Source: Gracilinema caldarium DSM 7334 (GTDB taxonomy: Bacteria > Spirochaetota > Spirochaetia > Treponematales > Breznakiellaceae). From it: 64,000 nt of DNA. The notes below the pieces were generated by a model. The model made no database searches, was not told the origin of the DNA, and worked only from the letters and a program-made list of their open reading frames with translations. The stretch is from NCBI RefSeq assembly GCF_000219725.1, contig NC_015732.1:372001-436000 (forward strand), in the 5' to 3' direction. Every line of letters begins with the position of its first letter. Position 1 is the first letter of the stretch. The position numbers were made by a program, and so were the translations under genes. Positions 1 to 64,000 of the stretch are shown here, piece after piece.

Positions 1-564
1 GGCAAGCTGGCTGCCCGTTCTCATACGGCGGAGTTTTGGGCCATTTTGCATGGACTATTACAGAAGGCCGAATCGGCTGGAATCTATAAAAATGTTTTTG
101 TATCTTCTCCGGAACTGGAAGAACTGACTGAACTTATCCGGAAACAGTATATCTATGAGAACGGCAACCTGATAAAAGATCTGGGTAAACACCTCTTGCG
201 GGCACAACAATTATGCCTTGAGATTGGTGGACGTTTCGAAGATTATGTGGATCGGGTTCTCTGCTTGCCCCGAAATGCGGCCAAGGTGGCCATGAAGATG
301 TATCAATATAACCTGAATCCCTCCATCGGTGCTGAAAACATGAAACTGGTGGCGGGGATTCGGAACGAAGAACAGCGTATGGCTGCGGAAAGCGCCCTTC
401 TTTCAGGGAAAAGTCCCGACGAAGTGAAGGTTCAGATTGCAAAAAAGCCTGTCCCCCAAGACCCGAAGGAACAACTCGAAAAGGAAAAACACCGGCTCGA
501 ACGGACCATTCAATCACTACAAAAACGACTCGAAGAGGTTGAACGGGAATTGGAATCGGTATAG
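1..564 (+). CDS. Hypothetical coiled-coil protein, 3' part only
   Basis: The reading frame is open from base 1, so this is the C-terminal part (187 residues) of a longer protein whose start lies upstream of the window. A TTG codon at 46 is not needed as a start, because the frame continues upward without a stop. The visible part is mostly helical and charged. Its last 45 residues (KEQLEKEKHRLERTIQSLQ and onward) have the heptad pattern of a coiled coil. No catalytic motif or membrane segment is visible and I do not recognise the family. The next gene starts about 20-50 nt downstream on the same strand, so the two may be cotranscribed. Confidence 0.75.
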   Translation, partial: GKLAARSHTAEFWAILHGLLQKAESAGIYKNVFVSSPELEELTELIRKQYIYENGNLIKDLGKHLLRAQQLCLEIGGRFEDYVDRVLCLPRNAAKVAMKMYQYNLNPSIGAENMKLVAGIRNEEQRMAAESALLSGKSPDEVKVQIAKKPVPQDPKEQLEKEKHRLERTIQSLQKRLEEVERELESV

Positions 565-612
565 AGAAGGCCCCTATAGATTTTGATATCTTCTGCCGAT
601 ACTAGTAGCACT

Positions 613-1659
613 ATGCATTGTCATTTGCACCGCGTGGTTCGGTTTGTGGGTCTTGTTCTGTTTCCTTTCCTTATACAGGGAGGTGTATTGCTCGCCATCG
701 ATGGACCCCTCATTCCTCCCGCATCGGACTCTCCAGGCCCTGTGCCTCAAAAGAGCGACCCCCTCTTTCCTAGGTTGTATTTTAATGAATATCTTGAAAC
801 CCTCAATGCCCAGGAACGGGCCCTTCCGTACTCTGTTCCAAGTCATGAAGAATCGATCCGTCATCTGCGCCGTATTATAGATTATCGATCGATACTTCTG
901 AATAATGATATCCTTGCCTTTTATGGAAGTCCTCTATCCAAACGGATGGGTATATTAGGTGTTTATCCTATTGATGAATTGTATGCCCGGCTTAAGCAAT
1001 TAGGACAGGAATACGATACCTTGAATGGTGAGCGGGGACTTAAACTTGCCTTTTATATAATTTATGGGACTGTGTGGCCTGAAGGAGAAATAGGTATACT
1101 TCGAGAATCGCTGGTAAAGCAATACATCGAATTCGCCCTTCAGAATGATATCCTTGTTTTTCTGGATCACCAGATTGGCAAGTACGGGGTGGTCGATTCC
1201 CTGAAAAAGATGCTGCCCTACCTACGGTATCCCAATGTGCACCTGGCACTCGACCCGGAATGGCGGACGACCATGCCCATGAAAGAAATCGGTTCTGTGA
1301 CTGCCGCAGAAATTAACCAGGCTCAGGAGGCGATGGAAGCCTATATATTAGCCCATGATATACCAGGGGAACGGATGCTGGTCATCCATCAATTTAACTG
1401 GAAGATGATACAGCAGCGGGATCAGGTTCGAACTGATTTTTCCCGGGTGCGGCTTATTCACTGTGCCGATGGCTTTGGTCCTCCTGCGGTGAAACGGGCT
1501 TCCTATGATTACAATGCCCTTGCAAAAAATATGCCTGTTAAAGCTTTTAAGTTGTTTTTTAAATCGGGGGTTCCTGGGGCAGGCTTTGATGAACCGCTAC
1601 TTTCTCCTGCCCAGGTGTTACAACTGGAACCCCGTCCCTATCTCATCATGTATCAATAG
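613..1659 (+). CDS. Exported protein of unknown function, possible TIM-barrel hydrolase fold
   Basis: A protein of about 348 residues with a basic N-terminus followed by a hydrophobic stretch (RFVGLVLFPFLIQGGVLLA), which looks like a signal peptide, so it probably acts in the periplasm or at the surface. The mature part alternates predicted strands and helices with conserved-looking acidic and aromatic motifs (GVYPIDEL, FLDHQIGKY, ALDPEW, LVIHQF). This resembles secreted TIM-barrel proteins, but I cannot name the family. The start is uncertain: ATG at 613 gives the neat signal peptide; a TTG at 583, with AGAAGG about 12 nt upstream, would add ten residues. It follows the preceding gene closely on the same strand. 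Confidence 0.7.
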   Translation: MHCHLHRVVRFVGLVLFPFLIQGGVLLAIDGPLIPPASDSPGPVPQKSDPLFPRLYFNEYLETLNAQERALPYSVPSHEESIRHLRRIIDYRSILLNNDILAFYGSPLSKRMGILGVYPIDELYARLKQLGQEYDTLNGERGLKLAFYIIYGTVWPEGEIGILRESLVKQYIEFALQNDILVFLDHQIGKYGVVDSLKKMLPYLRYPNVHLALDPEWRTTMPMKEIGSVTAAEINQAQEAMEAYILAHDIPGERMLVIHQFNWKMIQQRDQVRTDFSRVRLIHCADGFGPPAVKRASYDYNALAKNMPVKAFKLFFKSGVPGAGFDEPLLSPAQVLQLEPRPYLIMYQ

Positions 1660-1667
1660 GGAGTGAT

Positions 1668-1742
1668 ATGCTGGTCGCAAGTGTGCTTTGTATGCATCTG
1701 CTGATTATAAACAATGTGCTCAACGGGGATCTGGTCCTGTAG
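1668..1742 (+). CDS. Possible 24-residue hydrophobic peptide
   Basis: A short frame immediately after the exported-protein gene. GGAG lies 4 nt before the ATG and the frame ends in TAG. The peptide (MLVASVLCMHLLIINNVLNG, then DLVL) is hydrophobic enough for one membrane segment. There is no homology evidence and a frame this short arises easily by chance, so it is recorded only as a candidate. Confidence 0.2.
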   Translation: MLVASVLCMHLLIINNVLNGDLVL

Positions 1743-1766
1743 CTAGTGGTGTATCAGTGATTTCTG

Positions 1767-2498
1767 TCAGTTGAGCCCTAGCTTAAAAGGATTGAGTGAA
1801 ACCCCTACATCATAGGTGTCAAGGTTTTCGTGCTTTTTAAGGAGGGCTACTACCCAATAGGTGACTGGAGTCATGAGCGCCTCAACACCACACTTAAAGA
1901 GATAGTTGGTTACTACCAGGGTAACAAAGAGTTCCCAACCGAAAACACCGAAGAGGCTCGCCACCAGTACAAAAACAGCAGTATCAACAAATTCACCAAC
2001 CAACGTACTGCCGATGGTCCGCATCCATAGGTGTTTCCCCTGCATCCAGACCTTCATCCGGGAAAGGACAGCTGAATTGGAAAATTCGCCCATCCAGTAA
2101 CCGGCGAGGCTTGCCAGGGCAATGCCTCCTGTGCTCATTCCGCCGAGAATGGCATCATAGGCCTGAGTGCCTGCATAACCTTCCCAGGCCGATTCTGGGG
2201 GGAGCCGCTTTAGAATAAAAAATACAAGGCTTGCCAGGGCAAGCAGGAAAAAGCCAGTCCAGATGACTCGGCGGGATGCACGGAATCCGTATACCTCAGT
2301 AAGTATATCACCGAAAATGTACGAAAGAGGAAAAAGCAGGGTGCCGCCATCAAAGGCCATGGGAATGCCGAAGAGCGAAAACCCAAGATCCACAATTTTA
2401 GCGCTGGAGGCGATGTTGCTGATAATGAGTACCGCCACAAAAGCGGCCATTACCAGGTCCAGGTATTTGTAGGAATTGATCTGTGAGGATTGGTTCAC
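1767..2498 (-). CDS. yhhQ: Queuosine precursor transporter, YhhQ/VUT family
   Basis: A 243-residue integral membrane protein with about six hydrophobic helices. It carries family-typical stretches: LIISNIASSAKI near residues 24-35, FPLSYIFGDILTEVYGF near 56-72, and a C-terminal VTNYLFKCGVEALMTPVTY. In this family (formerly DUF165) the protein imports preQ0/preQ1, precursors of the tRNA modification queuosine. The start is GTG at 2498: AAGGAG lies 7 nt upstream in a good position. The gene is downstream of the glgP terminator on the same strand, so it needs its own promoter. No preQ1 riboswitch was recognised in the leader. Substrate specificity is inferred from the family. Confidence 0.85.
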   Translation of the reverse strand: MNQSSQINSYKYLDLVMAAFVAVLIISNIASSAKIVDLGFSLFGIPMAFDGGTLLFPLSYIFGDILTEVYGFRASRRVIWTGFFLLALASLVFFILKRLPPESAWEGYAGTQAYDAILGGMSTGGIALASLAGYWMGEFSNSAVLSRMKVWMQGKHLWMRTIGSTLVGEFVDTAVFVLVASLFGVFGWELFVTLVVTNYLFKCGVEALMTPVTYWVVALLKKHENLDTYDVGVSLNPFKLGLN

Positions 2499-2550
2499 GA
2501 TGAACTCCTTGTTTTGATAAGGCGGGTAGCGGAGACGACCGCCGCGGCAT

Positions 2551-2587
2551 TAAAAAACCGCACTTCCTTGCCGCTGGAAGTGCGGTT
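2551..2587 (-). terminator. Intrinsic terminator of glgP
   Basis: A perfect 12-bp stem (AACCGCACTTCC / GGAAGTGCGGTT) with an 8-nt loop, followed on the minus strand by a T run (TTTTTTA). It lies about 40 nt past the glgP stop codon. Confidence 0.9.
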
Positions 2588-2627
2588 CGTACCCTAACAT
2601 AGGAATACTTGTTTTGACAAGAGTTGA

Positions 2628-5165
2628 TTAAGCCCATTTAATGAGGCCAGGTACATAGGGATGTACGAGCCCTTCATGCTTCGGCAGTATTCTTACGGTG
2701 TGTCCCTGGTGGCCTGTCGATTCGCAGGTAATCTTAACCTGAAATTTATAACAGTCCCCCTCCTGAGCTATAGGCTTCATCTCTGCCCGTTGGGCATGTT
2801 CAATATCGCCAAAGTTGGAGATGGAGCCATAGTAGAGTTCCACGCAGAGCTCTTCCGGTGCAAGGCTTCCGAGCCGTACACAGGCATTCACCGTCACGAG
2901 GTCTCCCCGCTGCATCACAGGCCGTGCATTGGACTCCACCTTGAGAACCGACAGCTCATGCCAGGCATTTCGAAGTTTCTGCAAATATGCTGCCAGGGCT
3001 TTCGATTCCTGGTAATTATCTTTTACAAGCCGCTTATAATTTTTCAGGGCAGGGAAATAGTACTTATTGGAATAATCCATCAGCATCCTATGGCATGACA
3101 TTGACTGCCCTATTTCCTTCATGCAGGTTTTCATTCGACGGATCCATTCCCGGGGCAAGCCATCCCGGCCACGGGTATAGAAGAGGGGGATGATCTCCCG
3201 TTCCAGAAGATCATAGAGGGCCTTGCTTTCTATTTCATCCTGCAGATTAGTATCCTCGTATTGTTCTCCCTGGCCTATGGCCCAGCCGATTTCCGGTTTA
3301 TAAGCCTCATCCCACCAGCCATCAAGAATAGAGCAGTTGAGAACCCCATTCATGGCTGCCTTCATGCCGCTCGTGCCGCTTGCTTCTAAAGGCCGCCGGG
3401 GTGTGTTGAGCCAGAGGTCCGCTCCACTGGTCATATACTTGGCCATGGTCATGTCATAGTCTTCCAGGAATACGATTTTACTGACCACATCGTATTTTTC
3501 TGCAAAATGAATAATCTCCCGGATTAAATCTTTTCCAGGCATGTCATGAGGATGGGCTTTCCCGGCAAAAATAAGCTGGATGGGGCGTTCTGAATCCCGA
3601 AGCAGTTTCAGGAGCCGCTCTGGGTCCCGTAGAAGCAGGTTAGCCCGTTTATACGTAGCAAAGCGGCGAGCAAAGGCTATGGTGAGGGTGTAGGGTGAGA
3701 GGGCATCCTCTGCCTGTTGAATTCTGCTTTCGGTGGCCCCGTTCCGTTGTAATTGCCGGCGAATCCTATCCCGGGCAAAGGCTACAAGCCGTTCCCGGCG
3801 CCGTTCATGGGTTCTCCAGAGTTCTTCATCAGAAATACGTTCCATCCGATTCCAGATATTCAGGTCTGTTGGCTCTTCTTCAAAATGGGGGCCAAAATAG
3901 CGATCCAAGAGCTCTACCATGTTATTGGAAACCCAGGTACGGGGGTGAACGCCATTAGTCACATGGCCTATGGGAACTTCATGGATGGGAAGTCCGGGCC
4001 AAATATTTTTCCACATTTCCCGGGAAACCTTCCCATGCAATCGGGCTACCCCATTGCAATAGGCAGCGAGTTTTAAAGCCAGGATGGTCATGCAGAAGGG
4101 TTCCCGGTCATCGTCGGGGTTTTCTCTGCCCAGAGCTAAAAATTCTTTCCAGGGAAGCCCTAATTCCTGTGCCCATGGTCGGAAATATTTCTCCATAAGA
4201 TCGATACCGAACCGTTCGTTTCCAGCAGGGACGGGGGTATGGGTAGTAAACACATTGGTTGGCCAAAGGGCTTGCCGGGCTTCTTCGAAACTGAGATGCT
4301 GATCGTGCATCAATTCGCGGATCCGTTCGAGTCCCAGAAAAGCCGAGTGACCTTCATTCATGTGGGTTACTGCGGGATTGATGCCTAAGGCCCGTAATGC
4401 TCGTATTCCGCCGATCCCAAGGACAATTTCCTGCCGAATTCTGGTTTCCCGGTCTCCTCCATAGAGACTTGCGGTTATATCCCGTAAATCGGGAGCATTT
4501 TCTTCAATATTGGTGTCGAGTAAAAACAGAGAACTACGGCCTACCTTGACTTCCCAAATCTGGGCAACCACAATACGGTCTCCTGTCTCTACAGTTATTT
4601 TGATAGGTTTACCTTGTTTGTCTAGTTTTCGCTCCACCGGCATGTTGTACCAATCGTTTTCAGGGTAGGATTCCTGTTGGAAACCATCACCATTAAGGTA
4701 CTGTTTAAAGTAACCCTGTCGATACAGGAGTCCTACACCAACCAAAGGAAGCCCCAGGTCCGAAGAGGTTTTCATGTGGTCCCCTGAAAGAATACCAAGA
4801 CCCCCAGAATAGATAGGAAGGGACACATCCATACCATATTCCATGGAGAAATAGGCGATCATGTCCTTGCGGCTGCCCTTATACCAGGTATCTCGTTTCT
4901 TATAATGCTGGAAACGGTCGTAGACATCCTTGAGGGCAGCCAGATAAGAATCGTCTTCGGCCATTTTTTCGAGCCGTTCCTGGCTTACCATGCCGAGCAT
5001 CCGGGCTGGATTCTGCTGGGATTTGAGCCACAGGTCATAATCCAGGCGGATAAACAGCATCACCGCATCGAAATTCCAGGATAACCAGAGATTACGGGCT
5101 ATTTCCTCCAGCGGTTTCAGAGGAACCGGTAATTTTGGTTTGACGGTATAGGTTGAGATGTTCAT
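2628..5165 (-). CDS. glgP: Alpha-glucan (glycogen/maltodextrin) phosphorylase
   Basis: An 845-residue GT35 phosphorylase that releases glucose-1-phosphate from alpha-1,4-glucans. The N-terminus (ARNLWLSWNFDAVMLF) is the DUF3417 domain of the short alpha-glucan phosphorylase type found in Thermotoga and many anaerobes. The pyridoxal-phosphate site motif EASGTSGMKAAMNG is present, as are HMNEGHSAF and THTPVPAGNERF. It is the last gene of a leftward cluster after an ECF sigma/anti-sigma pair, 39 nt beyond the anti-sigma stop. There is no Shine-Dalgarno before the ATG. A promoter-like TTGACA-17-TAAGCT places transcription start at about the A of the ATG (see findings). Confidence 0.95.
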   Translation of the reverse strand: MNISTYTVKPKLPVPLKPLEEIARNLWLSWNFDAVMLFIRLDYDLWLKSQQNPARMLGMVSQERLEKMAEDDSYLAALKDVYDRFQHYKKRDTWYKGSRKDMIAYFSMEYGMDVSLPIYSGGLGILSGDHMKTSSDLGLPLVGVGLLYRQGYFKQYLNGDGFQQESYPENDWYNMPVERKLDKQGKPIKITVETGDRIVVAQIWEVKVGRSSLFLLDTNIEENAPDLRDITASLYGGDRETRIRQEIVLGIGGIRALRALGINPAVTHMNEGHSAFLGLERIRELMHDQHLSFEEARQALWPTNVFTTHTPVPAGNERFGIDLMEKYFRPWAQELGLPWKEFLALGRENPDDDREPFCMTILALKLAAYCNGVARLHGKVSREMWKNIWPGLPIHEVPIGHVTNGVHPRTWVSNNMVELLDRYFGPHFEEEPTDLNIWNRMERISDEELWRTHERRRERLVAFARDRIRRQLQRNGATESRIQQAEDALSPYTLTIAFARRFATYKRANLLLRDPERLLKLLRDSERPIQLIFAGKAHPHDMPGKDLIREIIHFAEKYDVVSKIVFLEDYDMTMAKYMTSGADLWLNTPRRPLEASGTSGMKAAMNGVLNCSILDGWWDEAYKPEIGWAIGQGEQYEDTNLQDEIESKALYDLLEREIIPLFYTRGRDGLPREWIRRMKTCMKEIGQSMSCHRMLMDYSNKYYFPALKNYKRLVKDNYQESKALAAYLQKLRNAWHELSVLKVESNARPVMQRGDLVTVNACVRLGSLAPEELCVELYYGSISNFGDIEHAQRAEMKPIAQEGDCYKFQVKITCESTGHQGHTVRILPKHEGLVHPYVPGLIKWA

Positions 5166-5171
5166 GTATTA

Positions 5172-5200
5172 AGCTTAAAAGGCTAGAGTAGCCCTGTCAA
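5172..5200 (-). promoter_or_regulatory. Putative glgP promoter giving a leaderless mRNA
   Basis: On the minus strand, -35 TTGACA (5195-5200), a 17-nt spacer and -10 TAAGCT (5172-5177), with only 6 nt between the -10 and the ATG at 5165. The spacer also holds a small GGCTA/TAGCC hairpin followed by TTTT, which may be a weak terminator of the anti-sigma gene. Confidence 0.5.
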
Positions 5201-5204
5201 ATTT

Positions 5205-5654
5205 TTATTGGCGCAGACCAAAATGATGAGCCAGTTCTTCCAGATGAGTGCCGATTAAGAGGGAACCATAGAGGGTTAAAAAAATACTCACGGTGATAAT
5301 CAACATGAAGGGAGATTCACTGGAAAAGGGGAGGGTGCAAAGGGCGATAAATAAGATAATACCTACCACAATCCAATCACGAAAGGAAATTGGATTTTGC
5401 GCTCCAGGATTCTGCAGTGGAGCTTCATGAGCGATTTGTTCCATGATATTTTCTTTAATATTGGCAGGAACGGTAATGTTTCGGTGTCTGACTGTTGTTT
5501 CCAGTAGTGAAAGCCCTTGTTTCAGCCATTGGGCTTCTTTTCGACAAGACTTACATAAGATAAGATGTGCTGCTAGCCGGGGAGATCGCAGAAAAAGACC
5601 TTCCCTTAGGTCTATGCATTCAGTAAGTTTGTTTTGTGCATCACTGCAGTTCAT
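5205..5654 (-). CDS. Zinc-finger anti-sigma factor, membrane-anchored
   Basis: A 149-residue protein with an HxxxCxxC motif (His30, Cys34, Cys37), as in zinc-containing anti-sigma domains (ZAS type). Two hydrophobic segments follow, near residues 90-108 and 113-135 (WIVVGIILFIALCTLPF and the following stretch). The N-terminal part would face the cytoplasm and hold the sigma factor. Its ATG overlaps the TGA of the sigma gene (5651-5654), so the two are translationally coupled, which is the usual layout of an ECF sigma and its cognate anti-sigma. The signal sensed is unknown; the C-terminal tail is short, so any sensor is probably the membrane part itself. Confidence 0.8.
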   Translation of the reverse strand: MNCSDAQNKLTECIDLREGLFLRSPRLAAHLILCKSCRKEAQWLKQGLSLLETTVRHRNITVPANIKENIMEQIAHEAPLQNPGAQNPISFRDWIVVGIILFIALCTLPFSSESPFMLIITVSIFLTLYGSLLIGTHLEELAHHFGLRQ

Positions 5655-6232
5655 TCTAGACCTCCTTCTATCATGTCTGCCAGACCTTCCCGCAACAATT
5701 GTTTCGCCCTGAAAATATGGGATTTTACGGTATTCAGGGGAAAGCCAGTAATGATCGCAATTTCGTCGTAACTGCGGTCATAGAAAAAATAGAGCTCCAG
5801 ACAAATTCTGAACCGGTCTGGTAAGGTTTTCATTGCTTCCCGGACAGCTGCCATGGCAAATTTGCGCAAAAGCTCTGCCTCCACGTTATCAGGCGCGGGA
5901 AGCTCAATTTCTTCAGCATCATTATCTGTTTCACTGGTAAGACTGAAAAATTCCTCCCTTCGATTCAAACTGTTTATGCCTGTGTTATAGGCTATCCGGT
6001 ACAGCCAGGTTGAAAATCGAGAACGGCCCTGAAAACCCGAAAGCCCTTTGTAGGCTTTTAAAAAAACCTCCTGGGTAAAGTCTGCTGCATCATCACGATT
6101 CTTAAAGAAACTTAAGCCCAGAGAAAACACATTCTCTTGGTGCCGCTCAATAAGAATTCGGTATAAATCCCGTTCTCCTGCTATTATGCGGTTTATGAGA
6201 ACCTCATCTACCAGTTCTTTTCCGGTAATCAC
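5651..6232 (-). CDS. ECF-type RNA polymerase sigma factor
   Basis: A 193-residue sigma-70 family protein with only regions 2 and 4, typical of extracytoplasmic-function sigma factors. Region 2 is near residues 26-87 (DFTQEVFLKAYKGL, RFSTWLYRIAYNTGIN). Region 4 is near 128-183 (LPDRFRICLELYFFYDRSYDEIA, shown in the sequence as LPDRFRICLELYF then YDEIAIITGFPLNTVKSHI). It overlaps the upstream small membrane gene by 4 nt (6229-6232) and the downstream anti-sigma gene by 4 nt, so three genes form one coupled unit. It probably directs RNA polymerase to envelope- or stress-related promoters; the regulon cannot be read from this window. Confidence 0.92.
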   Translation of the reverse strand: MITGKELVDEVLINRIIAGERDLYRILIERHQENVFSLGLSFFKNRDDAADFTQEVFLKAYKGLSGFQGRSRFSTWLYRIAYNTGINSLNRREEFFSLTSETDNDAEEIELPAPDNVEAELLRKFAMAAVREAMKTLPDRFRICLELYFFYDRSYDEIAIITGFPLNTVKSHIFRAKQLLREGLADMIEGGLE

Positions 6233-6570
6233 GGCGCCCCATCACCGCGTCGGATTACATAGTAGAGTATCAATCCTATACCGATCGAAAGTGGAATGAG
6301 CCCACCCAGAAGGCTATAGCTAAAACCTTCTATGAACAGAAAGACGATACTCAAAACCAGTCCAATACTTGTGAGCAGTAGTCCTGTCAGTAATGCAAAG
6401 GATTGCAAGTCAAAATTAGGCTTCTGGTATTGCCCCAGCTTGATGAGCAGCATTGTTCGTTTGTGATGCCACAGCAGATATAAAAAGGCGACTACACTGC
6501 CCATGACGATTCCAACAATCGGAACAATAGCGAGTAAAATGTGTACTGCATCGTTGGGTGTCTGGTTCAT
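6229..6570 (-). CDS. Small membrane protein, DUF6249-like
   Basis: A 113-residue protein with three hydrophobic segments: near residues 10-32 (ILLAIVPIVGIVMGSVVAFLY), 58-80 and 86-105. A short basic cytoplasmic stretch sits between the first two (HHKRTMLLIKLGQYQKP). The LIKLGQ pattern followed by two helices is seen in DUF6249-type proteins that often sit beside ECF sigma genes. It is the first gene of the sigma/anti-sigma unit, with AAGGAG about 12 nt upstream. The function is unknown; a role in signalling to the anti-sigma factor is only inferred from position. Confidence 0.7.
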   Translation of the reverse strand: MNQTPNDAVHILLAIVPIVGIVMGSVVAFLYLLWHHKRTMLLIKLGQYQKPNFDLQSFALLTGLLLTSIGLVLSIVFLFIEGFSYSLLGGLIPLSIGIGLILYYVIRRGDGAP

Positions 6571-6736
6571 TCTTGTAAAACGCTCCTTAACGGCGACAGC
6601 TTACTGTAGCCTGTAATCGATAATTACGTCCATAGCAGGGCGTGCTACACATTCATCATCTTATTACCTTTTGTATTTTGACCTTTTTTTCTGGTAATTG
6701 TTGCAAATAGGAATGTAAGAATTTTACCTATGATCG

Positions 6737-6745
6737 TGATATATT
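6737..6745 (+). promoter_or_regulatory. Extended -10 promoter close to a start codon
   Basis: TG-A-TATATT forms an extended -10 element. It ends 7 nt before the ATG at 6753. No good -35 is visible and there is no Shine-Dalgarno before the ATG, so the transcript would be near-leaderless. Confidence 0.4.
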
Positions 6746-6752
6746 GTTTTAT

Positions 6753-7319
6753 ATGAAGAAACATCAGATTATTTGTCTAAATTTTTTATTTATAGTATCT
6801 ATTATAAACGGGTTTACTGCTGGTCGTGCTGACATAGTATCTGGTGGAAAAGTCAAACAAGCTCGTATGAGTTCCTGGCAAGATGGCAGAATCATTCCAG
6901 TCTATGTTCTCAGCAGGGAGATTAATAAGACCTATATAGAAGGAATGTATATTCCTCAGGGTATTGCTGCCTATTACCCCAATCAGTTTACTATGAATGC
7001 AAAGGAACGGCGTATCCAATTTGAAAACCGTTATTCCTATCGTATCCTTGAAAAACATCTTATACAAGAAGATGTTTGGCTTTATAGTGTTGAAACTTCA
7101 TCAACCTTGACTGCACCTGAACACACAAAGATTTACACGATCTTTTTTAACCGGTCTTCTCTGGTATCTAACTCTGGTGAAGCGATACAACCAGCTACAT
7201 ATGCCCTTGAACGGGGAGCCAGAATGTCGGGTTGTACAAGCGGTACGGTCTATATTGATTCCCTTCTCTATAACGAAAAAGATAAACGGTTTAAAGCTGT
7301 TGTTGTTGTAAGCCCTTAA
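6753..7319 (+). CDS. Exported protein of unknown function
   Basis: A 188-residue protein whose N-terminus (MKKHQIICLNFLFIVSIING, then FTAGRA) is a clear signal peptide. The mature part is a mixed, largely beta-type sequence with two cysteines near the C-terminus (MSGCTSG and elsewhere) and no recognised domain. A TTG at 6744 is in frame, but the ATG at 6753 gives the normal charged signal-peptide start. It is convergent with the FliL-like gene, with only 13 nt between the stop codons and no clear terminator there. The family is not recognised. Confidence 0.65.
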   Translation: MKKHQIICLNFLFIVSIINGFTAGRADIVSGGKVKQARMSSWQDGRIIPVYVLSREINKTYIEGMYIPQGIAAYYPNQFTMNAKERRIQFENRYSYRILEKHLIQEDVWLYSVETSSTLTAPEHTKIYTIFFNRSSLVSNSGEAIQPATYALERGARMSGCTSGTVYIDSLLYNEKDKRFKAVVVVSP

Positions 7320-7332
7320 ATATAAAGCCGTT

Positions 7333-7797
7333 TCAGTCAATAACAAGATAATCATTAAAAAAGAGGGTCTCTATCTTTCCTAGCCTCAGTTGTTTGTTAA
7401 AACGCAGGAGGAGCTCATCTTTTATCGCAGATTCTCCTAATTTTTTTAAACATTCCGCTGATTGGGATGCAAAATAGGCTATTGTTATTTCTTTGAATTG
7501 AGGTATATGACTGCTCAGCTCTTCGGTAAAGGCAATATCCTGTTTATTATAAGGAAAAATAATGGTTACCAGTACCGTTGCTTGCTTTGGAGCTGCTGTT
7601 TGGGCTCGAATCCGACCAAGGCCGGTAAAATAACTTTCCTCTATAACATCATTCTGGTTGGTTTCTACAGCTTGAGAAAATTGCCTATTAACAGAGCCCT
7701 TCGTCAATCCAAATAAAGTCCCGATGATAAGAACTGCAACCATAATGAGGATGATTCCGAGTAATATTCGATAAAGCTCTTCAAGTGCTATTTTCAT
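7333..7797 (-). CDS. FliL-like flagellar basal-body-associated protein
   Basis: A 154-residue protein with one N-terminal membrane helix (ILLGIILIMVAVLIIGTLFGL, given here as the stretch after LEELYR). The periplasmic domain ends in a pattern like the FliL C-terminus: an acidic helix with ECLKKLGESAIKDELLLRFN, then GKIETLFFNDYLVI. FliL supports stator function in the flagellar motor. The gene is not in a flagellar operon here, so it may be a second, divergent FliL-type protein; I therefore give no gene symbol. The start at 7797 is preferred over 7839, because a TTGTCT-16-TATACA promoter lies directly upstream and would exclude the longer form. Confidence 0.65.
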   Translation of the reverse strand: MKIALEELYRILLGIILIMVAVLIIGTLFGLTKGSVNRQFSQAVETNQNDVIEESYFTGLGRIRAQTAAPKQATVLVTIIFPYNKQDIAFTEELSSHIPQFKEITIAYFASQSAECLKKLGESAIKDELLLRFNKQLRLGKIETLFFNDYLVID

Positions 7798-7805
7798 ATT
7801 TCTAT

Positions 7806-7854
7806 TGTATACCGCAACCAAAGGGATAGACAACGACAAAACTCCGTTTATACT
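7806..7854. promoter_or_regulatory. Divergent overlapping promoters for fliL-like and glpA-like genes
   Basis: Leftward: -35 TTGTCT (complement of 7828-7833), 16-nt spacer, -10 TATACA (complement of 7806-7811), 8 nt to the ATG at 7797. Rightward: -35 TAGACA (7827-7832), 16-nt spacer, -10 TATACT (7849-7854), 8 nt to the ATG at 7863. The two promoters use the same bases as their -35 elements, on opposite strands, so they should compete for polymerase. Neither start codon has a Shine-Dalgarno. Confidence 0.5.
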
Positions 7855-7862
7855 ATTTTTAT

Positions 7863-9041
7863 ATGGATTATTTTGATGTGGTGGTCATTGGCGGAGGCGG
7901 AACTGGGGCTGCGACAGCCTATGACCTTTCTCTCCGGGGGCTTTCGGTTATTCTTTTTGAACGGGGAGAACTGACCTCTGGAACAACGGGTCGGCATCAT
8001 GGTCAGCTCCATAGTGGTGCCCGGTATGCCCTAGGGGATGCCCATATTGCTCAGGAATGTATGGCGGAGACACGGATTTTGCGGCGAATCGCCGGTGATG
8101 CCATCGAATATAATCAGGGTCTTTTCGTAGCACTTGATGATGAAGGAGCAGCCCTGACTCCAGATTTTATTGCTGCCTGTCGTGAAGCAGATATTCCGGC
8201 TATGGAAATTCCCATACGGCGGGCTCTAGATATGGAACCACGCATTAACCCAAAAATAAAACGGGCTGTTCTCGTTCCAGATGGGACTATTGATGCCTAC
8301 CGCCTCGCGATGCGGTTCTTTGCATCCGCTGTAGCCCGTGGCGCATCCATACGTAATTATACTGAAGTCTTGGGTATTGAAGGTTCTCAGGGTGAAGTTC
8401 AGGGAGTTCGGGTCCGCCAGATAAGGACCGGAAAAGAGTCTCGTATTGCCTGTCGTGCTATTGTTAATGCCGCAGGTCCCTGGGCAGACAGGGTTGCTGC
8501 TTTAGCTCATCAGGATGTGCCGGTGACCCCAGCTGCTGGAACCATGGTGGCTGTCGAGGGGCGTCTTGCCAATATGGTTGTATCTCGACTTCGCCGCCCT
8601 GGTGATGGAGATATCATTGTACCCCAGAGAAGGCTGAGCATCATTGGTTCAACCCAGCGTAAGGTTGATGACCCTGACGGACTCCGTCCCTTACCGGAAG
8701 AAATTTCCTTTCTATTGTCTAGTGCGGATCAGCTGATCCCGGACTTCTCTCAACAACCGCTTCGCTCGGCTTGGACCGCAGCCCGCCCGCTGGCAGGCCG
8801 CAGCAGCGATACAGGACCTGATGCTGGACGTGATATAAGCCGCGATATTGTAGTTATTGATCATGGAACATCAGGAACTTTGAAGGGGCTATTTACTGTC
8901 TTGGGTGGTAAAGCGACCACCCTACGAATTATGGGAGAATTGGTATCCGATCAGGTCGCCCTGTATCTCGGTAATGATGAACCCTGTAGAACTTCTCTTT
9001 TTGAGCTGTACCCCTACGATTATTTCTGGAGACTGGCATGA
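7863..9041 (+). CDS. GlpA-type FAD-dependent dehydrogenase
   Basis: A 392-residue flavoprotein of the DAO/GlpA family. The N-terminal dinucleotide-binding motif VVVIGGGGTGAATAYDL (Gly10-Gly15) is followed by SGTTGRHHGQLHSGARYA, typical of anaerobic glycerol-3-phosphate dehydrogenase subunit A. NAAGPWADRVA and the late GGKATTLRIMGE are also typical. It lacks the C-terminal BFD-like [2Fe-2S] domain of E. coli GlpA, matching the shorter form. The stop codon overlaps the ATG of the SdhB-like iron-sulfur gene by 4 nt, so the two likely form one membrane-linked or soluble oxidoreductase. Glycerol-3-phosphate is the most likely substrate, but another 2-hydroxyacid cannot be excluded. Confidence 0.8.
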   Translation: MDYFDVVVIGGGGTGAATAYDLSLRGLSVILFERGELTSGTTGRHHGQLHSGARYALGDAHIAQECMAETRILRRIAGDAIEYNQGLFVALDDEGAALTPDFIAACREADIPAMEIPIRRALDMEPRINPKIKRAVLVPDGTIDAYRLAMRFFASAVARGASIRNYTEVLGIEGSQGEVQGVRVRQIRTGKESRIACRAIVNAAGPWADRVAALAHQDVPVTPAAGTMVAVEGRLANMVVSRLRRPGDGDIIVPQRRLSIIGSTQRKVDDPDGLRPLPEEISFLLSSADQLIPDFSQQPLRSAWTAARPLAGRSSDTGPDAGRDISRDIVVIDHGTSGTLKGLFTVLGGKATTLRIMGELVSDQVALYLGNDEPCRTSLFELYPYDYFWRLA

Positions 9042-9778
9042 AACAGAGTTTGCGAATTAAAAGGGGAACGGACGACGATGCCCTATACTATGTTTACGAA
9101 GTAGACCTCCCTTCGGGCTCTTCGGTGCTCGATGCCCTTGAGTATATCCGTACCGGTTCGGTACCGGATCTTATGTATCGCCATTCCTGCCATCATGGGT
9201 CGTGTGGAACCTGTGCGGTTCGCATAAACGGCAAAGAAGTATTAGCCTGTCTTACAAGACTTGAGGCCTACACAGGGACGATTCCCACCATTGAACCGCT
9301 GGCCGCTTTTAAGCATGACAGGGACCTGGTAATAGACCCGGGGTCACTATTCCGTCGACTCCCCAAGGATGCGGCAAAGCTCCGAAGAAGCGAGTGGTCG
9401 GGCGGAGAGATTATTCGGGATCCTGCTGATAAGAGGCAACAGTCCCATCCAAGCGGTATTGAACATTTTGTCCGATTTGAGGACTGTATTGAATGCGGAG
9501 CCTGTATATCTGCCTGTCCGGTGACAAGACAAGCATGGGCAGAAGATTCCCTTGTAGCCATACCCTTTTTAGGGCCTGCTGTCCTTGTAGCTCTACATCG
9601 GGAAAGCATTAATAACCCTGAACGTAGGGATGAAATGCTGGAGTTGGCAAAATTACCTAATGGGGTCTCAGCTTGTGAAAAGCATTTTGACTGTTCTCGG
9701 GTATGTCCCCGAATGGTAGCTCCCGGTAAACACATTGAACAGCTTCGGAAAGAGCTATCCGATAGATCGAAAGACTGA
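9038..9778 (+). CDS. SdhB/FrdB-type iron-sulfur protein coupled to the GlpA-like flavoprotein
   Basis: A 246-residue electron-transfer protein with the domain order of succinate dehydrogenase/fumarate reductase subunit B. A [2Fe-2S] ferredoxin-like domain is near residues 50-72 (CHHGSCGTCAV plus a later Cys in VLACLTR). A [4Fe-4S] motif is near 150 (CIECGACISACP). A second cluster motif lies near 215-228 (CEKHFDCSRVCP). There is no SdhA- or SdhC-like gene beside it. Instead it overlaps the GlpA-like gene by 4 nt, suggesting that it passes electrons from that flavoprotein to a quinone or another carrier. Confidence 0.85.
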   Translation: MKQSLRIKRGTDDDALYYVYEVDLPSGSSVLDALEYIRTGSVPDLMYRHSCHHGSCGTCAVRINGKEVLACLTRLEAYTGTIPTIEPLAAFKHDRDLVIDPGSLFRRLPKDAAKLRRSEWSGGEIIRDPADKRQQSHPSGIEHFVRFEDCIECGACISACPVTRQAWAEDSLVAIPFLGPAVLVALHRESINNPERRDEMLELAKLPNGVSACEKHFDCSRVCPRMVAPGKHIEQLRKELSDRSKD

Positions 9779-9797
9779 AGGGTCAAAGGCTATCTAT

Positions 9798-12287
9798 TTA
9801 TGTTTTTGGTGTAGAAAGGACTGCATCTACCAGCTTTTGTAAATCGGGATTAAGCTCTTTCGATTTTTTGGGAGCTTCCTGATAGACCGTGTTGGCAATA
9901 TACAAAAGTCCGTTTGAATCTTCTACGATAACGTTTCCCTCGTTATTCTCTGGTTCATCTAGATTGATGAGCTCCTCTACCTCCTGGGCTTCTTCCTCAA
10001 CTGTATTGTCAGCTTCTTCAAGCAGTGGCGGTTCATTCTTTACACCGTTGCTGAAGGGCTTAAACATAATGATCTGGGTGGGACTTGGCCTCATGCTCTC
10101 AAGTTCTTGTACTACGTCTTGATTACTCCCTTGGTCAGATTCATGTTCTTCCCATTCAGAAATGGATTCTAGTTCAGTTATTCCTTCTGAAGCATCCTGA
10201 TCCGTTGATTCAGTCTCTTGTGCCATAATAGGTTGTTTTAGTTGTGCAAGCATTGTATCGAAGGGTGAAACAATTTCAAAACTTATTTCAGGATGTTCTG
10301 TATCAGTTAATTCGGTCGTTTCCGGGAAAGGGGAGAATTCGATTTTTCGGGCAATCTCATCGATGAGTGTTTCCATATCAACGGATTTTTTATCTGGTGT
10401 TTCTTTTGCTTCTGTAGTATAGTCTTGTTGCTCTAATGCAGAGGTTTCTTCCAGTTCAGATACAGTATCTATCTCTTCGCCCGCTTCAGAAATCGGCTCG
10501 AGCTCTTCTAGTTCCTTTGCCTTTTTTTGTTCCAATATGGCCATCACCGATGCTTCATCCGTATCCACCAGTTCAAGGCCGCTGGTCTCAATAATAGTAG
10601 GAATATCATCTTCCCCAAATACGATACGAATATTTGATTTTTGCTGATATTGCTGTATATCATTAAGTTCAGGGATCTCTGCAGCTAGTTTCATCTCAGC
10701 CTCGGCGGCCTCTTCGGCAGCTTCCACCTCTTCGACCGCCTCAGCTTCCTCGACCTCTTCGGCAGCTTCCACCTCTTCGACCGCCTCAGCTTCCTCGACT
10801 TCTTCGGCTGCTTCCACCTCTTCGACCGCCTCAGCTTCCTCGACCTCTTCGGCAGCTTCCACCTCTTCCACCTCTTCGGCCAACTCCTCTGATGGCACCA
10901 CCTCTATGGCTTCTGCCTCGGCGACTTCAACCTTTGATGCGGGCTTTTCGGGTTTCGATACAGCCTTCATTATTGACCTTGTGTCGCCAACCGGGGTTTG
11001 CATCCCTGTATTCGGCAGAGAACTTACCGTAGAAAGTATCCGGTTCAACAACTCCTGCAGTTTACCCTCATCGAGGGTGGTGGTAACCTGAGGTCCAGTT
11101 TTACCCCCCAAAATGGTTATGATTTCATCCCAGGATTTATCAATCAGGTTATCAATATCCTGTTCAAGCTTCTTTTTCGGTTTTTGGGATAAACCCCGTT
11201 TGAGCTCCCTGCGAACCGCTTCCCGCCGCTGTTCCATTTCTCTCGCCCAGCGACTCCAATCAATCGCCTCTTTTTTGTCATAATATTCTTCGAGTAATGA
11301 AAGCTGGAGCCGTTTCAGACGTTCCCGAATAATGGTGGTTGTATCCTGTTCGAGATTAAAGAGGAGGAACACCAATAAAAAGGAAGTAAGGAAAAAGCTG
11401 GCCAGTAAAATGAGCTTCATAGCAAAGGGGAACATAAAAAGCCGATCATCCAGAAGCCGCCCTACGAACAGAGACGATTCGGTTTTTACTGAAAGCAAGG
11501 CAAAACGACTTCCATTATCGCTCGTGAGTGTGACAGGCCCTAAAAGCCCATTTTTCCAGCTTGCACCAATAGTTGCGATGAGTACTGTTTTTCCGCTCCG
11601 AGGGAGCCCTGTAACAAAACCCAGGGGGTCCGAAACCAGGGAAACCTCTTCGCCAATCCGGATCCGGCCCTCCCGGATCATCCGTTCCGTAACTGACCGG
11701 ATGGAAAGGCTAAAGACTGCAGTCCCCCGGTACACAGAAAAGGAATCATAAAAGGGAAAACAGAATAAAAGCCGTTCCTGGTTGGCATCTCCGATAATCC
11801 GGGGCTTTCCCTTATCAGGTATATTGATGAGATTAAAGGGGGGATCCTGGAGCTGTTCCCCGTAGTTTTTGTAGGCAAGGCTCGTAGCATCCTGTCGTAA
11901 AATATCGTCCCGCAAGGTTGAGTAATGGATCCGCTTGCCCCCCCCATCGATAAATCGTATCCATTGGAGTCCGTTGGTAGCTTCTAAAAGGAGCCCCGCG
12001 GCTTTACTCCGTTCAAAGATGTCTTCTGCCGACTGATTCGGAAGGAAACTCCGTTGTACTGCTGGTACTTTAAGCAGGTCTGAGAATCGGTTTTGAACTT
12101 CATTAATATAGGTATCTACCAGGGTCGCATCGATGTATAGTTCCGAAAGAGCCTGTCTAGTAATAGATGGATTATAAAATCGTGCCTCAATCAGGTTAAA
12201 AAGCCCCGTAAAGGCAATGACCGAAAAGGCCGCAAAGAGGAGGACGGAAATGAGTAGACTGACGGATACCTTTTGCGAAACCGTCAT
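9798..12287 (-). CDS. Large membrane protein with extracytoplasmic sensor-like domain and acidic repeat region
   Basis: An 829-residue protein. One membrane helix lies near residues 8-32 and a second near 286-311, enclosing about 250 extracytoplasmic residues with a Cache-like look (IRFIDGGGKRIHYSTL, SVYRGTAVFSLSIRSVTERM). After the second helix comes a basic coiled coil (to about 380). The remaining C-terminal half is low-complexity and very acidic, with a 15-residue repeat (EEVEAAEEVEEAEAV) present about three times near residues 470-530. No kinase, methyl-accepting or cyclase domain follows, so the output is unknown. AGGAG lies 8 nt upstream of the ATG. It is divergent from hflX and convergent with the iron-sulfur gene. 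Confidence 0.7.
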   Translation of the reverse strand: MTVSQKVSVSLLISVLLFAAFSVIAFTGLFNLIEARFYNPSITRQALSELYIDATLVDTYINEVQNRFSDLLKVPAVQRSFLPNQSAEDIFERSKAAGLLLEATNGLQWIRFIDGGGKRIHYSTLRDDILRQDATSLAYKNYGEQLQDPPFNLINIPDKGKPRIIGDANQERLLFCFPFYDSFSVYRGTAVFSLSIRSVTERMIREGRIRIGEEVSLVSDPLGFVTGLPRSGKTVLIATIGASWKNGLLGPVTLTSDNGSRFALLSVKTESSLFVGRLLDDRLFMFPFAMKLILLASFFLTSFLLVFLLFNLEQDTTTIIRERLKRLQLSLLEEYYDKKEAIDWSRWAREMEQRREAVRRELKRGLSQKPKKKLEQDIDNLIDKSWDEIITILGGKTGPQVTTTLDEGKLQELLNRILSTVSSLPNTGMQTPVGDTRSIMKAVSKPEKPASKVEVAEAEAIEVVPSEELAEEVEEVEAAEEVEEAEAVEEVEAAEEVEEAEAVEEVEAAEEVEEAEAVEEVEAAEEAAEAEMKLAAEIPELNDIQQYQQKSNIRIVFGEDDIPTIIETSGLELVDTDEASVMAILEQKKAKELEELEPISEAGEEIDTVSELEETSALEQQDYTTEAKETPDKKSVDMETLIDEIARKIEFSPFPETTELTDTEHPEISFEIVSPFDTMLAQLKQPIMAQETESTDQDASEGITELESISEWEEHESDQGSNQDVVQELESMRPSPTQIIMFKPFSNGVKNEPPLLEEADNTVEEEAQEVEELINLDEPENNEGNVIVEDSNGLLYIANTVYQEAPKKSKELNPDLQKLVDAVLSTPKT
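10700..10870 (-). repeat. 45-bp coding minisatellite
   Basis: The DNA encoding EEVEAAEEVEEAEAV is repeated about three times in tandem, with flanking partial copies and only a few single-base differences between copies (for example gacctcttcggcag versus gacttcttcggctg). It sits inside the 829-residue membrane protein gene and is likely to vary in copy number. Confidence 0.8.
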
Positions 12288-12381
12288 TAGTTAAGCTCCT
12301 GCATAGTAATACTTTTTGTTTATCGGCGAAAGTACAACTTCAATATAGAGTTTATTACAAGTCTCTGCAATAAAGCATACC

Positions 12382-12411
12382 TTGACGCACCTCAAGTCCC
12401 CTGCGCATACT
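12382..12411 (+). promoter_or_regulatory. Putative hflX promoter close to the start codon
   Basis: -35 TTGACG (12382-12387), an 18-nt spacer, -10 CATACT (12406-12411), then 9 nt to the ATG at 12421. The -35 coincides with the alternative in-frame TTG start, which argues for the ATG as the true start. Confidence 0.45.
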
Positions 12412-12420
12412 GGACCTCTC

Positions 12421-13692
12421 ATGCAGGAACTAATATCGATAGAACCGGAGCCACAAAAGGCTTATTTAATAGGAATTCGAGACGGATCGATGGATGATGC
12501 GGAGGCCCAGTCCCTGGCACGGGAGCTGGCAGGGCTTGCGGAAACCCTGGGTGTGTGCATCCTGGACCAAAGCATCGTAAAAATTCGGGAAAAGCACCCC
12601 AAATATGGCATGGGCCTTGGTAAGGCTGAGGAAATCGCCGAACGGGCCCGGGAATTGGGGGTGGACTGCCTCATTTTTGACCAGGACATCACCCCATCGC
12701 AACAGCGAAACTGGGAAGAACTCACCGGTATCAGTGCCATTGACCGGCAGGAACTGATCATCCAGATCTTTGCGAGTCGGGCTCGCACCCGCGAGGCGGA
12801 ACTCCAGATCGAGCTGGCCCAGCTCAAGCACTCCCTCCCCCGGCTCACCCATAAATACATAGACCTCTCCCGCCAGCGGGGCGGCCGTTATGGTACCAAA
12901 GGGGCCGGTGAAACCAAACTCGAACTGGACCGCCGCAGTATCCTCAGACGCATTCATCAACTCGAAGCAGAAATTAAGGAAGTCCGCCAGCACCGCAGTA
13001 CCCAGCGGAAAAAGCGGGAAAAGATCCCCATCCCGACCTGTGCACTGGTCGGATACACCAATGCGGGTAAGTCATCCCTGCTGAACGCCATGACCAACGC
13101 CGAGGTTCTCGCTGAGGATAAACTCTTTGCCACCCTGGATCCCACAACCCGGCGCCTGGAAATCGGCCGGGGCCAGCCGGTCCTTCTCACCGATACGGTC
13201 GGTTTTATCCGGCGCCTCCCCCACGATCTTGTCGATGCCTTCCATGCCACCCTGGAAGAAGCCGCCCTGGCGGATATACTCCTCATCGTCCTGGATGCAG
13301 CGGATCCCGATGTGGACCGCCACTATGATACCACCCTCGGCGTTCTTAAAGAACTGGGGGCAGAACAGACCCCTAAAATCATTATATTAAATAAGATTGA
13401 TAAGGTGAGCTCCCCTGAGCGGCTCCAGGAGCTGGAAAAGCAGTACAGCGACAGCGTGAGCATCTCCGCCCTGAACCGGACCGGCCTCGATACCCTCGCC
13501 CGGCGCATCGACCTCCTCATCTCAGGCGCATCCTGCCGCTTCCGTTTCCCCGTAAACCGCCATGACCTGGTCGCCCAACTGCACCGTTCCGGTACGGTCC
13601 TGGCTGAGCACTATGAGGAAACCTATATCGAAGTAGAAGCCCGTCTCGGCCAGCGTATGCTCGGCACCCTCCAGGAATGGCGTATAGATTGA
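12421..13692 (+). CDS. hflX: GTPase HflX
   Basis: A 423-residue ribosome-associated GTPase; in this family it splits stalled ribosomes under stress. The N-terminal HflX domain (residues 1-180) has the glycine-rich GGRYGTKGAGETKLE motif. The G domain follows with G1 GYTNAGKSSLLN, G3 DTVGFI and G4 NKID. A C-terminal tail (VEARLGQRMLGTLQ) completes the fold. The ATG at 12421 has no Shine-Dalgarno but lies just after a consensus-like promoter. The gene is clearly richer in G+C than the neighbours on either side. Two overlapping hairpins follow the stop codon. Confidence 0.93.
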   Translation: MQELISIEPEPQKAYLIGIRDGSMDDAEAQSLARELAGLAETLGVCILDQSIVKIREKHPKYGMGLGKAEEIAERARELGVDCLIFDQDITPSQQRNWEELTGISAIDRQELIIQIFASRARTREAELQIELAQLKHSLPRLTHKYIDLSRQRGGRYGTKGAGETKLELDRRSILRRIHQLEAEIKEVRQHRSTQRKKREKIPIPTCALVGYTNAGKSSLLNAMTNAEVLAEDKLFATLDPTTRRLEIGRGQPVLLTDTVGFIRRLPHDLVDAFHATLEEAALADILLIVLDAADPDVDRHYDTTLGVLKELGAEQTPKIIILNKIDKVSSPERLQELEKQYSDSVSISALNRTGLDTLARRIDLLISGASCRFRFPVNRHDLVAQLHRSGTVLAEHYEETYIEVEARLGQRMLGTLQEWRID

Positions 13693-13700
13693 TGCAATAA

Positions 13701-13778
13701 TCCGGATAGTTTCACCGGCGGTGTAGAAATTATCCGGAGAATTTCACCGGAAACGTAGAAATTCTCTGGATATTTTTT
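13701..13778 (+). terminator. Two overlapping tandem hairpins after hflX
   Basis: Hairpin 1 spans 13701-13738 (TCCGGATA-g-TTTC pairing with GAAA-t-TATCCGGA). Hairpin 2 spans 13733-13770 (TCCGGAGAATTTC pairing with GAAATTCTCTGGA) and is followed by a T run. They share TCCGGA (13733-13738), so only one can form at a time. The sequence is also a direct repeat of a 32-bp unit with about 25 identical positions. Confidence 0.65.
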
Positions 13779-13787
13779 GCAGATTTT

Positions 13788-14723
13788 TTACCGCATAAGG
13801 AGCCGCGGGTTTACCGTAACGCCATATTTATAGACTGAAAAGTGCAGGTGGCTTCCGGTGCTGAGGCCCGTACTGCCCACATCGCCGATCCGGTCCCCGG
13901 TTTTTACCGCGGTGCCCGGCTTAACCCGTATCACGTCCAGGTGGGCATAGAGGGTCTTGTAGCCCCCATGGTGGGCAATAATGATATAGTTCCCCGAATT
14001 GGTATCATACCCCGTATCCACCACCCGGCCGTACATAGCCGCCTTTACAGGAGTCCCCTGAGGAGCGGCTATATCGAGCCCTGAATGGAACTGCCGGGCC
14101 CCGGTAAAGGGGCTGATCCGATACCCGTAGCCGGAACTTATATAGCCTCGAACAGGCCAGCTAAAGAGGTCTCCGTTTATTTCCTGCACATCAATCTGGC
14201 TCATACGGGCTCCGGGAAGGAAGAGTTTGTTGCCTGTAAGTATGGTATCGTCCGCCAAACCATTGATAGTTTTGACAATTTCTGAATCTACAGAGTATTT
14301 TTCTGATACTGCAGCCAGGCTGTCTCCCGATTTTACGGTATAGAGAATCCCGTCCTGGTTAGGAATGGAGAGCTTTTGTCCAATCTGAATGAGCCGGGAG
14401 TTTTTTATGTTATTTACTGAAAGAAGGGTATCCTGGTTTAAGCCGAATTTTTTAGCAATATCACCGATGGTGTCACCCTTTTCTACTACATATTCGCTGT
14501 AGGAAAGAACCATGGTCCGGTTAAGCTCCATTGATTGAAGGGCTCCCTCAGGGGCTCGCTCCACACTGCCGCTCCCGTAGGATCCCAGATCGGGGCTTTG
14601 TTCGATTCCCCGTTCAGCTTTTATATCACCCTCGGGCGGAAAACTCAGCTGGTATATTGGAAGTAAGATACTGACAACAAATGCAAGAACTAAGGCTGCC
14701 TTACCAATTGGGGAACCGGACAC
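13788..14723 (-). CDS. LysM-domain M23 metallopeptidase (peptidoglycan endopeptidase)
   Basis: A protein of about 311 residues. An N-terminal membrane segment (AALVLAFVVSILLPIYQL) anchors or exports it. Two LysM domains follow (EYVVEKGDTIGDIAKKFGLN and YTVKSGDSLAAVSEKYSVD), which bind peptidoglycan. The C-terminal M23 domain has the zinc-ligand motifs FHSGLDIA and SHLHFSVY with an intervening YAHLD. It probably cuts peptide cross-links in the periplasm. I prefer the GTG at 14723 because GAGGGG lies 7 nt upstream; ATG at 14738 is possible but has no ribosome site. Promoter: TTGCCA-17-TATAAT at 14759-14787. Confidence 0.88.
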   Translation of the reverse strand: MSGSPIGKAALVLAFVVSILLPIYQLSFPPEGDIKAERGIEQSPDLGSYGSGSVERAPEGALQSMELNRTMVLSYSEYVVEKGDTIGDIAKKFGLNQDTLLSVNNIKNSRLIQIGQKLSIPNQDGILYTVKSGDSLAAVSEKYSVDSEIVKTINGLADDTILTGNKLFLPGARMSQIDVQEINGDLFSWPVRGYISSGYGYRISPFTGARQFHSGLDIAAPQGTPVKAAMYGRVVDTGYDTNSGNYIIIAHHGGYKTLYAHLDVIRVKPGTAVKTGDRIGDVGSTGLSTGSHLHFSVYKYGVTVNPRLLMR

Positions 14724-14758
14724 AACAACACCCCTCATCCATGAATTAAAATCATCTC

Positions 14759-14787
14759 ATTATATATCGGCTTTTTCAGGATGGCAA
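14759..14787 (-). promoter_or_regulatory. Promoter of the LysM/M23 peptidase gene
   Basis: On the minus strand, -35 TTGCCA (14782-14787), a 17-nt spacer and a perfect -10 TATAAT (14759-14764). The leader to the GTG start at 14723 would be about 29 nt and contains the Shine-Dalgarno. Confidence 0.6.
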
Positions 14788-14840
14788 TAAAGAACTATAG
14801 TTGCAATAGGATGATCTATTATATGCGTTCACCAATTTTC

Positions 14841-14873
14841 TTGACATTTTTAATATTTACACATAATATGTGT
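14841..14873 (+). promoter_or_regulatory. vapBC promoter with operator palindrome over the -10
   Basis: -35 TTGACA (14841-14846), a 17-nt spacer and -10 TAATAT (14864-14869). A perfect 15-bp inverted repeat, ACACATA-A-TATGTGT (14859-14873), covers the -10, as expected for an autoregulated antitoxin operator. Confidence 0.75.
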
Positions 14874-14890
14874 GCAAGGAGGATGTGTGT

Positions 14891-15115
14891 ATGAAAAACA
14901 TAACCCTTTCTATTGATGAATCTGTATTACAAGCAGGCAGAGCTTATGCTCGAGCTCATAATATGTCTTTTAATGTACTTGTGAGAAGGTTAATAGAACA
15001 AACTGTTTTGCCTCAAAAGGATACATGGCTTCATGATACATTTTCTTTAATGGATGCCATTAATGTATCATCGAATGGTAAAAAATGGACAAGGGATGAA
15101 CTCTATCGTGTCTAA
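14891..15115 (+). CDS. Antitoxin, ribbon-helix-helix (VapB-like)
   Basis: A 74-residue protein starting MKNITLSIDESVLQAGRAYA, a typical ribbon-helix-helix DNA-binding N-terminus. The C-terminal half would bind and block the PIN toxin. AGGAGG lies about 8 nt upstream of the ATG at 14891; an earlier in-frame ATG at 14870 overlaps the operator and is less likely. It overlaps the toxin gene by 20 nt. The operon is AT-rich relative to its neighbours, consistent with horizontal acquisition. Confidence 0.8.
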   Translation: MKNITLSIDESVLQAGRAYARAHNMSFNVLVRRLIEQTVLPQKDTWLHDTFSLMDAINVSSNGKKWTRDELYRV

Positions 15116-15527
15116 AATATTCATCGATACTAACATTTTGGTATATACACTTGATAAAAACGATAAAATCAAAAATGAAAGAGCTCGAGCTATTGTACAA
15201 AAAATAATTGATGCACATTATCCGGTAATCTCGACGCAAGTAATAAATGAGTTTTTTATTGTTGCTACGAAAAAATTAAATGCAGAGCCAATTGTTGTAA
15301 AAAATATTATCCATAATTTTAAAAATATGGAAATTGTACATACCGACTTGCAGTTAATTGAGGAAGCGATTGATATCAGTATTATTACTCAATTATCATT
15401 TTGGGATTCACTAATTATAGCAGCAGCTGAAAAGGCGCATTGTGAGTTCATTTTTTCAGAAGATTTAAATGCTGGTCAGAATTACCGGGGCGTCTTATTA
15501 CTCAATCCATTTGAAAAAGAATTCTAA
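15096..15527 (+). CDS. PIN-domain ribonuclease toxin (VapC-like)
   Basis: A 143-residue PIN-domain protein. The conserved acidic residues expected for a metal-dependent RNase are visible: Asp in KIFIDTNILVY, Glu in QVINEFF, Asp in FWDSLIIAAA and Asp in FSEDLN. Toxins of this type cut tRNA or rRNA and are neutralised by the upstream antitoxin. The likely start is ATG 15096, overlapping the antitoxin gene; GTG 15108 is an alternative. The window gives no evidence on its RNA target. Confidence 0.82.
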   Translation: MNSIVSKIFIDTNILVYTLDKNDKIKNERARAIVQKIIDAHYPVISTQVINEFFIVATKKLNAEPIVVKNIIHNFKNMEIVHTDLQLIEEAIDISIITQLSFWDSLIIAAAEKAHCEFIFSEDLNAGQNYRGVLLLNPFEKEF

Positions 15528-15616
15528 ATCATTATAAGCGATTGTTTTCAGCCTTTTTTTTGATCCTCCTATAGAGATGTTTATTTCGATTCTGTTTAAT
15601 TTTTTAAAAATTTTGC

Positions 15617-15675
15617 TTTACAAAACCGGTGTAGTGGTTTTAGAATAGACCCTAAACCGGTTCAGTTAAACCGAT
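15617..15675 (+). promoter_or_regulatory. Promoter region with repeated AAACCGGT sites upstream of the CBM48-barrel gene
   Basis: A -35-like TTTACA (15617-15622), an 18-nt spacer and -10-like TAGAAT (15641-15646). AAACCGGT occurs at 15623-15630 and 15654-15661, with a variant AAACCGAT at 15668-15675. The first copy lies in the promoter spacer and the others downstream of the -10, so they are candidate binding sites of a regulator. Confidence 0.45.
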
Positions 15676-15698
15676 TTAAATCAAATGGAGGAATTATG

Positions 15699-17792
15699 AT
15701 GAAAAAGATGCTCTCTTTCATCGCGGCTTTCCTGGTTCTCGGCGGAGCACTTTTCGCCGATGTAACCGTGAAAGATCTTGGTGACGGTAACGTAGAAGTT
15801 ACTTTCCTGTACAAAGGCGCCGGAAAAGAAGTTGTTGTAGCTGGCGACTTTACTGATTGGCAGAATGGGGCTCTTCCCATGACCAAAACCGACAATGGTT
15901 TTGAGCTTAAGAAGACCTTCCCCATGGCTACCACCCTTAAGTACAAGTTTATTGTAGATGGCACCTGGCTCTTCGATTCCAAGTCCCCCGATAAGACCGA
16001 TGACGGCTTCGGCGGCTTTAACGGCATTGTCGATGTGGCCAAGCTCGTTGCTGTAGAAAAGGCTAAGGCCTCCGGCGACAGCGCAGCCCTGGAAAAACTC
16101 ATGGCCAGCCAGAGCGGTCTTAAGTTCGGAACTTGGAGCATGATTGGTGTTCAGGGGAAATATGACTCAAAAAATATGGAACTTCAGAGCGTTGGTGTTG
16201 GTGTGAAGTCCTACGCAAAGATTTCAGGTGAGGCTGTAAAGAATGTACCAATATATGTCGAAGTTGCCGTATTTGAAAATGATGGTTTCGAAAATATTTA
16301 TAAAAAGGACAGCCTTGATGCAGATGATGGACTAAAAAATCTTCTGGTGGATACCTTCTTTGATCCCCTGTACTACTATGGTGGTCAAAAAAAAGCTGGA
16401 ACTTATCTCGGACACTTCAAAGCTGGGTTCAACAGTCCCTATGTTAATTTCTTAACTGGTTATAAGTATGCAAAATTAACACCCCATACCAATGTGAGTT
16501 GGACAACAGTTGATAATGAGTGGGAAGCAGGTTACAGCGAGGTTGGTGGTTTTAGTGAGTTTAGCCTTGGCTCTGCCTTACAGAAAATTGGGGATATCAC
16601 TATTAATGCTACCATTGCTCCTAACCGGACTGCAGATCGTGCTGGTAACCAATATGGTATCTATTCTTTTGTAAATGCCCAAATGGGAGATCATTATGTA
16701 GATTTCCAGTATAATGCTGCATTTAACAAAACCTACGATACCATATTTGATGACATTTATGAAGCAGATTTTATTGGTGGTTATAAGGGTGTATTCGGAC
16801 CTTTAACCTTAAAAACAAATATGCTGTACAACGTATGGGGATCTGTAAAAGTAAATGATACCTATAAAATAGCGTACAATCCTAGTTCCAGTGATGTATC
16901 CGGTGTAAAAGAGGGTAAGGATTTCTTATATAATTCTGCAGTAAACATCCAGTTTGATTACACCGCGCTTAATTCTGGAATCACCGTCGGTTACCGATAT
17001 CGTGGTGCTCAGGCTAGCATGATGTATGTAGAGGACGGGAATGCTGATGGTCATACCCATATTAGTGATCAACTTGGTGATGTAAACACTCAGCGTATAT
17101 TCCTCAATGGTTTTGTGAATCCATTGTCTACAGTAAAAGTTTCCATGGAAACCTATGCTGATATGGCGCTTCTGACTGATTATGATAAACTTGCTGCTTA
17201 TCAAAAGCCCTATGTTGATAAAGCTAACACTCAACTGTTCTTTAAGCCCAGTTTTGATGTGAATCTTGAATCTCTGCTTAGCGGAATTCCTTCTTCAGTA
17301 TCGGTTTATAGCAAACTGAAATATAATACTTCAGATAAAGATAAATTCACCTATGGGTCTGATAAAAGCCAGTTTGCCTTACCAGAAGCAGGTTTGAAAT
17401 TCAATATGAACGATATTTCAGATTTGTTTAAAGATGTAACGGTGTATTATGGTTTTGATAATAATGATTCAAATTACCTCTTTAACACCTTAATTGGCAC
17501 CGTAACCTTGCCTGAAGACCTCTCTGTACAGACTGGCCTTGGTTTACGAACCGCAAATAAAGATGTAGCCGATACAGATTATCCCTTTGGTATGTTCCTG
17601 GGTGTTTCCAAGAAACTAAAGGCTGCACAGAAGCCAATCGTTTATGGTCAGGTCCTCTATAATATGGATCCCTATAAAGACTTTGGTGATGGTCAGGAAG
17701 CATTAAAGCTAGACGGATATGTAACAGATGATGGTCAGAGTGATTTTGCTGGTCTAGCGGCCTTCCGTATTGGTATGCGCTGGGATTTCTAA
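15699..17792 (+). CDS. Outer-membrane beta-barrel protein with N-terminal glycogen-binding (CBM48) domain
   Basis: A protein of about 697 residues. A signal peptide (MLSFIAAFLVLGGALFA) leads into an AMPK/CBM48-type carbohydrate-binding domain near residues 22-105 (VEVTFLYKGAGKEVVVAGDF, then DWQNG, KYKFIVDGTWLFD). The remaining 550 residues are rich in alternating aromatic/polar strands and end in a C-terminal Phe (IGMRWDF), the mark of a BAM-inserted outer-membrane barrel. GGAGG precedes two adjacent ATGs (15696 and 15699). The first 440 bp are GC-rich and the rest AT-rich, with a step near 16,140, so the gene may be a domain mosaic. It could bind or admit starch-type glucans. A lipoprotein gene follows 25 nt later. 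Confidence 0.8.
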   Translation: MKKMLSFIAAFLVLGGALFADVTVKDLGDGNVEVTFLYKGAGKEVVVAGDFTDWQNGALPMTKTDNGFELKKTFPMATTLKYKFIVDGTWLFDSKSPDKTDDGFGGFNGIVDVAKLVAVEKAKASGDSAALEKLMASQSGLKFGTWSMIGVQGKYDSKNMELQSVGVGVKSYAKISGEAVKNVPIYVEVAVFENDGFENIYKKDSLDADDGLKNLLVDTFFDPLYYYGGQKKAGTYLGHFKAGFNSPYVNFLTGYKYAKLTPHTNVSWTTVDNEWEAGYSEVGGFSEFSLGSALQKIGDITINATIAPNRTADRAGNQYGIYSFVNAQMGDHYVDFQYNAAFNKTYDTIFDDIYEADFIGGYKGVFGPLTLKTNMLYNVWGSVKVNDTYKIAYNPSSSDVSGVKEGKDFLYNSAVNIQFDYTALNSGITVGYRYRGAQASMMYVEDGNADGHTHISDQLGDVNTQRIFLNGFVNPLSTVKVSMETYADMALLTDYDKLAAYQKPYVDKANTQLFFKPSFDVNLESLLSGIPSSVSVYSKLKYNTSDKDKFTYGSDKSQFALPEAGLKFNMNDISDLFKDVTVYYGFDNNDSNYLFNTLIGTVTLPEDLSVQTGLGLRTANKDVADTDYPFGMFLGVSKKLKAAQKPIVYGQVLYNMDPYKDFGDGQEALKLDGYVTDDGQSDFAGLAAFRIGMRWDF

Positions 17793-17817
17793 TCCTAACA
17801 ATGAGGAGAAACACGGT

Positions 17818-18354
17818 ATGAAAAAGATATGGTTAATTTTAGCGGCTGTAGCGGTGAGCCTTGCTTTCCTAGGTTGCCCCATGGAACGGGACCAAGAGTA
17901 TCCTGCATATACCTTGCCAATAAAGGTAAATGTAGATGTAAATACAACCAATACTGCTGCAATACAGGTTACTGCAACTCCTACAACAAATTCCTACAGC
18001 AAGTATACAATTAAAATTGTTGAGTTAGTTGCAGATATTGGCAAAAAATTTGTAGTTGCTGGAGAATCCATTGGATCAACGACAGCAAATATTGGAGCAA
18101 ATTGGAATGTTAAAGCCGCCGACATCACAGACCAGGGTTTGGTTGGTACAGTAGATGCCACAGGTACCTTTGAAATAACCTTCTATGGTAAAGCTCCTTC
18201 ATGGGGAACGTCCACTGATGGTGCAAAGTTTAAAATTTGCCGCTATGATTCTGATTGGGATCTCGTCCTTGGTGATGCAAGTGGGGGCAATTTCTCAGTA
18301 GCTGATTCTACTGGGAATGATATTGAATTAACCATCGATCCTAATAAATTATAA
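17818..18354 (+). CDS. Lipoprotein of unknown function
   Basis: A 178-residue protein with a lipoprotein signal peptide (MKKIWLILAAVAVSLAFLGC), the Cys being the acylation site. The mature part is threonine/alanine-rich and probably beta-sheet (PIKVNVDVNTTNTAAIQVTA). A late segment, RYDSDWDLVLGDASGG, resembles the strand-turn pattern of carbohydrate-binding modules, but I cannot assign a family. GAGGAG lies about 10 nt upstream of the ATG. Its position 25 nt after the CBM48-barrel gene suggests that the two products work together at the outer membrane. Confidence 0.75.
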   Translation: MKKIWLILAAVAVSLAFLGCPMERDQEYPAYTLPIKVNVDVNTTNTAAIQVTATPTTNSYSKYTIKIVELVADIGKKFVVAGESIGSTTANIGANWNVKAADITDQGLVGTVDATGTFEITFYGKAPSWGTSTDGAKFKICRYDSDWDLVLGDASGGNFSVADSTGNDIELTIDPNKL

Positions 18355-18370
18355 ACCTCTCTTCATCCCT

Positions 18371-18496
18371 CCCCCTAAAGCCGCCTAGGCTTTAGGGGGC
18401 ATGCCAGACTAGGCATGGTAGGTGTCCGGTCCTCCGGACACCCTCCATGCACGTTCTGGGGTGCGGTGAACTTGTTGGTGGAGCCAGTTACCAGAA
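18371..18496 (+). other. Three consecutive strong stem-loops (candidate structured RNA)
   Basis: Stem A: 12-bp CCCCCTAAAGCC/GGCTTTAGGGGG (18371-18399). Stem B: GCATGG (18413-18418) and GGTGTCCGG paired with CCGGACACC and CCATGC (to 18450), with one small internal loop. Stem C: TTCTGG (18454-18459) paired with CCAGAA (18491-18496). Together with the terminator at 18512-18554 this makes 184 nt of nearly continuous structure. It could be a stable 3' UTR or a small RNA. It does not match 6S, SRP RNA, tmRNA or RNase P as far as I can judge. Confidence 0.5.
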
Positions 18497-18511
18497 AGAG
18501 CCTTTTTCATT

Positions 18512-18554
18512 AAGGAGGACCAGGGACCCAGACCCCCGGTCCTCCTTGTCTTTT
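18512..18554 (+). terminator. Intrinsic terminator after the lipoprotein gene
   Basis: A 10-bp stem AAGGAGGACC/GGTCCTCCTT (18512-18547), with a GC-rich loop, followed by GTCTTTT. The T run is on the plus strand only. Confidence 0.8.
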
Positions 18555-18569
18555 AGCGGCCCTAATGTT

Positions 18570-19262
18570 TTACTCATCTCCTAAGGATGCCAATAAATCC
18601 CGCAGTTTAGCCGCCCGTTCGTATTCTTCGGCCGCTACGGCCCGCTCGAGCTCTGCCTTCAGGGCTCGGCGCTGGGCTTCCTTGCTCTGGGCTTGAGCAG
18701 ACTGGGGGGTAGAGAGGGGCATACCGTCCTTTGCCAATTCATCTTCTATGCCTTCCTCCCCAGGATCCTGAGGTCTGGGGTGTTCTCCCTGTTCATCGGT
18801 AAAGCCCTGCAGGTCTTGCTCGGCGCTGGCGGTGGCGGCGTCTACGATGAGGTTGACCGAGACCCCCGCCTCCTGTACCACCTGCTCAGAGATGTAGACC
18901 GGACACTTGAGCCGCACTGCCAGCGCCAGGGCATCCGAGGGCCGGCAGTCCAGCGTAAACTCCGACTCGTCTATCAAGGTGGACTGGAAAACAAGCCGTG
19001 CATAGAAGGTACTGTCCTTAAGGTCGGTAATCTCAATCCTCAGAAGTTCCGCCCCGAGCCGTTGAATCAAACTAATCATCAGGTCATGGGTAAGGGGACG
19101 GGGGATGGTCACGTCGCCGAAGCCAATCAATATGGATTGGGTTTCGAGCTGTCCGATAAAAATGGGGACCGCAATTTCCGAGCCGATGGGCCGGATGAGT
19201 ACCGCATTGCCCTGATCGGTTCGGGCAATGGTCCAGATTTCAGCACGTACGAGGGTATACAT
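18570..19262 (-). CDS. Bifunctional nuclease family protein (DUF151) with C-terminal UVR motif
   Basis: A 230-residue protein. Residues 1-135 form the BFN/DUF151 domain (VPIFIGQLETQSILIG, RPLTHDLMISLIQRLGA, LDCRPSDALALAVRLKCP), known in plants and bacteria as a possible nuclease. After an acidic linker, residues about 195-226 form a UvrB/UvrC-type motif (LKAELERAVAAEEYERAAKL). This combination is common in spirochaetes and other bacteria. It lies 20 nt downstream of the polyprenyl synthetase gene on the same strand and is probably cotranscribed. GGAGAAGG precedes the ATG. Confidence 0.85.
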   Translation of the reverse strand: MYTLVRAEIWTIARTDQGNAVLIRPIGSEIAVPIFIGQLETQSILIGFGDVTIPRPLTHDLMISLIQRLGAELLRIEITDLKDSTFYARLVFQSTLIDESEFTLDCRPSDALALAVRLKCPVYISEQVVQEAGVSVNLIVDAATASAEQDLQGFTDEQGEHPRPQDPGEEGIEDELAKDGMPLSTPQSAQAQSKEAQRRALKAELERAVAAEEYERAAKLRDLLASLGDE

Positions 19263-19282
19263 AGTCTTTTTCCCTTCTCCCT

Positions 19283-20410
19283 TTAGCCAAGGAGGGAGAC
19301 AAAATTCACAAGGAGCTTGTGGGCCTCATGATGCACCGGATAATTCATAAAGGCACCGGTTTCGAGAATTTGCATGGCCTGTTCGATAAGTTCCATGCCC
19401 CGCTCGCGGGCTTTGGCAATAACCCCTGCCTGGTCCAGTTCTCCGATAAGTTCCTCAACTTCCCTTGCTCCCGTCCCCTGGGCCCGGGCGGCGGAAAAAC
19501 AACGCTTTACAAACTCGATACGGCTGGGGTTTTGCTGTAAAAAGAGGATAACCGGCAGGCTCTTTTTCCCTTCCACAATATCGTCACCCCGTTTTTTCCC
19601 CGGGTTGCCGGTAGTGAGGTTTTTAACATCATCCAGAATCTGAAAACCCACCCCGAGGTTTTCTGCGGCTTGTCCCAGGGCTGCTGCGAGATGAGCTTCG
19701 TCGTCCAACCGGCGGACCAGCTCAGGCGCCGGTTCTGCGAGAGGGGCATCAATATGAATTCCCTTTCGGATGTCCTGTGCAAGGCCCGCACTGTAGACCC
19801 CAAGCTCGATAGCCATGCGGGCAAGGACGCCGGTTTTCATCCGGCACATGAGGTCGTATTCTTCAAGACTGGGGAGGGATGAAAAGTTCCGGTGCCAGGC
19901 GATGTCCATGGCCTGGCCCAGATGGATCCGTCTCAGGTGCTGTCCCCAGCATTGGGCTACGGTGTTTTTCCGTTCCGCCGGAGCGGCCCAGTTTTGCAGG
20001 GCCGTAAGTCCTACAAAATAGAGAAAACTTCCTGCGTTTAGCCCTCGGTCAAGGCCATAGAGGATGTGAATGGCCGGTTTCCCCCTCCGTTCGTCGGAGC
20101 TGTCTTCGATATCGTCGTGTATCAGGCTTCCGTTGTGGGGAAATTCCACGAGAGGAACCAGGCTCAGGGCTGAGTCGCCGCCGCCGAGGGTTTCACAGGT
20201 TAATGTCATAAGAAGGGGGCGCCAGCGTTTGCCGCCCCGATCGATAAGGTCCCGGCCGGGGGCTGTCAGTTCTTGAACCAGTTCGGTGCCTGGTATGTTG
20301 GGCAGGTCTCCAAAGGTCATCCGAACCCAGGTTTCGTCTGGTGTCCGGGGCAGGGTCTGGTCTAAAACGGCTTCTATTTTTTGCAGTCTCTCGGTATATT
20401 GTATGTCCAT
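19283..20410 (-). CDS. Polyprenyl (farnesyl/geranylgeranyl-type) diphosphate synthetase
   Basis: A 375-residue trans-isoprenyl diphosphate synthase. It has the GGKRWRP substrate motif, the first aspartate-rich motif in LIHDDIEDSSDERRGKP, and the second region GFQILDDVKNLT. The second motif reads DDVKN rather than the usual DDxxD, so its last Asp is replaced. The length exceeds the usual 300-330 residues, mainly by an extended loop near residues 205-235. The product chain length cannot be told from the sequence. It heads a two-gene leftward unit with the BFN-family gene and is divergent from rlmE. Confidence 0.85.
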   Translation of the reverse strand: MDIQYTERLQKIEAVLDQTLPRTPDETWVRMTFGDLPNIPGTELVQELTAPGRDLIDRGGKRWRPLLMTLTCETLGGGDSALSLVPLVEFPHNGSLIHDDIEDSSDERRGKPAIHILYGLDRGLNAGSFLYFVGLTALQNWAAPAERKNTVAQCWGQHLRRIHLGQAMDIAWHRNFSSLPSLEEYDLMCRMKTGVLARMAIELGVYSAGLAQDIRKGIHIDAPLAEPAPELVRRLDDEAHLAAALGQAAENLGVGFQILDDVKNLTTGNPGKKRGDDIVEGKKSLPVILFLQQNPSRIEFVKRCFSAARAQGTGAREVEELIGELDQAGVIAKARERGMELIEQAMQILETGAFMNYPVHHEAHKLLVNFVSLLG

Positions 20411-20474
20411 ACCTGTACTGTAATCTATCCAAGGCCTGGATGGAAGTAGCAGGGCGTAAAAATCGGAGTTGCTT

Positions 20475-21140
20475 ATGGGTTCCTACGATACATTGGATTA
20501 CTGGTCGCTGAAGGCGCAAAAAGAGGGCTACCCAGCCCGTTCGGTGTATAAGTTAAAGGAGATGGATGAAAAGTTCGGTCTTTTTAAGGGTGCCAGTAAG
20601 GGTGGTAAAGGCCTGGGGAATGCTCAGGGTGGGCTGTCCGCGGGGCCGGTTTTTAAGGTCCTGGATATCGGGGCTGCCCCGGGAAGCTGGAGCCTCTATG
20701 CCTTACGGCGCATGGGCCGCTTCGGTTCCCTCGTGTCGGTGGACCTGTCTCCCCTGTCCCGGGTCTATGACAAGGGCCTTTTTGATGGGGATAATTTTTT
20801 CTTTATTCAGGGGGATATTACGGACAGTGCGGTCCGGGCCCAGCTTATTGAACGGGGGCCCTATCACCTGGTGATGAGCGATGTGGCCCCTGCGACGACG
20901 GGGAACCGTTCGGTGGATACCCTGCGGTCCCTGGCCCTGGTGGAGGAAGTGGTTTCCTATGCGGAGGCCGCCCTGGCCAGCGGCGGCAACCTGGTGGTTA
21001 AGGTGTTTCAGGGCGGCGATACGGCGGAAGTGCTGAAACGCCTGCGGAGCCTCTTTGCCACAGCCCGCAGTTTTAAGCCCGAAGCCTGCCGCTCCGAATC
21101 TTTCGAGACCTATTACCTGGGGCTGGGGAAAAAACATTAA
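20475..21140 (+). CDS. rlmE: 23S rRNA 2'-O-ribose methyltransferase RlmE (FtsJ)
   Basis: A 221-residue Rossmann-fold methyltransferase that in this family methylates U2552 of 23S rRNA. The SAM site is VLDIGAAPGSWSLYAL. The K-D-K-E catalytic set is visible: Lys in RSVYKLKEMDE, Asp in LVMSDVAP, Lys in LVVKVFQG and Glu in ESFETYYLG. An extra glycine-rich stretch (GASKGGKGLGNAQGG) sits between the first helix and the SAM motif. GGAG lies 6 nt upstream of the ATG at 20475, which I prefer over TTG 20469. Confidence 0.92.
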   Translation: MGSYDTLDYWSLKAQKEGYPARSVYKLKEMDEKFGLFKGASKGGKGLGNAQGGLSAGPVFKVLDIGAAPGSWSLYALRRMGRFGSLVSVDLSPLSRVYDKGLFDGDNFFFIQGDITDSAVRAQLIERGPYHLVMSDVAPATTGNRSVDTLRSLALVEEVVSYAEAALASGGNLVVKVFQGGDTAEVLKRLRSLFATARSFKPEACRSESFETYYLGLGKKH

Positions 21141-21535
21141 TCATTTTTCTTCTTTGAGAACTGGACAAACTTTTTTGTTAATTCAGTCTTATTCATAGTA
21201 CCGCTGGCAACTTTCATCATTATCTCATAGATTTCATCCTCAGAACATTCAAAGTCAAATCCATTGATATCTAAAAATACTAGTGCAGAGGCTAAGGCAA
21301 CTCTTTTGTTTCCATCAATCAGTGCATGATTCTCATATATATGATACGCATAGGCTGCAGCCATTTCCGGAATTGATTTATGAAGGTATTGCCTTTCAAA
21401 CGTAGCTTGGGGAACATAAATGGCAGAACTGAGGAGTGATACGTCCCGTACACCATAAGCGCCTCCGTATCTTCTTACTTGATCTTCATAAATAAGAAGA
21501 ACCTCGGAAAGAGTTAAAAATCGTATCACCTTCAT
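21137..21535 (-). CDS. Doc/Fic-family toxin
   Basis: A 132-residue protein of the Doc (death-on-curing) subgroup of the Fic fold. The conserved motif reads HALIDGNKRVAL near residues 71-82, matching the Doc/Fic pattern HxFx(D/A)xNKR except that Phe is replaced by Leu. Members phosphorylate or AMPylate targets; phage P1 Doc phosphorylates EF-Tu. It overlaps the antitoxin stop by 4 nt. Its 3' end overlaps the 3' end of rlmE by 4 nt on the opposite strand. Confidence 0.88.
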   Translation of the reverse strand: MKVIRFLTLSEVLLIYEDQVRRYGGAYGVRDVSLLSSAIYVPQATFERQYLHKSIPEMAAAYAYHIYENHALIDGNKRVALASALVFLDINGFDFECSEDEIYEIMMKVASGTMNKTELTKKFVQFSKKKND

Positions 21536-21759
21536 TCCCCAAGGCGGCGTAATGCATTGCTATATTTCTGGTTAATTTTTTCAAGGGATTTCATTATATC
21601 AATTTCTTCATTGCCAACTGTTTGGGGGGAAAGAATGAGATTTCTGCCATCAGTCGTAACTTCAAAGGGTGTATCAAATGATATGTTAAGCAGCTCCATA
21701 ATTGGTTTATCAATAACGAGCGCAGCACTATTGCCATGCTGGATAAGTTTCTTGATCAT
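21532..21759 (-). CDS. Antitoxin, AbrB/MazE (SpoVT-fold) type
   Basis: A 75-residue protein beginning MIKKLIQHGNSAALVIDKPI, the swapped-hairpin AbrB/MazE DNA-binding domain. The C-terminal helix (IMKSLEKINQKYSNALRRLGE) would bind the Doc toxin. GGAGG lies 6 nt before the ATG. The promoter upstream carries an inverted repeat, as expected for autoregulation. Confidence 0.87.
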   Translation of the reverse strand: MIKKLIQHGNSAALVIDKPIMELLNISFDTPFEVTTDGRNLILSPQTVGNEEIDIMKSLEKINQKYSNALRRLGE

Positions 21760-21776
21760 AAGAAGCCTCCAAAACT

Positions 21777-21805
21777 AATATATACACATTATGTATACAA
21801 ATCAA
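21777..21805 (-). promoter_or_regulatory. Promoter and operator of the AbrB-Doc operon
   Basis: On the minus strand, -35 TTGATT (21800-21805), a 17-nt spacer and -10 TATATT (21777-21782). The inverted repeat TATACA-CATTA-TGTATA (21781-21797) fills the spacer, so the antitoxin would block polymerase. Confidence 0.65.
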
Positions 21806-21908
21806 GGCTATCTTCATCTACGCCTCGCGCCGCCTCAGCGCCATTTGCCTTACATATCCATATACTCATCCAAAAGAGATAGTATTGTCAAACAATATTA
21901 TACGGAAT

Positions 21909-24617
21909 TTAATGATAGCTCTCCCGCAGATGCTGGATCCTGAGATGAGCCTGGACATATTCCATGGATGGGAGGCTTCCTCCTTCTTCGGTTCCGCTTG
22001 CTTCGGACATGAACCTGATAGCCCTGGTCGTGCCCGGGAGGAGGGTAAAAAGATTGTCTTCCCAATGGCCCTTCATGCCCGGAATATCCACACTGACAAA
22101 AAAGGCTGGCCGGTCGGTGTTTAACTGTAAAAGGAGTTCTGCCTCGCCCTGATAATTTTTAACTACGGAAAGACGGCTCCTTATATGGGCCGGTTCAAGG
22201 TTGCACTGTTTCGGGGGAACGAGAAAGCAAACTGTTTCCAGGCTTTTGTCCGGTTCCTGGGGGGGCCGGACACAGGATGCCGATGGCCCTTCATCAATAT
22301 GAAGGAGCCCTCGGAAAAAGGCTGAGTTCACCGGGAAGGGCAGGCGCTTCAGGTCCAATTCCCACACCTTGTGGGATCCCTCACCGGCCTTGTGTATGGG
22401 CAGGGTGTTTTCCTGAACTGTTTTTCCTGCAAAATTGATGAATGCAAGGGTGACGGTGCCGGAAATGCTCCGGTCCGTGTCGTTAATGAGGTGCACCTGG
22501 AGGCTTTGGTCCTTTACAAAGGAAACCAGAGCGATGGGTGCAAAGAAGCGGCGGGCCGCATAGTGCAGGAGCTTCCATTTGCCTGAGTATTCTATGGATG
22601 ACCAGGAGGCGACGGGCCAGCAGTCGTTTAACTGCCAGTACAAGGCTCCCATACAAATTGGCCGGCGGCTACGCCAGTATTCAACCGCGGTCTGTATGGC
22701 CAGGGCTTGCTGTACCTGGCTCAGGTAGAGCATGTTTGCAAAGCCCTCGGGAAAGCGGAAATAGCGGGAGAAATTTTCGATAATGATGGAATTTCCCCTG
22801 GGGTTTTTCTGGTGATGTTCCATGACGGGGGAGGTGAGATTCCGCTGGTCTTCGGGACAATAGGACGCGACTGTTTCTTCTGACGGGAAAGACTGGTAGC
22901 CGAATTCGGAGCAGAAGCGGGGGGTAACGTCGTAGTAGGCTTCGAAGGGTTTCCCCTCATGCCAGACGCTCCAGTAATGCATGTCCCCCCTGCCGTCGGA
23001 GTGCCAGTTGTCGGAAAAGTCATTGGGGCCTGCACTGGGCGAACTGGGCCACCAGGTCCGGTCCGGGTCGAGCTCGCGGATGGTCTTTCCTACAATCCCT
23101 TCGTTGAGCCGGTCATAATCGATAATGTACCGGTCCCGGTTAGCCCTCGTTTCGGGGTACCAGGTAAGGGCCCCCACATTTTCATTGTTGCCGCACCAGA
23201 GGGCGATGCTCGGGTGTTCCTTAAGCCGCAGGACCTGAAAACGGATTTCCCTGCGGACCGTTTCCAGAAACTCCGGATCTGCGGGATAGGTGGAACAGGA
23301 AAACATCATATCCTGCCAGACAAGAATACCCAGCTCATCACAGAGGTCATAAAACACATCCCGCTCGTACTGGCCGCCGCCCCAGACCCGTACCATGTTC
23401 ATGTTTGCCTGAACCATACTGTGCAGGAGGTTGCGGTAGCGGTCGGTGGTCTGCCGGCTCGGAAGGGAATCCAAGGGTATCCAGTTGGCTCCCTTGGCCC
23501 AGATAGCTTTTCCATTCACCTGGAAGGTCATGGATCGGCCGATTTCATCATCCTCAGTAATAACCTTGAGATCCCGAAAACCTATCCGTTTGGTTGCCCG
23601 TTGCTGTATGGCTGTTCCTGGGCTTGCTGTTTTCTGTACCGTTTCCTGCACTGTATCACCTTGCCCGGTCATGCTCTCTGTACCGCTCTTTTCGGAGGAC
23701 CAGACGGCGGCTTCCAGGGTGTACAGGTGCTGTTCGCCATACCCTGAGGGCCACCAGAGTTTTGGGTTTTTAATAGAAAGTATTGCTTCAAGTTGATGGT
23801 TTCCCGGGCCGTGGAGCCTGTGTTCTGTGGTTTGTTTCAGGACTGTTTTGCCTTCTCCGTCTTTGAGCCGCAGGTTCATGGTGATGCTAAAGCTGGCTGT
23901 CTTTGGCCCTGAAGCCCCAGTTGTTTCTGAACCTTGAGTAGTTCCAGGTCCGGGGATGGTATAGCGCAGCGTGACCGGGATATCCCAGGTATTGTCCGCT
24001 GCTGGAATGGTTCTAATAGAAAGATTGTCAATTCTGCCAGGGGAGGCAAAATCAATATAGCAAGCACCGTACAATCCGGATACCATGAGACAGGGCCCCC
24101 AGTCCCAGCCGCTGTGGCATTGGACCTTGCGGATCTGGTTGCGGTGTAAGGATTGGACCGGGTATACACTGTGGGGAATCGGGTAGGGGAGTTGTTGTGC
24201 CCGTTGAGCTGCCGCTTTTTCAGCAGCATGAAAATGGATGCGAATGGTATTTGTCCCTGACTGAAGAGTGCACCCCAGATCTATAACATGGGCATGAAAC
24301 ATATTGTTCGTTTGTGTTACTGGTTTTCCGTTTACCAATACTTCAGTCACCGTATCGATAGATTCAAAGTATAGATAGGGGCTGCCCTGTTGTAATTGCT
24401 CAGGGCTTAGTTCTATGTTCCGTTCAAGAATAAAATCTTCCTGGTTAAGAAATTGTACTTCTAGTTCATTCTGACCATAATAGGGATCGGGAATAAGGTT
24501 TGCAGCGAGGAGTGCACTATGACAGTCTCCGGGAATACTGCAGGGGACGGAAACCTTTCCCAGTACCGATGAATCTAAGCGCAAGGTCCACATTCCAGAT
24601 AAATCAATTTGTGACAT
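21909..24617 (-). CDS. Beta-mannosidase, glycoside hydrolase family 2
   Basis: A 902-residue GH2 enzyme of the beta-mannosidase type, with no signal peptide and so probably cytoplasmic. The N-terminal jelly-roll domain is followed by the acid/base motif IALWCGNNEN (Glu) and the nucleophile region PRFCSEFGYQSFPS (Glu). VWGGGQYERDVFYDLCDELG is also typical of the family. The ATG at 24617 has GGGGAGG 6 nt upstream; a longer in-frame start at 24731 would cross the promoter and is rejected. It removes terminal beta-mannosyl residues from imported oligosaccharides. A ROK regulator is divergently transcribed from the same intergenic region. Confidence 0.9.
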   Translation of the reverse strand: MSQIDLSGMWTLRLDSSVLGKVSVPCSIPGDCHSALLAANLIPDPYYGQNELEVQFLNQEDFILERNIELSPEQLQQGSPYLYFESIDTVTEVLVNGKPVTQTNNMFHAHVIDLGCTLQSGTNTIRIHFHAAEKAAAQRAQQLPYPIPHSVYPVQSLHRNQIRKVQCHSGWDWGPCLMVSGLYGACYIDFASPGRIDNLSIRTIPAADNTWDIPVTLRYTIPGPGTTQGSETTGASGPKTASFSITMNLRLKDGEGKTVLKQTTEHRLHGPGNHQLEAILSIKNPKLWWPSGYGEQHLYTLEAAVWSSEKSGTESMTGQGDTVQETVQKTASPGTAIQQRATKRIGFRDLKVITEDDEIGRSMTFQVNGKAIWAKGANWIPLDSLPSRQTTDRYRNLLHSMVQANMNMVRVWGGGQYERDVFYDLCDELGILVWQDMMFSCSTYPADPEFLETVRREIRFQVLRLKEHPSIALWCGNNENVGALTWYPETRANRDRYIIDYDRLNEGIVGKTIRELDPDRTWWPSSPSAGPNDFSDNWHSDGRGDMHYWSVWHEGKPFEAYYDVTPRFCSEFGYQSFPSEETVASYCPEDQRNLTSPVMEHHQKNPRGNSIIIENFSRYFRFPEGFANMLYLSQVQQALAIQTAVEYWRSRRPICMGALYWQLNDCWPVASWSSIEYSGKWKLLHYAARRFFAPIALVSFVKDQSLQVHLINDTDRSISGTVTLAFINFAGKTVQENTLPIHKAGEGSHKVWELDLKRLPFPVNSAFFRGLLHIDEGPSASCVRPPQEPDKSLETVCFLVPPKQCNLEPAHIRSRLSVVKNYQGEAELLLQLNTDRPAFFVSVDIPGMKGHWEDNLFTLLPGTTRAIRFMSEASGTEEGGSLPSMEYVQAHLRIQHLRESYH

Positions 24618-24642
24618 AGGTTGCCTCCCCGTTTTGGCTAAT

Positions 24643-24739
24643 GTTGATGTGCTGTCAACCTGATGGGCCATAAATATAAAAATTTTTCTTGACAGAATCA
24701 ACAAGTGGTAGTATACCATAGTTGATTGCAAAAATCAAC
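24643..24739. promoter_or_regulatory. Divergent promoters and operators between beta-mannosidase and ROK regulator
   Basis: Rightward promoter: TTGACA (24689-24694), 17 nt, TATACC (24712-24717). Leftward promoter: TTGATT (complement of 24733-24738), 17 nt, TATACT (complement of 24710-24715). The two -10 elements overlap on opposite strands. Inverted repeats GTTGATT-gcaaa-AATCAAC (24721-24739) and GTTGA-N7-TCAAC (24643-24659), plus TTGA-N5-TCAA at 24689-24701, are likely operators of the ROK protein. Confidence 0.75.
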
Positions 24740-24828
24740 CAACAAGATGGAGAATCTGAGCGGGGCGAAGTGTTCTAGCAGCAACAGTTGCAGTGAGCGT
24801 CCCAACATATTGAGCGAGGAGTAGAACG

Positions 24829-25995
24829 GTGGCCCGATCGAATGGGATAGATCAGACAGAAAAAGCGCGGAATGCGGCCCGTATTATCCGCACGATCTGG
24901 AAAAATCCCCTCATCAGCCGCTATGAAATTGCTGAGCGGCTTCATCTGGAACGGTCTACTATTACTCATCAGGTTAACAGACTCTTGGAGTTAGGTCTCA
25001 TAACTGAGATTTCCGAAGGCCAAGCAGGACCCGCTGGAGGGCGCAAGCCGATACATCTGGCAATTAACAAGGATTATGGTTACATCATCGGCATTGAAAT
25101 GCAGGTGGAGGCTTATTCGGTAGTAGCGGTAAACCTGGCAGGGGAAGTCCTGCAGTTTAAAACCGCGGAAAAACTCATTACTTCGGAACACTTTATTAAG
25201 GATGTGCTGGAAATAGCGTTTACCTTCGCAGAAGAGATGGGGGGCACTGAACGGCTGATTGGCGTTGGTGTTGGTATGGGCGGTATTATCGATTCAGAGC
25301 GGGGCATTATTCATTATTCCATTCCCTTACATCTTACCAGCCCTCTGGATTTTATGGGGGCCATTGCTGAACGAACTCATATCCCCTTTCTCGTTGGAAA
25401 TGATGCAAACTGTTGTGCCTGGGGAGAGCTGGCCTTTCATAAGGCTGATGGACTTAAAAACTTTCTTTTCACCTTAGTCCAGTTCCGATCGGGGAATGTC
25501 GCATTGCAAGAATATGGTGGGGTCGGTGTCGGGTTTGGGATAGTTATAGATAGTAAAGTCTATACAGGTACTAATTTTACCGCTGGTGAATTCCGCAGTG
25601 CCTACTGGACTGAAGGAAATCGGGCTCAGTTTTCCATACCCTATGAAGAAATAATAACGGTTACCAGGAATCCCCATGTTTTGGAACGGTTTACCCGGGA
25701 ATTAGCCAGGAATGTTGCCCTCTTTGTGAATACCTTTAATCTCAATAAGGTTTTTATTGGCGGAGATATCGAAGCCTGCAATTTGGATGTTCCTGCCATT
25801 TTTACAGAAGAAATCCGGCATAACTGGATGTATCCCTCAGCACCGGCTTGTGAATCGACCTATTCTACTCTGGGTGAAAAGGCTGTTTCTTATGGAGCTG
25901 CTGGGATGCTGCTGTATCGTATTTTTACATCAAGTCATTTGCCGGTTGATTTAGAAGGTGAACAGGACCCGCTGGTACTGGCCCTTCATCTTTAA
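24829..25995 (+). CDS. ROK-family transcriptional regulator
   Basis: A 388-residue protein. A winged helix-turn-helix occupies residues about 15-70 (ISRYEIAERLHLERSTITHQ), followed by a ROK sugar-kinase-like domain with IGVGVGMGGIID and VGNDANCCAWGE. The usual ROK zinc-binding cysteine cluster (CxCGxxGC) is absent; the corresponding region reads GEFRSAYWTEGNRAQF. It probably senses a sugar released from beta-glycans and controls the divergent beta-mannosidase gene and perhaps the transporter downstream. The start is GTG with AGGAG 8 nt upstream. A hairpin terminator follows. Confidence 0.88.
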   Translation: MARSNGIDQTEKARNAARIIRTIWKNPLISRYEIAERLHLERSTITHQVNRLLELGLITEISEGQAGPAGGRKPIHLAINKDYGYIIGIEMQVEAYSVVAVNLAGEVLQFKTAEKLITSEHFIKDVLEIAFTFAEEMGGTERLIGVGVGMGGIIDSERGIIHYSIPLHLTSPLDFMGAIAERTHIPFLVGNDANCCAWGELAFHKADGLKNFLFTLVQFRSGNVALQEYGGVGVGFGIVIDSKVYTGTNFTAGEFRSAYWTEGNRAQFSIPYEEIITVTRNPHVLERFTRELARNVALFVNTFNLNKVFIGGDIEACNLDVPAIFTEEIRHNWMYPSAPACESTYSTLGEKAVSYGAAGMLLYRIFTSSHLPVDLEGEQDPLVLALHL

Positions 25996-26003
25996 GAAAA
26001 AAG

Positions 26004-26028
26004 TCATGACCCTTATGGCATGATTTTT
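26004..26028 (+). terminator. Terminator after the ROK regulator
   Basis: Stem TCATG(A)CC/GGCATGA with a bulged A and a 5-nt loop, followed by TTTTT. Confidence 0.65.
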
Positions 26029-26102
26029 AATAAAATCCCCGTTGGGGAGGACGGTGCTGAGGCTAACGCCAACGTACCATAGATAAAAGAGGAGGTCTTT
26101 GT

Positions 26103-27392
26103 ATGAAAAAGACTCTATTTGTCCTGGTAGCATTCCTTGCTATGGCTGGTATGGTATTTGCCAGCGGTCAGGCCCAATCCGGGCAGGCTGGGACCAAACA
26201 GGTTGTGGTAAAAACCATGGCCTACGGGGACAATTCCAACTCGGAAGGTGTCAACTGGGTTCGGATTGTCAAAGCTTTTGAGAAAGAAAATCCCAATATC
26301 AAAATTGATTATGAACTGCTGTACGATGAGGCTTATCATCAGAAGGTCGCCGCCCGTCTGGCCGCTGGTGATGTTCCTCATCTGGCCTACATGGGAGCTG
26401 ATGCCCGTTGGGGTGCCCCTTGGAAGGAAGCGAAACAACAGTTTGATCATCGCCCGTATATCGACGCAAACTTCTTTGACCTGAATCTTATCCCGCCAAT
26501 GGGCCCCAACGGAGAAATTTATGAAATTCCCCTCGGCACCAGCAATATCACAACAGTTTTATATATGAACGAAGAGCTGGTCAAGTCCTTAGGCTTCAGC
26601 GAGCCTAAGACCTATGAGGACCTGGTGGCCATGGTTCCCAAGGCACGGGCTGCAGGGCTCGATGTAGTTTCTATCGATGGTGCCGATGGTTGGGCCTGGG
26701 GCTCTTGTCTTATGTCCGCAATTATTGCCCGTGTTTCTGGGGATCCTAATTGGGTTTCTAAGGCTGTCGCTGGGAAATATAAGTTTACCGATCAGGCCTT
26801 TGTCGATTCCCTTACGCTGCTCCAAAAAATGGTAAAAGACGGAGTCATTTCTGACAAATCGGTCCTGGTAGATTACGGTGCTAACATTTCCAATTTCAGC
26901 AACAAAAAGGCTCTGTTCATGATTCAAGGCCAGTGGGCTGCGGGTTCTATAGATCCCGCTGTTGCCGAAAAGACAAAGATGCTTGCTTGGCCAAAACTGC
27001 CCGGAGAAAAGGCTGCAACTACCGGTTCTGTGGCTGCCGCAATTCAAGTTGGCTATGGCATTACTCAAGCTGGAGCAAAGGATCCCGCTGTCCGCGATGC
27101 GGCGCTCAAATTCCTTAAGTACTTCTACAGCTATGAAGAAACTACCCAGCGGCTCAGGGATGGTGCAATTGTTGCTCCTATCTTGAAGAACTACAAGGTT
27201 CCAGAAGATCTGCCCACCATTGTAAAACAGAAAGTCGGTTTGGCTCAGAAAGCCAAGAATACCGATGTTATCGATGCTTTCCTGGGCGGTGCACCTAACG
27301 ATGCCCTCAATGCGGGTATGCAGAAGATTGTAGCCGGTACCGCTACTCCTGCTGAAGTTGCAGCAGAGGTAGAAAAACTACTGCGCAAATAA
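26103..27392 (+). CDS. ABC sugar transporter, periplasmic substrate-binding protein
   Basis: A 429-residue family 1 solute-binding protein. A signal peptide (MKKTLFVLVAFLAMAGMVFA) lacks a lipobox Cys, so it is probably free in the periplasm. The family signature is visible in PNIKIDYELLYDEAYHQKVA and AGDVPHLAYMG, with many Trp/Tyr residues for sugar stacking. GAGGAGG lies about 8 nt upstream. It is followed by two permease genes and a cellobiose phosphorylase gene, so beta-linked gluco- or manno-oligosaccharides are the likely cargo. The 114-nt gap to the first permease holds a hairpin that may keep binding-protein mRNA in excess. Confidence 0.92.
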   Translation: MKKTLFVLVAFLAMAGMVFASGQAQSGQAGTKQVVVKTMAYGDNSNSEGVNWVRIVKAFEKENPNIKIDYELLYDEAYHQKVAARLAAGDVPHLAYMGADARWGAPWKEAKQQFDHRPYIDANFFDLNLIPPMGPNGEIYEIPLGTSNITTVLYMNEELVKSLGFSEPKTYEDLVAMVPKARAAGLDVVSIDGADGWAWGSCLMSAIIARVSGDPNWVSKAVAGKYKFTDQAFVDSLTLLQKMVKDGVISDKSVLVDYGANISNFSNKKALFMIQGQWAAGSIDPAVAEKTKMLAWPKLPGEKAATTGSVAAAIQVGYGITQAGAKDPAVRDAALKFLKYFYSYEETTQRLRDGAIVAPILKNYKVPEDLPTIVKQKVGLAQKAKNTDVIDAFLGGAPNDALNAGMQKIVAGTATPAEVAAEVEKLLRK

Positions 27393-27447
27393 AGGCTATA
27401 CTGCATAGCAGGTACGAAATAGGGGATCCTGGGTTTGCCTTGAGATT

Positions 27448-27478
27448 GGGGTACCGATCAGGGCCTCATCAGGACCCC
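27448..27478 (+). terminator. Possible attenuating hairpin between binding protein and permease genes
   Basis: GGGGT (27448-27452) and ACCCC (27474-27478) enclose further CC/GG pairing. Only a short, interrupted T run (CTTCTTTAT) follows, so it may be a processing barrier rather than a full terminator. Confidence 0.35.
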
Positions 27479-27506
27479 CTTCTTTATAACATTACAGGAG
27501 CGCGAC

Positions 27507-28421
27507 ATGAGAGGTCGTAACGGCAGATACCTGCCTGCATATATAGGTATGGTTGGTCCTGCTACTGCTATATTTTTATTTATTGTAGCATATCCGATAT
27601 TGTACTCCTTTTGGTTAAGCTTTACCGATTTTAATCCCAATAAGGGTGGGGTCTGGAGTTTTGTCGGGTTTGAACAGTATAGCAAGATGCTGCAGGACCC
27701 CTATTTCTGGCATTCTTTAAAAAATAATCTTATCGTGGTTGCCGTTTCGGTCTTTGGCCAGATCCCCATCGGATTTGCATTGGCATATATTCTATACCGA
27801 AGAATGGTGAAAGCTTCTGGTTTTTTCCAGTCTATGGTATTTTTGCCCAATTTCTTGTCTACCATCGTTATCGGTATTCTCTGGAAACGGATGTTCCAGG
27901 CCGACGGCCCTGTTGCCCGGCTGATACAGCTTGTCACACAGAATCCTCAGGCCCAGTTCGATCTGATGCTCAAGGCTGATACCATTATGTACCCTATTGG
28001 TTTTGCACTCATATGGATGTACACCGGGCTCTATATGGTTATTTTCCTTGCAAACCTGCAAAAAATCGATAATGGTATGATTGAAGCTGCCCAGATTGAT
28101 GGGGCAAACGAATTTCAGATATTTACGAGGGTAATCGTACCGGTACTCTCTGGTACTATTCTTGTTTCGAGTATTTTGGCCATAGCCGGCTCCCTCCGGG
28201 GCTTCGATTTGATATTCGCCATTACTACCCAGGGACTTCAGCGAAACAATGCGATGGTTCTTCCCATATTTATGTATCAGACCGCATTCCAGGATTATAA
28301 CAATCCATCCAGATTCGCTTATGGAGCGGCCATTTCTAATGCCATCATCATTATCAGCGTATTGCTCATTCTGTTAAGCAACTATATTGGTAAGAAACTT
28401 AATGCCGGGGAGGAATATTAA
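27507..28421 (+). CDS. ABC sugar transporter permease (MalF-type)
   Basis: A 304-residue membrane protein with six predicted helices. The EAA-type cytoplasmic loop reads IDNGMIEAAQIDGANEFQIF near residues 190-210, which contacts the ATPase. The N-terminus (MVGPATAIFLFIVAYPILYSF) is the usual first helix of sugar permeases. CAGGAG precedes the ATG. It is separated by a single base from the start codon of the second permease gene. Confidence 0.93.
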   Translation: MRGRNGRYLPAYIGMVGPATAIFLFIVAYPILYSFWLSFTDFNPNKGGVWSFVGFEQYSKMLQDPYFWHSLKNNLIVVAVSVFGQIPIGFALAYILYRRMVKASGFFQSMVFLPNFLSTIVIGILWKRMFQADGPVARLIQLVTQNPQAQFDLMLKADTIMYPIGFALIWMYTGLYMVIFLANLQKIDNGMIEAAQIDGANEFQIFTRVIVPVLSGTILVSSILAIAGSLRGFDLIFAITTQGLQRNNAMVLPIFMYQTAFQDYNNPSRFAYGAAISNAIIIISVLLILLSNYIGKKLNAGEEY

Positions 28422-28422
28422 C

Positions 28423-29535
28423 ATGGCACCTGCAACAAACACGCCGGCATTTAGAATAAAGCATGTGATCGGGACTTTTATTTCCTATCTTGTATTTATT
28501 TCATGGACCCTCATTACAGTGGTTCCCCTCATCTGGATGCTGTACTCATCCTTTAAATCTAATGAAGAATTGGTAAAGGATATTTATGCCTTACCAAAGG
28601 CCCTCTTTGAAAATAAGGATGATGAATATGTGGTTATCCCTAAAACACTGAACGTCATACTCCCCTATGATCCAGAAAAGGATCCCCGGGAGCGGCTCAT
28701 CATTGAATCGACCACGATAGCACCTACCCTGCGGCTCATGGTGCATTTCCTTGTAAAGGATGAACTGCCACCAGACATTCGAAATCTAAAACCAGGCGAT
28801 ACCCTCAGGGTTTCTCAACTACCAAAAAAGATGCAGCGGGATATTCACTGGAAGACTGTCTTCTTTAATTACCGTTCTGCCTTTGAACGGGGAAAGCTGG
28901 CGGGCAAATTTATTAACAGCTTGCTGTACTCGGGGATTTCAACCTTCTTAATAGTTCTTTTTGGGTTGATGGCGGGCTTTGGGCTGAGCAAAATGGCTTT
29001 TAAAAAGGCTTCACTGCTTATATCCGGGCTCATCGGCTTTGGCTATCTGATTAGTACCAACTCGGTAATCATCCCTCTCTTCCTGATGCTTTCTAACATG
29101 AAGCTTACCGACACCCATCTGGGGGTCATCCTTGTGTATACTGCCTTCGGTCTCCCCCTCTCGGTTATGTTGACTACCCAGTTTATCCGGGATCTTCCTG
29201 ACAGTCTTATCGAGTCCGCTTTTATCGACGGGGCAAGTTATTTCAAAATGTTTTTCAGTATCATTGTCCCTATGACGGTCCCGGTCATTACTACTATTTC
29301 CATCATAAGTTCCCTGGGTATCTGGAATGAGTTCCTGCTTGTTCTGGTAATCGCAAGTTCTGAGCTTACGAAATCTCTCCCTGTTGGAGTCTATTCATTC
29401 TCAAGCCTCACGAGTACCCAGCTTGGGTGGCAGTTAGCTGCCCTGGTAATCGCAGTATTGCCGGTTATGATTGTGTATTTCATCTTTAACAAACGGTTAA
29501 CCCAGGGTGTTGTTGCCGGGGCCGTTAAAGGATAG
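28423..29535 (+). CDS. ABC sugar transporter permease (MalG-type) with enlarged periplasmic loop
   Basis: A 370-residue permease; MalG-type proteins usually have about 275-300 residues. The extra length is a block of about 95 residues between the first and second helices (from ALFENKDDEYVVIPKT to KKMQRDIHWKTVFF). It is hydrophilic and should lie in the periplasm next to the binding protein. The EAA loop is DSLIESAFIDGASYFKMFF. GGGGAGG lies upstream of ATG 28423. No ATPase gene is present in the cluster, so a shared MsmK-type ATPase encoded elsewhere is expected. Confidence 0.92.
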   Translation: MAPATNTPAFRIKHVIGTFISYLVFISWTLITVVPLIWMLYSSFKSNEELVKDIYALPKALFENKDDEYVVIPKTLNVILPYDPEKDPRERLIIESTTIAPTLRLMVHFLVKDELPPDIRNLKPGDTLRVSQLPKKMQRDIHWKTVFFNYRSAFERGKLAGKFINSLLYSGISTFLIVLFGLMAGFGLSKMAFKKASLLISGLIGFGYLISTNSVIIPLFLMLSNMKLTDTHLGVILVYTAFGLPLSVMLTTQFIRDLPDSLIESAFIDGASYFKMFFSIIVPMTVPVITTISIISSLGIWNEFLLVLVIASSELTKSLPVGVYSFSSLTSTQLGWQLAALVIAVLPVMIVYFIFNKRLTQGVVAGAVKG

Positions 29536-29539
29536 GTGT

Positions 29540-32005
29540 ATGCGTTTCGGAAATTTTAATGATACTTCTCGGGAATATGTTATCAACACTCCCCGGACTC
29601 CCCATCCCTGGATAAACTATCTGGGAACTGATGGTTTCTTTTCCCTTATTTCCAACACTGCCGGAGGATATTCCTTTTATCGGGATGCCCGGCTCAGGCG
29701 GCTTACCCGGTACCGGTACAATGATGTTCCCCAGGACAGCAATGGCCGGTACATCTATATTCAGGAACGGGCCCTTTCATCGGGGGCGAGTCTCGGAAAA
29801 CTGAAGGGTGAACCCTGGAACCCCGGCTGGAAGCCGACAAAGACCGAACTCGATTTTTATGAATGCCGTCATGGTCTCGGCCGCACTACGATTATCGGTG
29901 AAAAAAACGGGCTTCGGGCAACAGTCCGGTACCTGGTGCCCATAGGAACCAATGCGGAACTCCAGGAACTGGTCCTTGAGAACACCAGCAAGGAAGAGAA
30001 AGCGGTCTGCATCCATTCCTTTGTAGAGTTTTGCCTCTGGAATGCCCTGGACGACTTTACCAATTTTCAGCGGAACCTTTCCACCGGACAGGTAGAGGTT
30101 GAGGGCTCAGCAATTTATCATGTTACGGAATATCGAGAGCGGCGAAACCACTATGCCTTTTTCTGGACCGATGCGGCCATTGCCGGGTTCGATTCAGACC
30201 GGGATGCCTTTATCGGTCGGGACGGTGACTTTACCCGGCCTGCGGCGGTGCTTCAGGGGGCAAGCTGGAATTCCATAGCTGACGGCTGGTCTCCGGTGGC
30301 AAGCCATCGCATCGAATGGACCCTTCAGCCTGGTGAAAAAAAACGGGCAGTCTTTATGCTCGGCTATATCGAAAACCCCCAACATGCAAAATGGGAAAAA
30401 CCAGGGATTGTAAACAAAGAAAAAGCCCGTACACTCCAAAACCGTTTTTCTGACCCCGGTGCATTCCAGGCAGCTTGGGATGAACTTACCCGGTTCTGGG
30501 ATGAAAAACTCTCCCATTTTTCCATTTCCAGCGGGGACGAAAAGCTGGACCGGATGGCAAACATCTGGAACCAGTACCAGTGTGTGGTTACCTACAACAT
30601 GGCCCGCAGTGCCTCCTATTTCGAAAGCGGTATCGGCCGGGGAATCGGGTTCCGGGACACCTGTCAGGATATGCTTGGCTTTGTCCATCTCATGCCGGAA
30701 AAAGCCCGGGAACGGCTCTTTGATGTCGCATCAACCCAATTCCCCGATGGCGGAGCTTATCATCAGTTCCAGCCCCTCACCAAACGGGGTAATGCGGACA
30801 TTGGCGGCAACTTTAATGATGACCCCTTGTGGCTTATCATTGGAGTAGCAGGATATCTTAAAGAAACCGGCGACTGGGATTTCCTCAAAGAATCGGTACC
30901 CTTTGATAATAACCCTGCAAATACCGCAAGTCTCTTTGAGCACCTGAAACGGTCCTTTCACCATGTAACCAATAATCTGGGGCCCCATGGCCTGCCCCTC
31001 ATTGGCCGGGCAGACTGGAATGACTGTCTGAATCTGAACTGTTTTTCCACAGACCCCAATGATTCTTTCCAAACCAGTACGAATAAGGACGGAAAAACCG
31101 CTGAATCCATTCTGATTGCTCAGATGTTTCTCTATGCCGCCCCTGACTATATCGAAATCTGTAAACGCCTGGGGGACCATGAGGAAGCCAGGGCTGCGGA
31201 AACCGCTGCCCGCACCATGGAAACAGCCATTCTTGCCCATGGCTGGGATGGTCTGTGGTTCCTCCGGGCCTATGATGATGCAAGCCGTAAGGTTGGTTCC
31301 GCTGAATGTGAGGACGGTAAAATCTTTATCGAAACCCAGGGCTTCGGTGCCATGGCCCTCGTGGGCAATGACCGGGGATACCCGAAACAGGCACTGGACT
31401 CAGTTGCCAAACACTTGGACACCCCCCACGGTATTGTGATACTTGACCCACCCTATAAGGAATATCACCTGGAACTGGGAGAGGTTTCGTCCTATCCGCC
31501 GGGGTACAAGGAAAACGGTGGCATTTTCTGCCACAATAATCCCTGGGTCATGATTGGCGAAGTGCGTATCGGCCGGCCAGACCGGGCTTTTGAGTACTGG
31601 AAAAAAATCGCTCCCGCCTACCGGGAAGAAATCTCAGAGCTGCATCGGATGGAACCCTATGTCTATTCCCAGATGATTGCCGGAAAGGGGAGCCGACGCC
31701 ATGGTGAAGCGAAAAACTCATGGCTCACCGGAACTGCCGCATGGAACTTTGTAGCCCTTTCCCAATGGATTGTCGGGGTTCGCCCGGCCTTCGACGGGCT
31801 CATCATCGAACCCCGTCTGCCGTCCCATGTAAAACATGCGGTAATCCAACGGTATTTCCGAGGAGCCCATTACCATATTACAGTGGAAAACCGTAAGAAT
31901 GACGGCCCCATACAGCTCAGTGTTAACGGCAGTCTTCAGGCCGGTACGATGGTTCGAGCGGCATCCCCGGGTTCTACCGTACAGATTCTGGTAACAGTCG
32001 GCTAA
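29540..32005 (+). CDS. Cellobiose phosphorylase, glycoside hydrolase family 94
   Basis: An 821-residue cytoplasmic enzyme that splits cellobiose with phosphate into glucose and glucose-1-phosphate. The N-terminus (RTPHPWINYLGTDGFFSLIS, then NTAGGYSFYRDARLRR) is nearly diagnostic of cellobiose phosphorylases. The (alpha/alpha)6 domain has GIGFRDTCQDMLGF and GRADWNDCLNLN, the latter carrying the general-acid Asp of the family. The ATG at 29540 lies 4 nt after the permease stop. Phosphorolysis saves ATP, as expected for an anaerobe. Chitobiose or longer cellodextrins are less likely substrates by sequence. Confidence 0.92.
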   Translation: MRFGNFNDTSREYVINTPRTPHPWINYLGTDGFFSLISNTAGGYSFYRDARLRRLTRYRYNDVPQDSNGRYIYIQERALSSGASLGKLKGEPWNPGWKPTKTELDFYECRHGLGRTTIIGEKNGLRATVRYLVPIGTNAELQELVLENTSKEEKAVCIHSFVEFCLWNALDDFTNFQRNLSTGQVEVEGSAIYHVTEYRERRNHYAFFWTDAAIAGFDSDRDAFIGRDGDFTRPAAVLQGASWNSIADGWSPVASHRIEWTLQPGEKKRAVFMLGYIENPQHAKWEKPGIVNKEKARTLQNRFSDPGAFQAAWDELTRFWDEKLSHFSISSGDEKLDRMANIWNQYQCVVTYNMARSASYFESGIGRGIGFRDTCQDMLGFVHLMPEKARERLFDVASTQFPDGGAYHQFQPLTKRGNADIGGNFNDDPLWLIIGVAGYLKETGDWDFLKESVPFDNNPANTASLFEHLKRSFHHVTNNLGPHGLPLIGRADWNDCLNLNCFSTDPNDSFQTSTNKDGKTAESILIAQMFLYAAPDYIEICKRLGDHEEARAAETAARTMETAILAHGWDGLWFLRAYDDASRKVGSAECEDGKIFIETQGFGAMALVGNDRGYPKQALDSVAKHLDTPHGIVILDPPYKEYHLELGEVSSYPPGYKENGGIFCHNNPWVMIGEVRIGRPDRAFEYWKKIAPAYREEISELHRMEPYVYSQMIAGKGSRRHGEAKNSWLTGTAAWNFVALSQWIVGVRPAFDGLIIEPRLPSHVKHAVIQRYFRGAHYHITVENRKNDGPIQLSVNGSLQAGTMVRAASPGSTVQILVTVG

Positions 32006-32109
32006 ACCTGTCAAAAGAGCCGGGGCTGAAAACCCGATCCGTTCCAGAAATCGGCGGTATACTAAAGCAGCCTCCTGTTTGTTGACCGTACTGTGGAAGG
32101 AGGACTTCC

Positions 32110-33303
32110 ATGGTACGGTCTTTTTGCTTTAGGTTGATGTATATCCAGCGCCGCTTGAGGCCTTTGCTCTGGATTCTGCTTCTGCCCTCATTCTTTTTTA
32201 GCTGTGCCGGATGTGAAAACCCCTTTTCGGGGAAAAAGCTGCCAACTCATTTTAGTCTGGCGACCTGGAATCTCCAGGCTTTTTTTGACGGCCAGGAGAT
32301 AGGGACTGAATATGCTGATTACCGATTAAAGGCATCCTGGAATGAGGTGTCCTATAAAAAACGGCTCCAAAATCTGGGGAATGTTCTGTCAAAATGGCCT
32401 GAGCCCCAGACCAAGGGAGCCGAGCATGGACCAGATATCTTCGCACTCATCGAAGTGGAGAATGCCGCAGTAGTTGAGGACCTCCGTTCCGGGCCCTTCG
32501 CTCAGTTCAAATATACCTACAGTGCTTTCGCAGCGAATCCCGGTGCCTCCCTTGGTCTGGGGCTCCTCAGCCGCTTTCCTATTATTGCAACAAAGACCCA
32601 TTCTATGCAAACCGCTAGCTACAGTACTCCCCGGCCTATGCTGGAAGCAGAAATCGAGCTTTCTAAGGAGTCTCAGGAACGATTGCATCTTTTTGTATGT
32701 CACTGGAAATCAAAACTGGGCGACCCTGAAGATACGGAAGCACTGCGACGGGCCAGCGCTCAGCTTGTGAACCGCCGTATCGTAGAACTTGCAAGTGAAT
32801 ATACGAATGTCCAACCACTCATTTTAGTTGTCGGAGATCTGAATGAAAATGCAGATGAATATGCCCGTCAGGGATCTCGTTTTATTACAGCTCTTATGCC
32901 TACAGGTGCAAGTGCTGTTGCGGAAGTTTCCTCAGAGGCTAACCATGAAACCAATACTAATAGGTTCAATAGTATAGCTACTCGCCCCTGTTCATTCATC
33001 ATTCTGACCGGTTCTCCCTCAATGGTATCAATACCAGATTCAGGACCTGTCACCCTCTATAGTCCTTGGTATACTGTTGTCTGGAATGGGTCCTATGCTT
33101 ACCATGGTACCTGGGAAAGCATCGACCATATTTTGTTGTCTCCGGGGTTTTTTAACGGAATAGGCTGGGAATACACAGCGTTTTCAGTAATTGATTATAC
33201 TCCTTTTAGCAATGAGGCAGGGTATCCTAACAGCTTTAATCCCCGTACTGGTAGCGGTGTTAGCGACCATTTGCCTATCATGGTTGATTTTCATCGCATA
33301 TAA
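32110..33303 (+). CDS. Endonuclease/exonuclease/phosphatase-fold lipoprotein
   Basis: A 397-residue protein with a lipoprotein-like signal (WILLLPSFFFSCAGC) and two candidate acylated Cys. The EEP fold motifs appear in order: ATWNLQAFF, FALIEVEN, CHWKSKLG, VVGDLNEN and a final GVSDHLPIMVDF. These give the Asn, Glu, His and Asp residues of a metal-dependent DNase/phosphodiesterase. It is probably surface- or periplasm-anchored and may degrade extracellular nucleic acid or phosphoesters. GGAGG lies 7 nt before the ATG. It appears monocistronic. Confidence 0.85.
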   Translation: MVRSFCFRLMYIQRRLRPLLWILLLPSFFFSCAGCENPFSGKKLPTHFSLATWNLQAFFDGQEIGTEYADYRLKASWNEVSYKKRLQNLGNVLSKWPEPQTKGAEHGPDIFALIEVENAAVVEDLRSGPFAQFKYTYSAFAANPGASLGLGLLSRFPIIATKTHSMQTASYSTPRPMLEAEIELSKESQERLHLFVCHWKSKLGDPEDTEALRRASAQLVNRRIVELASEYTNVQPLILVVGDLNENADEYARQGSRFITALMPTGASAVAEVSSEANHETNTNRFNSIATRPCSFIILTGSPSMVSIPDSGPVTLYSPWYTVVWNGSYAYHGTWESIDHILLSPGFFNGIGWEYTAFSVIDYTPFSNEAGYPNSFNPRTGSGVSDHLPIMVDFHRI

Positions 33304-33335
33304 CTATAAAAAATTAGTGGTAGTATCTTAGGTTG

Positions 33336-33453
33336 TTGACCATCTTGGAAATATGTTATATATTACTAACAAATAATGCCAAGAGGTATTGGTTTTTTTA
33401 AGCGCAATGTTAGCGAATTCTAACATTGTGCAAGTTTCTGGAGACTGTATAAC
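33336..33453 (+). promoter_or_regulatory. feoAB promoters and a long inverted-repeat operator
   Basis: Promoter 1: TTGACC (33336-33341), 17 nt, TATATT (33359-33364). Promoter 2: TTGTGC (33426-33431), 16 nt, TATAAC (33448-33453). A 24-bp perfect inverted repeat, CAATGTTAG-N6-CTAACATTG (33405-33428), overlaps the -35 of promoter 2. A CCAA/TTGG hairpin with TTTTTTT follows promoter 1 near 33380-33399. The repeat is a candidate site of an iron- or manganese-responsive repressor (DtxR/TroR type). Confidence 0.55.
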
Positions 33454-33503
33454 ACATAGTATTATTAGTCTCCATAATACCCTCTGGTGGGATGGAGGTT
33501 GTT

Positions 33504-33941
33504 ATGTATTTATCTGATGCTCCTAATGGGGCGTCTTTTAGGGTACTTCGGGTTACCATCGGCAAAGAGGTGGGAAAACGTCTTGTCGATATGGGTTTTA
33601 CTGAGGGAGCTGAAGGTGCAGTGGTTCGGGGAGGTATGTTCCGCGGGCCACTTCAGGTTCGCATCCGGGGTTATGACGTGCTTATTCGTCGTACTGAGGC
33701 AGCAGGTATAGAAGTAGAGCCTGTTGGCGACTGGACTGCAGCAGAGGATGCACATCGTTATTTTGGTCACTTTAACCGCTTTGGAAGAGGAAGGGGTTTT
33801 AGTGGTAGAGGTCGTCATGGAAGGTTTGGCTTTGGTCAAGGTGACTGTGAAGACTCTGATGGTAAAGTGAAAAGGTTTCGGACAGAGAGATCTAATGAGC
33901 CAGCTGATGAAAATCAGGACACTACAAACATGAGAGGATAA
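33504..33941 (+). CDS. feoA: FeoA-domain protein with Arg/Gly-rich tail
   Basis: A 145-residue protein. Residues 1-75 are a FeoA (SH3-like) domain (ASFRVLRVTIGKEVGKRLVD, MGFTEGAEGAVV, RGPLQVRIRGYDVLIRR), a partner of the FeoB ferrous iron transporter. Residues about 90-145 form an extension rich in Gly, Arg and Phe (GRGRGFSGRGRHGRFGFG), ending acidic/polar; ordinary FeoA proteins stop near residue 75-80. GGAGG lies 5 nt before ATG 33504; an in-frame ATG at 33492 has no ribosome site. feoB begins 6 nt downstream. Confidence 0.88.
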   Translation: MYLSDAPNGASFRVLRVTIGKEVGKRLVDMGFTEGAEGAVVRGGMFRGPLQVRIRGYDVLIRRTEAAGIEVEPVGDWTAAEDAHRYFGHFNRFGRGRGFSGRGRHGRFGFGQGDCEDSDGKVKRFRTERSNEPADENQDTTNMRG

Positions 33942-33947
33942 CCAATA

Positions 33948-36086
33948 ATGAACCGGAAAAAACTACGAATAGCTCTGGCGGGAAACCCCAATTCAGGTAA
34001 AACGACACTCTTTAATGCGCTCACCGGTTCCCATCATAAGGTCGGGAACTATCCGGGAGTAACGGTTGAAAAAAAAGAAGGCCAGCGCATTCGGGGAGAC
34101 AAGGAATATCACTTTATTGACCTGCCTGGAATTTATAGTCTCACCGCTTATTCCATCGATGAGGTAGTAGCCAGGGATTTCCTGCTTGATGAAAAACCTG
34201 ATCTAATTATAGATGTACTCGATTCTACGAATCTAGAACGTCATCTGTATCTTTGTCTGCAGTTCCAAGAATTGGGCATCCCGGTCATAGGTGCCCTCAA
34301 TATGACCGATGAAGCGGAGGAGAAAGGTATTCGAGTAGATTCGGCGGAGCTCTCAAAAATATTAGGGATTCCCATGGTAAAAACTGTAGGTTCCCGGGGA
34401 ACCGGTGTCGATGAGCTTTTAGATACGATTGATGAAATTCAGGAAAACCAGAAACCAGTGGACCGCTGTATCCGCTATGGAACTGAATTGGAAGAAAAGC
34501 TTCAGCGTCTGCAAAGCCTTATTAACCAGGATACTGAGTTTGCGGCAAAATTCCCCCCTCGTTGGCTTGCGGTTAAACTGTTAGAAAAGGATACCAATGC
34601 CTATGAACGACTTAAGGTACACTCTCAAGCTGAACTAATTGCTACGGAAGCCCGGTCGTCTATCAACTGGCTGGAAAAACATTACGGCAAGGATAATGAG
34701 ATTGTTATTTCTGAACAGCGCTACGGCTATATCCGTGGTGCGGTAAAGGAATGTATCAAGATAATTAAAAAGCCCGACTTCAGTATCACCGAAGCCATCG
34801 ATCGGGTTATCATGCATCCGGTACTTTCACTCCCAATCTTTGTGTTGATTTTATGGGGTGTTTTCCAGATTACCTTTACCCTGGGTGAATATCCGATGCT
34901 CTGGCTCGAGGGCTTTTTTAGCTGGCTTTCGGCAACACTCTCCAATGTACTCCCTGAGGGTGGTTTTAAGTCTCTCCTGATTGATGGGGTAATCGCTGGT
35001 GTCGGCGGAGTACTATCCTTTGTTCCCCTGATAGTCATTCTCTTCTTCCTGCTTTCGATTTTGGAAGATATCGGCTATATGTCCCGGGCTGCCTTTGCAA
35101 CGGATAAGCTCCTGCATACCTTTGGGCTCCATGGGCAATCCATATTTCCCATGATGCTCGGGTTTGGCTGTTCTGTGCCTGCTATAATGGCTGCCCGGAC
35201 CTTAAAAAGCCGCAGAGATCGGATTCTCACCATCCTTGTCATCCCCTTTATCAGCTGTGGTGCAAAACTGCCGGTTTATGTGTTGCTGGCGGCGGCCTTT
35301 TTCCCGAATAATCCAGCCCTTGCGGTTATGGCTATTTATGTAATTGGTGTGGTCCTTTCCTTATTTGCTGCCTTTGTTCTGAATCGGACCATATTACGGG
35401 GGGATCCAACACCCTTTGTGTTGGAACTACCGCCCTATCGAGCCCCCACCCCCCAGGGTATCCTCTGGCATGTGTGGGATAAAACCTGGCAGTATGCAAA
35501 GAAAGCTGGAACCGTTATTTTAGCCGCTTCTATCCTCATCTGGGCAATCACTACGTTCCCTGCAAAGTCCCTATCTGAAGCACAGCGTCAGAACCTTGAA
35601 CAGGCCTTTGTGGCTTCCCATCCTGAAGCTGATTCGGAAACTATAGAAGCCTACCTTGCGGTGCAGGAATCAGAATACCGCTTGGCTCATAGTTTTGCCG
35701 GCCAGATAGGCCGGTTCATGGAACCAGTCTTTAAGCCCTTGGGCTTTGACTGGAAAATCTCCGTCGCCATGGTAACCGGTTTTGCAGCTAAAGAGGTGAT
35801 TGTTTCCACCCTGGGTATTTTGTATGGGGTTGGACAGGAGGAGACTGAAGAATCGGAAAGTCTCCACGCTGCCCTTCAGCAAGATCCTGTCTGGAATCCC
35901 CTCGTAGCCTTTGTGCTCATGCTTTTTGTATTGGTTATTCCGCCCTGTTTTGCTGCCCAGGCAACCATACGAGCTGAGCTTGGCTGGTCCTGGTGGGCTT
36001 TCTCGGTAGTTTCACTGGTTGTGTTTGGCTGGTTATTAAGCTTTGTAATTTACCAGCTTGGTCTATTGAGTGGGGTACTTTTATGA
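33948..36086 (+). CDS. feoB: Ferrous iron transporter FeoB
   Basis: A 712-residue inner-membrane Fe(II) transporter. The N-terminal G domain has G1 GNPNSGKTTLFNALTG, G3 DLPGIYSL and G4 NMTDEAE. A guanine-dissociation-inhibitor-like helical region follows to about residue 270. The membrane part has the two Gate regions with conserved Cys (MLGFGCSVPAIMAARTL and IPFISCGAKLPVYVLLA). The stop codon overlaps the ATG of a 37-residue protein gene. The upstream operator suggests metal control. Confidence 0.96.
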   Translation: MNRKKLRIALAGNPNSGKTTLFNALTGSHHKVGNYPGVTVEKKEGQRIRGDKEYHFIDLPGIYSLTAYSIDEVVARDFLLDEKPDLIIDVLDSTNLERHLYLCLQFQELGIPVIGALNMTDEAEEKGIRVDSAELSKILGIPMVKTVGSRGTGVDELLDTIDEIQENQKPVDRCIRYGTELEEKLQRLQSLINQDTEFAAKFPPRWLAVKLLEKDTNAYERLKVHSQAELIATEARSSINWLEKHYGKDNEIVISEQRYGYIRGAVKECIKIIKKPDFSITEAIDRVIMHPVLSLPIFVLILWGVFQITFTLGEYPMLWLEGFFSWLSATLSNVLPEGGFKSLLIDGVIAGVGGVLSFVPLIVILFFLLSILEDIGYMSRAAFATDKLLHTFGLHGQSIFPMMLGFGCSVPAIMAARTLKSRRDRILTILVIPFISCGAKLPVYVLLAAAFFPNNPALAVMAIYVIGVVLSLFAAFVLNRTILRGDPTPFVLELPPYRAPTPQGILWHVWDKTWQYAKKAGTVILAASILIWAITTFPAKSLSEAQRQNLEQAFVASHPEADSETIEAYLAVQESEYRLAHSFAGQIGRFMEPVFKPLGFDWKISVAMVTGFAAKEVIVSTLGILYGVGQEETEESESLHAALQQDPVWNPLVAFVLMLFVLVIPPCFAAQATIRAELGWSWWAFSVVSLVVFGWLLSFVIYQLGLLSGVLL

Positions 36087-36196
36087 ATTGGTTTGATGTT
36101 CTTGGAGTAGGGGCCGCTCTTGCCGCAGCAGCACTGTTTGTGCTATTTCGGATTATTCGTTTTGTACGTCGTAAGCGGCCGTCCTGCTGCAGCTGA
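36083..36196 (+). CDS. FeoB-associated Cys-containing small membrane protein
   Basis: A 37-residue protein starting at an ATG that overlaps the feoB stop (ATGA). It has one membrane helix (VLGVGAALAAAALFVLFRII), then a basic stretch RFVRRKRPSCCS ending in two Cys. This is the pattern of the FeoB-associated Cys-rich membrane proteins found after feoB in many bacteria. It could bind iron or stabilise the FeoB complex; the function is not established. Confidence 0.8.
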   Translation: MNWFDVLGVGAALAAAALFVLFRIIRFVRRKRPSCCS

Positions 36197-36230
36197 TGAA
36201 TTCCCCAGCTTTTATCAATTATTGCTTTTA

Positions 36231-37121
36231 TTACTTTGTGAGCTCTAGAGTTTGGTCCGGCTCTTTATAGGGCCGGACAAGAAACTTGTTGGCAAAGCGG
36301 GCACTGTTCACCGGTCCTACTAAGATACTGGCCCATCGCTGAAGTTTCCAATTCAACCGAGGAATACTGTAAGCCTTGCCCTGACAGGCTTTTTTTAGGC
36401 AAAAAGTGGTTGTTTTATCGGCGCTCCATCCATGGGCTACCTTGAGCCGTACCCCTTCAGAAGCAACTTGAGCAAATTCGCTGTCCACTGATCCGGGACA
36501 CAAGGCATGAACCCGGATGCCCCGGGAAGCCCATTCGGTTGCGATACCTATGGAGAAGGAAAGGACATAGGCCTTTGTGGCAGCATATACTGCAAAACCT
36601 CCCAGGGGTGCAAAACCTGCAAGACTCGCTATATTAATAACAAGAGATCCTCTGGTAAGGAAGGGCGAGAAACGGTAACAGGATTCGGTCAAAGCCCGGC
36701 AGTTCAAATCGATCTGGCCCAATTGCCGGTCCATATTGATGACCGTAAAGGGGCCATAGGTGCCGTAGCCCGCATTATTTATCAGAATGGTAAGTGGTTT
36801 TCCCCTTTCACGGGCCTTGTCTGCCAGGCTCGCAATTGCATTCGGGGCTATTAAATCCAGACTGAAGGTACGGATGATGAGGGTTTTTTCATCATCCCTA
36901 GTACTGTAGGCAGCCTGCAATTCTTCAGCCAGAGCAGATAACCGGTCTCCCCGTCGTGCTACAAGCCACAGTTCATCAAAGTAGGGTAAGCCCCGATAGC
37001 GTTCCTTACCGGACGCGGCGGCTGCAAGGCGGCGTGCAAAGGCTGCCCCGATCCCTGATGATGCACCGGTTACCAGGGCTATGCCGCCCGTGCCTTTAAT
37101 GAGTTTTTCATCTTCTTCCAT
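36231..37121 (-). CDS. Short-chain dehydrogenase/reductase
   Basis: A 296-residue NAD(P)-dependent oxidoreductase of the classical SDR family. The cofactor motif is VTGASSGIGAAFARRLA, the structural motif is INNAGYGTYGPF, and the active site is Ser in VINIASLAG with YAATKAYVLSF. The C-terminus is basic and partly hydrophobic, like SDR proteins acting on lipids. GGAAGG precedes the ATG. It is convergent with the feo operon. The substrate is unknown. Confidence 0.85.
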   Translation of the reverse strand: MEEDEKLIKGTGGIALVTGASSGIGAAFARRLAAAASGKERYRGLPYFDELWLVARRGDRLSALAEELQAAYSTRDDEKTLIIRTFSLDLIAPNAIASLADKARERGKPLTILINNAGYGTYGPFTVINMDRQLGQIDLNCRALTESCYRFSPFLTRGSLVINIASLAGFAPLGGFAVYAATKAYVLSFSIGIATEWASRGIRVHALCPGSVDSEFAQVASEGVRLKVAHGWSADKTTTFCLKKACQGKAYSIPRLNWKLQRWASILVGPVNSARFANKFLVRPYKEPDQTLELTK

Positions 37122-37214
37122 AACACCTTCCTTTACCCCTCATCCTTTAAGGGCTTTGTAATGTTATTTTTAGACATTGTACGTGTTTATGTTATGGGTA
37201 TACCTTGTCTCCGG

Positions 37215-39608
37215 CTATTGGCCCCGGAGAAGTTCCCGGGGCTTCGAGCCCTGGGCTGGCCCCACAATACCCCGTTCTTCCATCATCTCCACAATCCGGG
37301 CGGCACGATTATAGCCAATTTTCAGCCGCCGCTGTATGTAGCTGGCGCTGGCCTTCCCCTGCTGATAGACAATTTCCAGGGCCTTTTCATAGAGTGGATC
37401 ATCTCCCTCATCAAAAAGAGAAGGTTCTGCCTCTTCTTCATCTTCGTCATAAAAGATCTCATCATCAATATAGTCTGGTTCTCCAAGACCTTTTACATAC
37501 TCTACAACCCGTTCTACCTCTTCTTCAGATACAAAGGCCCCCTGCATACGGACCGGGAAGGGATCCACTGCTCCTGCATAGAGCATGTCCCCTTTCCCAA
37601 GGAGTTTCTCCGCTCCTACCATATCGATGATGATACGGCTGTCCATTTTGCTGGCCACCATAAAAGCGATACGGCTCGGAATATTTGCCTTAATGAGCCC
37701 CGTTATGACATCAATGGAAGGCCGCTGAGTTGCCAGCACCAGGTGAATACCGACAGCCCGGCTCATGGCCGCCAGTCGCGCCACGGTGGATTCCAACTCT
37801 TTGCCGGTGGTGGCCATCAGGTCCGCAAATTCATCAATCACTACCACGATATAGGGCAGGCGCTCCGTGGCAATGTTGCGCTCCTTGATCCGCTTGTTAT
37901 AACTGCGGATATCCCGGACCCCCATGGAATCCAGGAGGGCATAGCGACGCTCCATTTCATAGATACAGTACTGCAAAGCCTGAAAGGCCCGCTTTGGTTC
38001 TGTGATAACCGGCGTTAAAAGGTGAGGAATATCATTATACAATTTAAGTTCTACAATTTTTGGGTCGATGAGCATAAGCCTGACTTCGGCAGGAGACCGC
38101 TGGTACAGGATCGATAGAATCATGGAATTCACACAGACCGATTTCCCCGAACCGGTAGCTCCTGCAATAAGCAGGTGTGGTGTCTGTACCAGGTCTATGG
38201 TCTGGGCTTCGCCGGTAATATCCTTCCCCAGGATAACCGGAATTTCCATCCGTTTGCCCTCCCGGTGTAGTTCTCCTTCTATCATTTCTCGGAATGACAC
38301 AATATTTCGTTTGCGGTTTGGAACTTCAATTCCCACTGCATGCTTCCCCGGGATTGGCGCAACGATACGGACAGAACTAGCCGCAAGCCGGAGGGCGATA
38401 TTGTCCTGCAGGTTTACAATTTTTGAAAGTTTAACTCCCGGTGCAGGGAGTATTTCGAACATGGTAATAACCGGTCCCTTGCGGATACCTGTTACTTCTG
38501 CCTGAATGTTGAATTCCTTGAGTGTTTCCTTAAGGATCACCGCTGCATCCCGAGTAGCCTGGTCGATAATCCAGTACTGGCCGTCTGGGTATGCCGTCAA
38601 GAGGCCCTCTACCGGTACATGGTAGTTGGTAATGGGAAAATCGTTCTTTTTTTGGGTTACAGGTTTATCCGCAGGTGCTTCGGTTTGGTGTATGTTCCGC
38701 TCAGCTTCCTTTTCCCGTTCTATTGCCTCGGCGAGTTTTTCCGCTTCCGTTAAGGCCTGTTTTAAGTCCTTATCTACTTCATGAATCTCACTCTGAATAA
38801 TAACTGGGTCAGTAAACTGAATGGTCTTCTTGTCTTGTTCTGTGGTTGTATCCTGATCATTCTCTTGGGCCTCTCGTTCTGCTGTCTTTTGCAATACTTC
38901 TTCATCTGTATCAGAGGTTGCGTTTCTGGATACCTCAAGAGCCGTGTCCTTGGATTTGTCTAGGGCTGTCTGAAAGGATTTATATGCTTCTTTACTTGCT
39001 AAAGGTTTTGTTTCTGGAAGCTCAAATATGACTGAATCTACTGGTTCGATTGCAGGTTGAAGTTCTTCAAGTACAGGATGTGTGTTGGACGGCTCTTCAA
39101 GTAACCTTAACCGCAGAGGTTCATGGGTGGATGGTTTTATAATTGGTGCTTTAGTCTCTCTGCTTATAATTGTGTGATCTGCGATTAATCTGGTAATCCA
39201 CATAAGGATAAAGAATTCTATTAGTAGGATAAGGAGGATGCTGAGTACTATACCTATTCTTCCTAAAAGGGACAAAATAGAATAGGCAAAAAGCAGCTGA
39301 TCATAATTATTAAATATATTTAAGCCTACGGTAAGCGTAAAAAAGGGGATAATACTGGCCGTAAGGGCAAAAATTTTGTCTGGCCTATAATAATTATCCG
39401 ATAGCAGTAAGGCCGCAATAAACAAATAGATTGGGAGCCAATAAGAAAGAATTCCATAAGCATCAATACAAAATTGACCGATTTTTACTATTAAAAACGG
39501 TAACGCAAGATATGCGCTAGTGATTGCCAGGGCGAGGATTAGGCTCGCGGATCCCAGGATTACTGATAAAGTTAGCGCTGTTTTGCTTGGATGTATAGGC
39601 CGTGCCAC
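37215..39608 (-). CDS. ftsK: DNA translocase FtsK/SpoIIIE
   Basis: A 797-residue septal DNA pump. Four to five membrane helices fill residues 1-165. An acidic/Gln-rich linker follows to about 330. The motor domain has Walker A GATGSGKSVCVNSMILS and Walker B YIVVVIDEFADLM. The C-terminal gamma winged-helix (EIVYQQGKASASYIQRRLKI, then GYNRAARIVEMMEERGIVGP) reads chromosome polarity sequences. The start is GTG at 39608 with GGAGG 10 nt upstream, within 4 nt of the slt stop, so the two genes are in one operon. Confidence 0.95.
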   Translation of the reverse strand: MARPIHPSKTALTLSVILGSASLILALAITSAYLALPFLIVKIGQFCIDAYGILSYWLPIYLFIAALLLSDNYYRPDKIFALTASIIPFFTLTVGLNIFNNYDQLLFAYSILSLLGRIGIVLSILLILLIEFFILMWITRLIADHTIISRETKAPIIKPSTHEPLRLRLLEEPSNTHPVLEELQPAIEPVDSVIFELPETKPLASKEAYKSFQTALDKSKDTALEVSRNATSDTDEEVLQKTAEREAQENDQDTTTEQDKKTIQFTDPVIIQSEIHEVDKDLKQALTEAEKLAEAIEREKEAERNIHQTEAPADKPVTQKKNDFPITNYHVPVEGLLTAYPDGQYWIIDQATRDAAVILKETLKEFNIQAEVTGIRKGPVITMFEILPAPGVKLSKIVNLQDNIALRLAASSVRIVAPIPGKHAVGIEVPNRKRNIVSFREMIEGELHREGKRMEIPVILGKDITGEAQTIDLVQTPHLLIAGATGSGKSVCVNSMILSILYQRSPAEVRLMLIDPKIVELKLYNDIPHLLTPVITEPKRAFQALQYCIYEMERRYALLDSMGVRDIRSYNKRIKERNIATERLPYIVVVIDEFADLMATTGKELESTVARLAAMSRAVGIHLVLATQRPSIDVITGLIKANIPSRIAFMVASKMDSRIIIDMVGAEKLLGKGDMLYAGAVDPFPVRMQGAFVSEEEVERVVEYVKGLGEPDYIDDEIFYDEDEEEAEPSLFDEGDDPLYEKALEIVYQQGKASASYIQRRLKIGYNRAARIVEMMEERGIVGPAQGSKPRELLRGQ

Positions 39609-39611
39609 GGA

Positions 39612-41912
39612 TTATCGAGCCTCCACTGTAATTTTCTGTATAGGGAATATATCGGCAAAAATAGCTTCCATCGACATATGAAAATAGAGGTATCCATATA
39701 TCGCTGCAGCAGCAAGTACTTTTCTGCTATATTCCCGTGTTTCGGTGATCGGTATGGTTTCAAGAAAGAGATCTTCTACAAGACTTTTCTGGCTAGATCT
39801 CCAGTTTCTGACCCGGGTCATTCCGCCGTTATAGGACGCCAGAGCAAGTAAAGGGCTTCCTGTTCTTTCTATTAGATAGGAAAGATACCAAGCCCCGATA
39901 AAGAGATTTGTTTCTGGATCTTCCAGTTCTTTTTCATTGGTAATAGAAAACTCAGGTCCTCCTTCCCGTTGTATTCTCCATGTGGCATCTTTTGCAGTGG
40001 CGAGCATCAGTTGGGTAAGCCCTGTAGCTCCGGCATGGGATTTAACATCAGGAATAAAGGCGCTTTCTGTTCGTACTAGTCCGTAAAATATTTCAAGGGG
40101 AATCTTATGCTGTTTTGCTATTGGTTCCATAAGATCCCGAAAGGGTAATGGATAGAGTAATTGATAATCATTTCTGGTCGGTTCGTAATTTGGTTTGGAA
40201 AAGAGGGTCTTGGACACCAGTTGTATTTGATCTCCCCATCGGTTATGGCTCTTTAAGAGTTCTGCCAACCGATGAATGTCTTCTGGTGTTAATTGATCTT
40301 TATATTCCAGAATGTAAGGTAATGCAATATCCGCAGCTCCCCAGGTGAAAAAGCCAGAAAGATATATCATAAGTGGATCAACATCCTCTTTTTTGGTCTT
40401 TTTCGTATCTGTGTGAGCATCCGAAGGTATAGATTGGGGCTCAGGGATTACCTGAAGTTGTGTTCCTAAAAATGCTGATGCAAGGCTGCGGTAATAGAGG
40501 GAAGCCTTATCGGTCTCAAAGGCTACTTTGTACAATTCTGTTGCAACAAAGGAACGACTGCTTCCTGCAGGAATTCCGAGGAAGAGAAATTGGTCTTTTA
40601 GAGGAAAGTACCCTTCTGTAATTGCCCGTGCAAGGATATATGCATAACGTGCTTGTATAGGACTATCTGCTTTTTGATAAATAATGGTAAAAATATCTGC
40701 AAGCTCATTCCACTTATGATCAGTTATATAACTGGTACAAATTTTGTCCAAAAGATCATCAAAATAGGATGGATTCGACCAAATAGGGATGAGTGTTTCA
40801 AGGGTTTTTATAAAATTGATTTTATCTGATTCTAGTGTTGTATCTAAAATATACCAAATACATGCGTCACGTTGCTGAGGATCTGGAGCAAGGGGTAGAG
40901 CTTTATCAAAATAATTCAATGCATCTGAATACTGTTTAATTTGTCGAGCCATCCGCCCTGTAAAAAAAAGAAGCATAAATCGAATTTTATTTTTATCATT
41001 ATTGGTTATTAAGGCGCTCGTAGTCTGTCCAGATAGTATCGTTGCTTCCCAGTCTGCAAATAGCTTTATTCCTTCTTTTGTGGCACCACTGAATTGGTAG
41101 GCCTTTCCAAGATCTGCTAAAAGATCCGGATAGGCTTCAAAGAGTTCCCTGTTGCGGCGTAGTGCCTGGTTAAAGTAATAAAGGGCATCTCCATAGGATC
41201 GATCAAGTATAAACAATCTTCCTCGAATTGCATTAGTTATCGTTTGTGGTAGGTAAATATCCTGAGCCTTTTGTATTTTTTCAAACAAATTACGAGATGT
41301 TTCTGTTACGGGACCAATCAAGAAAAAGGAAGTTATCCTATTTATAATATCTTGATTCTTAGGTTCTAATGCGAGTTGGGAAAAAAGACCTAGTCCTTGT
41401 TCTTGTACTGATAAAGAAGTTATATCTATATTTTTTTGAAGAGTACATACCTCCCGATAGATGCCCATAGTAAAATATATTTCTGTCAACAGTCTACGAT
41501 ACCAATCTTGAGTTACCATTTGAGGGGAGTGCCCTGTCTGTTGGAGAATTTTCAAAGCTAAATCTATTTGGTTATTATTTAATAACAGGGGGATGAGGGT
41601 TGTAAGCCTTTCTTTCTGAAGATACATTGAGTTCTTTTCAGGCATAACCATTAATGCAGAGATACCTCGTGCTGTATCTCCCCTTTTTAGTAATTTTAAG
41701 CCAATATAAAAAGGTGCATCTGGTCCTAAAACGGTCAATTCATGCATTTGGGATGGATCAACAGAACTCAAAAAATCGTAATTATCTTTTTGTAGTAATG
41801 TTACAATTTCAGTGATAGGTTTACTAAACACTACATCAGCCTTACAGTTAGTAAGGCTGAAAAAGAAAAACGGTACAAGAAATAAAAAAGATCCCTGAAA
41901 ATTAAGAAGAAT
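39612..41912 (-). CDS. slt: Lytic murein transglycosylase, Slt70-like lipoprotein
   Basis: A protein of about 766 residues. A long alpha-helical superhelix with TPR-like repeats is followed by a C-terminal SLT domain near the last 180 residues (GLVRTESAFIPDVKSHAGAT, with the catalytic Glu, then GLTQLM and ALASYNGG). The hydrophobic N-terminus ends in SLTNC, a plausible relaxed lipobox. No ATG, GTG or TTG lies between the upstream LysM stop and this hydrophobic segment. ATT at 41912 gives a 2-nt gap; TTG at 41990 would overlap the LysM gene by 77 nt. The end coordinate is therefore provisional. It cuts peptidoglycan glycan strands. Confidence 0.82.
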   Translation of the reverse strand: MLLNFQGSFLFLVPFFFFSLTNCKADVVFSKPITEIVTLLQKDNYDFLSSVDPSQMHELTVLGPDAPFYIGLKLLKRGDTARGISALMVMPEKNSMYLQKERLTTLIPLLLNNNQIDLALKILQQTGHSPQMVTQDWYRRLLTEIYFTMGIYREVCTLQKNIDITSLSVQEQGLGLFSQLALEPKNQDIINRITSFFLIGPVTETSRNLFEKIQKAQDIYLPQTITNAIRGRLFILDRSYGDALYYFNQALRRNRELFEAYPDLLADLGKAYQFSGATKEGIKLFADWEATILSGQTTSALITNNDKNKIRFMLLFFTGRMARQIKQYSDALNYFDKALPLAPDPQQRDACIWYILDTTLESDKINFIKTLETLIPIWSNPSYFDDLLDKICTSYITDHKWNELADIFTIIYQKADSPIQARYAYILARAITEGYFPLKDQFLFLGIPAGSSRSFVATELYKVAFETDKASLYYRSLASAFLGTQLQVIPEPQSIPSDAHTDTKKTKKEDVDPLMIYLSGFFTWGAADIALPYILEYKDQLTPEDIHRLAELLKSHNRWGDQIQLVSKTLFSKPNYEPTRNDYQLLYPLPFRDLMEPIAKQHKIPLEIFYGLVRTESAFIPDVKSHAGATGLTQLMLATAKDATWRIQREGGPEFSITNEKELEDPETNLFIGAWYLSYLIERTGSPLLALASYNGGMTRVRNWRSSQKSLVEDLFLETIPITETREYSRKVLAAAAIYGYLYFHMSMEAIFADIFPIQKITVEAR

Positions 41913-41913
41913 C

Positions 41914-42888
41914 TTATGGTTTTGGCGGAATCCTAATAGTAGTACCAGAAATAATAAGATCAGGATTACGAATTTTATTAAACCGAGCAATACGGGGATA
42001 AAGCCAAGGATTACGATAAAAAGCCTCCGATATGTCCCAAAGGGTGTCACCCCAGCGAATTTTATAAGGTGCGCCTTCTTTAGGTATGGTGAGGGGGACC
42101 TTATATGAAGAAACCGGAGCTGGCGGTCTAGTCCGAGCAGGTTTTGCTTGCACTGCTGGTTGTGACGGTGAAACTTCAACCACTACTTCGGGCTTTTTCT
42201 CTTCTGTTGTATCAGTACTATTAGTTTCCTGAACAACAGTTCTTGGTTCTAGAGCTTCCACCGGTTCAGAACTTTTCACTGGCTCTGCAACAGTATCACC
42301 AGTAGTTGGTTGTACAGTGATTTCTTGCTGATCCCTCTTGCTAACAGTATTGTTAAACATAAATAGATATAGCAGAAGGGCTATCAGAATGACAATGCCT
42401 AAACCTATGAGGATTGGAATGATGGGGAATGGCTTTTTCTGTTCTTCCCGATCTCGAATTACCGAAGCCCGTTCATATAACCCAATTGGAGGTTGTTCTT
42501 CATGAGTTTCTAATTCAAAATCAGGAAGGTCATAAGTTTCCGATTGTTCTAGTGCTTTTAGGGAGACAGTCAATTGGTGTCGTTCTAAATCATTTTTATC
42601 ATCTAAATCGACCGCTTCTGCAATAAGCTCTTCTGAATCCCGAGATGTAATTGTCATCTCTATAGAAGGTTCACCCTTTGGTTTTGGAGTAATGTGTTCT
42701 ATAACTAAGCTCCCAATATATTCTGCATCGGACATGCTTTTAGATTCGCTTTTATATACATCAATCTGGACACTTTCTTGCCCATCATGGACGGTTGTTA
42801 AAATAAGACGTTTCTTTACTGAGGTGCCCTCTTCCAGTATAGGATAAAATTCCCCGTTTGCGATCTTTATTCCAATACTCGCCGCCAT
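41914..42888 (-). CDS. DnaK substrate-domain-like / single-TM / LysM fusion protein
   Basis: A 324-residue protein with three parts. Residues 1-95 resemble the beta-sandwich substrate-binding domain of Hsp70/DnaK in order and spacing: IGIKIANGEFYPILEEGTSV, TTVHDGQESVQIDVYKSE, YIGSLVIEHITPKPKGEPSI (compare DnaK GVF..LI..NT, DGQ..V.I.V.QGE, LG.F.L.GI.PAP.G.P.IEV). One membrane helix is near 156-180 (IPILIGLGIVILIALLLYLF). Residues about 275-324 form a LysM domain (YKIRWGDTLWDISEAFY). The DnaK-like part would be cytoplasmic and LysM periplasmic. GGAG lies 8 nt before the ATG. slt and ftsK follow. Confidence 0.78.
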   Translation of the reverse strand: MAASIGIKIANGEFYPILEEGTSVKKRLILTTVHDGQESVQIDVYKSESKSMSDAEYIGSLVIEHITPKPKGEPSIEMTITSRDSEELIAEAVDLDDKNDLERHQLTVSLKALEQSETYDLPDFELETHEEQPPIGLYERASVIRDREEQKKPFPIIPILIGLGIVILIALLLYLFMFNNTVSKRDQQEITVQPTTGDTVAEPVKSSEPVEALEPRTVVQETNSTDTTEEKKPEVVVEVSPSQPAVQAKPARTRPPAPVSSYKVPLTIPKEGAPYKIRWGDTLWDISEAFYRNPWLYPRIARFNKIRNPDLIISGTTIRIPPKP

Positions 42889-42968
42889 GAATTTCACTCC
42901 TTTTATACTTATTACGTTAACTTTAGACGGCATATACACCTTTGTCAATGCTGAAATCATTTATTCTC

Positions 42969-42997
42969 TTGACGCTTAGGCCTTCGCTATCGATAAT
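42969..42997 (+). promoter_or_regulatory. Promoter immediately before the TPR/Mrr-like gene
   Basis: -35 TTGACG (42969-42974), a 17-nt spacer, -10 GATAAT (42992-42997), then 6 nt to the ATG at 43004. The predicted transcription start coincides with the start codon. Confidence 0.55.
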
Positions 42998-43003
42998 GGG
43001 AAT

Positions 43004-44383
43004 ATGATAGGAATTGTTTCTGTTCTTCTGGTTATCATTTTGCTTGTATCTGTTCTTTTAATAGCCTTAGCCATCTCTGGAAGAAAAACAGCAAAGACAG
43101 GGGATACGAAACGGAAAAAACGTAATAAAAGTCGGGAATCTCTTATTCGTGACGCTACAAAACGGCTTGCACAAAATCCCAAAGATCCGGAAGCCCTACT
43201 AACTCTGGGTGATTTGTACTATCAGGATCAGGTATGGGATAAAGCGTATAAAACCTATGAAACCCTGGTTGAACTTTGTGGTACTAATCCTGAACTGAAT
43301 GAATTTGAGATCAATATGCGCTTTGGGATGGCGGCTCTCAAGCTTAATCTTGTTGAGGATGCCTATAAAGGGCTTGTTATAGCCCGAAGCCTTCAACAAA
43401 ACAACTTTGAGGTTAACTATAATCTGGGAGTCCTTGAGTTTCAGAAGAAAAATTATGAAAAGGCTGTTCAGCTTTTACAACAGGCCAGGACCCAAGACCC
43501 CGAACATGCCTTAACATTACGTTATCTTGGTCATTGTTATTTTAAATTGCATAAGTATCGGGAAAGTCTGGTAATATTGCGTAAGGCTGTAGACTTAGTT
43601 CCTGATGATAAAGAGTCAATTTATGCCATGGGTGAATGTTACTACGAACTAGGGCAGGCAGAGCAAGCCATTAAAATATTTACCCATCTCAGACCCGATC
43701 CGGTATTGGGTCCCAGTGCCTGTCTTTTTGCTGGGACGATTCACCTCAATCAACATCAATTTACCAAAGCAATTATGGATTTTGAAATTGGTCTCAAACA
43801 TGAAAATATAAAAAATGAAATACAAGTGGAATTAAAATACCGTCTCGCGATGGCTTATCTACGACAACAAGAAATAGGCAGAGCCCTTAGTTATCTCAAA
43901 GATATACAGGTTACAAATCCCAATTATAAAGATGTTCCGACACTTATTGGAAAATACCAAGAACTTAATTCGAATAAAAATCTGCAAATATACCTTATGG
44001 CGTCGACCGGTGATTTTGTTACCCTCTGCCGCAAGGTTGTACTCAGTTTTTTCCCAAAAGCAAAGGTGAAAATAACTAACATTTCGGTTAATAAAAATGA
44101 ATGGGTCGATATCCTTACCGATGTAGATACCCCAAAATGGGCCGATGTGGTTATGTTTCGTTTTATTCGGAGTATCGGTTCTGTGGGAGAACTTATAGTG
44201 AGGGATTTTCATGCACAACTCAAGGATGTTAAGGCTGGAAAAGGCTACTGTATCACTGCCGGCACTTTTACCGACGAGGCAAAAAAATTCGTAGAAGCCC
44301 GCCTCATCGACCTGTATGACAAAGATAAGCTGGGGGGCTTGCTCAAAGGGGTAGATGCAACTACCACCCAGCTTGAAATATAG
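43004..44383 (+). CDS. Membrane-anchored TPR protein with C-terminal Mrr-like endonuclease-fold domain
   Basis: A 459-residue protein. An N-terminal membrane helix (VLLVIILLVSVLLIALAIS) and a basic stretch precede about seven TPR units (residues 45-320; NYNLGVLEFQKKNYEKAVQL is a clear one). The last 120 residues resemble the Mrr/restriction endonuclease-like fold: EWVDILTDVDTPKWADVVMF followed by KGYCITAGTFTDEAKKFVEA and LIDLYDKDKLGGLL. The expected QxK catalytic pair is not present (FRFIRSIG lies there), so nuclease activity is doubtful. It lies divergent to the DnaK-like/LysM gene. Cytoplasmic scaffold function is the simplest inference. Confidence 0.75.
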   Translation: MIGIVSVLLVIILLVSVLLIALAISGRKTAKTGDTKRKKRNKSRESLIRDATKRLAQNPKDPEALLTLGDLYYQDQVWDKAYKTYETLVELCGTNPELNEFEINMRFGMAALKLNLVEDAYKGLVIARSLQQNNFEVNYNLGVLEFQKKNYEKAVQLLQQARTQDPEHALTLRYLGHCYFKLHKYRESLVILRKAVDLVPDDKESIYAMGECYYELGQAEQAIKIFTHLRPDPVLGPSACLFAGTIHLNQHQFTKAIMDFEIGLKHENIKNEIQVELKYRLAMAYLRQQEIGRALSYLKDIQVTNPNYKDVPTLIGKYQELNSNKNLQIYLMASTGDFVTLCRKVVLSFFPKAKVKITNISVNKNEWVDILTDVDTPKWADVVMFRFIRSIGSVGELIVRDFHAQLKDVKAGKGYCITAGTFTDEAKKFVEARLIDLYDKDKLGGLLKGVDATTTQLEI

Positions 44384-44400
44384 GTGCTTCTGGTTCTCGA

Positions 44401-45711
44401 TCAATCAGCGGACCCGAAATCGGGCAGCCCCGGTAACGCTTGTGTTACCCTTTCCGGCTCCTGCAGTTGTTCAGCCTTCTTAAGTTTTCCCTGTATGGTG
44501 CGGGATTTTTTATCCGCCAGGTCTACCGTATCTGCTGCTTCCTGTAATTTCTTTCTGGTTTTATCTAAAAGTGCTCCAAATTTCTCAAATTCTGTTTTTA
44601 CCAGGCTCAAAGTCCGCCATACTTCGGTGGTTCGCTGTTCAACCGCCAGGGTTCGGAAGCCCATCTGTAGGCTGTTGATCATAGCCGCTAGGGTTGTCGG
44701 TCCTGCAATCACCACCCGAAACTCCCGCTGAAGGCTCTCCGCGAGGCCCGGCCGAGACAGGATTTCTGCAAAAAGCCCCTCCGACGGAAGAAAGAGGATT
44801 CCGAAATCGGTCGTATAGGGTGGATGGATATATTTTTCGTAAATATCCTTGGCAGAAATTTTAAGCCGCCGTTCCAAAAGCTTGCCAGCCTCTTCACTGG
44901 CAAGGCTATCACCGTTTTCACGGGCGCTTACGAGCCGTTCATAATCCTCTTTAGGGAATTTAGCATCGATGGGAAGCAGTACAGGTCTGTCTTTTATTCC
45001 TTCCCCAGCGCTTCCAGCAGTACCGGCAGAGCCGGCAGAGCCGGCAGAGCCGGCAGAGCCTGGCAGTCGAATTGCAACTTCAACCCGTTCCTGACTTCCT
45101 GGCTGCATTGCTGCATTGAGTTCATATTGATGTGGTGCCAGAAGGTCCTGGATAATCGAAATGAGTTGGACTTCGCCCCAGGTCCCACGATTTTTTACAT
45201 TGACAAGCACCCGTTTCAGGTCTCCAACCCCGGCGGCCAGGGCCCGCATTTCTCCAAGACCAGCCTGAACCTGTTCAAGCCGGTCCCCTACTAATTTAAA
45301 GGATTCACCAAGCCGCTTTTCAAGGGTTTCATGAAGTTTGTCATCCACAGTTTTACGTATCTGTTCAAGCCGTGCCGCATTATCGGTTTGCAGGTCCCGC
45401 AGTTTTCGATCCACGGTCTCCCGAAGCTGTTCCATTTTCTGGTCATTGCCCTGCCCAAAACGGGCTATTTCCTGGCGCAACGCGGCCAGTTGACTGGCTT
45501 CCAATTCCATTATTTTTGTCAAATTGTGGGCCAGTTCTGACCGGGTTCCCCGTAATTCTTCCTGCAGACTCCGCTCAAGCCGATCCTGAGCCTGGGTTAG
45601 AGTTATAAGATGAGGATTCCCGTCTTTAGGCCGTAATCTTAAGATCAAAATAATAAAAAAAGTTAGAAAGAATAGGCCACTCAAAAAAAATACGATGAAA
45701 ATTGTGTCCAT
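44401..45711 (-). CDS. rmuC: DNA recombination protein RmuC
   Basis: A 436-residue RmuC-family protein. An N-terminal membrane helix (IFIVFFLSGLFFLTFFIILI) is followed by a coiled coil to about residue 175. The conserved RmuC core has NVKNRGTWGEVQL, LPIDAKFPKEDYERL, YIHPPYTTDFGILFLPSEGL and VVIAGPTTLAAMINSLQMGF. The core resembles PD-(D/E)xK nucleases and the family limits DNA inversions. A Gly-Ser-Ala repeat interrupts it near residues 217-231. A perfect TATAAT lies 8 nt upstream of the ATG without a Shine-Dalgarno. It is divergent from the NfeD-FloA operon. Confidence 0.92.
   Translation of the reverse strand: MDTIFIVFFLSGLFFLTFFIILILRLRPKDGNPHLITLTQAQDRLERSLQEELRGTRSELAHNLTKIMELEASQLAALRQEIARFGQGNDQKMEQLRETVDRKLRDLQTDNAARLEQIRKTVDDKLHETLEKRLGESFKLVGDRLEQVQAGLGEMRALAAGVGDLKRVLVNVKNRGTWGEVQLISIIQDLLAPHQYELNAAMQPGSQERVEVAIRLPGSAGSAGSAGSAGTAGSAGEGIKDRPVLLPIDAKFPKEDYERLVSARENGDSLASEEAGKLLERRLKISAKDIYEKYIHPPYTTDFGILFLPSEGLFAEILSRPGLAESLQREFRVVIAGPTTLAAMINSLQMGFRTLAVEQRTTEVWRTLSLVKTEFEKFGALLDKTRKKLQEAADTVDLADKKSRTIQGKLKKAEQLQEPERVTQALPGLPDFGSAD
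45022..45066 (-). repeat. 9-bp tandem repeat in rmuC
   Basis: Five consecutive 9-bp units based on gccggcaga (reading on the plus strand), the first and last with one change each. On the coding strand they encode Gly-Ser-Ala triplets, so copy changes keep the frame and would only lengthen or shorten a flexible loop. Confidence 0.85.
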
Positions 45712-45719
45712 AGATACGC

Positions 45720-45725
45720 ATTATA
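45720..45725 (-). promoter_or_regulatory. -10 element of rmuC
   Basis: A perfect TATAAT on the minus strand with 8 nt to the ATG at 45711. No strong -35 was found 16-18 nt upstream. Confidence 0.4.
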
Positions 45726-45750
45726 TCTAAAACTGTATTATTATAAAGAT

Positions 45751-47277
45751 ATGAAGCGAATCATCCTTGCATTTTATTTAGTCCTTTCATGTATCAGTTT
45801 GATGAATGCCCAGGCTCCTGTGCCACATGGACCGGGCTCAGTATGGATTATTCCCATAAAAGGTGATATTGAGCCTTTTATCAGTGCCTTTATCCGCAGG
45901 TCGAGCCAGAATGCTCTTGCCAAGGGAGCCTCCACAATTATTTATGAGATTGATACCTTTGGGGGCCGAGTCGATACGGCTCTGCAGATCTCAAGTTTTA
46001 TTGGATCTCTGAAAAACATACGAACCATTGCATGGGTTCGCAGTGGTCCTGAATCGATGGGGGTAAGCTGGTCTGCAGGGGCCCTTATTGCCCTTTCCTG
46101 TCAGGATATCGTCATGTCCAGCGGTACATCCATCGGAGCGGCCGCTCCAGTCACCATTGGACCTGATGGGCAAATGGCCCCTACTGGAGAAAAGACCGTC
46201 AGTGCGGTTCGTTCCCAGATGGCGGCATTGGCAGAAAAAAATAAGCATCCTGTTCTGCTTGCCCTTGCCATGGTCGATCAGGATTTGGAGGTTTGGGAAA
46301 TTCAGGTTAATGGTGAAAACCGTCTTGTGAATAGTGTGGAACTGGAAAATCTAGAAAAAAACAGTGCTAATCAGGTGGTACGACAAAATCAGGTATCTGC
46401 TAAGGGAAAACTGCTCTCCCTCACCGCAGGGGAAGCTCTTAAATATGGGCTTGCCCGAGCTGTTGCCGATAACAGCACTGAACTACTGCAAAAATTAGAA
46501 ATAACCGGTGAAGTATCGGAACTAGTTCCATCTATGGCTGATCAAATTATTTCGGTTTTTACTTCAGGAACAGTGCAAACTATCCTCATTTTACTTGGCT
46601 TAGTCATGCTGTTCCTGGAAATAAATTCTCCCGGCTTTGGCATCCCCGGGGTGGTAGCAATTATCTCTTTTGTAACCGTTTTTGGTCTTAATGCACTCCT
46701 GGGAACTGTTGGATCCCTTGAAATGATACTCTTCCTCGTAGGGGTCGCCCTGCTTGCTGTAGAAATCTTTATTCTTCCCGGCTTTGGTATCACCGGTATC
46801 TCGGGGTTGGTGCTCATCGGTCTTTCACTCGTATTCTCCAGACAGGATTTTACCATCCCAAACCTGCCCTGGCAGTGGGAAATCTTTGGCCGAAATGTCA
46901 TTTTTGTCTCCATAGGTATTATTCTTGCAATTGCCGCCATCGCTGTTATAGCACTTATGGGACCACGACTCAGGATCTTTGACCGGCTTACCCTGAAAAC
47001 GAAGATTGAAGGTACCGCAGGAGGTCCTGATCCGGAACATGCGGGTACGTCCGTTATGGAAGCTGCCCGGGTTATGTCCGATGAGGTTGAAGAAAATTAT
47101 GGGGATCTGCTGGGGAAACAGGGTAAGACTATTTCTACCCTCAGGCCTTCCGGTAAGGCAGAATTTAATGGAAAAACGTATACTGTCGAAGCAGATGGAG
47201 TATTTATAGAACCAAACAAACCGGTGGAAGTAATCCGCGTACGCGGAAATAGAATCATTGTAAGGAGTATAGGATGA
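45751..47277 (+). CDS. NfeD-family membrane serine protease (long form)
   Basis: A 508-residue protein. A signal peptide ([20 protein letters not shown]) precedes a ClpP-class protease domain with nucleophile Ser108 in [12 protein letters not shown] and a downstream SIGAAAPV; a Lys in the [11 protein letters not shown] region could complete a Ser-Lys dyad. Four to five membrane helices follow (about residues 265-400). The C-terminal OB-type NfeD domain reads [20 protein letters not shown]. Its stop overlaps the ATG of floA (ATGA), the usual pairing; the family partner works in membrane microdomain quality control. Confidence 0.9.
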
Positions 47278-48260
47278 TCTACCTTATTCTTTTAGCTATT
47301 ATAGGGCTCATTGCACTGGGTTTCTTGTTGCTCTTTTTCCGCTTTTTTGGCCTCTGGTTCCGGGCTATGCTTTCCGGGGCTTCGGTCGGTATGGGAAAGC
47401 TTATCGGTATGTGGCTCCGTCATGTAAATGCGGCAGTCATTGTGGAGGCCCGTATCATGTTAACAAAGGCTGGAATCGAGGTGGATTCGGATATGCTGGA
47501 AACCCACTTTCTTGCCCGGGGTGACGTCATGAAGGTGAGCCGCGCATTGGTTGCGGCCAATAAAGCAAACATACCGCTGCCCTTCCAGCGGGCTGCCGCC
47601 ATTGACCTTGCTGGCCGGGACGTGCTCGAAGCGGTAAAAACCAGCGTTAACCCCAAGGTTATCGACTGCCCGGACCCATCCAAGGGAAAGCAAACCATCG
47701 ATGCGGTTGCAAAGGATGGTATCCAGCTTCAGGTAAAGGCGCGGGTTACGGTTCGTGCTAACATAGAGCGACTCGTTGGAGGCGCAACTGAAGAAACCAT
47801 TATTGCCCGGGTTGGCGAAGGTATTGTTACGACTATTGGTTCTTCAGAAACCTATAAATCGGTTCTGGAAAACCCGGACCTGATATCGAAACGGGTTCTA
47901 GAAAAAGGGCTCGATGCAGGGACTGCCTTTGAAATCCTTTCCATCGATATAGCGGATATTGATGTAGGGGCAAATGTAGGTGCAAAACTCCAGGCTGATC
48001 AGGCTGAAGCCGATAAGCGGCGGTTCCAGGCTGAGGCGGAGAAACGGAGAGCCGCCGCTCAAGCCCGTGAACAGGAAATGCTCGCGCTGGTTCAGGAAAA
48101 CCGCGCCAAGGTGGTTCTTGCAGAATCCGAAATCCCCCTTGCCATTGCTGAGGCCTTTAGAAAGGGTCAGCTCGGCATTATGGATTATTACCGGCTCAAG
48201 AATATTCAGGCTGATACGGATATGCGATCCTCTATTGGTAACACTTCACAGGGAAAATAG
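47274..48260 (+). CDS. floA: Flotillin-like protein FloA
   Basis: A 328-residue UPF0365/FloA protein that scaffolds functional membrane microdomains. An N-terminal hydrophobic hairpin ([19 protein letters not shown]) anchors it on the cytoplasmic face. The SPFH-type region follows ([40 protein letters not shown]). A C-terminal Glu/Ala-rich coiled coil follows ([20 protein letters not shown]). AAGGAG lies 6 nt before the ATG, inside the nfeD 3' end, so translation is coupled. The family is recognised with high certainty. Confidence 0.95.
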
Positions 48261-48263
48261 TTC

Positions 48264-48734
48264 ATGGAAAGCCTGTTTGAATCCCTTTTAACCCTTATTC
48301 CCATAGCACTCATTATAGCATTACGTATTGCAGCAGCACGAAAAGAGCGCCAGGGGCTTCAGGATAAAACAAGAATTGCAGATGTTTTAAAAGCCAATAC
48401 TACAAAGCTAGCAAAGGTTGTTCATGTAAAGCAGGAATATAAGCCCGCTTTCAGGTTTGAGGAAACCGGCCATCCTCCTATCGCTGTATGGGAGGATGCC
48501 TCTCAGAAACAAAAATCGGTGAACCCATCGGTTATTAATGTGGTCGAGCAGGGGAGTTTGCTCAATGTTGAAATATCTCCGATGAAGGAAACTACTTCAG
48601 TTACTCCTGTTATACAAAAAACAGGAAAGATGGAATATAGTTTCCCATTAAAAAGGCTGAGGAATTTAAGCCAGCTGCAACAGGCGGTGGTTTATGCGGA
48701 ACTGCTGGGACCGCCAAAGGGCTTACAGCTTTAA
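48264..48734 (+). CDS. Third gene of the NfeD-FloA operon, single-TM protein
   Basis: A 156-residue protein starting 3 nt after the floA stop. One N-terminal helix (LLTLIPIALIIALRIAAARK) leads to a basic linker, a Val/Thr-rich middle and a conserved-looking C-terminal motif (LRNLSQLQQAVVYAELLGPP) ending KGLQL. The motif (L..L.QAV.....LGPPKGL) occurs in small proteins of unknown function in spirochaetes and other bacteria. Its position suggests an accessory to the FloA/NfeD membrane complex; this is inference only. Confidence 0.75.
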   Translation: MESLFESLLTLIPIALIIALRIAAARKERQGLQDKTRIADVLKANTTKLAKVVHVKQEYKPAFRFEETGHPPIAVWEDASQKQKSVNPSVINVVEQGSLLNVEISPMKETTSVTPVIQKTGKMEYSFPLKRLRNLSQLQQAVVYAELLGPPKGLQL

Positions 48735-48800
48735 CACTTTCTCTCTCGCCTCAGGTGGGCGACGCCCGCGAGTTCTCCCTCTGGGGTTTTGCAGAAAGAT

Positions 48801-48828
48801 AAAAAAAGAGCTCCCTTTTGGGAGCTCT
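48801..48828 (-). terminator. Terminator of the tRNA-Leu gene
   Basis: A 9-bp stem AGAGCTCCC/GGGAGCTCT with a 4-nt loop, followed by seven Ts on the minus strand. The flotillin operon on the plus strand ends just before it. Confidence 0.88.
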
Positions 48829-48837
48829 GTCGTTTAT

Positions 48838-48918
48838 GCCCAGAGGGGGACTTGAACCCCCAAGCCTCGCGGCACTAGTACCTGAAACTAGCGTGTCTGC
48901 CAATTTCACCATCTGGGC
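48838..48918 (-). tRNA. tRNA-Leu (anticodon CAG)
   Basis: An 81-nt cloverleaf with a 7-bp acceptor (GCCCAGA/TCTGGGC), a long variable arm as in Leu tRNAs, and an anticodon stem CTAGT/ACTAG enclosing TTCAGGT. The T arm reads GGGGGTTCAAGTCCCCC. The CCA end is not encoded. Promoter TTGACA-17-TAATGT lies 8-9 nt upstream of the predicted transcript start. Confidence 0.96.
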
Positions 48919-48932
48919 TTAAATGTGAAGCT

Positions 48933-48961
48933 ACATTAAAAAAAATCCAGCCCTTTGTCAA
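48933..48961 (-). promoter_or_regulatory. Promoter of tRNA-Leu
   Basis: On the minus strand, -35 TTGACA (48956-48961), a 17-nt spacer and -10 TAATGT (48933-48938). Confidence 0.7.
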
Positions 48962-49107
48962 GTAGAATTCCTGGGACTTCAGAGGGCTGCTCCAGGGATA
49001 ACCTATAACTATGAACTGCAACGGCCCGCTTATCGAAATAGTTGTGTGCTATTAGTGCTCTTAAAAACCTCATCAGGTTGTAATAGATCTACAATATTTC
49101 ATTACAA

Positions 49108-49135
49108 TTGACAAAATGTAAAAAGATGCTATGTT
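49108..49135 (+). promoter_or_regulatory. Promoter immediately before the DUF4143 ATPase gene
   Basis: -35 TTGACA (49108-49113), a 16-nt spacer and -10 TATGTT (49130-49135), then 7 nt to the ATG at 49143. The upstream in-frame ATG at 49131 falls inside the -10. Confidence 0.55.
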
Positions 49136-49142
49136 TACTAAT

Positions 49143-50303
49143 ATGATACCAAGACAGGCGGAAGCAACGCTGAGACGGCTTGAAAAAGGTTTTCCTGTGC
49201 TTTGTATAACTGGTCCACGTCAGTCTGGTAAGACCACTTTAGCAAAGTCCTGCTATCCCGATAAGCCCTATATTTCTCTGGATAACCCTGATGTAAGCCT
49301 CCTTGCCCGTGAGGATCCGAGAGGTTTGCTGGAAATGTACCGCGAAGGTCTTATTTTAGACGAGATTCAAGTCGTACCCGAATTATTCAAGTACCTAAAA
49401 ACTGCGGTGGATTCTGATCCCAGACCAGGCAAATATGTAGTTACAGGATCTCAGCAGTTTAAACTACTTGCAGGAATTACCGAATCCCTCGCTGGCAGAG
49501 CTGCGTTTATTAATTTGCTGCCTTTCTCTATAGAAGAACTGGAAAATGCCGGTTTGCTCCTCGAAGACCCTTTTAAAGTGCTGGTTTCAGGCTTTTATCC
49601 TCCCTTATACGACCGTGAAGTATCGCCCTATGATTGGTATACAAACTATATTTCTACCTACGTGGAACGGGATCTCCGCTCAATTCTTAATGTTAAAGAT
49701 CTGTCTTTATTCCAGACATTTTTAAAAATGTGTGCAAGCCGTACAGGCCAGATACTCAATGTTAATTCCCTCGCTCTCGATTGTGGGATTTCCCATAATA
49801 CCGCCCACTCGTGGCTTTCTGTATTAGAAACAAGTGGCATCATATACCTCTTAAAACCCTATTACAAAAATTACGGAAAACGTCTGGTTAAAAGCCCTAA
49901 ACTCTATTTTATTGATACAGGACTCAACGTAAGACTTCTCGGCATTAAAACTCCGGAAGACTTATTTATGCACCCGAATCGGGGAAACATCTTTGAATCT
50001 TTTGTGATTTCTGAACTGTTAAAAAAAAGATACAATGCAGGATATGATCCAGATTTGTATTTCTGGCGCGATAATACGGGTACTGAAATAGACCTCATTC
50101 TCGAAGAGGGGGATCATGTAAAAGCCGTAGAAATTAAATCGGGAAAAACATTTTCCGAGTCTTTTATTTCTGGGCTCCAGCTTTGGATAAAATACTCAAA
50201 CACGAAGTCTGAACATTGCGCTGTGGTGTATGCTGGTACTCTTTCGGCTCATTTAAAATCGATAGCCATTATACCTTGGAATAAAGTAGGGACATTGGCA
50301 TAG
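49143..50303 (+). CDS. AAA-family ATPase with DUF4143 domain
   Basis: A 386-residue protein of the family often labelled ATP-binding protein/DUF4143. The AAA part has Walker A VLCITGPRQSGKTTLA and Walker B GLILDEIQ, then VVTGSQQF. The C-terminal DUF4143 part has a PD-(D/E)xK-like end (GTEIDLILEEGDHVKAVEIK), suggesting a nuclease-like fold. The family is common, often horizontally spread, and its cellular role is not settled. The start at 49143 (MIPRQAEATLRR) matches the usual family N-terminus and the promoter position. It stands alone between a tRNA gene and deoD. Confidence 0.88.
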   Translation: MIPRQAEATLRRLEKGFPVLCITGPRQSGKTTLAKSCYPDKPYISLDNPDVSLLAREDPRGLLEMYREGLILDEIQVVPELFKYLKTAVDSDPRPGKYVVTGSQQFKLLAGITESLAGRAAFINLLPFSIEELENAGLLLEDPFKVLVSGFYPPLYDREVSPYDWYTNYISTYVERDLRSILNVKDLSLFQTFLKMCASRTGQILNVNSLALDCGISHNTAHSWLSVLETSGIIYLLKPYYKNYGKRLVKSPKLYFIDTGLNVRLLGIKTPEDLFMHPNRGNIFESFVISELLKKRYNAGYDPDLYFWRDNTGTEIDLILEEGDHVKAVEIKSGKTFSESFISGLQLWIKYSNTKSEHCAVVYAGTLSAHLKSIAIIPWNKVGTLA

Positions 50304-50386
50304 GATCGGTCATTGACCCCTGTTTAGGTTGTTCAACCTTGGATAAACTCCTCATATTAAAATACAGAGGATTCATGACCGGTCTC

Positions 50387-50415
50387 CAAAAAGTTCAGGG
50401 GAATGATAATTCCCC
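50387..50415 (-). terminator. Terminator of deoD
   Basis: Stem GGGGAAT/ATTCCCC with a 4-nt loop (50398-50415). On the minus strand GAAC and then CTTTTTGG-like Ts follow. The stem could also serve the convergent ATPase gene. Confidence 0.55.
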
Positions 50416-50423
50416 CTATTCTT

Positions 50424-51128
50424 TCAGCTTATTGCCGCTTCCAGAGCAACTTCCATCATCCGGGTAAAGGTGGTCTGCCGTTCCTCAGCGGTGGTTGCTT
50501 CATGGGTGACGAGACTGTCCGAAATGGTCAAAATAGACAGGGCTTCCCGACCATATTTTGCTGCCAGTGTATACAATTCTGCGGTCTCCATTTCTACCGC
50601 CAGGACCCCAAATTTAGCCCACAATTTCCATTCATCCGGATCTTCAGTATAGAACATATCTGAGGAAATGACATTTCCTACCTTCGGATCCCAGTTTCTT
50701 GCAATAGCCGCATCGTAGGCCGCTTTAAGCAGTTTAAAGTTGGCGGTAGGTGCAAAATCCCGATTACCAAAACGAATAGCATTAGCCCCAGAATCGGTGC
50801 TGGCAGACATGGCAATAACCAGGTCCCGGATCTTTACCGATTCCTGCAGAGAACCCGCTGTGCCAACCCGGATAGCCCGTTTTACACCATAATCTTTGAA
50901 AAGCTCATTCACATAGATTGATATGGATGGAATTCCCATGCCGGTTCCCTGGACCGATACTCGTTTCCCCTTATAGGTCCCGGTATAACCGAACATGTTG
51001 CGAACTTCTGTATAACGAACCGGATTTTCAAGAAATTTCTCTGCAATAAATTGAGCCCTCAGGGGGTCTCCGGGTAATAAAACCGCCTCCGCAATTTCGC
51101 CGGGCTTAGCCGCAATATGAATGGACAT
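50424..51128 (-). CDS. deoD: Purine-nucleoside phosphorylase, DeoD type
   Basis: A 234-residue hexameric-type purine nucleoside phosphorylase of nucleoside salvage. Typical stretches are [64 protein letters not shown] and the catalytic Asp region [15 protein letters not shown] 51128 has AAGGAG 5 nt upstream; GTG 51134 in the same frame overlaps the spacer and is less likely. It lies 68 nt downstream of the MFS transporter gene on the same strand. Confidence 0.95.
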
Positions 51129-51195
51129 AGTCACTCCTTATGGAAAGATTCCCCTCGTAGCTGAGTATCTGGGGGGAAAACAAGTATATACGAAA

Positions 51196-52476
51196 TTATC
51201 CCTTTTGGGTAGAATTTGAGTTGTCATCATGCTGTACTTCACCCCGTTTTACTCCGCCCATAATAAACCAAGCCAGTAGCATACAAATACTCCCAAAGAT
51301 AAATATACCAGGATAGCCCGCCAGATCGATAATGGCTCCTGTGATGGGAGGGGCACTAATGGCAGCGGTCTGACTGAAGGTATAATAGAGGCCCGTATAA
51401 ATTCCCATATTACCGTAACTTGCCATCTGCCACAGCATGGGAAAACTGTTTACCACGACACCAATCCAGACTGCGCCGTAAAAGAACATCAATATGAGAA
51501 AAAGAATAAGGGAACTGCCCGCAGGCAGGGCAAAGGATCGGGAAACCAAACCGGTAGAGGGGACGAGGATGAGAATAAGGGCGAGTATGATAAGACTGAG
51601 ACGGATAAATTTTCTGCGTCCCATCTTGTGGGCCAGGTACCCCGAAGGAATCGCTAAAAGTACACTTGCAATGCCTGCAATGCCCTGGGCTAAAGCGGCA
51701 TTACCAGAACTGACCTTCATGACATCCACAAGATATAATCCTAAAAAGGGTTTTGCCCCCTCATAAGCCATAAACCAGAAGAATAAAGCAAAGAGAATAC
51801 GGATGACGCTTGTATCACCGGAACTGAAAATCAATTTAAGAGAAGCAAATACCGAAGGTTGTTTTTCTTCTTCGGTATCGTCGGGTTTTCGTTCTTTTAC
51901 AAATATAAAAAGAATGAGGGTCGCCAGCAGTACAAAGCCTCCAGCGGTAACGAAGGGGAGGGATTCGCTCACCTGCATGAGCCGGGCTAACACCAGGGTT
52001 CCTATGATCAGACCGATACCGCCCATGGTATTAATCACCCCATTGGCTTCAGAGCGGTAGTCCCCTGGAATCGTATCGGGCATGAGGGCAACGACAGGTC
52101 CCCGGACACTGGTTTTAAAGATATTAAATAGGAAGACTATAATGATAAGGCTGGCTAATGAAATAGCTGCCATAGAAGGAATCAGAGAAAAGAGGATTGC
52201 AGAAAGGGGAAGCATAACGATGATGAAGGGAATACGTCTTCCAAACCTGGTCCGGGTTCTGTCTGACCAGATTGCCACAATAGGAATAAGGAATAACTGG
52301 AGTATGTTATCCAGGGTCATGACCGATCCGACCAGTGCATTCGAACTGATGTACCGCTTCAGAAAAATCGGTAGATAGGTATCATAGAGGGGGTCCATCA
52401 GACCCATGGTAAAGAAACCGAAACCGATGAGGAAGGTCAAAACAAGATATTTGCGAAACCCCTGTTGTTCTTTCAT
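51196..52476 (-). CDS. MFS transporter, sugar/SLC45-like
   Basis: A 426-residue protein with twelve predicted membrane helices. The loop after helix 2-3 reads IWSDRTRTRFGRRIPFII, the form of the MFS signature seen in glycoside/sucrose-type transporters. The second half has a related loop (LAHKMGRRKFIRL). GGAGG lies upstream of the ATG. It is followed by deoD, so nucleoside or sugar uptake are both possible, but the sequence pattern favours a sugar or glycoside. The long third cytoplasmic loop (KERKPDDTEEEKQP) is normal for the superfamily. Confidence 0.85.
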   Translation of the reverse strand: MKEQQGFRKYLVLTFLIGFGFFTMGLMDPLYDTYLPIFLKRYISSNALVGSVMTLDNILQLFLIPIVAIWSDRTRTRFGRRIPFIIVMLPLSAILFSLIPSMAAISLASLIIIVFLFNIFKTSVRGPVVALMPDTIPGDYRSEANGVINTMGGIGLIIGTLVLARLMQVSESLPFVTAGGFVLLATLILFIFVKERKPDDTEEEKQPSVFASLKLIFSSGDTSVIRILFALFFWFMAYEGAKPFLGLYLVDVMKVSSGNAALAQGIAGIASVLLAIPSGYLAHKMGRRKFIRLSLIILALILILVPSTGLVSRSFALPAGSSLILFLILMFFYGAVWIGVVVNSFPMLWQMASYGNMGIYTGLYYTFSQTAAISAPPITGAIIDLAGYPGIFIFGSICMLLAWFIMGGVKRGEVQHDDNSNSTQKG

Positions 52477-52631
52477 AGAAACCTCCTTTTTAAGACTTTC
52501 TGTAGCCTAATCTGGTTTTTCAGAATCTGCAAGATGAAATGATGGTAGCTTCTCATAACTCTGTTAGACATTAAAAGCGTCCGTATATAAATTGCCCGTA
52601 TATAAATTGATAAAATTGATGAGTAAAGCTC

Positions 52632-52660
52632 TTGACATTTGGTATTTTTCTTGCTATTTT
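52632..52660 (+). promoter_or_regulatory. Promoter of tRNA-Thr
   Basis: -35 TTGACA (52632-52637), a 17-nt spacer and -10 TATTTT (52655-52660), about 30 nt before the tRNA. Confidence 0.7.
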
Positions 52661-52690
52661 CAGCGGGCATTTTAAGTTTTAGATGCACTT

Positions 52691-52763
52691 GCCCTTGTAG
52701 CTCAGTCGGTAGAGCACATCCATGGTAAGGATGTGGTCAGCGGTTCGATTCCGCTCGAGGGCT
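52691..52763 (+). tRNA. tRNA-Thr (anticodon GGT)
   Basis: A 73-nt cloverleaf: acceptor GCCCTTG/CGAGGGC with one G-T pair, D arm AGCTCAGTCGGTAGAGC, and anticodon stem CATCC/GGATG enclosing ATGGTAA. The T arm contains GGTTCGATTCC. CCA is not encoded. Two hairpins follow (52769-52785 and about 52801-52819), then a T run at 52830. Confidence 0.96.
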
Positions 52764-52768
52764 GTTTT

Positions 52769-52837
52769 GCGCCATGAGATGGCGCCATATTTGCAAGGCG
52801 GGCACTGTTTCACAGTGCCGTGAAAAGTGTTTTTTTT
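52769..52837 (+). terminator. Paired hairpins after tRNA-Thr
   Basis: GCGCCAT/ATGGCGC (52769-52785) and GGCACTG/CAGTGCC (52801-52819). A run of eight Ts starts at 52830, 10 nt beyond the second stem. That distance is long for a classical terminator. Confidence 0.45.
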
Positions 52838-52914
52838 GTTTTGTGTGCTGGTGTACAATTAGTATATCATATATTGTGTTATTAATGGTGTTTTGCCTAT
52901 AGAAGGGGTTTATT

Positions 52915-53088
52915 ATGGCTAGCAAGAAGACTGCGGTTGAACTTATCGCGTTGCAGTGTAGTGAATGTAAACGTAAGAATTATACCACTAAGAAGAATCG
53001 CCGCACAATGCAGGAAAAGCTTGAACTGAGCAAGTATTGTAAATTTGATCGGAAGCATACGATCCATAAAGAAACTAAGATAAAGTAG
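52915..53088 (+). CDS. rpmG: 50S ribosomal protein L33
   Basis: A 57-residue protein ([20 protein letters not shown] and onward) with the L33 pattern NYTTKKNRR and [20 protein letters not shown]. The first zinc pair CSEC is present, but the second is CKFD instead of CxxC, so only three Cys remain. AGAAGGGG lies upstream of the ATG. It lies between tRNA-Thr and tRNA-Trp, upstream of secE-nusG, a common bacterial order. Confidence 0.93.
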
Positions 53089-53094
53089 TCCTTT

Positions 53095-53167
53095 AGGCCA
53101 GTAGCTCTAATGGTAGAGCGCCGGTCTCCAAAACCGGATGTTGTGGGTTCGAGTCCTACCTGGCCTG
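53095..53167 (+). tRNA. tRNA-Trp (anticodon CCA)
   Basis: A 73-nt cloverleaf: acceptor AGGCCAG/CTGGCCT, discriminator G, and anticodon stem CCGGT/ACCGG enclosing CTCCAAA. The T arm contains GGGTTCGAGTCC. It starts 6 nt after the rpmG stop and is probably processed from the same transcript. Confidence 0.97.
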
Positions 53168-53201
53168 TGAATATCAGCTAATATAAGATTAGTTTGCGAG
53201 G

Positions 53202-53237
53202 ATAGTGTGCTGCATTATGCTGCGCACTATTTTTTTA
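53202..53237 (+). terminator. Terminator between tRNA-Trp and secE
   Basis: Stem ATAGTGTGC/GCGCACTAT (one G-T pair) with an 11-nt loop, followed by seven Ts. Confidence 0.8.
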
Positions 53238-53256
53238 TGCATTCATCGATGCATAC

Positions 53257-53285
53257 TTGCATAACAGTTTATTTTCTGGCATAGT
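53257..53285 (+). promoter_or_regulatory. Possible secE-nusG promoter
   Basis: -35 TTGCAT (53257-53262), a 17-nt spacer and -10 CATAGT (53280-53285), just after the terminator. Confidence 0.4.
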
Positions 53286-53324
53286 AACAATCTGCAAACA
53301 TTGTATCGTTTTGAGGGGTTGATG

Positions 53325-53504
53325 ATGAAAAAGCTGGTTGCATTTGTAAAAGACTCAATTGCAGAGCTGAAAAAAGTTGTATGGCCTTCTAAAGAAGATG
53401 TTATAAGCTCTGTTAAAGTGGTTATTGTTTCTACTTTGGTTTTTGCAATTATTCTTGGCCTCGTGGATGCTTTGTTGTTGCTTGGCGTCCAGGCGATTTT
53501 TTAA
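53325..53504 (+). CDS. secE: Preprotein translocase subunit SecE
   Basis: A 59-residue single-helix SecE. The amphipathic N-terminus has the conserved KDSIAELKKVVWPSKEDV, and the membrane helix is VVIVSTLVFAIILGLVDALL. GAGGGG lies 6 nt before ATG 53325; ATG 53322 is adjacent. nusG starts 9 nt after the stop. Confidence 0.95.
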   Translation: MKKLVAFVKDSIAELKKVVWPSKEDVISSVKVVIVSTLVFAIILGLVDALLLLGVQAIF

Positions 53505-53513
53505 AGGAAGAGC

Positions 53514-54071
53514 ATGGCTACTGGTTGGTACGTTCTGCATACCTATTCAGGGTATGAAAATAAAATCGAAAAAACTATCCGCATGATGATCGATTCCGGA
53601 GATTTGGATAAGGATATTGTGCGTGATGTAAAAGTTCCTTCTGAAGATGTAGTTGAGGTTAAGGACGGTAAAAAACGTACCATGACGAAGAAATTTTTGC
53701 CGGGGTATATCCTGGTAGAGATGGATTTGCCTGAAATTGGTTGGAAGGTTACTTGCTCAAAGATTAAAAAGATTCCTGGTGTAACAGGTTTTGTGGGTAC
53801 CCCTGCTAATCGACGGCCTCAGCCGCTCTCTGGTGATGAAGCTCGCTCTATTTTGCAAAAGACTGGAGAGATTAAAGGTGAGCGTCCTGTTCGGACACGA
53901 CAATCCTTTGCGCCGGGCGAGCAGGTTAAGATTGTTGATGGGCCTTTTGAATCTTTTACAGGTACTATAGAGGAAGTTAATACCGAGCGTAATAAGCTTA
54001 AGGTGATGGTTGGCATTTTTGGAAGAGCGACTCCGGTCGAAGTAGATCTTTTGCAGGTTGAGAAGATTTAA
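53514..54071 (+). CDS. nusG: Transcription termination/antitermination factor NusG
   Basis: A 185-residue NusG. The N-terminal NGN domain starts WYVLHTYSGYENKIEK and contains KFLPGYILVEMDL and VTGFVGT. The C-terminal KOW domain is FAPGEQVKIVDGPFESFTG with VMVGIFGRATPVEVDLLQVE. It has no large insertion. It couples RNA polymerase to the ribosome or Rho. It is translated from the secE transcript, with AGGAAGAG upstream. Confidence 0.97.
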   Translation: MATGWYVLHTYSGYENKIEKTIRMMIDSGDLDKDIVRDVKVPSEDVVEVKDGKKRTMTKKFLPGYILVEMDLPEIGWKVTCSKIKKIPGVTGFVGTPANRRPQPLSGDEARSILQKTGEIKGERPVRTRQSFAPGEQVKIVDGPFESFTGTIEEVNTERNKLKVMVGIFGRATPVEVDLLQVEKI

Positions 54072-54191
54072 AGCGTCTGTTTTAAGGTTTCTTGGGATGC
54101 TGTAAGGGCTGCTCGAGATGTTCATCAATATAAATCTATAATGCTGTTGTTTGCTGTAAAGGTAAATAGCGGCTTTGGGCTATAAGCTCCA

Positions 54192-54227
54192 ATAGATGGG
54201 AGTTTTCGCTTCGGGCGAAAACGCTAT
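54192..54227 (+). promoter_or_regulatory. Candidate ribosomal protein L1 autoregulatory site upstream of rplK
   Basis: ATAG (54192-54195) pairs with CTAT (54224-54227), then an asymmetric internal loop (ATGGGA against G), then an 8-bp stem GTTTTCGC/GCGAAAAC with a TTCGG loop. Two helices flanking an asymmetric loop in the rplK leader is the general form of L1 binding sites on the L11-L1 mRNA. The site lies about 49 nt before the rplK ATG. Confidence 0.5.
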
Positions 54228-54275
54228 CCCGGAAAGCCTGGTTCTTTTCGGGTACACCACAGAAGGAGATTGCGA

Positions 54276-54707
54276 ATGGCAAAGAAAAAGGTCACCGCTA
54301 TCATTAAGTTGCAGTGCCCCGCAGGCAAAGCGACTCCTGCTCCACCGGTTGGTCCGGCATTGGGTCCTCACGGTGTCAGTGCTCCCCAGTTTGTGCAGCA
54401 GTTTAATGACCGCACCAAGGGCATGGAAGCAGGCCTCATCATTCCTGTCGTTATTACCGTATATAACGACAAATCATTCACCTTCATTCTTAAGACTCCG
54501 CCCGCATCGGTGCTGATTAAGAAGGGGGCTGGCATTGACAAGGGTTCTTCCGAACCTCATAAGACCAAGGTTGGTAAGCTTCCCAAGGCTAAGCTTGAGG
54601 AAATTGCCAAGATGAAAATGCCAGATCTGACAGCCAACGATCTGGAAGCTGCCAAGAAGATTATTGCTGGAACTGCCCGTTCAATGGGTGTAGAGGTGGA
54701 GTGGTAA
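54276..54707 (+). CDS. rplK: 50S ribosomal protein L11
   Basis: A 143-residue L11 ([20 protein letters not shown], then [15 protein letters not shown]). It forms the GTPase-associated centre with 23S rRNA and L10-L12. The C-terminal RNA-binding domain ends with [26 protein letters not shown] precedes ATG 54276; an in-frame start at 54270 is less likely. rplA follows after one base. Confidence 0.97.
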
Positions 54708-54708
54708 T

Positions 54709-55389
54709 ATGAAGCACGGTAAGAAATACCTCGAAAGCCTCAAGAAGTACGACGCCGCTACTACCTATGACTTAGTGTCTGCGGCGGACCTGGTTAAGAA
54801 ATTGGCCTTTGCCAAGTTTGATGAAACCGTCGATCTGTCGGTCAAATTAAACCTGAAAAAAAGTCAGTCTGTGCGCGATACGGTGGTGCTGCCTCATCAG
54901 TTCCGCGGTGAGAAAAAGGTTCTCGTGTTCTGTAAGAGCGAGAAAGAAAAGGAAGCTCTCGAAGCTGGTGCTACCTATGTTGGTTCCGATGATCTTATCG
55001 AAAAGGTTAAGGGTGGTTGGCTCGATTTTGATATCGCTGTTGCTACCCCTGATATGATGAAGGACGTTGGTAAGCTGGGTATGGTGCTCGGCCGGAAAGG
55101 GCTTATGCCCAATCCTAAGACCGGTACGGTAACCTTCGATCTTAAAGGCGCCATCGCTGAACTTAAAAAAGGTCGGGTGGAATTCCGGGCCGACAAAACC
55201 GGGGTTATTCATCTGCCAATCGGAAAGGTGTCTATGGAGCCTGCGAAGATTGCAGAAAACGTGGAAGCGGTACTTACTGAAATTAAGCGGAAACGGCCCG
55301 CTGATGCCAAGGGTGACTTTATTCAGTCCGTATCCATCAGTTCAACGATGGGTCCCGGCGTCTGGGTTGCTATAAAGGATAAGGAGTAA
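54709..55389 (+). CDS. rplA: 50S ribosomal protein L1
   Basis: A 226-residue L1 with the usual stretches [27 protein letters not shown] and [14 protein letters not shown]. It builds the L1 stalk and in many bacteria represses its own operon by binding the rplK leader. It is followed 3 nt later by rplJ, with AAGGAG inside the rplA 3' end. Confidence 0.97.
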
Positions 55390-55392
55390 GCC

Positions 55393-55938
55393 ATGGCTAT
55401 TGTTGCAAAAAAAGTGCAGGATGCTAAGGTTTCTGCTATTGATGAACTGAAGCAGAGCTTTGGTGTAGCTCCTGACTTTATATTCACCGATTATCGCGGA
55501 TTAACTGTTGAGCAGATTTCTAATCTGCGGAAACAGCTCCGTGCAAAGGATGCAACCTTTAAGGTTGTAAAAAATAACTTTGCCCGGATTGCCTTTGAGC
55601 AGCTTTCTGCTCCTAACGTAGAAAGCTATCTTACTGGCCCTACCGCAATTGCGATCTCTCCTAAGGATGCTAACGAAGTTGCTAAAATCCTTATTGAGTT
55701 TGCAAAAGAGGTTCCGGCTCTTAAAGTTAAGGGTGGGCTTGTTGGGAAGACCGTTTATGATGCTGCTCAGATCGAAGCCTTCTCCAAACTGCCCGGACGG
55801 CTTGAACTCATTGCTATGCTTATGTCCGTCATGAATGCTCCTGCTCGGAACATGGTGTCTGCTCTTAATGACATCAATGCCCGGCTGGTACGCACCATTA
55901 AGGCTGTGGGAGATAAAAAGCAGGAAGGTGCTGCTTAA
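55393..55938 (+). CDS. rplJ: 50S ribosomal protein L10
   Basis: A 181-residue L10. Its N-terminal domain has FIFTDYRGLTVEQISNLRKQ and VVKNNFARIA, and GGLVGKTVYDAAQIEAFSKL follows. The C-terminal helix that holds L12 dimers ends LVRTIKAVGDKKQEGAA. A terminator-like hairpin separates it from rplL. Confidence 0.97.
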   Translation: MAIVAKKVQDAKVSAIDELKQSFGVAPDFIFTDYRGLTVEQISNLRKQLRAKDATFKVVKNNFARIAFEQLSAPNVESYLTGPTAIAISPKDANEVAKILIEFAKEVPALKVKGGLVGKTVYDAAQIEAFSKLPGRLELIAMLMSVMNAPARNMVSALNDINARLVRTIKAVGDKKQEGAA

Positions 55939-55950
55939 TTTTGTTACGAT

Positions 55951-55993
55951 GACCTTCAGGCTTCGGAAGGCTGCCGTTCCTGTTGGTCTTTTT
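55951..55993 (+). terminator. Terminator/attenuator between rplJ and rplL
   Basis: GACC-TT-CAGG (55951-55960) pairs with CCTG-TT-GGTC (55979-55988), with an inner CTTCGGAAG-type structure, followed by TTTTTAT. A second small stem, GCCGT/ACGGC, lies about 50 nt further down in the rplL leader. Confidence 0.6.
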
Positions 55994-56105
55994 ATACAAT
56001 GATTGGCTGTTTTTGTTAAAAAGAGCCCGTTGTTGAGCCGTGTAATACGGCAACCAAATCCCGTATGGGATAAAAACCAATCGCTGAAATAGAGGAGAAG
56101 ATAAT

Positions 56106-56495
56106 ATGGCAGCGTTGACAAAGGATCAGATTATCGAAGCCATCGCTTCGATGACCGTACTCGAAGTTTCCGAGCTCGTAAAAGCTATGGAAGAAAAATT
56201 TGGTGTTTCCGCAGCAGCTCCTGTTGCTGTAGCCGCTGTTGGTGCCGCTCCTGGTGCTGCAGCTGCTCCTGCTGAAGAAAAGACCGAATTCAACGTAATC
56301 CTGAAGGCCTTTGATGAATCCAAGAAGATCGCAGTAATCAAGGAAGTTCGGGCTGTTACCGGTCTTGGTCTTAAGGAAGCAAAGGACCTGGTCGAAGGCG
56401 CTCCTAAGCCACTTAAGGAAAATGTATCCAAGGAAGAAGCTGCAAAGATTAAGGAACAAATTACTGCCGCTGGCGGTACTGTTGAAATCCAGTAA
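56106..56495 (+). CDS. rplL: 50S ribosomal protein L7/L12
   Basis: A 129-residue L12. The N-terminal dimerisation domain is followed by an Ala/Pro hinge ([20 protein letters not shown]) and the C-terminal factor-binding domain ([34 protein letters not shown]). GAGGAG precedes the ATG. A long leader of about 167 nt separates it from rplJ. Confidence 0.98.
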
Positions 56496-56531
56496 TCTCG
56501 TCGGTACAACACATACTTTTTCTCTTGCCTT

Positions 56532-56592
56532 TCCGGAACTCGTCAAGAGTTCCGGATTAAGAGCTTCCGGTAATATTTACCGGAGGCTTTTT
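56532..56592 (+). terminator. Attenuator between rplL and rpoB
   Basis: A 10-bp stem TCCGGAACTC/GAGTTCCGGA (56532-56556), then an 11-bp stem GCTTCCGGTAA/TTACCGGAGGC (56563-56587) followed by TTTTT. Partial termination here would give more L12 than RNA polymerase subunits, as at the equivalent place in E. coli. Confidence 0.7.
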
Positions 56593-56687
56593 GTAGTCTT
56601 TAGGTAAAAACAGCGTAAATCCGGTTTATTGGGCTGGACGGTGAAAACGTTCGAATAAATCGAGCGGTTCCGATAGGGGGGTAACGA

Positions 56688-59600
56688 ATGGTTACAGGTA
56701 ATTCGGTCATTAAAAGGACCTATATAGGAAAAGATTTCCAGGATGTAATGGAGCTTCCTGATCTTATAGATATTCAGCTTTCCTCGTACGAACGCTTTTT
56801 ACAGAGGGAGCGGCTTCGTAGAGGTGAAGCACCCGAGATGCAGGGGCTGGAAGAAGCTTTTAGAACTACCTTTCCGATAGAAAGCCCTACCGGTGACATG
56901 GTTCTTGAATATGAATATTACACCCTCGATGAAGAGGGGATTAAATTTTCAGAGCATGAATGCAAACAGAAGGGGTTAACCTATGCAATCCCGCTGAAGG
57001 CTCGGATAAATCTGATTTTCCAAGAAACTGGTGAAATTCGGCAAAAAGATATCTATATGGGTGATATCCCGATCATGACCGATCGGGGTACTTTTATCAT
57101 TAATGGTGCTGAACGGGTTGTTGTTTCCCAGATTCACCGTTCCCCCGGTGTTATTTTCAGCCATGAAAAGGGCGTGTACTCTTCTCGCATAATCCCTTAT
57201 CGTGGTTCCTGGCTCGAATTTGAGATTGATCAAAAACGGGAACTGATTTATGCTAAGATTGATAGAAAAAAACGTATCCTCGGCACCATTTTCCTTAGGG
57301 CCCTTGGCTATGAAGGCCGGGAAGAAATTATTAAGGCTTTCTATAAAACCCAGATAGTTCACATTAAGGATGATCGGGATGAAAAAAATGCCCTGGTAGG
57401 AAAGGTATTAGCTAAAGCTGTTTGGATCACCGCAACGACTGAGGAAGGTGAAATCCAGAAAAAATTGTATCGGGCAGGAGAAAAAATTCATCCCCACGAT
57501 GTGGATGAACTTATTGTGAATGGTGTTCAATCTATCGAAATTATAGATTTTGAAGCTGAGGATTCCCTCAATTCTTCGATGATCCTCAATTGCTTTGAAC
57601 GGGAAGAAATAAAATTCGTTAAAGAAGATCCTTCACGGGATGAGCCTTCTCGGGATGATGCCCTTTCCGCTGTTTATTCAGTTCTTATGCCTGGTGAACC
57701 TATCACGGTGGAATCCGCTGAAAAGGACCTCATGGGTATGTTTTTTACCAGCCGCCGTTACGATTTAGGCAAGGTTGGTCGGTACAAGCTGAACAAAAAA
57801 TTCAATTTTAATCCTCCCCTTGAGGAATTTACCCTTACCAAGCAGGATATCATCGCCACCATGAAATACCTCATTAAGGTATTTGTGGGCGATGAAAATA
57901 TTGATGATATCGATCATCTTGGAAACCGCCGGGTGCGTTCTGTTGGCGAACTTCTAGCAAATACCATGAAGACCGCTTTTAGCCGTATGGAACGAATTGC
58001 CAAGGAGCGGATGAGCCTTAAAGAAACTGAGACCATTAAACCGCAGGATCTTATTTCCATTAAACCTGTAGTCGCAGCAATTAAAGAATTCTTTGGTTCC
58101 AGCCAGCTTTCGCAGTTTATGGATCAGGTTAATCCCCTGGCAGAACTAACCCATAAACGGCGTCTCAATGCTTTAGGGCCCGGCGGTCTATCCCGTGACC
58201 GGGCTGGCTTTGAGGTTCGTGATGTCCACTATACCCATTATGGCCGGATGTGTCCTATTGAAACACCGGAAGGTCCGAACATCGGTCTGATTGTGTCCCT
58301 GGCTAACTATACCCGGGTGAACGATTATGGTTTCCTGGAAACTCCTTATCGAAGGGTTGTAAATGGTAAGGCTACCGCTGAAATAGAATATCTTTCAGCA
58401 ATGGATGAGGACCGGTATTATATTGCCCAGGCTTCTGCAAAGTTGAATAGTGATGGAACTTTTGCCGATAGTCAGGTTTCCTGCCGCCGCCAGGGTGATT
58501 ACACGACGAGAGCTCCAGAAGACATTCAGTACATGGATGTTTCGCCCAAGCAAATCATTTCAGTATCCGCATCCCTCATTCCATTCCTGGAACACGACGA
58601 TGCAAACCGTGCCCTCATGGGTTCAAACATGCAACGCCAGGCGGTCCCACTCATTTTCCCTGAACCTCCTCGGGTTGGTACCGGTATGGAAGCCAAGTGC
58701 GCTTATGACTCCGGTGTCCTCGTTAAGGCAAAGCGACCGGGAACTGTTGTCCGGGTAACTTCTACAGAAATTATTATTCGCCCCGATGATGCTAGGAATC
58801 CTGATGAACGGGACCACTATCTTCTGGTTAAGTATCAGCGGACAAACCAGGATACATGTTACAACCAGCGCCCCATTGTCAAGTTAGGCGAAAAGGTTGT
58901 AAAAGGCCAGGTTGTTGCCGATGGTCCTGCTACAAAGAACGGGGAATTAGCCCTGGGCCGGAATATTCTGGTAGGATTTATGCCCTGGAACGGGTACAAC
59001 TACGAAGACTCTATTCTCATTTCCGAACGGGTCGTAAAGGAAGATATGTTTACATCAATACATATCAAAGAATTTATTACCGAAGTTCGGGAAACCAAGC
59101 TGGGGCCTGAAAAAATAACCCGGGATATTCCCAATACCAGCGAGAAATCCCTGGATAATCTCGATAGCGAGGGTATTATCCGAGTGGGTGCAAAGGTTCG
59201 CTCTGGGGATATTCTTGTTGGTAAGGTTACTCCCAAGAGTGAAACCGAAACCACCCCTGAATTCAAACTGCTTAATTCAATATTCGGTGAAAAGGCAAAG
59301 GAAGTCCGGGATTCTTCGCTCCGGGTTCCCCACGGTATTGATGGTACGGTCATCGATATTCAGCGGCTCAAGCGCACCGAAGGGGATGATCTCAATCCCG
59401 GTGTCGATGAAGTGGTAAAGGTTCTCATTGCAACCAAGCGGAAACTCCGGGAAGGTGATAAGATGGCAGGCCGCCACGGTAACAAGGGTGTTGTAGCCCG
59501 AATCCTGCCGGTAGAAGATATGCCCTATATGGATGACGGAACACCTCTCGACATCTGCCTAACCCCACTAGGTGTTCCCTCCCGTATGAATATCGGTCAG

Positions 59601-60200
59601 CTGCTTGAAACCGAGCTGGGCTGGGCTGCAAGCACACTGGATGAATGGTTCAGTGCTCCCGTTTTCCAGTCTCCAACAACTGAACAGATCGAAGAAAAAC
59701 TTAAAGAAGCGGGACTGCCGGTTACTTCAAAAACCATGCTGAGAGATGGACGCACCGGCGAGTATTTTGTGAACCCCGTCTTCTGTGGTGTGATCTACTT
59801 CCTGAAACTACACCACCTGGTCGATGACAAAATGCACGCCCGGTCTACCGGTCCCTACTCACTGGTTACCCAACAGCCCTTGGGTGGTAAGGCTCAGTTT
59901 GGTGGACAGCGTCTTGGTGAAATGGAAGTCTGGGCGCTGGAAGCTTATGGTGCTGCTAATACGCTCCAGGAACTTTTGACGATTAAATCCGACGATATGA
60001 CAGGACGTTCTAAGATTTACGAAGCTATTGTTAAGGGTGAACCCTCTACAACTGCGGGTATTCCGGAATCTTTCAATGTTCTTGTCCAGGAACTCCGTGG
60101 TCTTGCCCTTGATATGACCATTTATGATGCCAAGGGTAAACAGATTCCGTTAACAGAACGGGACGAAGACCTTATTAACAAGCAAGGGTCTAACTTCTAA
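56688..60200 (+). CDS. rpoB: DNA-directed RNA polymerase subunit beta
   Basis: An 1170-residue RpoB, in the short-form size range without the large E. coli insertions. The rifampicin region reads [20 protein letters not shown] followed by [18 protein letters not shown], so the residue matching E. coli Ser531 is Asn494. Further conserved parts are [35 protein letters not shown] and [22 protein letters not shown] lies upstream of the ATG. rpoC follows 14 nt later. Confidence 0.99.
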
Positions 60201-60214
60201 AAGGGGTTGCAGGA

Positions 60215-63200
60215 ATGCGGGATATTCAAGATTTTGATTCAATTATGATTAAACTGGCCTCACCCGACATGATTCGGGCCTGGTCCTATGGTGAAGTTAA
60301 GAAGCCGGAAACAATCAATTACCGGACGCTTCGTCCCGAAAAAGACGGTTTATTTTGTGAACGAATTTTCGGTACCACGAAAGAGTGGGAATGTTACTGC
60401 GGAAAGTTTAAGTCTATCCGGTATAAGGGCGTTATCTGTGACCGCTGTGGTGTAGAAGTCACCCACTTTAAGGTCCGCCGCGAACGGATGGGTCATATTG
60501 AACTGGCCGCCCCGGTTTCTCACATTTGGTATTATCGCTCAGTACCAAGTCGAATGGGTCTTCTCCTTGACATCCCCATGGCGGCTCTCAGATCTATTCT
60601 GTATTATGAGAAGTATATCGTTATAGAGCCGGGAGATACGGATCTGAAAAAGATGCAGCTTCTCACCGAAGAGGAGTACTATGAAGCCCAAGAACGTTAC
60701 GGTGGAGCTTTCACTGCCGGTATGGGCGCAGAAGCAATCAAAATCCTCCTCGAAGGTATTAACTTAGATCAGCTTGCTACAGAATTACGTGCAAAAATGA
60801 TTGAAAAAGGTGCCAAGAGCGACAAACGGCTTCTGAAACGCATCGAAATCGTGGAAAATTTCCGTAATTCCAGCAATAAACCCGAATGGATGATCCTCGA
60901 AGCCATTCCTGTTATCCCGCCAGAACTGCGGCCTATGGTTCAGCTCGACGGGGGCCGCTTTGCCACCAGTGATTTAAACGATCTCTATCGCCGGGTTATC
61001 AACCGAAATAACCGGCTCAAACGGCTTATGGCTCTCAATGCTCCTGAGATAATTATCCGCAATGAAAAACGAATGCTTCAGGAAGCGGTGGATGCCCTTT
61101 TTGATAACTCGAAGAAAAAGCGGGTGGTGAAGGGAGCTTCTAACCGACCGTTAAAATCCATCAGCGATATGCTCAAGGGGAAACAGGGCCGGTTCCGGCA
61201 AAATCTGCTGGGTAAACGGGTTGACTATTCGGGCCGTTCGGTAATCACCGTTGGTCCTGATCTTAAGATGTGGCAGTGTGGTCTGCCCACCAAAATGGCT
61301 CTGGAACTCTTTAAGCCCTTCATTATGAAGAAACTGGTCGACAAGGATGTGGTCTACAATATCAAGAAGGCTAAGATGCTCGTGGAACAGGAAACCCCCG
61401 AAGTCTTTGCTATTCTTGATGAAGTCGTAAAAGAACATCCTGTTATGTTGAACCGGGCACCTACCTTGCACCGGCTCGGTATTCAGGCTTTTGAACCGGT
61501 TCTTGTAGAAGGAAAGGCAATAAAACTGCATCCCCTGGTCTGTCATGCCTTTAACGCTGACTTTGACGGTGACCAGATGGCGGTTCACGTCCCGCTGACC
61601 CATGCGGCACAGATGGAATGCTGGACCCTCATGCTATCAGCCCGAAACCTTTTGAACCCTGCTAACGGTAAAACTATTGTGTTCCCCTCTCAGGACATGG
61701 TTCTGGGTATCAACTTCCTGACGAAGGTGAAACATAACGCAAAAGGTCAGGGGCGCCGCTATTCAAGCTCAGAAGAAGTGCTCATGGCGGTTGAGAGCAA
61801 AGCCCTTGAGTGGGAAGCCCTCATCAAAGTACGGCCTTCAAAAACACCGGTTTGGTCAAAAACAGGGGTAGAGGTTGAGCTTGGAAAGGATGGGTTCATT
61901 GAAACCACCGCAGGCCGGATTGTCTTTAACGAAGAGTTGCCCGCCGAGGTCCCCTTCATCAATTATGAATTACGGGATAAGGAATTAAAAGCTCTTATTG
62001 AATATGTTCTTAAGTATAAAGGTCCCTGGATCACGGTAAAAATGCTCGATGCCATTAAGGCTACCGGTTACAAATATGCTACTGTCTTCGGGGCAACAAT
62101 AGGTGTTGATGATATTGTGGTTCCGAAAGAAAAGGCTGAAATGATCGAGAAGGCCAACAAGGAAGTTGAGTCGATCCAGAAACAGTACCGCCAGGGTCAT
62201 ATCACCCAGGAAGAACGGTACAACCGGGTTGTAGAAGTCTGGTCAAAGACTAACGAAGATTTGACCAATATCATGATGAAGACCCTGGAAGCTGACCGGG
62301 ATGGATTTAACTCTGTTTATATGATGGCTAACTCCGGTGCCCGCGGTAGCCGCAACCAGATTCGTCAGTTGGCGGGTATGCGCGGTCTTATGGCTAAGCC
62401 CTCGGGTGATATTATCGAATTACCAATCCGGTCCAACTTCAAAGAGGGACTTTCGGTTATCGAATTCTTCATTTCTACCAACGGTGCCCGTAAGGGTCTT
62501 GCCGATACGGCTCTTAAGACCGCAGACGCAGGTTACCTGACCCGCCGTCTGGTCGATATTGCCCAGGATGTGGTTGTTAATGAGGATGATTGCGGTACCA
62601 TCAATGGTCTTGATCAGACCGCAATCAAGGACGGCGAAGATATCCTTGAATCCCTTAAGGACAGGATTATTGGCCGCTATACCCTGGAACGGGTAAAGCA
62701 TCCTATTACTGGCGAAATAATCGTCGATGTAAACGAAGAAATCACCGAAGAAATTGCAGATGCAATTGAAGAAGCGGGTGTTGAAAAGGTTCGGGTCCGT
62801 ACCGTGCTGACCTGTGAAGCGAAGCATGGGGTATGCCGCAAGTGCTACGGCCGAAACCTGGCAACCAACCGCCCCGTCGATATTGGTGAAGCGGTCGGTA
62901 TTATTGCAGCCCAGTCTATCGGTCAGCCCGGTACCCAGCTTACCATGCGTACCTTCCATATCGGTGGTGCGGCAACTAAGGTGAGCGAAGAAAACCGAAT
63001 TGCACTGAAGTACCCCGTATATATCCGTGACATTACCGGCGCCCACGTCGAAATGGCTGACGGGCACTGGCTCTTTACCAGAAAGGGTTTTGTGTTCATC
63101 AATAAAGTGATGAAACAGTACACCCTCGAAGCCGGTGATGAAGTCTTGGTAGAAGACGGAAAACGGGTTATTAAAGGCGAATCTCTTATCCGGAGAAACG

Positions 63201-64000
63201 GCAAGGATATACTCTCTACGGAAATTGCCTATGCCATGTTGATCGATGGTCAGCTATGTCTCATTGGTCCTGATCAGAAACTGGAAGTACGGAACGGTAG
63301 TGATTTAGTTGTACGAAAAGGTCAGCTAGTACCTGCGGACCATACAATTGCTACCTTTGACCCCTTCGCAGACCCGATTATTGCTGAAGTCTCCGGTTAT
63401 GTCCGATATGAAGATATTATTCCCGGTACTACCCTGAAAGAAGAGGTTGATGAAGAGACTGGTAATATTGAAAAACGGATATCCGATTTTCAACTGGAAA
63501 CAAAACAGCCCCGTATCTTTATTACTGATGAAGCCGGTAACGAAGTTGGATCCTATTACCTCCCCGGTGGAGCCTATCTTCTCGTGGACGAAGGCGAGCA
63601 TATTACAGCAGGCCGTACCATTGCCAAGACCCTTAAGGAATCAGCCAAGGCAATGGATATTACCGGTGGTCTTCCCCGGGTCAGTGAACTCTTTGAAGCC
63701 CGGAAGCCCAAGTCTCCATCGGTGCTTGCTCAGGTAAGCGGAACCGTTCAATTCAAGGGTATTGTCAAGGGTAAACGTATTATTATCGTCCGGGACGCCT
63801 TCGGCAAGGAATACAAACACCTGGTTCCCATGGCAAAACGGCTCTTGGTGCGGGATGGTGATACGGTAGAAGCGGGTGAACCCCTCTGTGTTGGCGCTCC
63901 TAATCCCCATGATATACTTCACATTCTCGGTGAGAATGCTTTGCAGCGCTATCTGATGGATGAAATCCAGTCAGTGTATCGCCTGCAGGGTGTATCCATC
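60215..64000 (+). CDS. rpoC: DNA-directed RNA polymerase subunit beta' (3' end outside window)
   Basis: The frame is open from the ATG at 60215 (AGG upstream) to the last base, giving 1262 residues; the remaining C-terminal part is outside the window. The first zinc site is C60, C62, C75, C78. The active-site motif NADFDGD lies at residues 447-453 and holds the catalytic Mg. A second zinc site is [17 protein letters not shown]. The bridge-helix and trigger-loop regions are visible ([20 protein letters not shown] and [13 protein letters not shown]). It is cotranscribed with rpoB. Confidence 0.99.

Follow-up and report, generated by a model that had tools for sequence, protein, structure and literature searches.

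A membrane-anchored substrate-binding domain of the Hsp70 type encoded beside a lytic transglycosylase gene in spirochaetes

The locus and its genes

The window, that is, the whole stretch of DNA that was analysed, comprises 64,000 nucleotides of the Gracilinema caldarium DSM 7334 genome. The gene under study encodes a substrate-binding domain (SBD) of the Hsp70 type, a transmembrane (TM) helix and a LysM domain. It occupies positions 41914-42888, exactly as an earlier, sequence-only reading had placed it; that reading gave no strand, which is minus. The features of the locus are as follows.

41914..42888, minus strand: SBD-TM-LysM gene, 324 aa, ATG start at 42888
42897..42902, minus strand: Shine-Dalgarno AAGGAG, 8 bases before the ATG, read from the sequence
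42553..42885, minus strand: Hsp70-type SBD-beta domain, residues 2-112 (Pfam HSP70 1.8e-9; VIA Z 14-15)
42424..42552, minus strand: acidic linker, predicted cytoplasmic, residues 113-155 (low-confidence in the model; relatives compared)
42352..42423, minus strand: predicted TM helix, residues 156-179 (pLDDT up to 92; hydropathy in relatives)
42073..42351, minus strand: low-complexity linker, predicted periplasmic, residues 180-272 (mostly predicted disordered; pLDDT 39-48 over 181-260)
41926..42066, minus strand: LysM domain, residues 275-321 (PF01476, 6.6e-8)
39612..41911, start approximate, minus strand: slt, lipoprotein-type lytic transglycosylase with a TPR-like N-region (Pfam SLT 3.4e-23)
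37215..39608, minus strand: ftsK, with alpha, motor and gamma domains (domain matches)
43004..44383, plus strand: divergent tpr gene, with an N-terminal TM, TPR repeats and an Mrr-like C-domain (conserved neighbour)

The ATG at 42888 is taken as the start because AAGGAG lies upstream of it and because the relatives share their N-termini (MAS.IGIKIANG). The protein contains a single hydrophobic helix, the N-side flank of which is rich in K/R, and its LysM domain scores 32.8 bits, above the curated Pfam cut-off of 20.9. The positive-inside pattern agrees with a topology in which the N-terminal SBD would lie inside the cell and the C-terminal LysM domain outside. One TM helix and a periplasmic LysM domain had been proposed earlier, and the helix at 156-179, the PF01476 score and the charge pattern all support this. 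The grouping of the gene with slt and ftsK was likewise borne out: slt follows directly, ftsK lies 3 bases beyond slt, and all three are on the minus strand.

The slt gene encodes the catalytic motif set ES, GLTQ and YNGG and a lipoprotein-like signal, SLTNC. No ATG, GTG or TTG is found in the window between the end of the SBD-TM-LysM gene and this signal (41840-41914, minus strand). In many relatives the in-frame slt codon over the upstream stop is ATT (ATTAA/ATTAG), and in others it is TTGA or GTG, as compared at L006, L008, L010, L011, L013, L016, L019, L026, L047, L077 and L082 (+). These sequences make it likely that slt uses a recurrent non-canonical start coupled to the upstream stop. 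Relative to the LysM stop, slt lies in different frames in different relatives, which makes a programmed frameshift from LysM into slt unlikely.

The C-domain of the divergent tpr gene has an Mrr-like restriction-endonuclease fold (Pfam Mrr_cat 5.1e-7), and its combination with a TM and TPR repeats is odd. An open reading frame at 44401-45711 on the minus strand, taken for RmuC, contains an in-frame run, GSAGSAGSAGSAGTAGSAG, which may be a variable tract.

The steadiest neighbour of the SBD gene is slt, which adjoins it in 72 of the 76 informative close loci and in 29 of the 37 informative deep ones. The tpr gene is a neighbour in 59 of 71 close and 20 of 39 deep loci, and ftsK is found no more than 4.5 kb away in 35/58 close and 14/31 deep loci. 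Of the slt/ftsK linkage that the sequence-only reading had proposed to look for in spirochaete genomes, that with slt is upheld and that with ftsK is less steady. In other families uppP (BacA) lies between slt and ftsK. Two loci, L206 and L156, retain ftsK without an slt match, and slt is kept without ftsK in T. pallidum-type and many Treponema loci. The order in Borreliaceae is ftsK (seen in L147), slt, SBD-TM and divergent tpr. The T. pallidum-type homologue sits ahead of slt and gidA; TP0046-TP0048, a candidate for the T. pallidum locus that is implicated in motility (PMC2386257), was rejected, as these are different genes.

The first domain and its relation to Hsp70

The Pfam profile HSP70 (PF00012) matches residues 4-81 with its positions 393-472, at 36.8 bits (1.8e-9; gathering score 20.6), and the top NCBIfam match to the protein is DnaK (8.2e-10). 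The PDB sequence matches listed are SBDs of Hsp70/DnaK, the best at 7.7e-9, with the sole exception of Chlamydomonas FAP363 (8glv/6u42). In an AlphaFold2 model built on 23 relatives, residues 1-110 form eight strands (pLDDT about 74-92) and are followed by the helix 156-179, by disorder and by a confident LysM domain. Foldseek puts the first domain of this model with the DnaK/Hsp70 SBD-beta (5e-8). The best compact VIA alignments to DnaK/Hsp70 SBDs give Z 14-15 and about 2 A over 106-111 residues, and the modelled SBD aligns to Hsp70 SBDs across residues 2-114. The sequence-only reading had recognized the domain in residues 1-95 and had named in advance a profile search and a structure prediction by which it could fall; both returned Hsp70. 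The fold stood, but the boundary did not, as the domain reaches about residue 112.

A chance or low-complexity match is ruled out by the Pfam, PDB sequence and fold evidence, and chance also because the gene is conserved over 357 related stretches in GTDB genomes (the best 80 of the 357 are titled treponemes or other spirochaetes). A dnaK fragment or pseudogene is ruled out by a full-length conserved family, by its clean split from the Hsp70s and by the presence of a separate intact DnaK in the genome. The HSP70 content of the G. caldarium genome consists of one full DnaK, this SBD gene and one 367 aa frame with a short match to the ATPase region (profile 136-236).

Three parts that define Hsp70 chaperones are missing. 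The N-terminal, actin-like ATPase domain, which had already been found lacking, is absent: the reading frame begins at SBD strand 1, and the Pfam match covers only HSP70 393-472. The interdomain linker of the DVTPL type is absent, with just MAAS ahead of strand 1. The helical lid (SBD-alpha) is also absent; its place is occupied by the acidic, low-confidence linker of residues 113-155, with the TM helix next. The family therefore does not belong to the Hsp70 chaperones, with which it shares the SBD by descent.

Conservation was analysed in 94 non-redundant members of the SBD family and compared with 26 Hsp70s. Thirteen positions, which align with residues that we take to form the DnaK cleft, have a mean entropy of 1.11 in the family, against 1.99 elsewhere (p = 6e-4; for residues 4-80 alone, p 1.6e-3). 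The equivalent of DnaK Q433 is Q in 90 of 92 members, and the recurrent cleft substitutions are M404 to A, F426 to L and A429 to V, so that the pocket appears from the alignment to be still hydrophobic, though altered. At the E402 position all 26 Hsp70s have E and 92 of the 94 family members have K/R; at the K414 position R/K is found in 26/26 Hsp70s and mostly E/D in the family. In DnaK, interdomain coupling involves K414 and its loop, and the changed charges at both positions are consistent with the loss of the ATPase motor. In a tree of 63 SBDs, the family is separated from the Hsp70s by one split with support 100/99, the domain being short and the tree unrooted.

The family in spirochaetes

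In a sample of the phylum, homologues of the gene occur throughout Spirochaetia and in a few families outside the class. In G056, which we take to be a T. pallidum Nichols-type genome, the homologue is 310 aa long and combines a diverged SBD with a LysM domain (7.5e-12). Pfam gives no match at E<=1 for the Borreliaceae homologue, the model of which (pLDDT 92) superimposes on Hsp70 SBDs with Z 12.5 and 2.4 A over 108 residues. Even in a more sensitive scan the T. pallidum-type and Borrelia-type SBDs score about 6e-9.

When 31 SBD-positive proteins were tabulated, LysM was present in 18 and absent from 13. It is missing from Borreliaceae and several other families, which keep the SBD, linker and TM; these members consist of the SBD, usually an acidic linker, the TM and, at the C-terminus, a tail that spans 12-42 residues (96 in one). 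K/R residues are commoner before the TM than after it in most members, Borreliaceae excepted. Judged from sequence, the family core is the SBD, linker and TM, and LysM is common and optional; LysM was dropped as a defining part, as many deep members lack it. Of the three-part architecture that the sequence-only reading had proposed to seek in spirochaete genomes, the SBD-linker-TM part holds. The suggested link to the wall through LysM has its domain here, but this is a lineage feature, and wall binding is dispensable in the 13 of 31 members without it. In three Treponema-type loci (L169, L170, L171) the linker between SBD and LysM is very long, and the proteins reach 570-1060 aa. Borreliaceae loci (L145:8078-9586, L146:8385-9839 and L147:9431-10924) encode, a few kb from the SBD-TM gene, a short Hsp70 of 485-503 aa with little room for a lid, a possible partner of the SBD-TM protein.

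FliF was sought in 297 Spirochaetia genomes and found in 233. In the four families without FliF in any sampled genome (f12, f61, f62, f70), the SBD gene is present in 0 of 34 genomes, and the remaining matches are frames of DnaK size (641-650 aa). Ten genomes tested from these families have no slt orthologue and no FlhA, and the same set has no tpr orthologue, just weak generic TPR matches. The SBD gene occurs in 36 of the 41 FliF-positive families (Fisher p 8e-4 by family, kinship ignored); the four non-flagellate families may form one clade, in which the gene would have been lost just once, and their wall biology could be different too. In the flagellate family f10 a weak homologue lies at the expected place beside ftsK, with slt gone, and the flagellate families f13, f15, f18 and f72 have no demonstrable homologue. 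As four or five flagellate families are without a clear homologue, flagella do not strictly need the gene. Seven further FliF-negative genomes, mostly incomplete and from flagellate families, carry it. G063, which has the SBD gene and no FliF, was set aside as a counterexample: FlhA is present, and the FliF gap is probably due to assembly. Two frames considered by position as diverged homologues, L200:7144 and L203:612, were rejected because neither matches the SBD profile; L200:7144 reads like a nucleoside phosphorylase. In f13, L201:8579 (163 aa, with a TM and in the right position) is a candidate homologue.

Proposed role and known systems

BB0259 (LTase-Bb) of Borrelia burgdorferi is an SLT protein that the flagellar hooks need in order to penetrate the wall (PMC8517470). 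When it is absent or its catalytic E580 is altered, the hooks lie under the wall and the cells are non-motile; it also binds FlgJ (PMC8517470). The orthology of the L147 slt gene to BB0259 rests on family match, locus order and the published reverse primer, which fits L147 about 0.3 kb downstream of slt with 3 mismatches; the forward primer was not found in L147. From its position we infer that the Borrelia SBD gene beside BB0259 is BB0260.

It is tentatively proposed, at a little under an even chance, that the SBD-TM-LysM protein is an ATP-independent adaptor of the inner membrane, specific to spirochaetes, which recruits partners on the cytoplasmic side to sites of wall opening, most likely for the periplasmic flagella. 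Its putatively cytoplasmic N-domain is an SBD-beta derived from Hsp70, as sequence and predicted fold show, devoid of ATPase, linker and lid, and the retained hydrophobic cleft would probably grip a short hydrophobic stretch of a partner in extended form, with rapid exchange that needs no ATP. The flexible acidic linker and the one TM helix would extend the tether into the periplasm, and the LysM domain present in many lineages would grip peptidoglycan there. The adaptor may act together with the lytic transglycosylase encoded next to it, and probably with the divergent membrane TPR protein too, to mark or stabilise the wall-opening sites, the opening served most likely being that for the hook/rod. 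Also conceivable, if somewhat unlikely, is an ATP-independent transmembrane 'Hsp70 clamp', in which the motorless SBD, as the sensing part of a wall-opening complex, recognises a motor or export peptide inside and thereby licenses or places the transglycosylase outside for the periplasmic flagella.

The main rival of the flagellar reading is division. The SBD might bind a divisome or elongasome peptide and place Slt at the septal or lateral wall, as an adaptor for division or general wall remodelling; ftsK directly after slt in G. caldarium and within 4.5 kb at the loci counted above, uppP between the two elsewhere, and the retention of ftsK without an slt match in L206 and L156 speak for this, and the ftsK and uppP neighbours to that extent count against a flagellar adaptor. 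We nevertheless regard the division reading as rather doubtful, as the gene is absent from non-flagellate Spirochaetia, which still divide, and T. pallidum-type and many Treponema loci retain slt and not ftsK. The flagellar role is favoured over division because slt is the steadiest neighbour, because its best-known orthologue is flagellum-specific (PMC8517470) and because the gene, slt and tpr are jointly missing in non-flagellates. Of the division or wall-remodelling role proposed in the sequence-only reading, the linkage to a wall enzyme stood, and division is less well supported than the flagellar role.

Two other explanations were considered. The fold could be a purely structural or oligomerisation module whose cleft no longer binds peptide. 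The altered cleft residues (M404 to A, F426 to L), the loss of the lid and the great divergence of the T. pallidum-type and Borrelia-type SBDs would fit this, but the cleft positions are still hydrophobic and vary less than the other positions of the domain, which makes it improbable. A cleft conserved without an ATPase, together with the short Hsp70 a few kb away in Borreliaceae, would suit a holdase at the inner membrane that takes up proteins during their synthesis or export (Slt and other Sec substrates) instead of DnaK or hands them to it. A general holdase would explain neither the slt linkage nor the absence from non-flagellate families, and would leave the LysM tail unaccounted for; it is considered quite improbable.

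If the adaptor reading is true, an ATPase-free Hsp70 substrate domain that acts from the membrane and is tied to peptidoglycan would put a well-studied fold to a new use. The protein would also be a candidate part of the mechanism that positions the wall-opening enzyme of the periplasmic flagella in spirochaetes and keeps it in check, and homologues lie beside slt in T. pallidum- and Borrelia-type genomes. The sequence-only reading knew of no described system with this layout, and a search of the open literature by locus tag and domain words agreed in that no description of the Borrelia and Treponema SBD genes was found. The parts are known; no account of their combination in one phylum-wide family was met in that literature.

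Several known systems share single parts with the G. caldarium protein. The SBD-beta of E. coli DnaK has the same fold (Z 13-14.5, about 2-3 A), about 25% identity and a hydrophobic cleft that includes the Q433 equivalent, whereas the G. caldarium protein is without ATPase domain, linker and lid, has E402 and K414 swapped to the opposite charge, and is membrane-anchored. Chlamydomonas FAP363 (PDB 6u42_5F, 8glv_5F) contains a DnaK-SBD-like domain in a protein of 390 residues (E 1e-4; Z 13.0), but it belongs to the eukaryotic axoneme; it offers a parallel for an SBD in a protein that is no chaperone, which does not imply a common family. The LysM wall proteins (NCBIfam YneA, PRK11198) have LysM as a wall anchor in common with it, and the matches to these models are limited to LysM, the SBD falling outside them. 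BB0259 is the product of the slt gene that adjoins the SBD gene, and the order of the locus is shared in Borreliaceae; it is the neighbouring enzyme, not the SBD protein, and its description (PMC8517470) makes no mention of the adjacent SBD gene.
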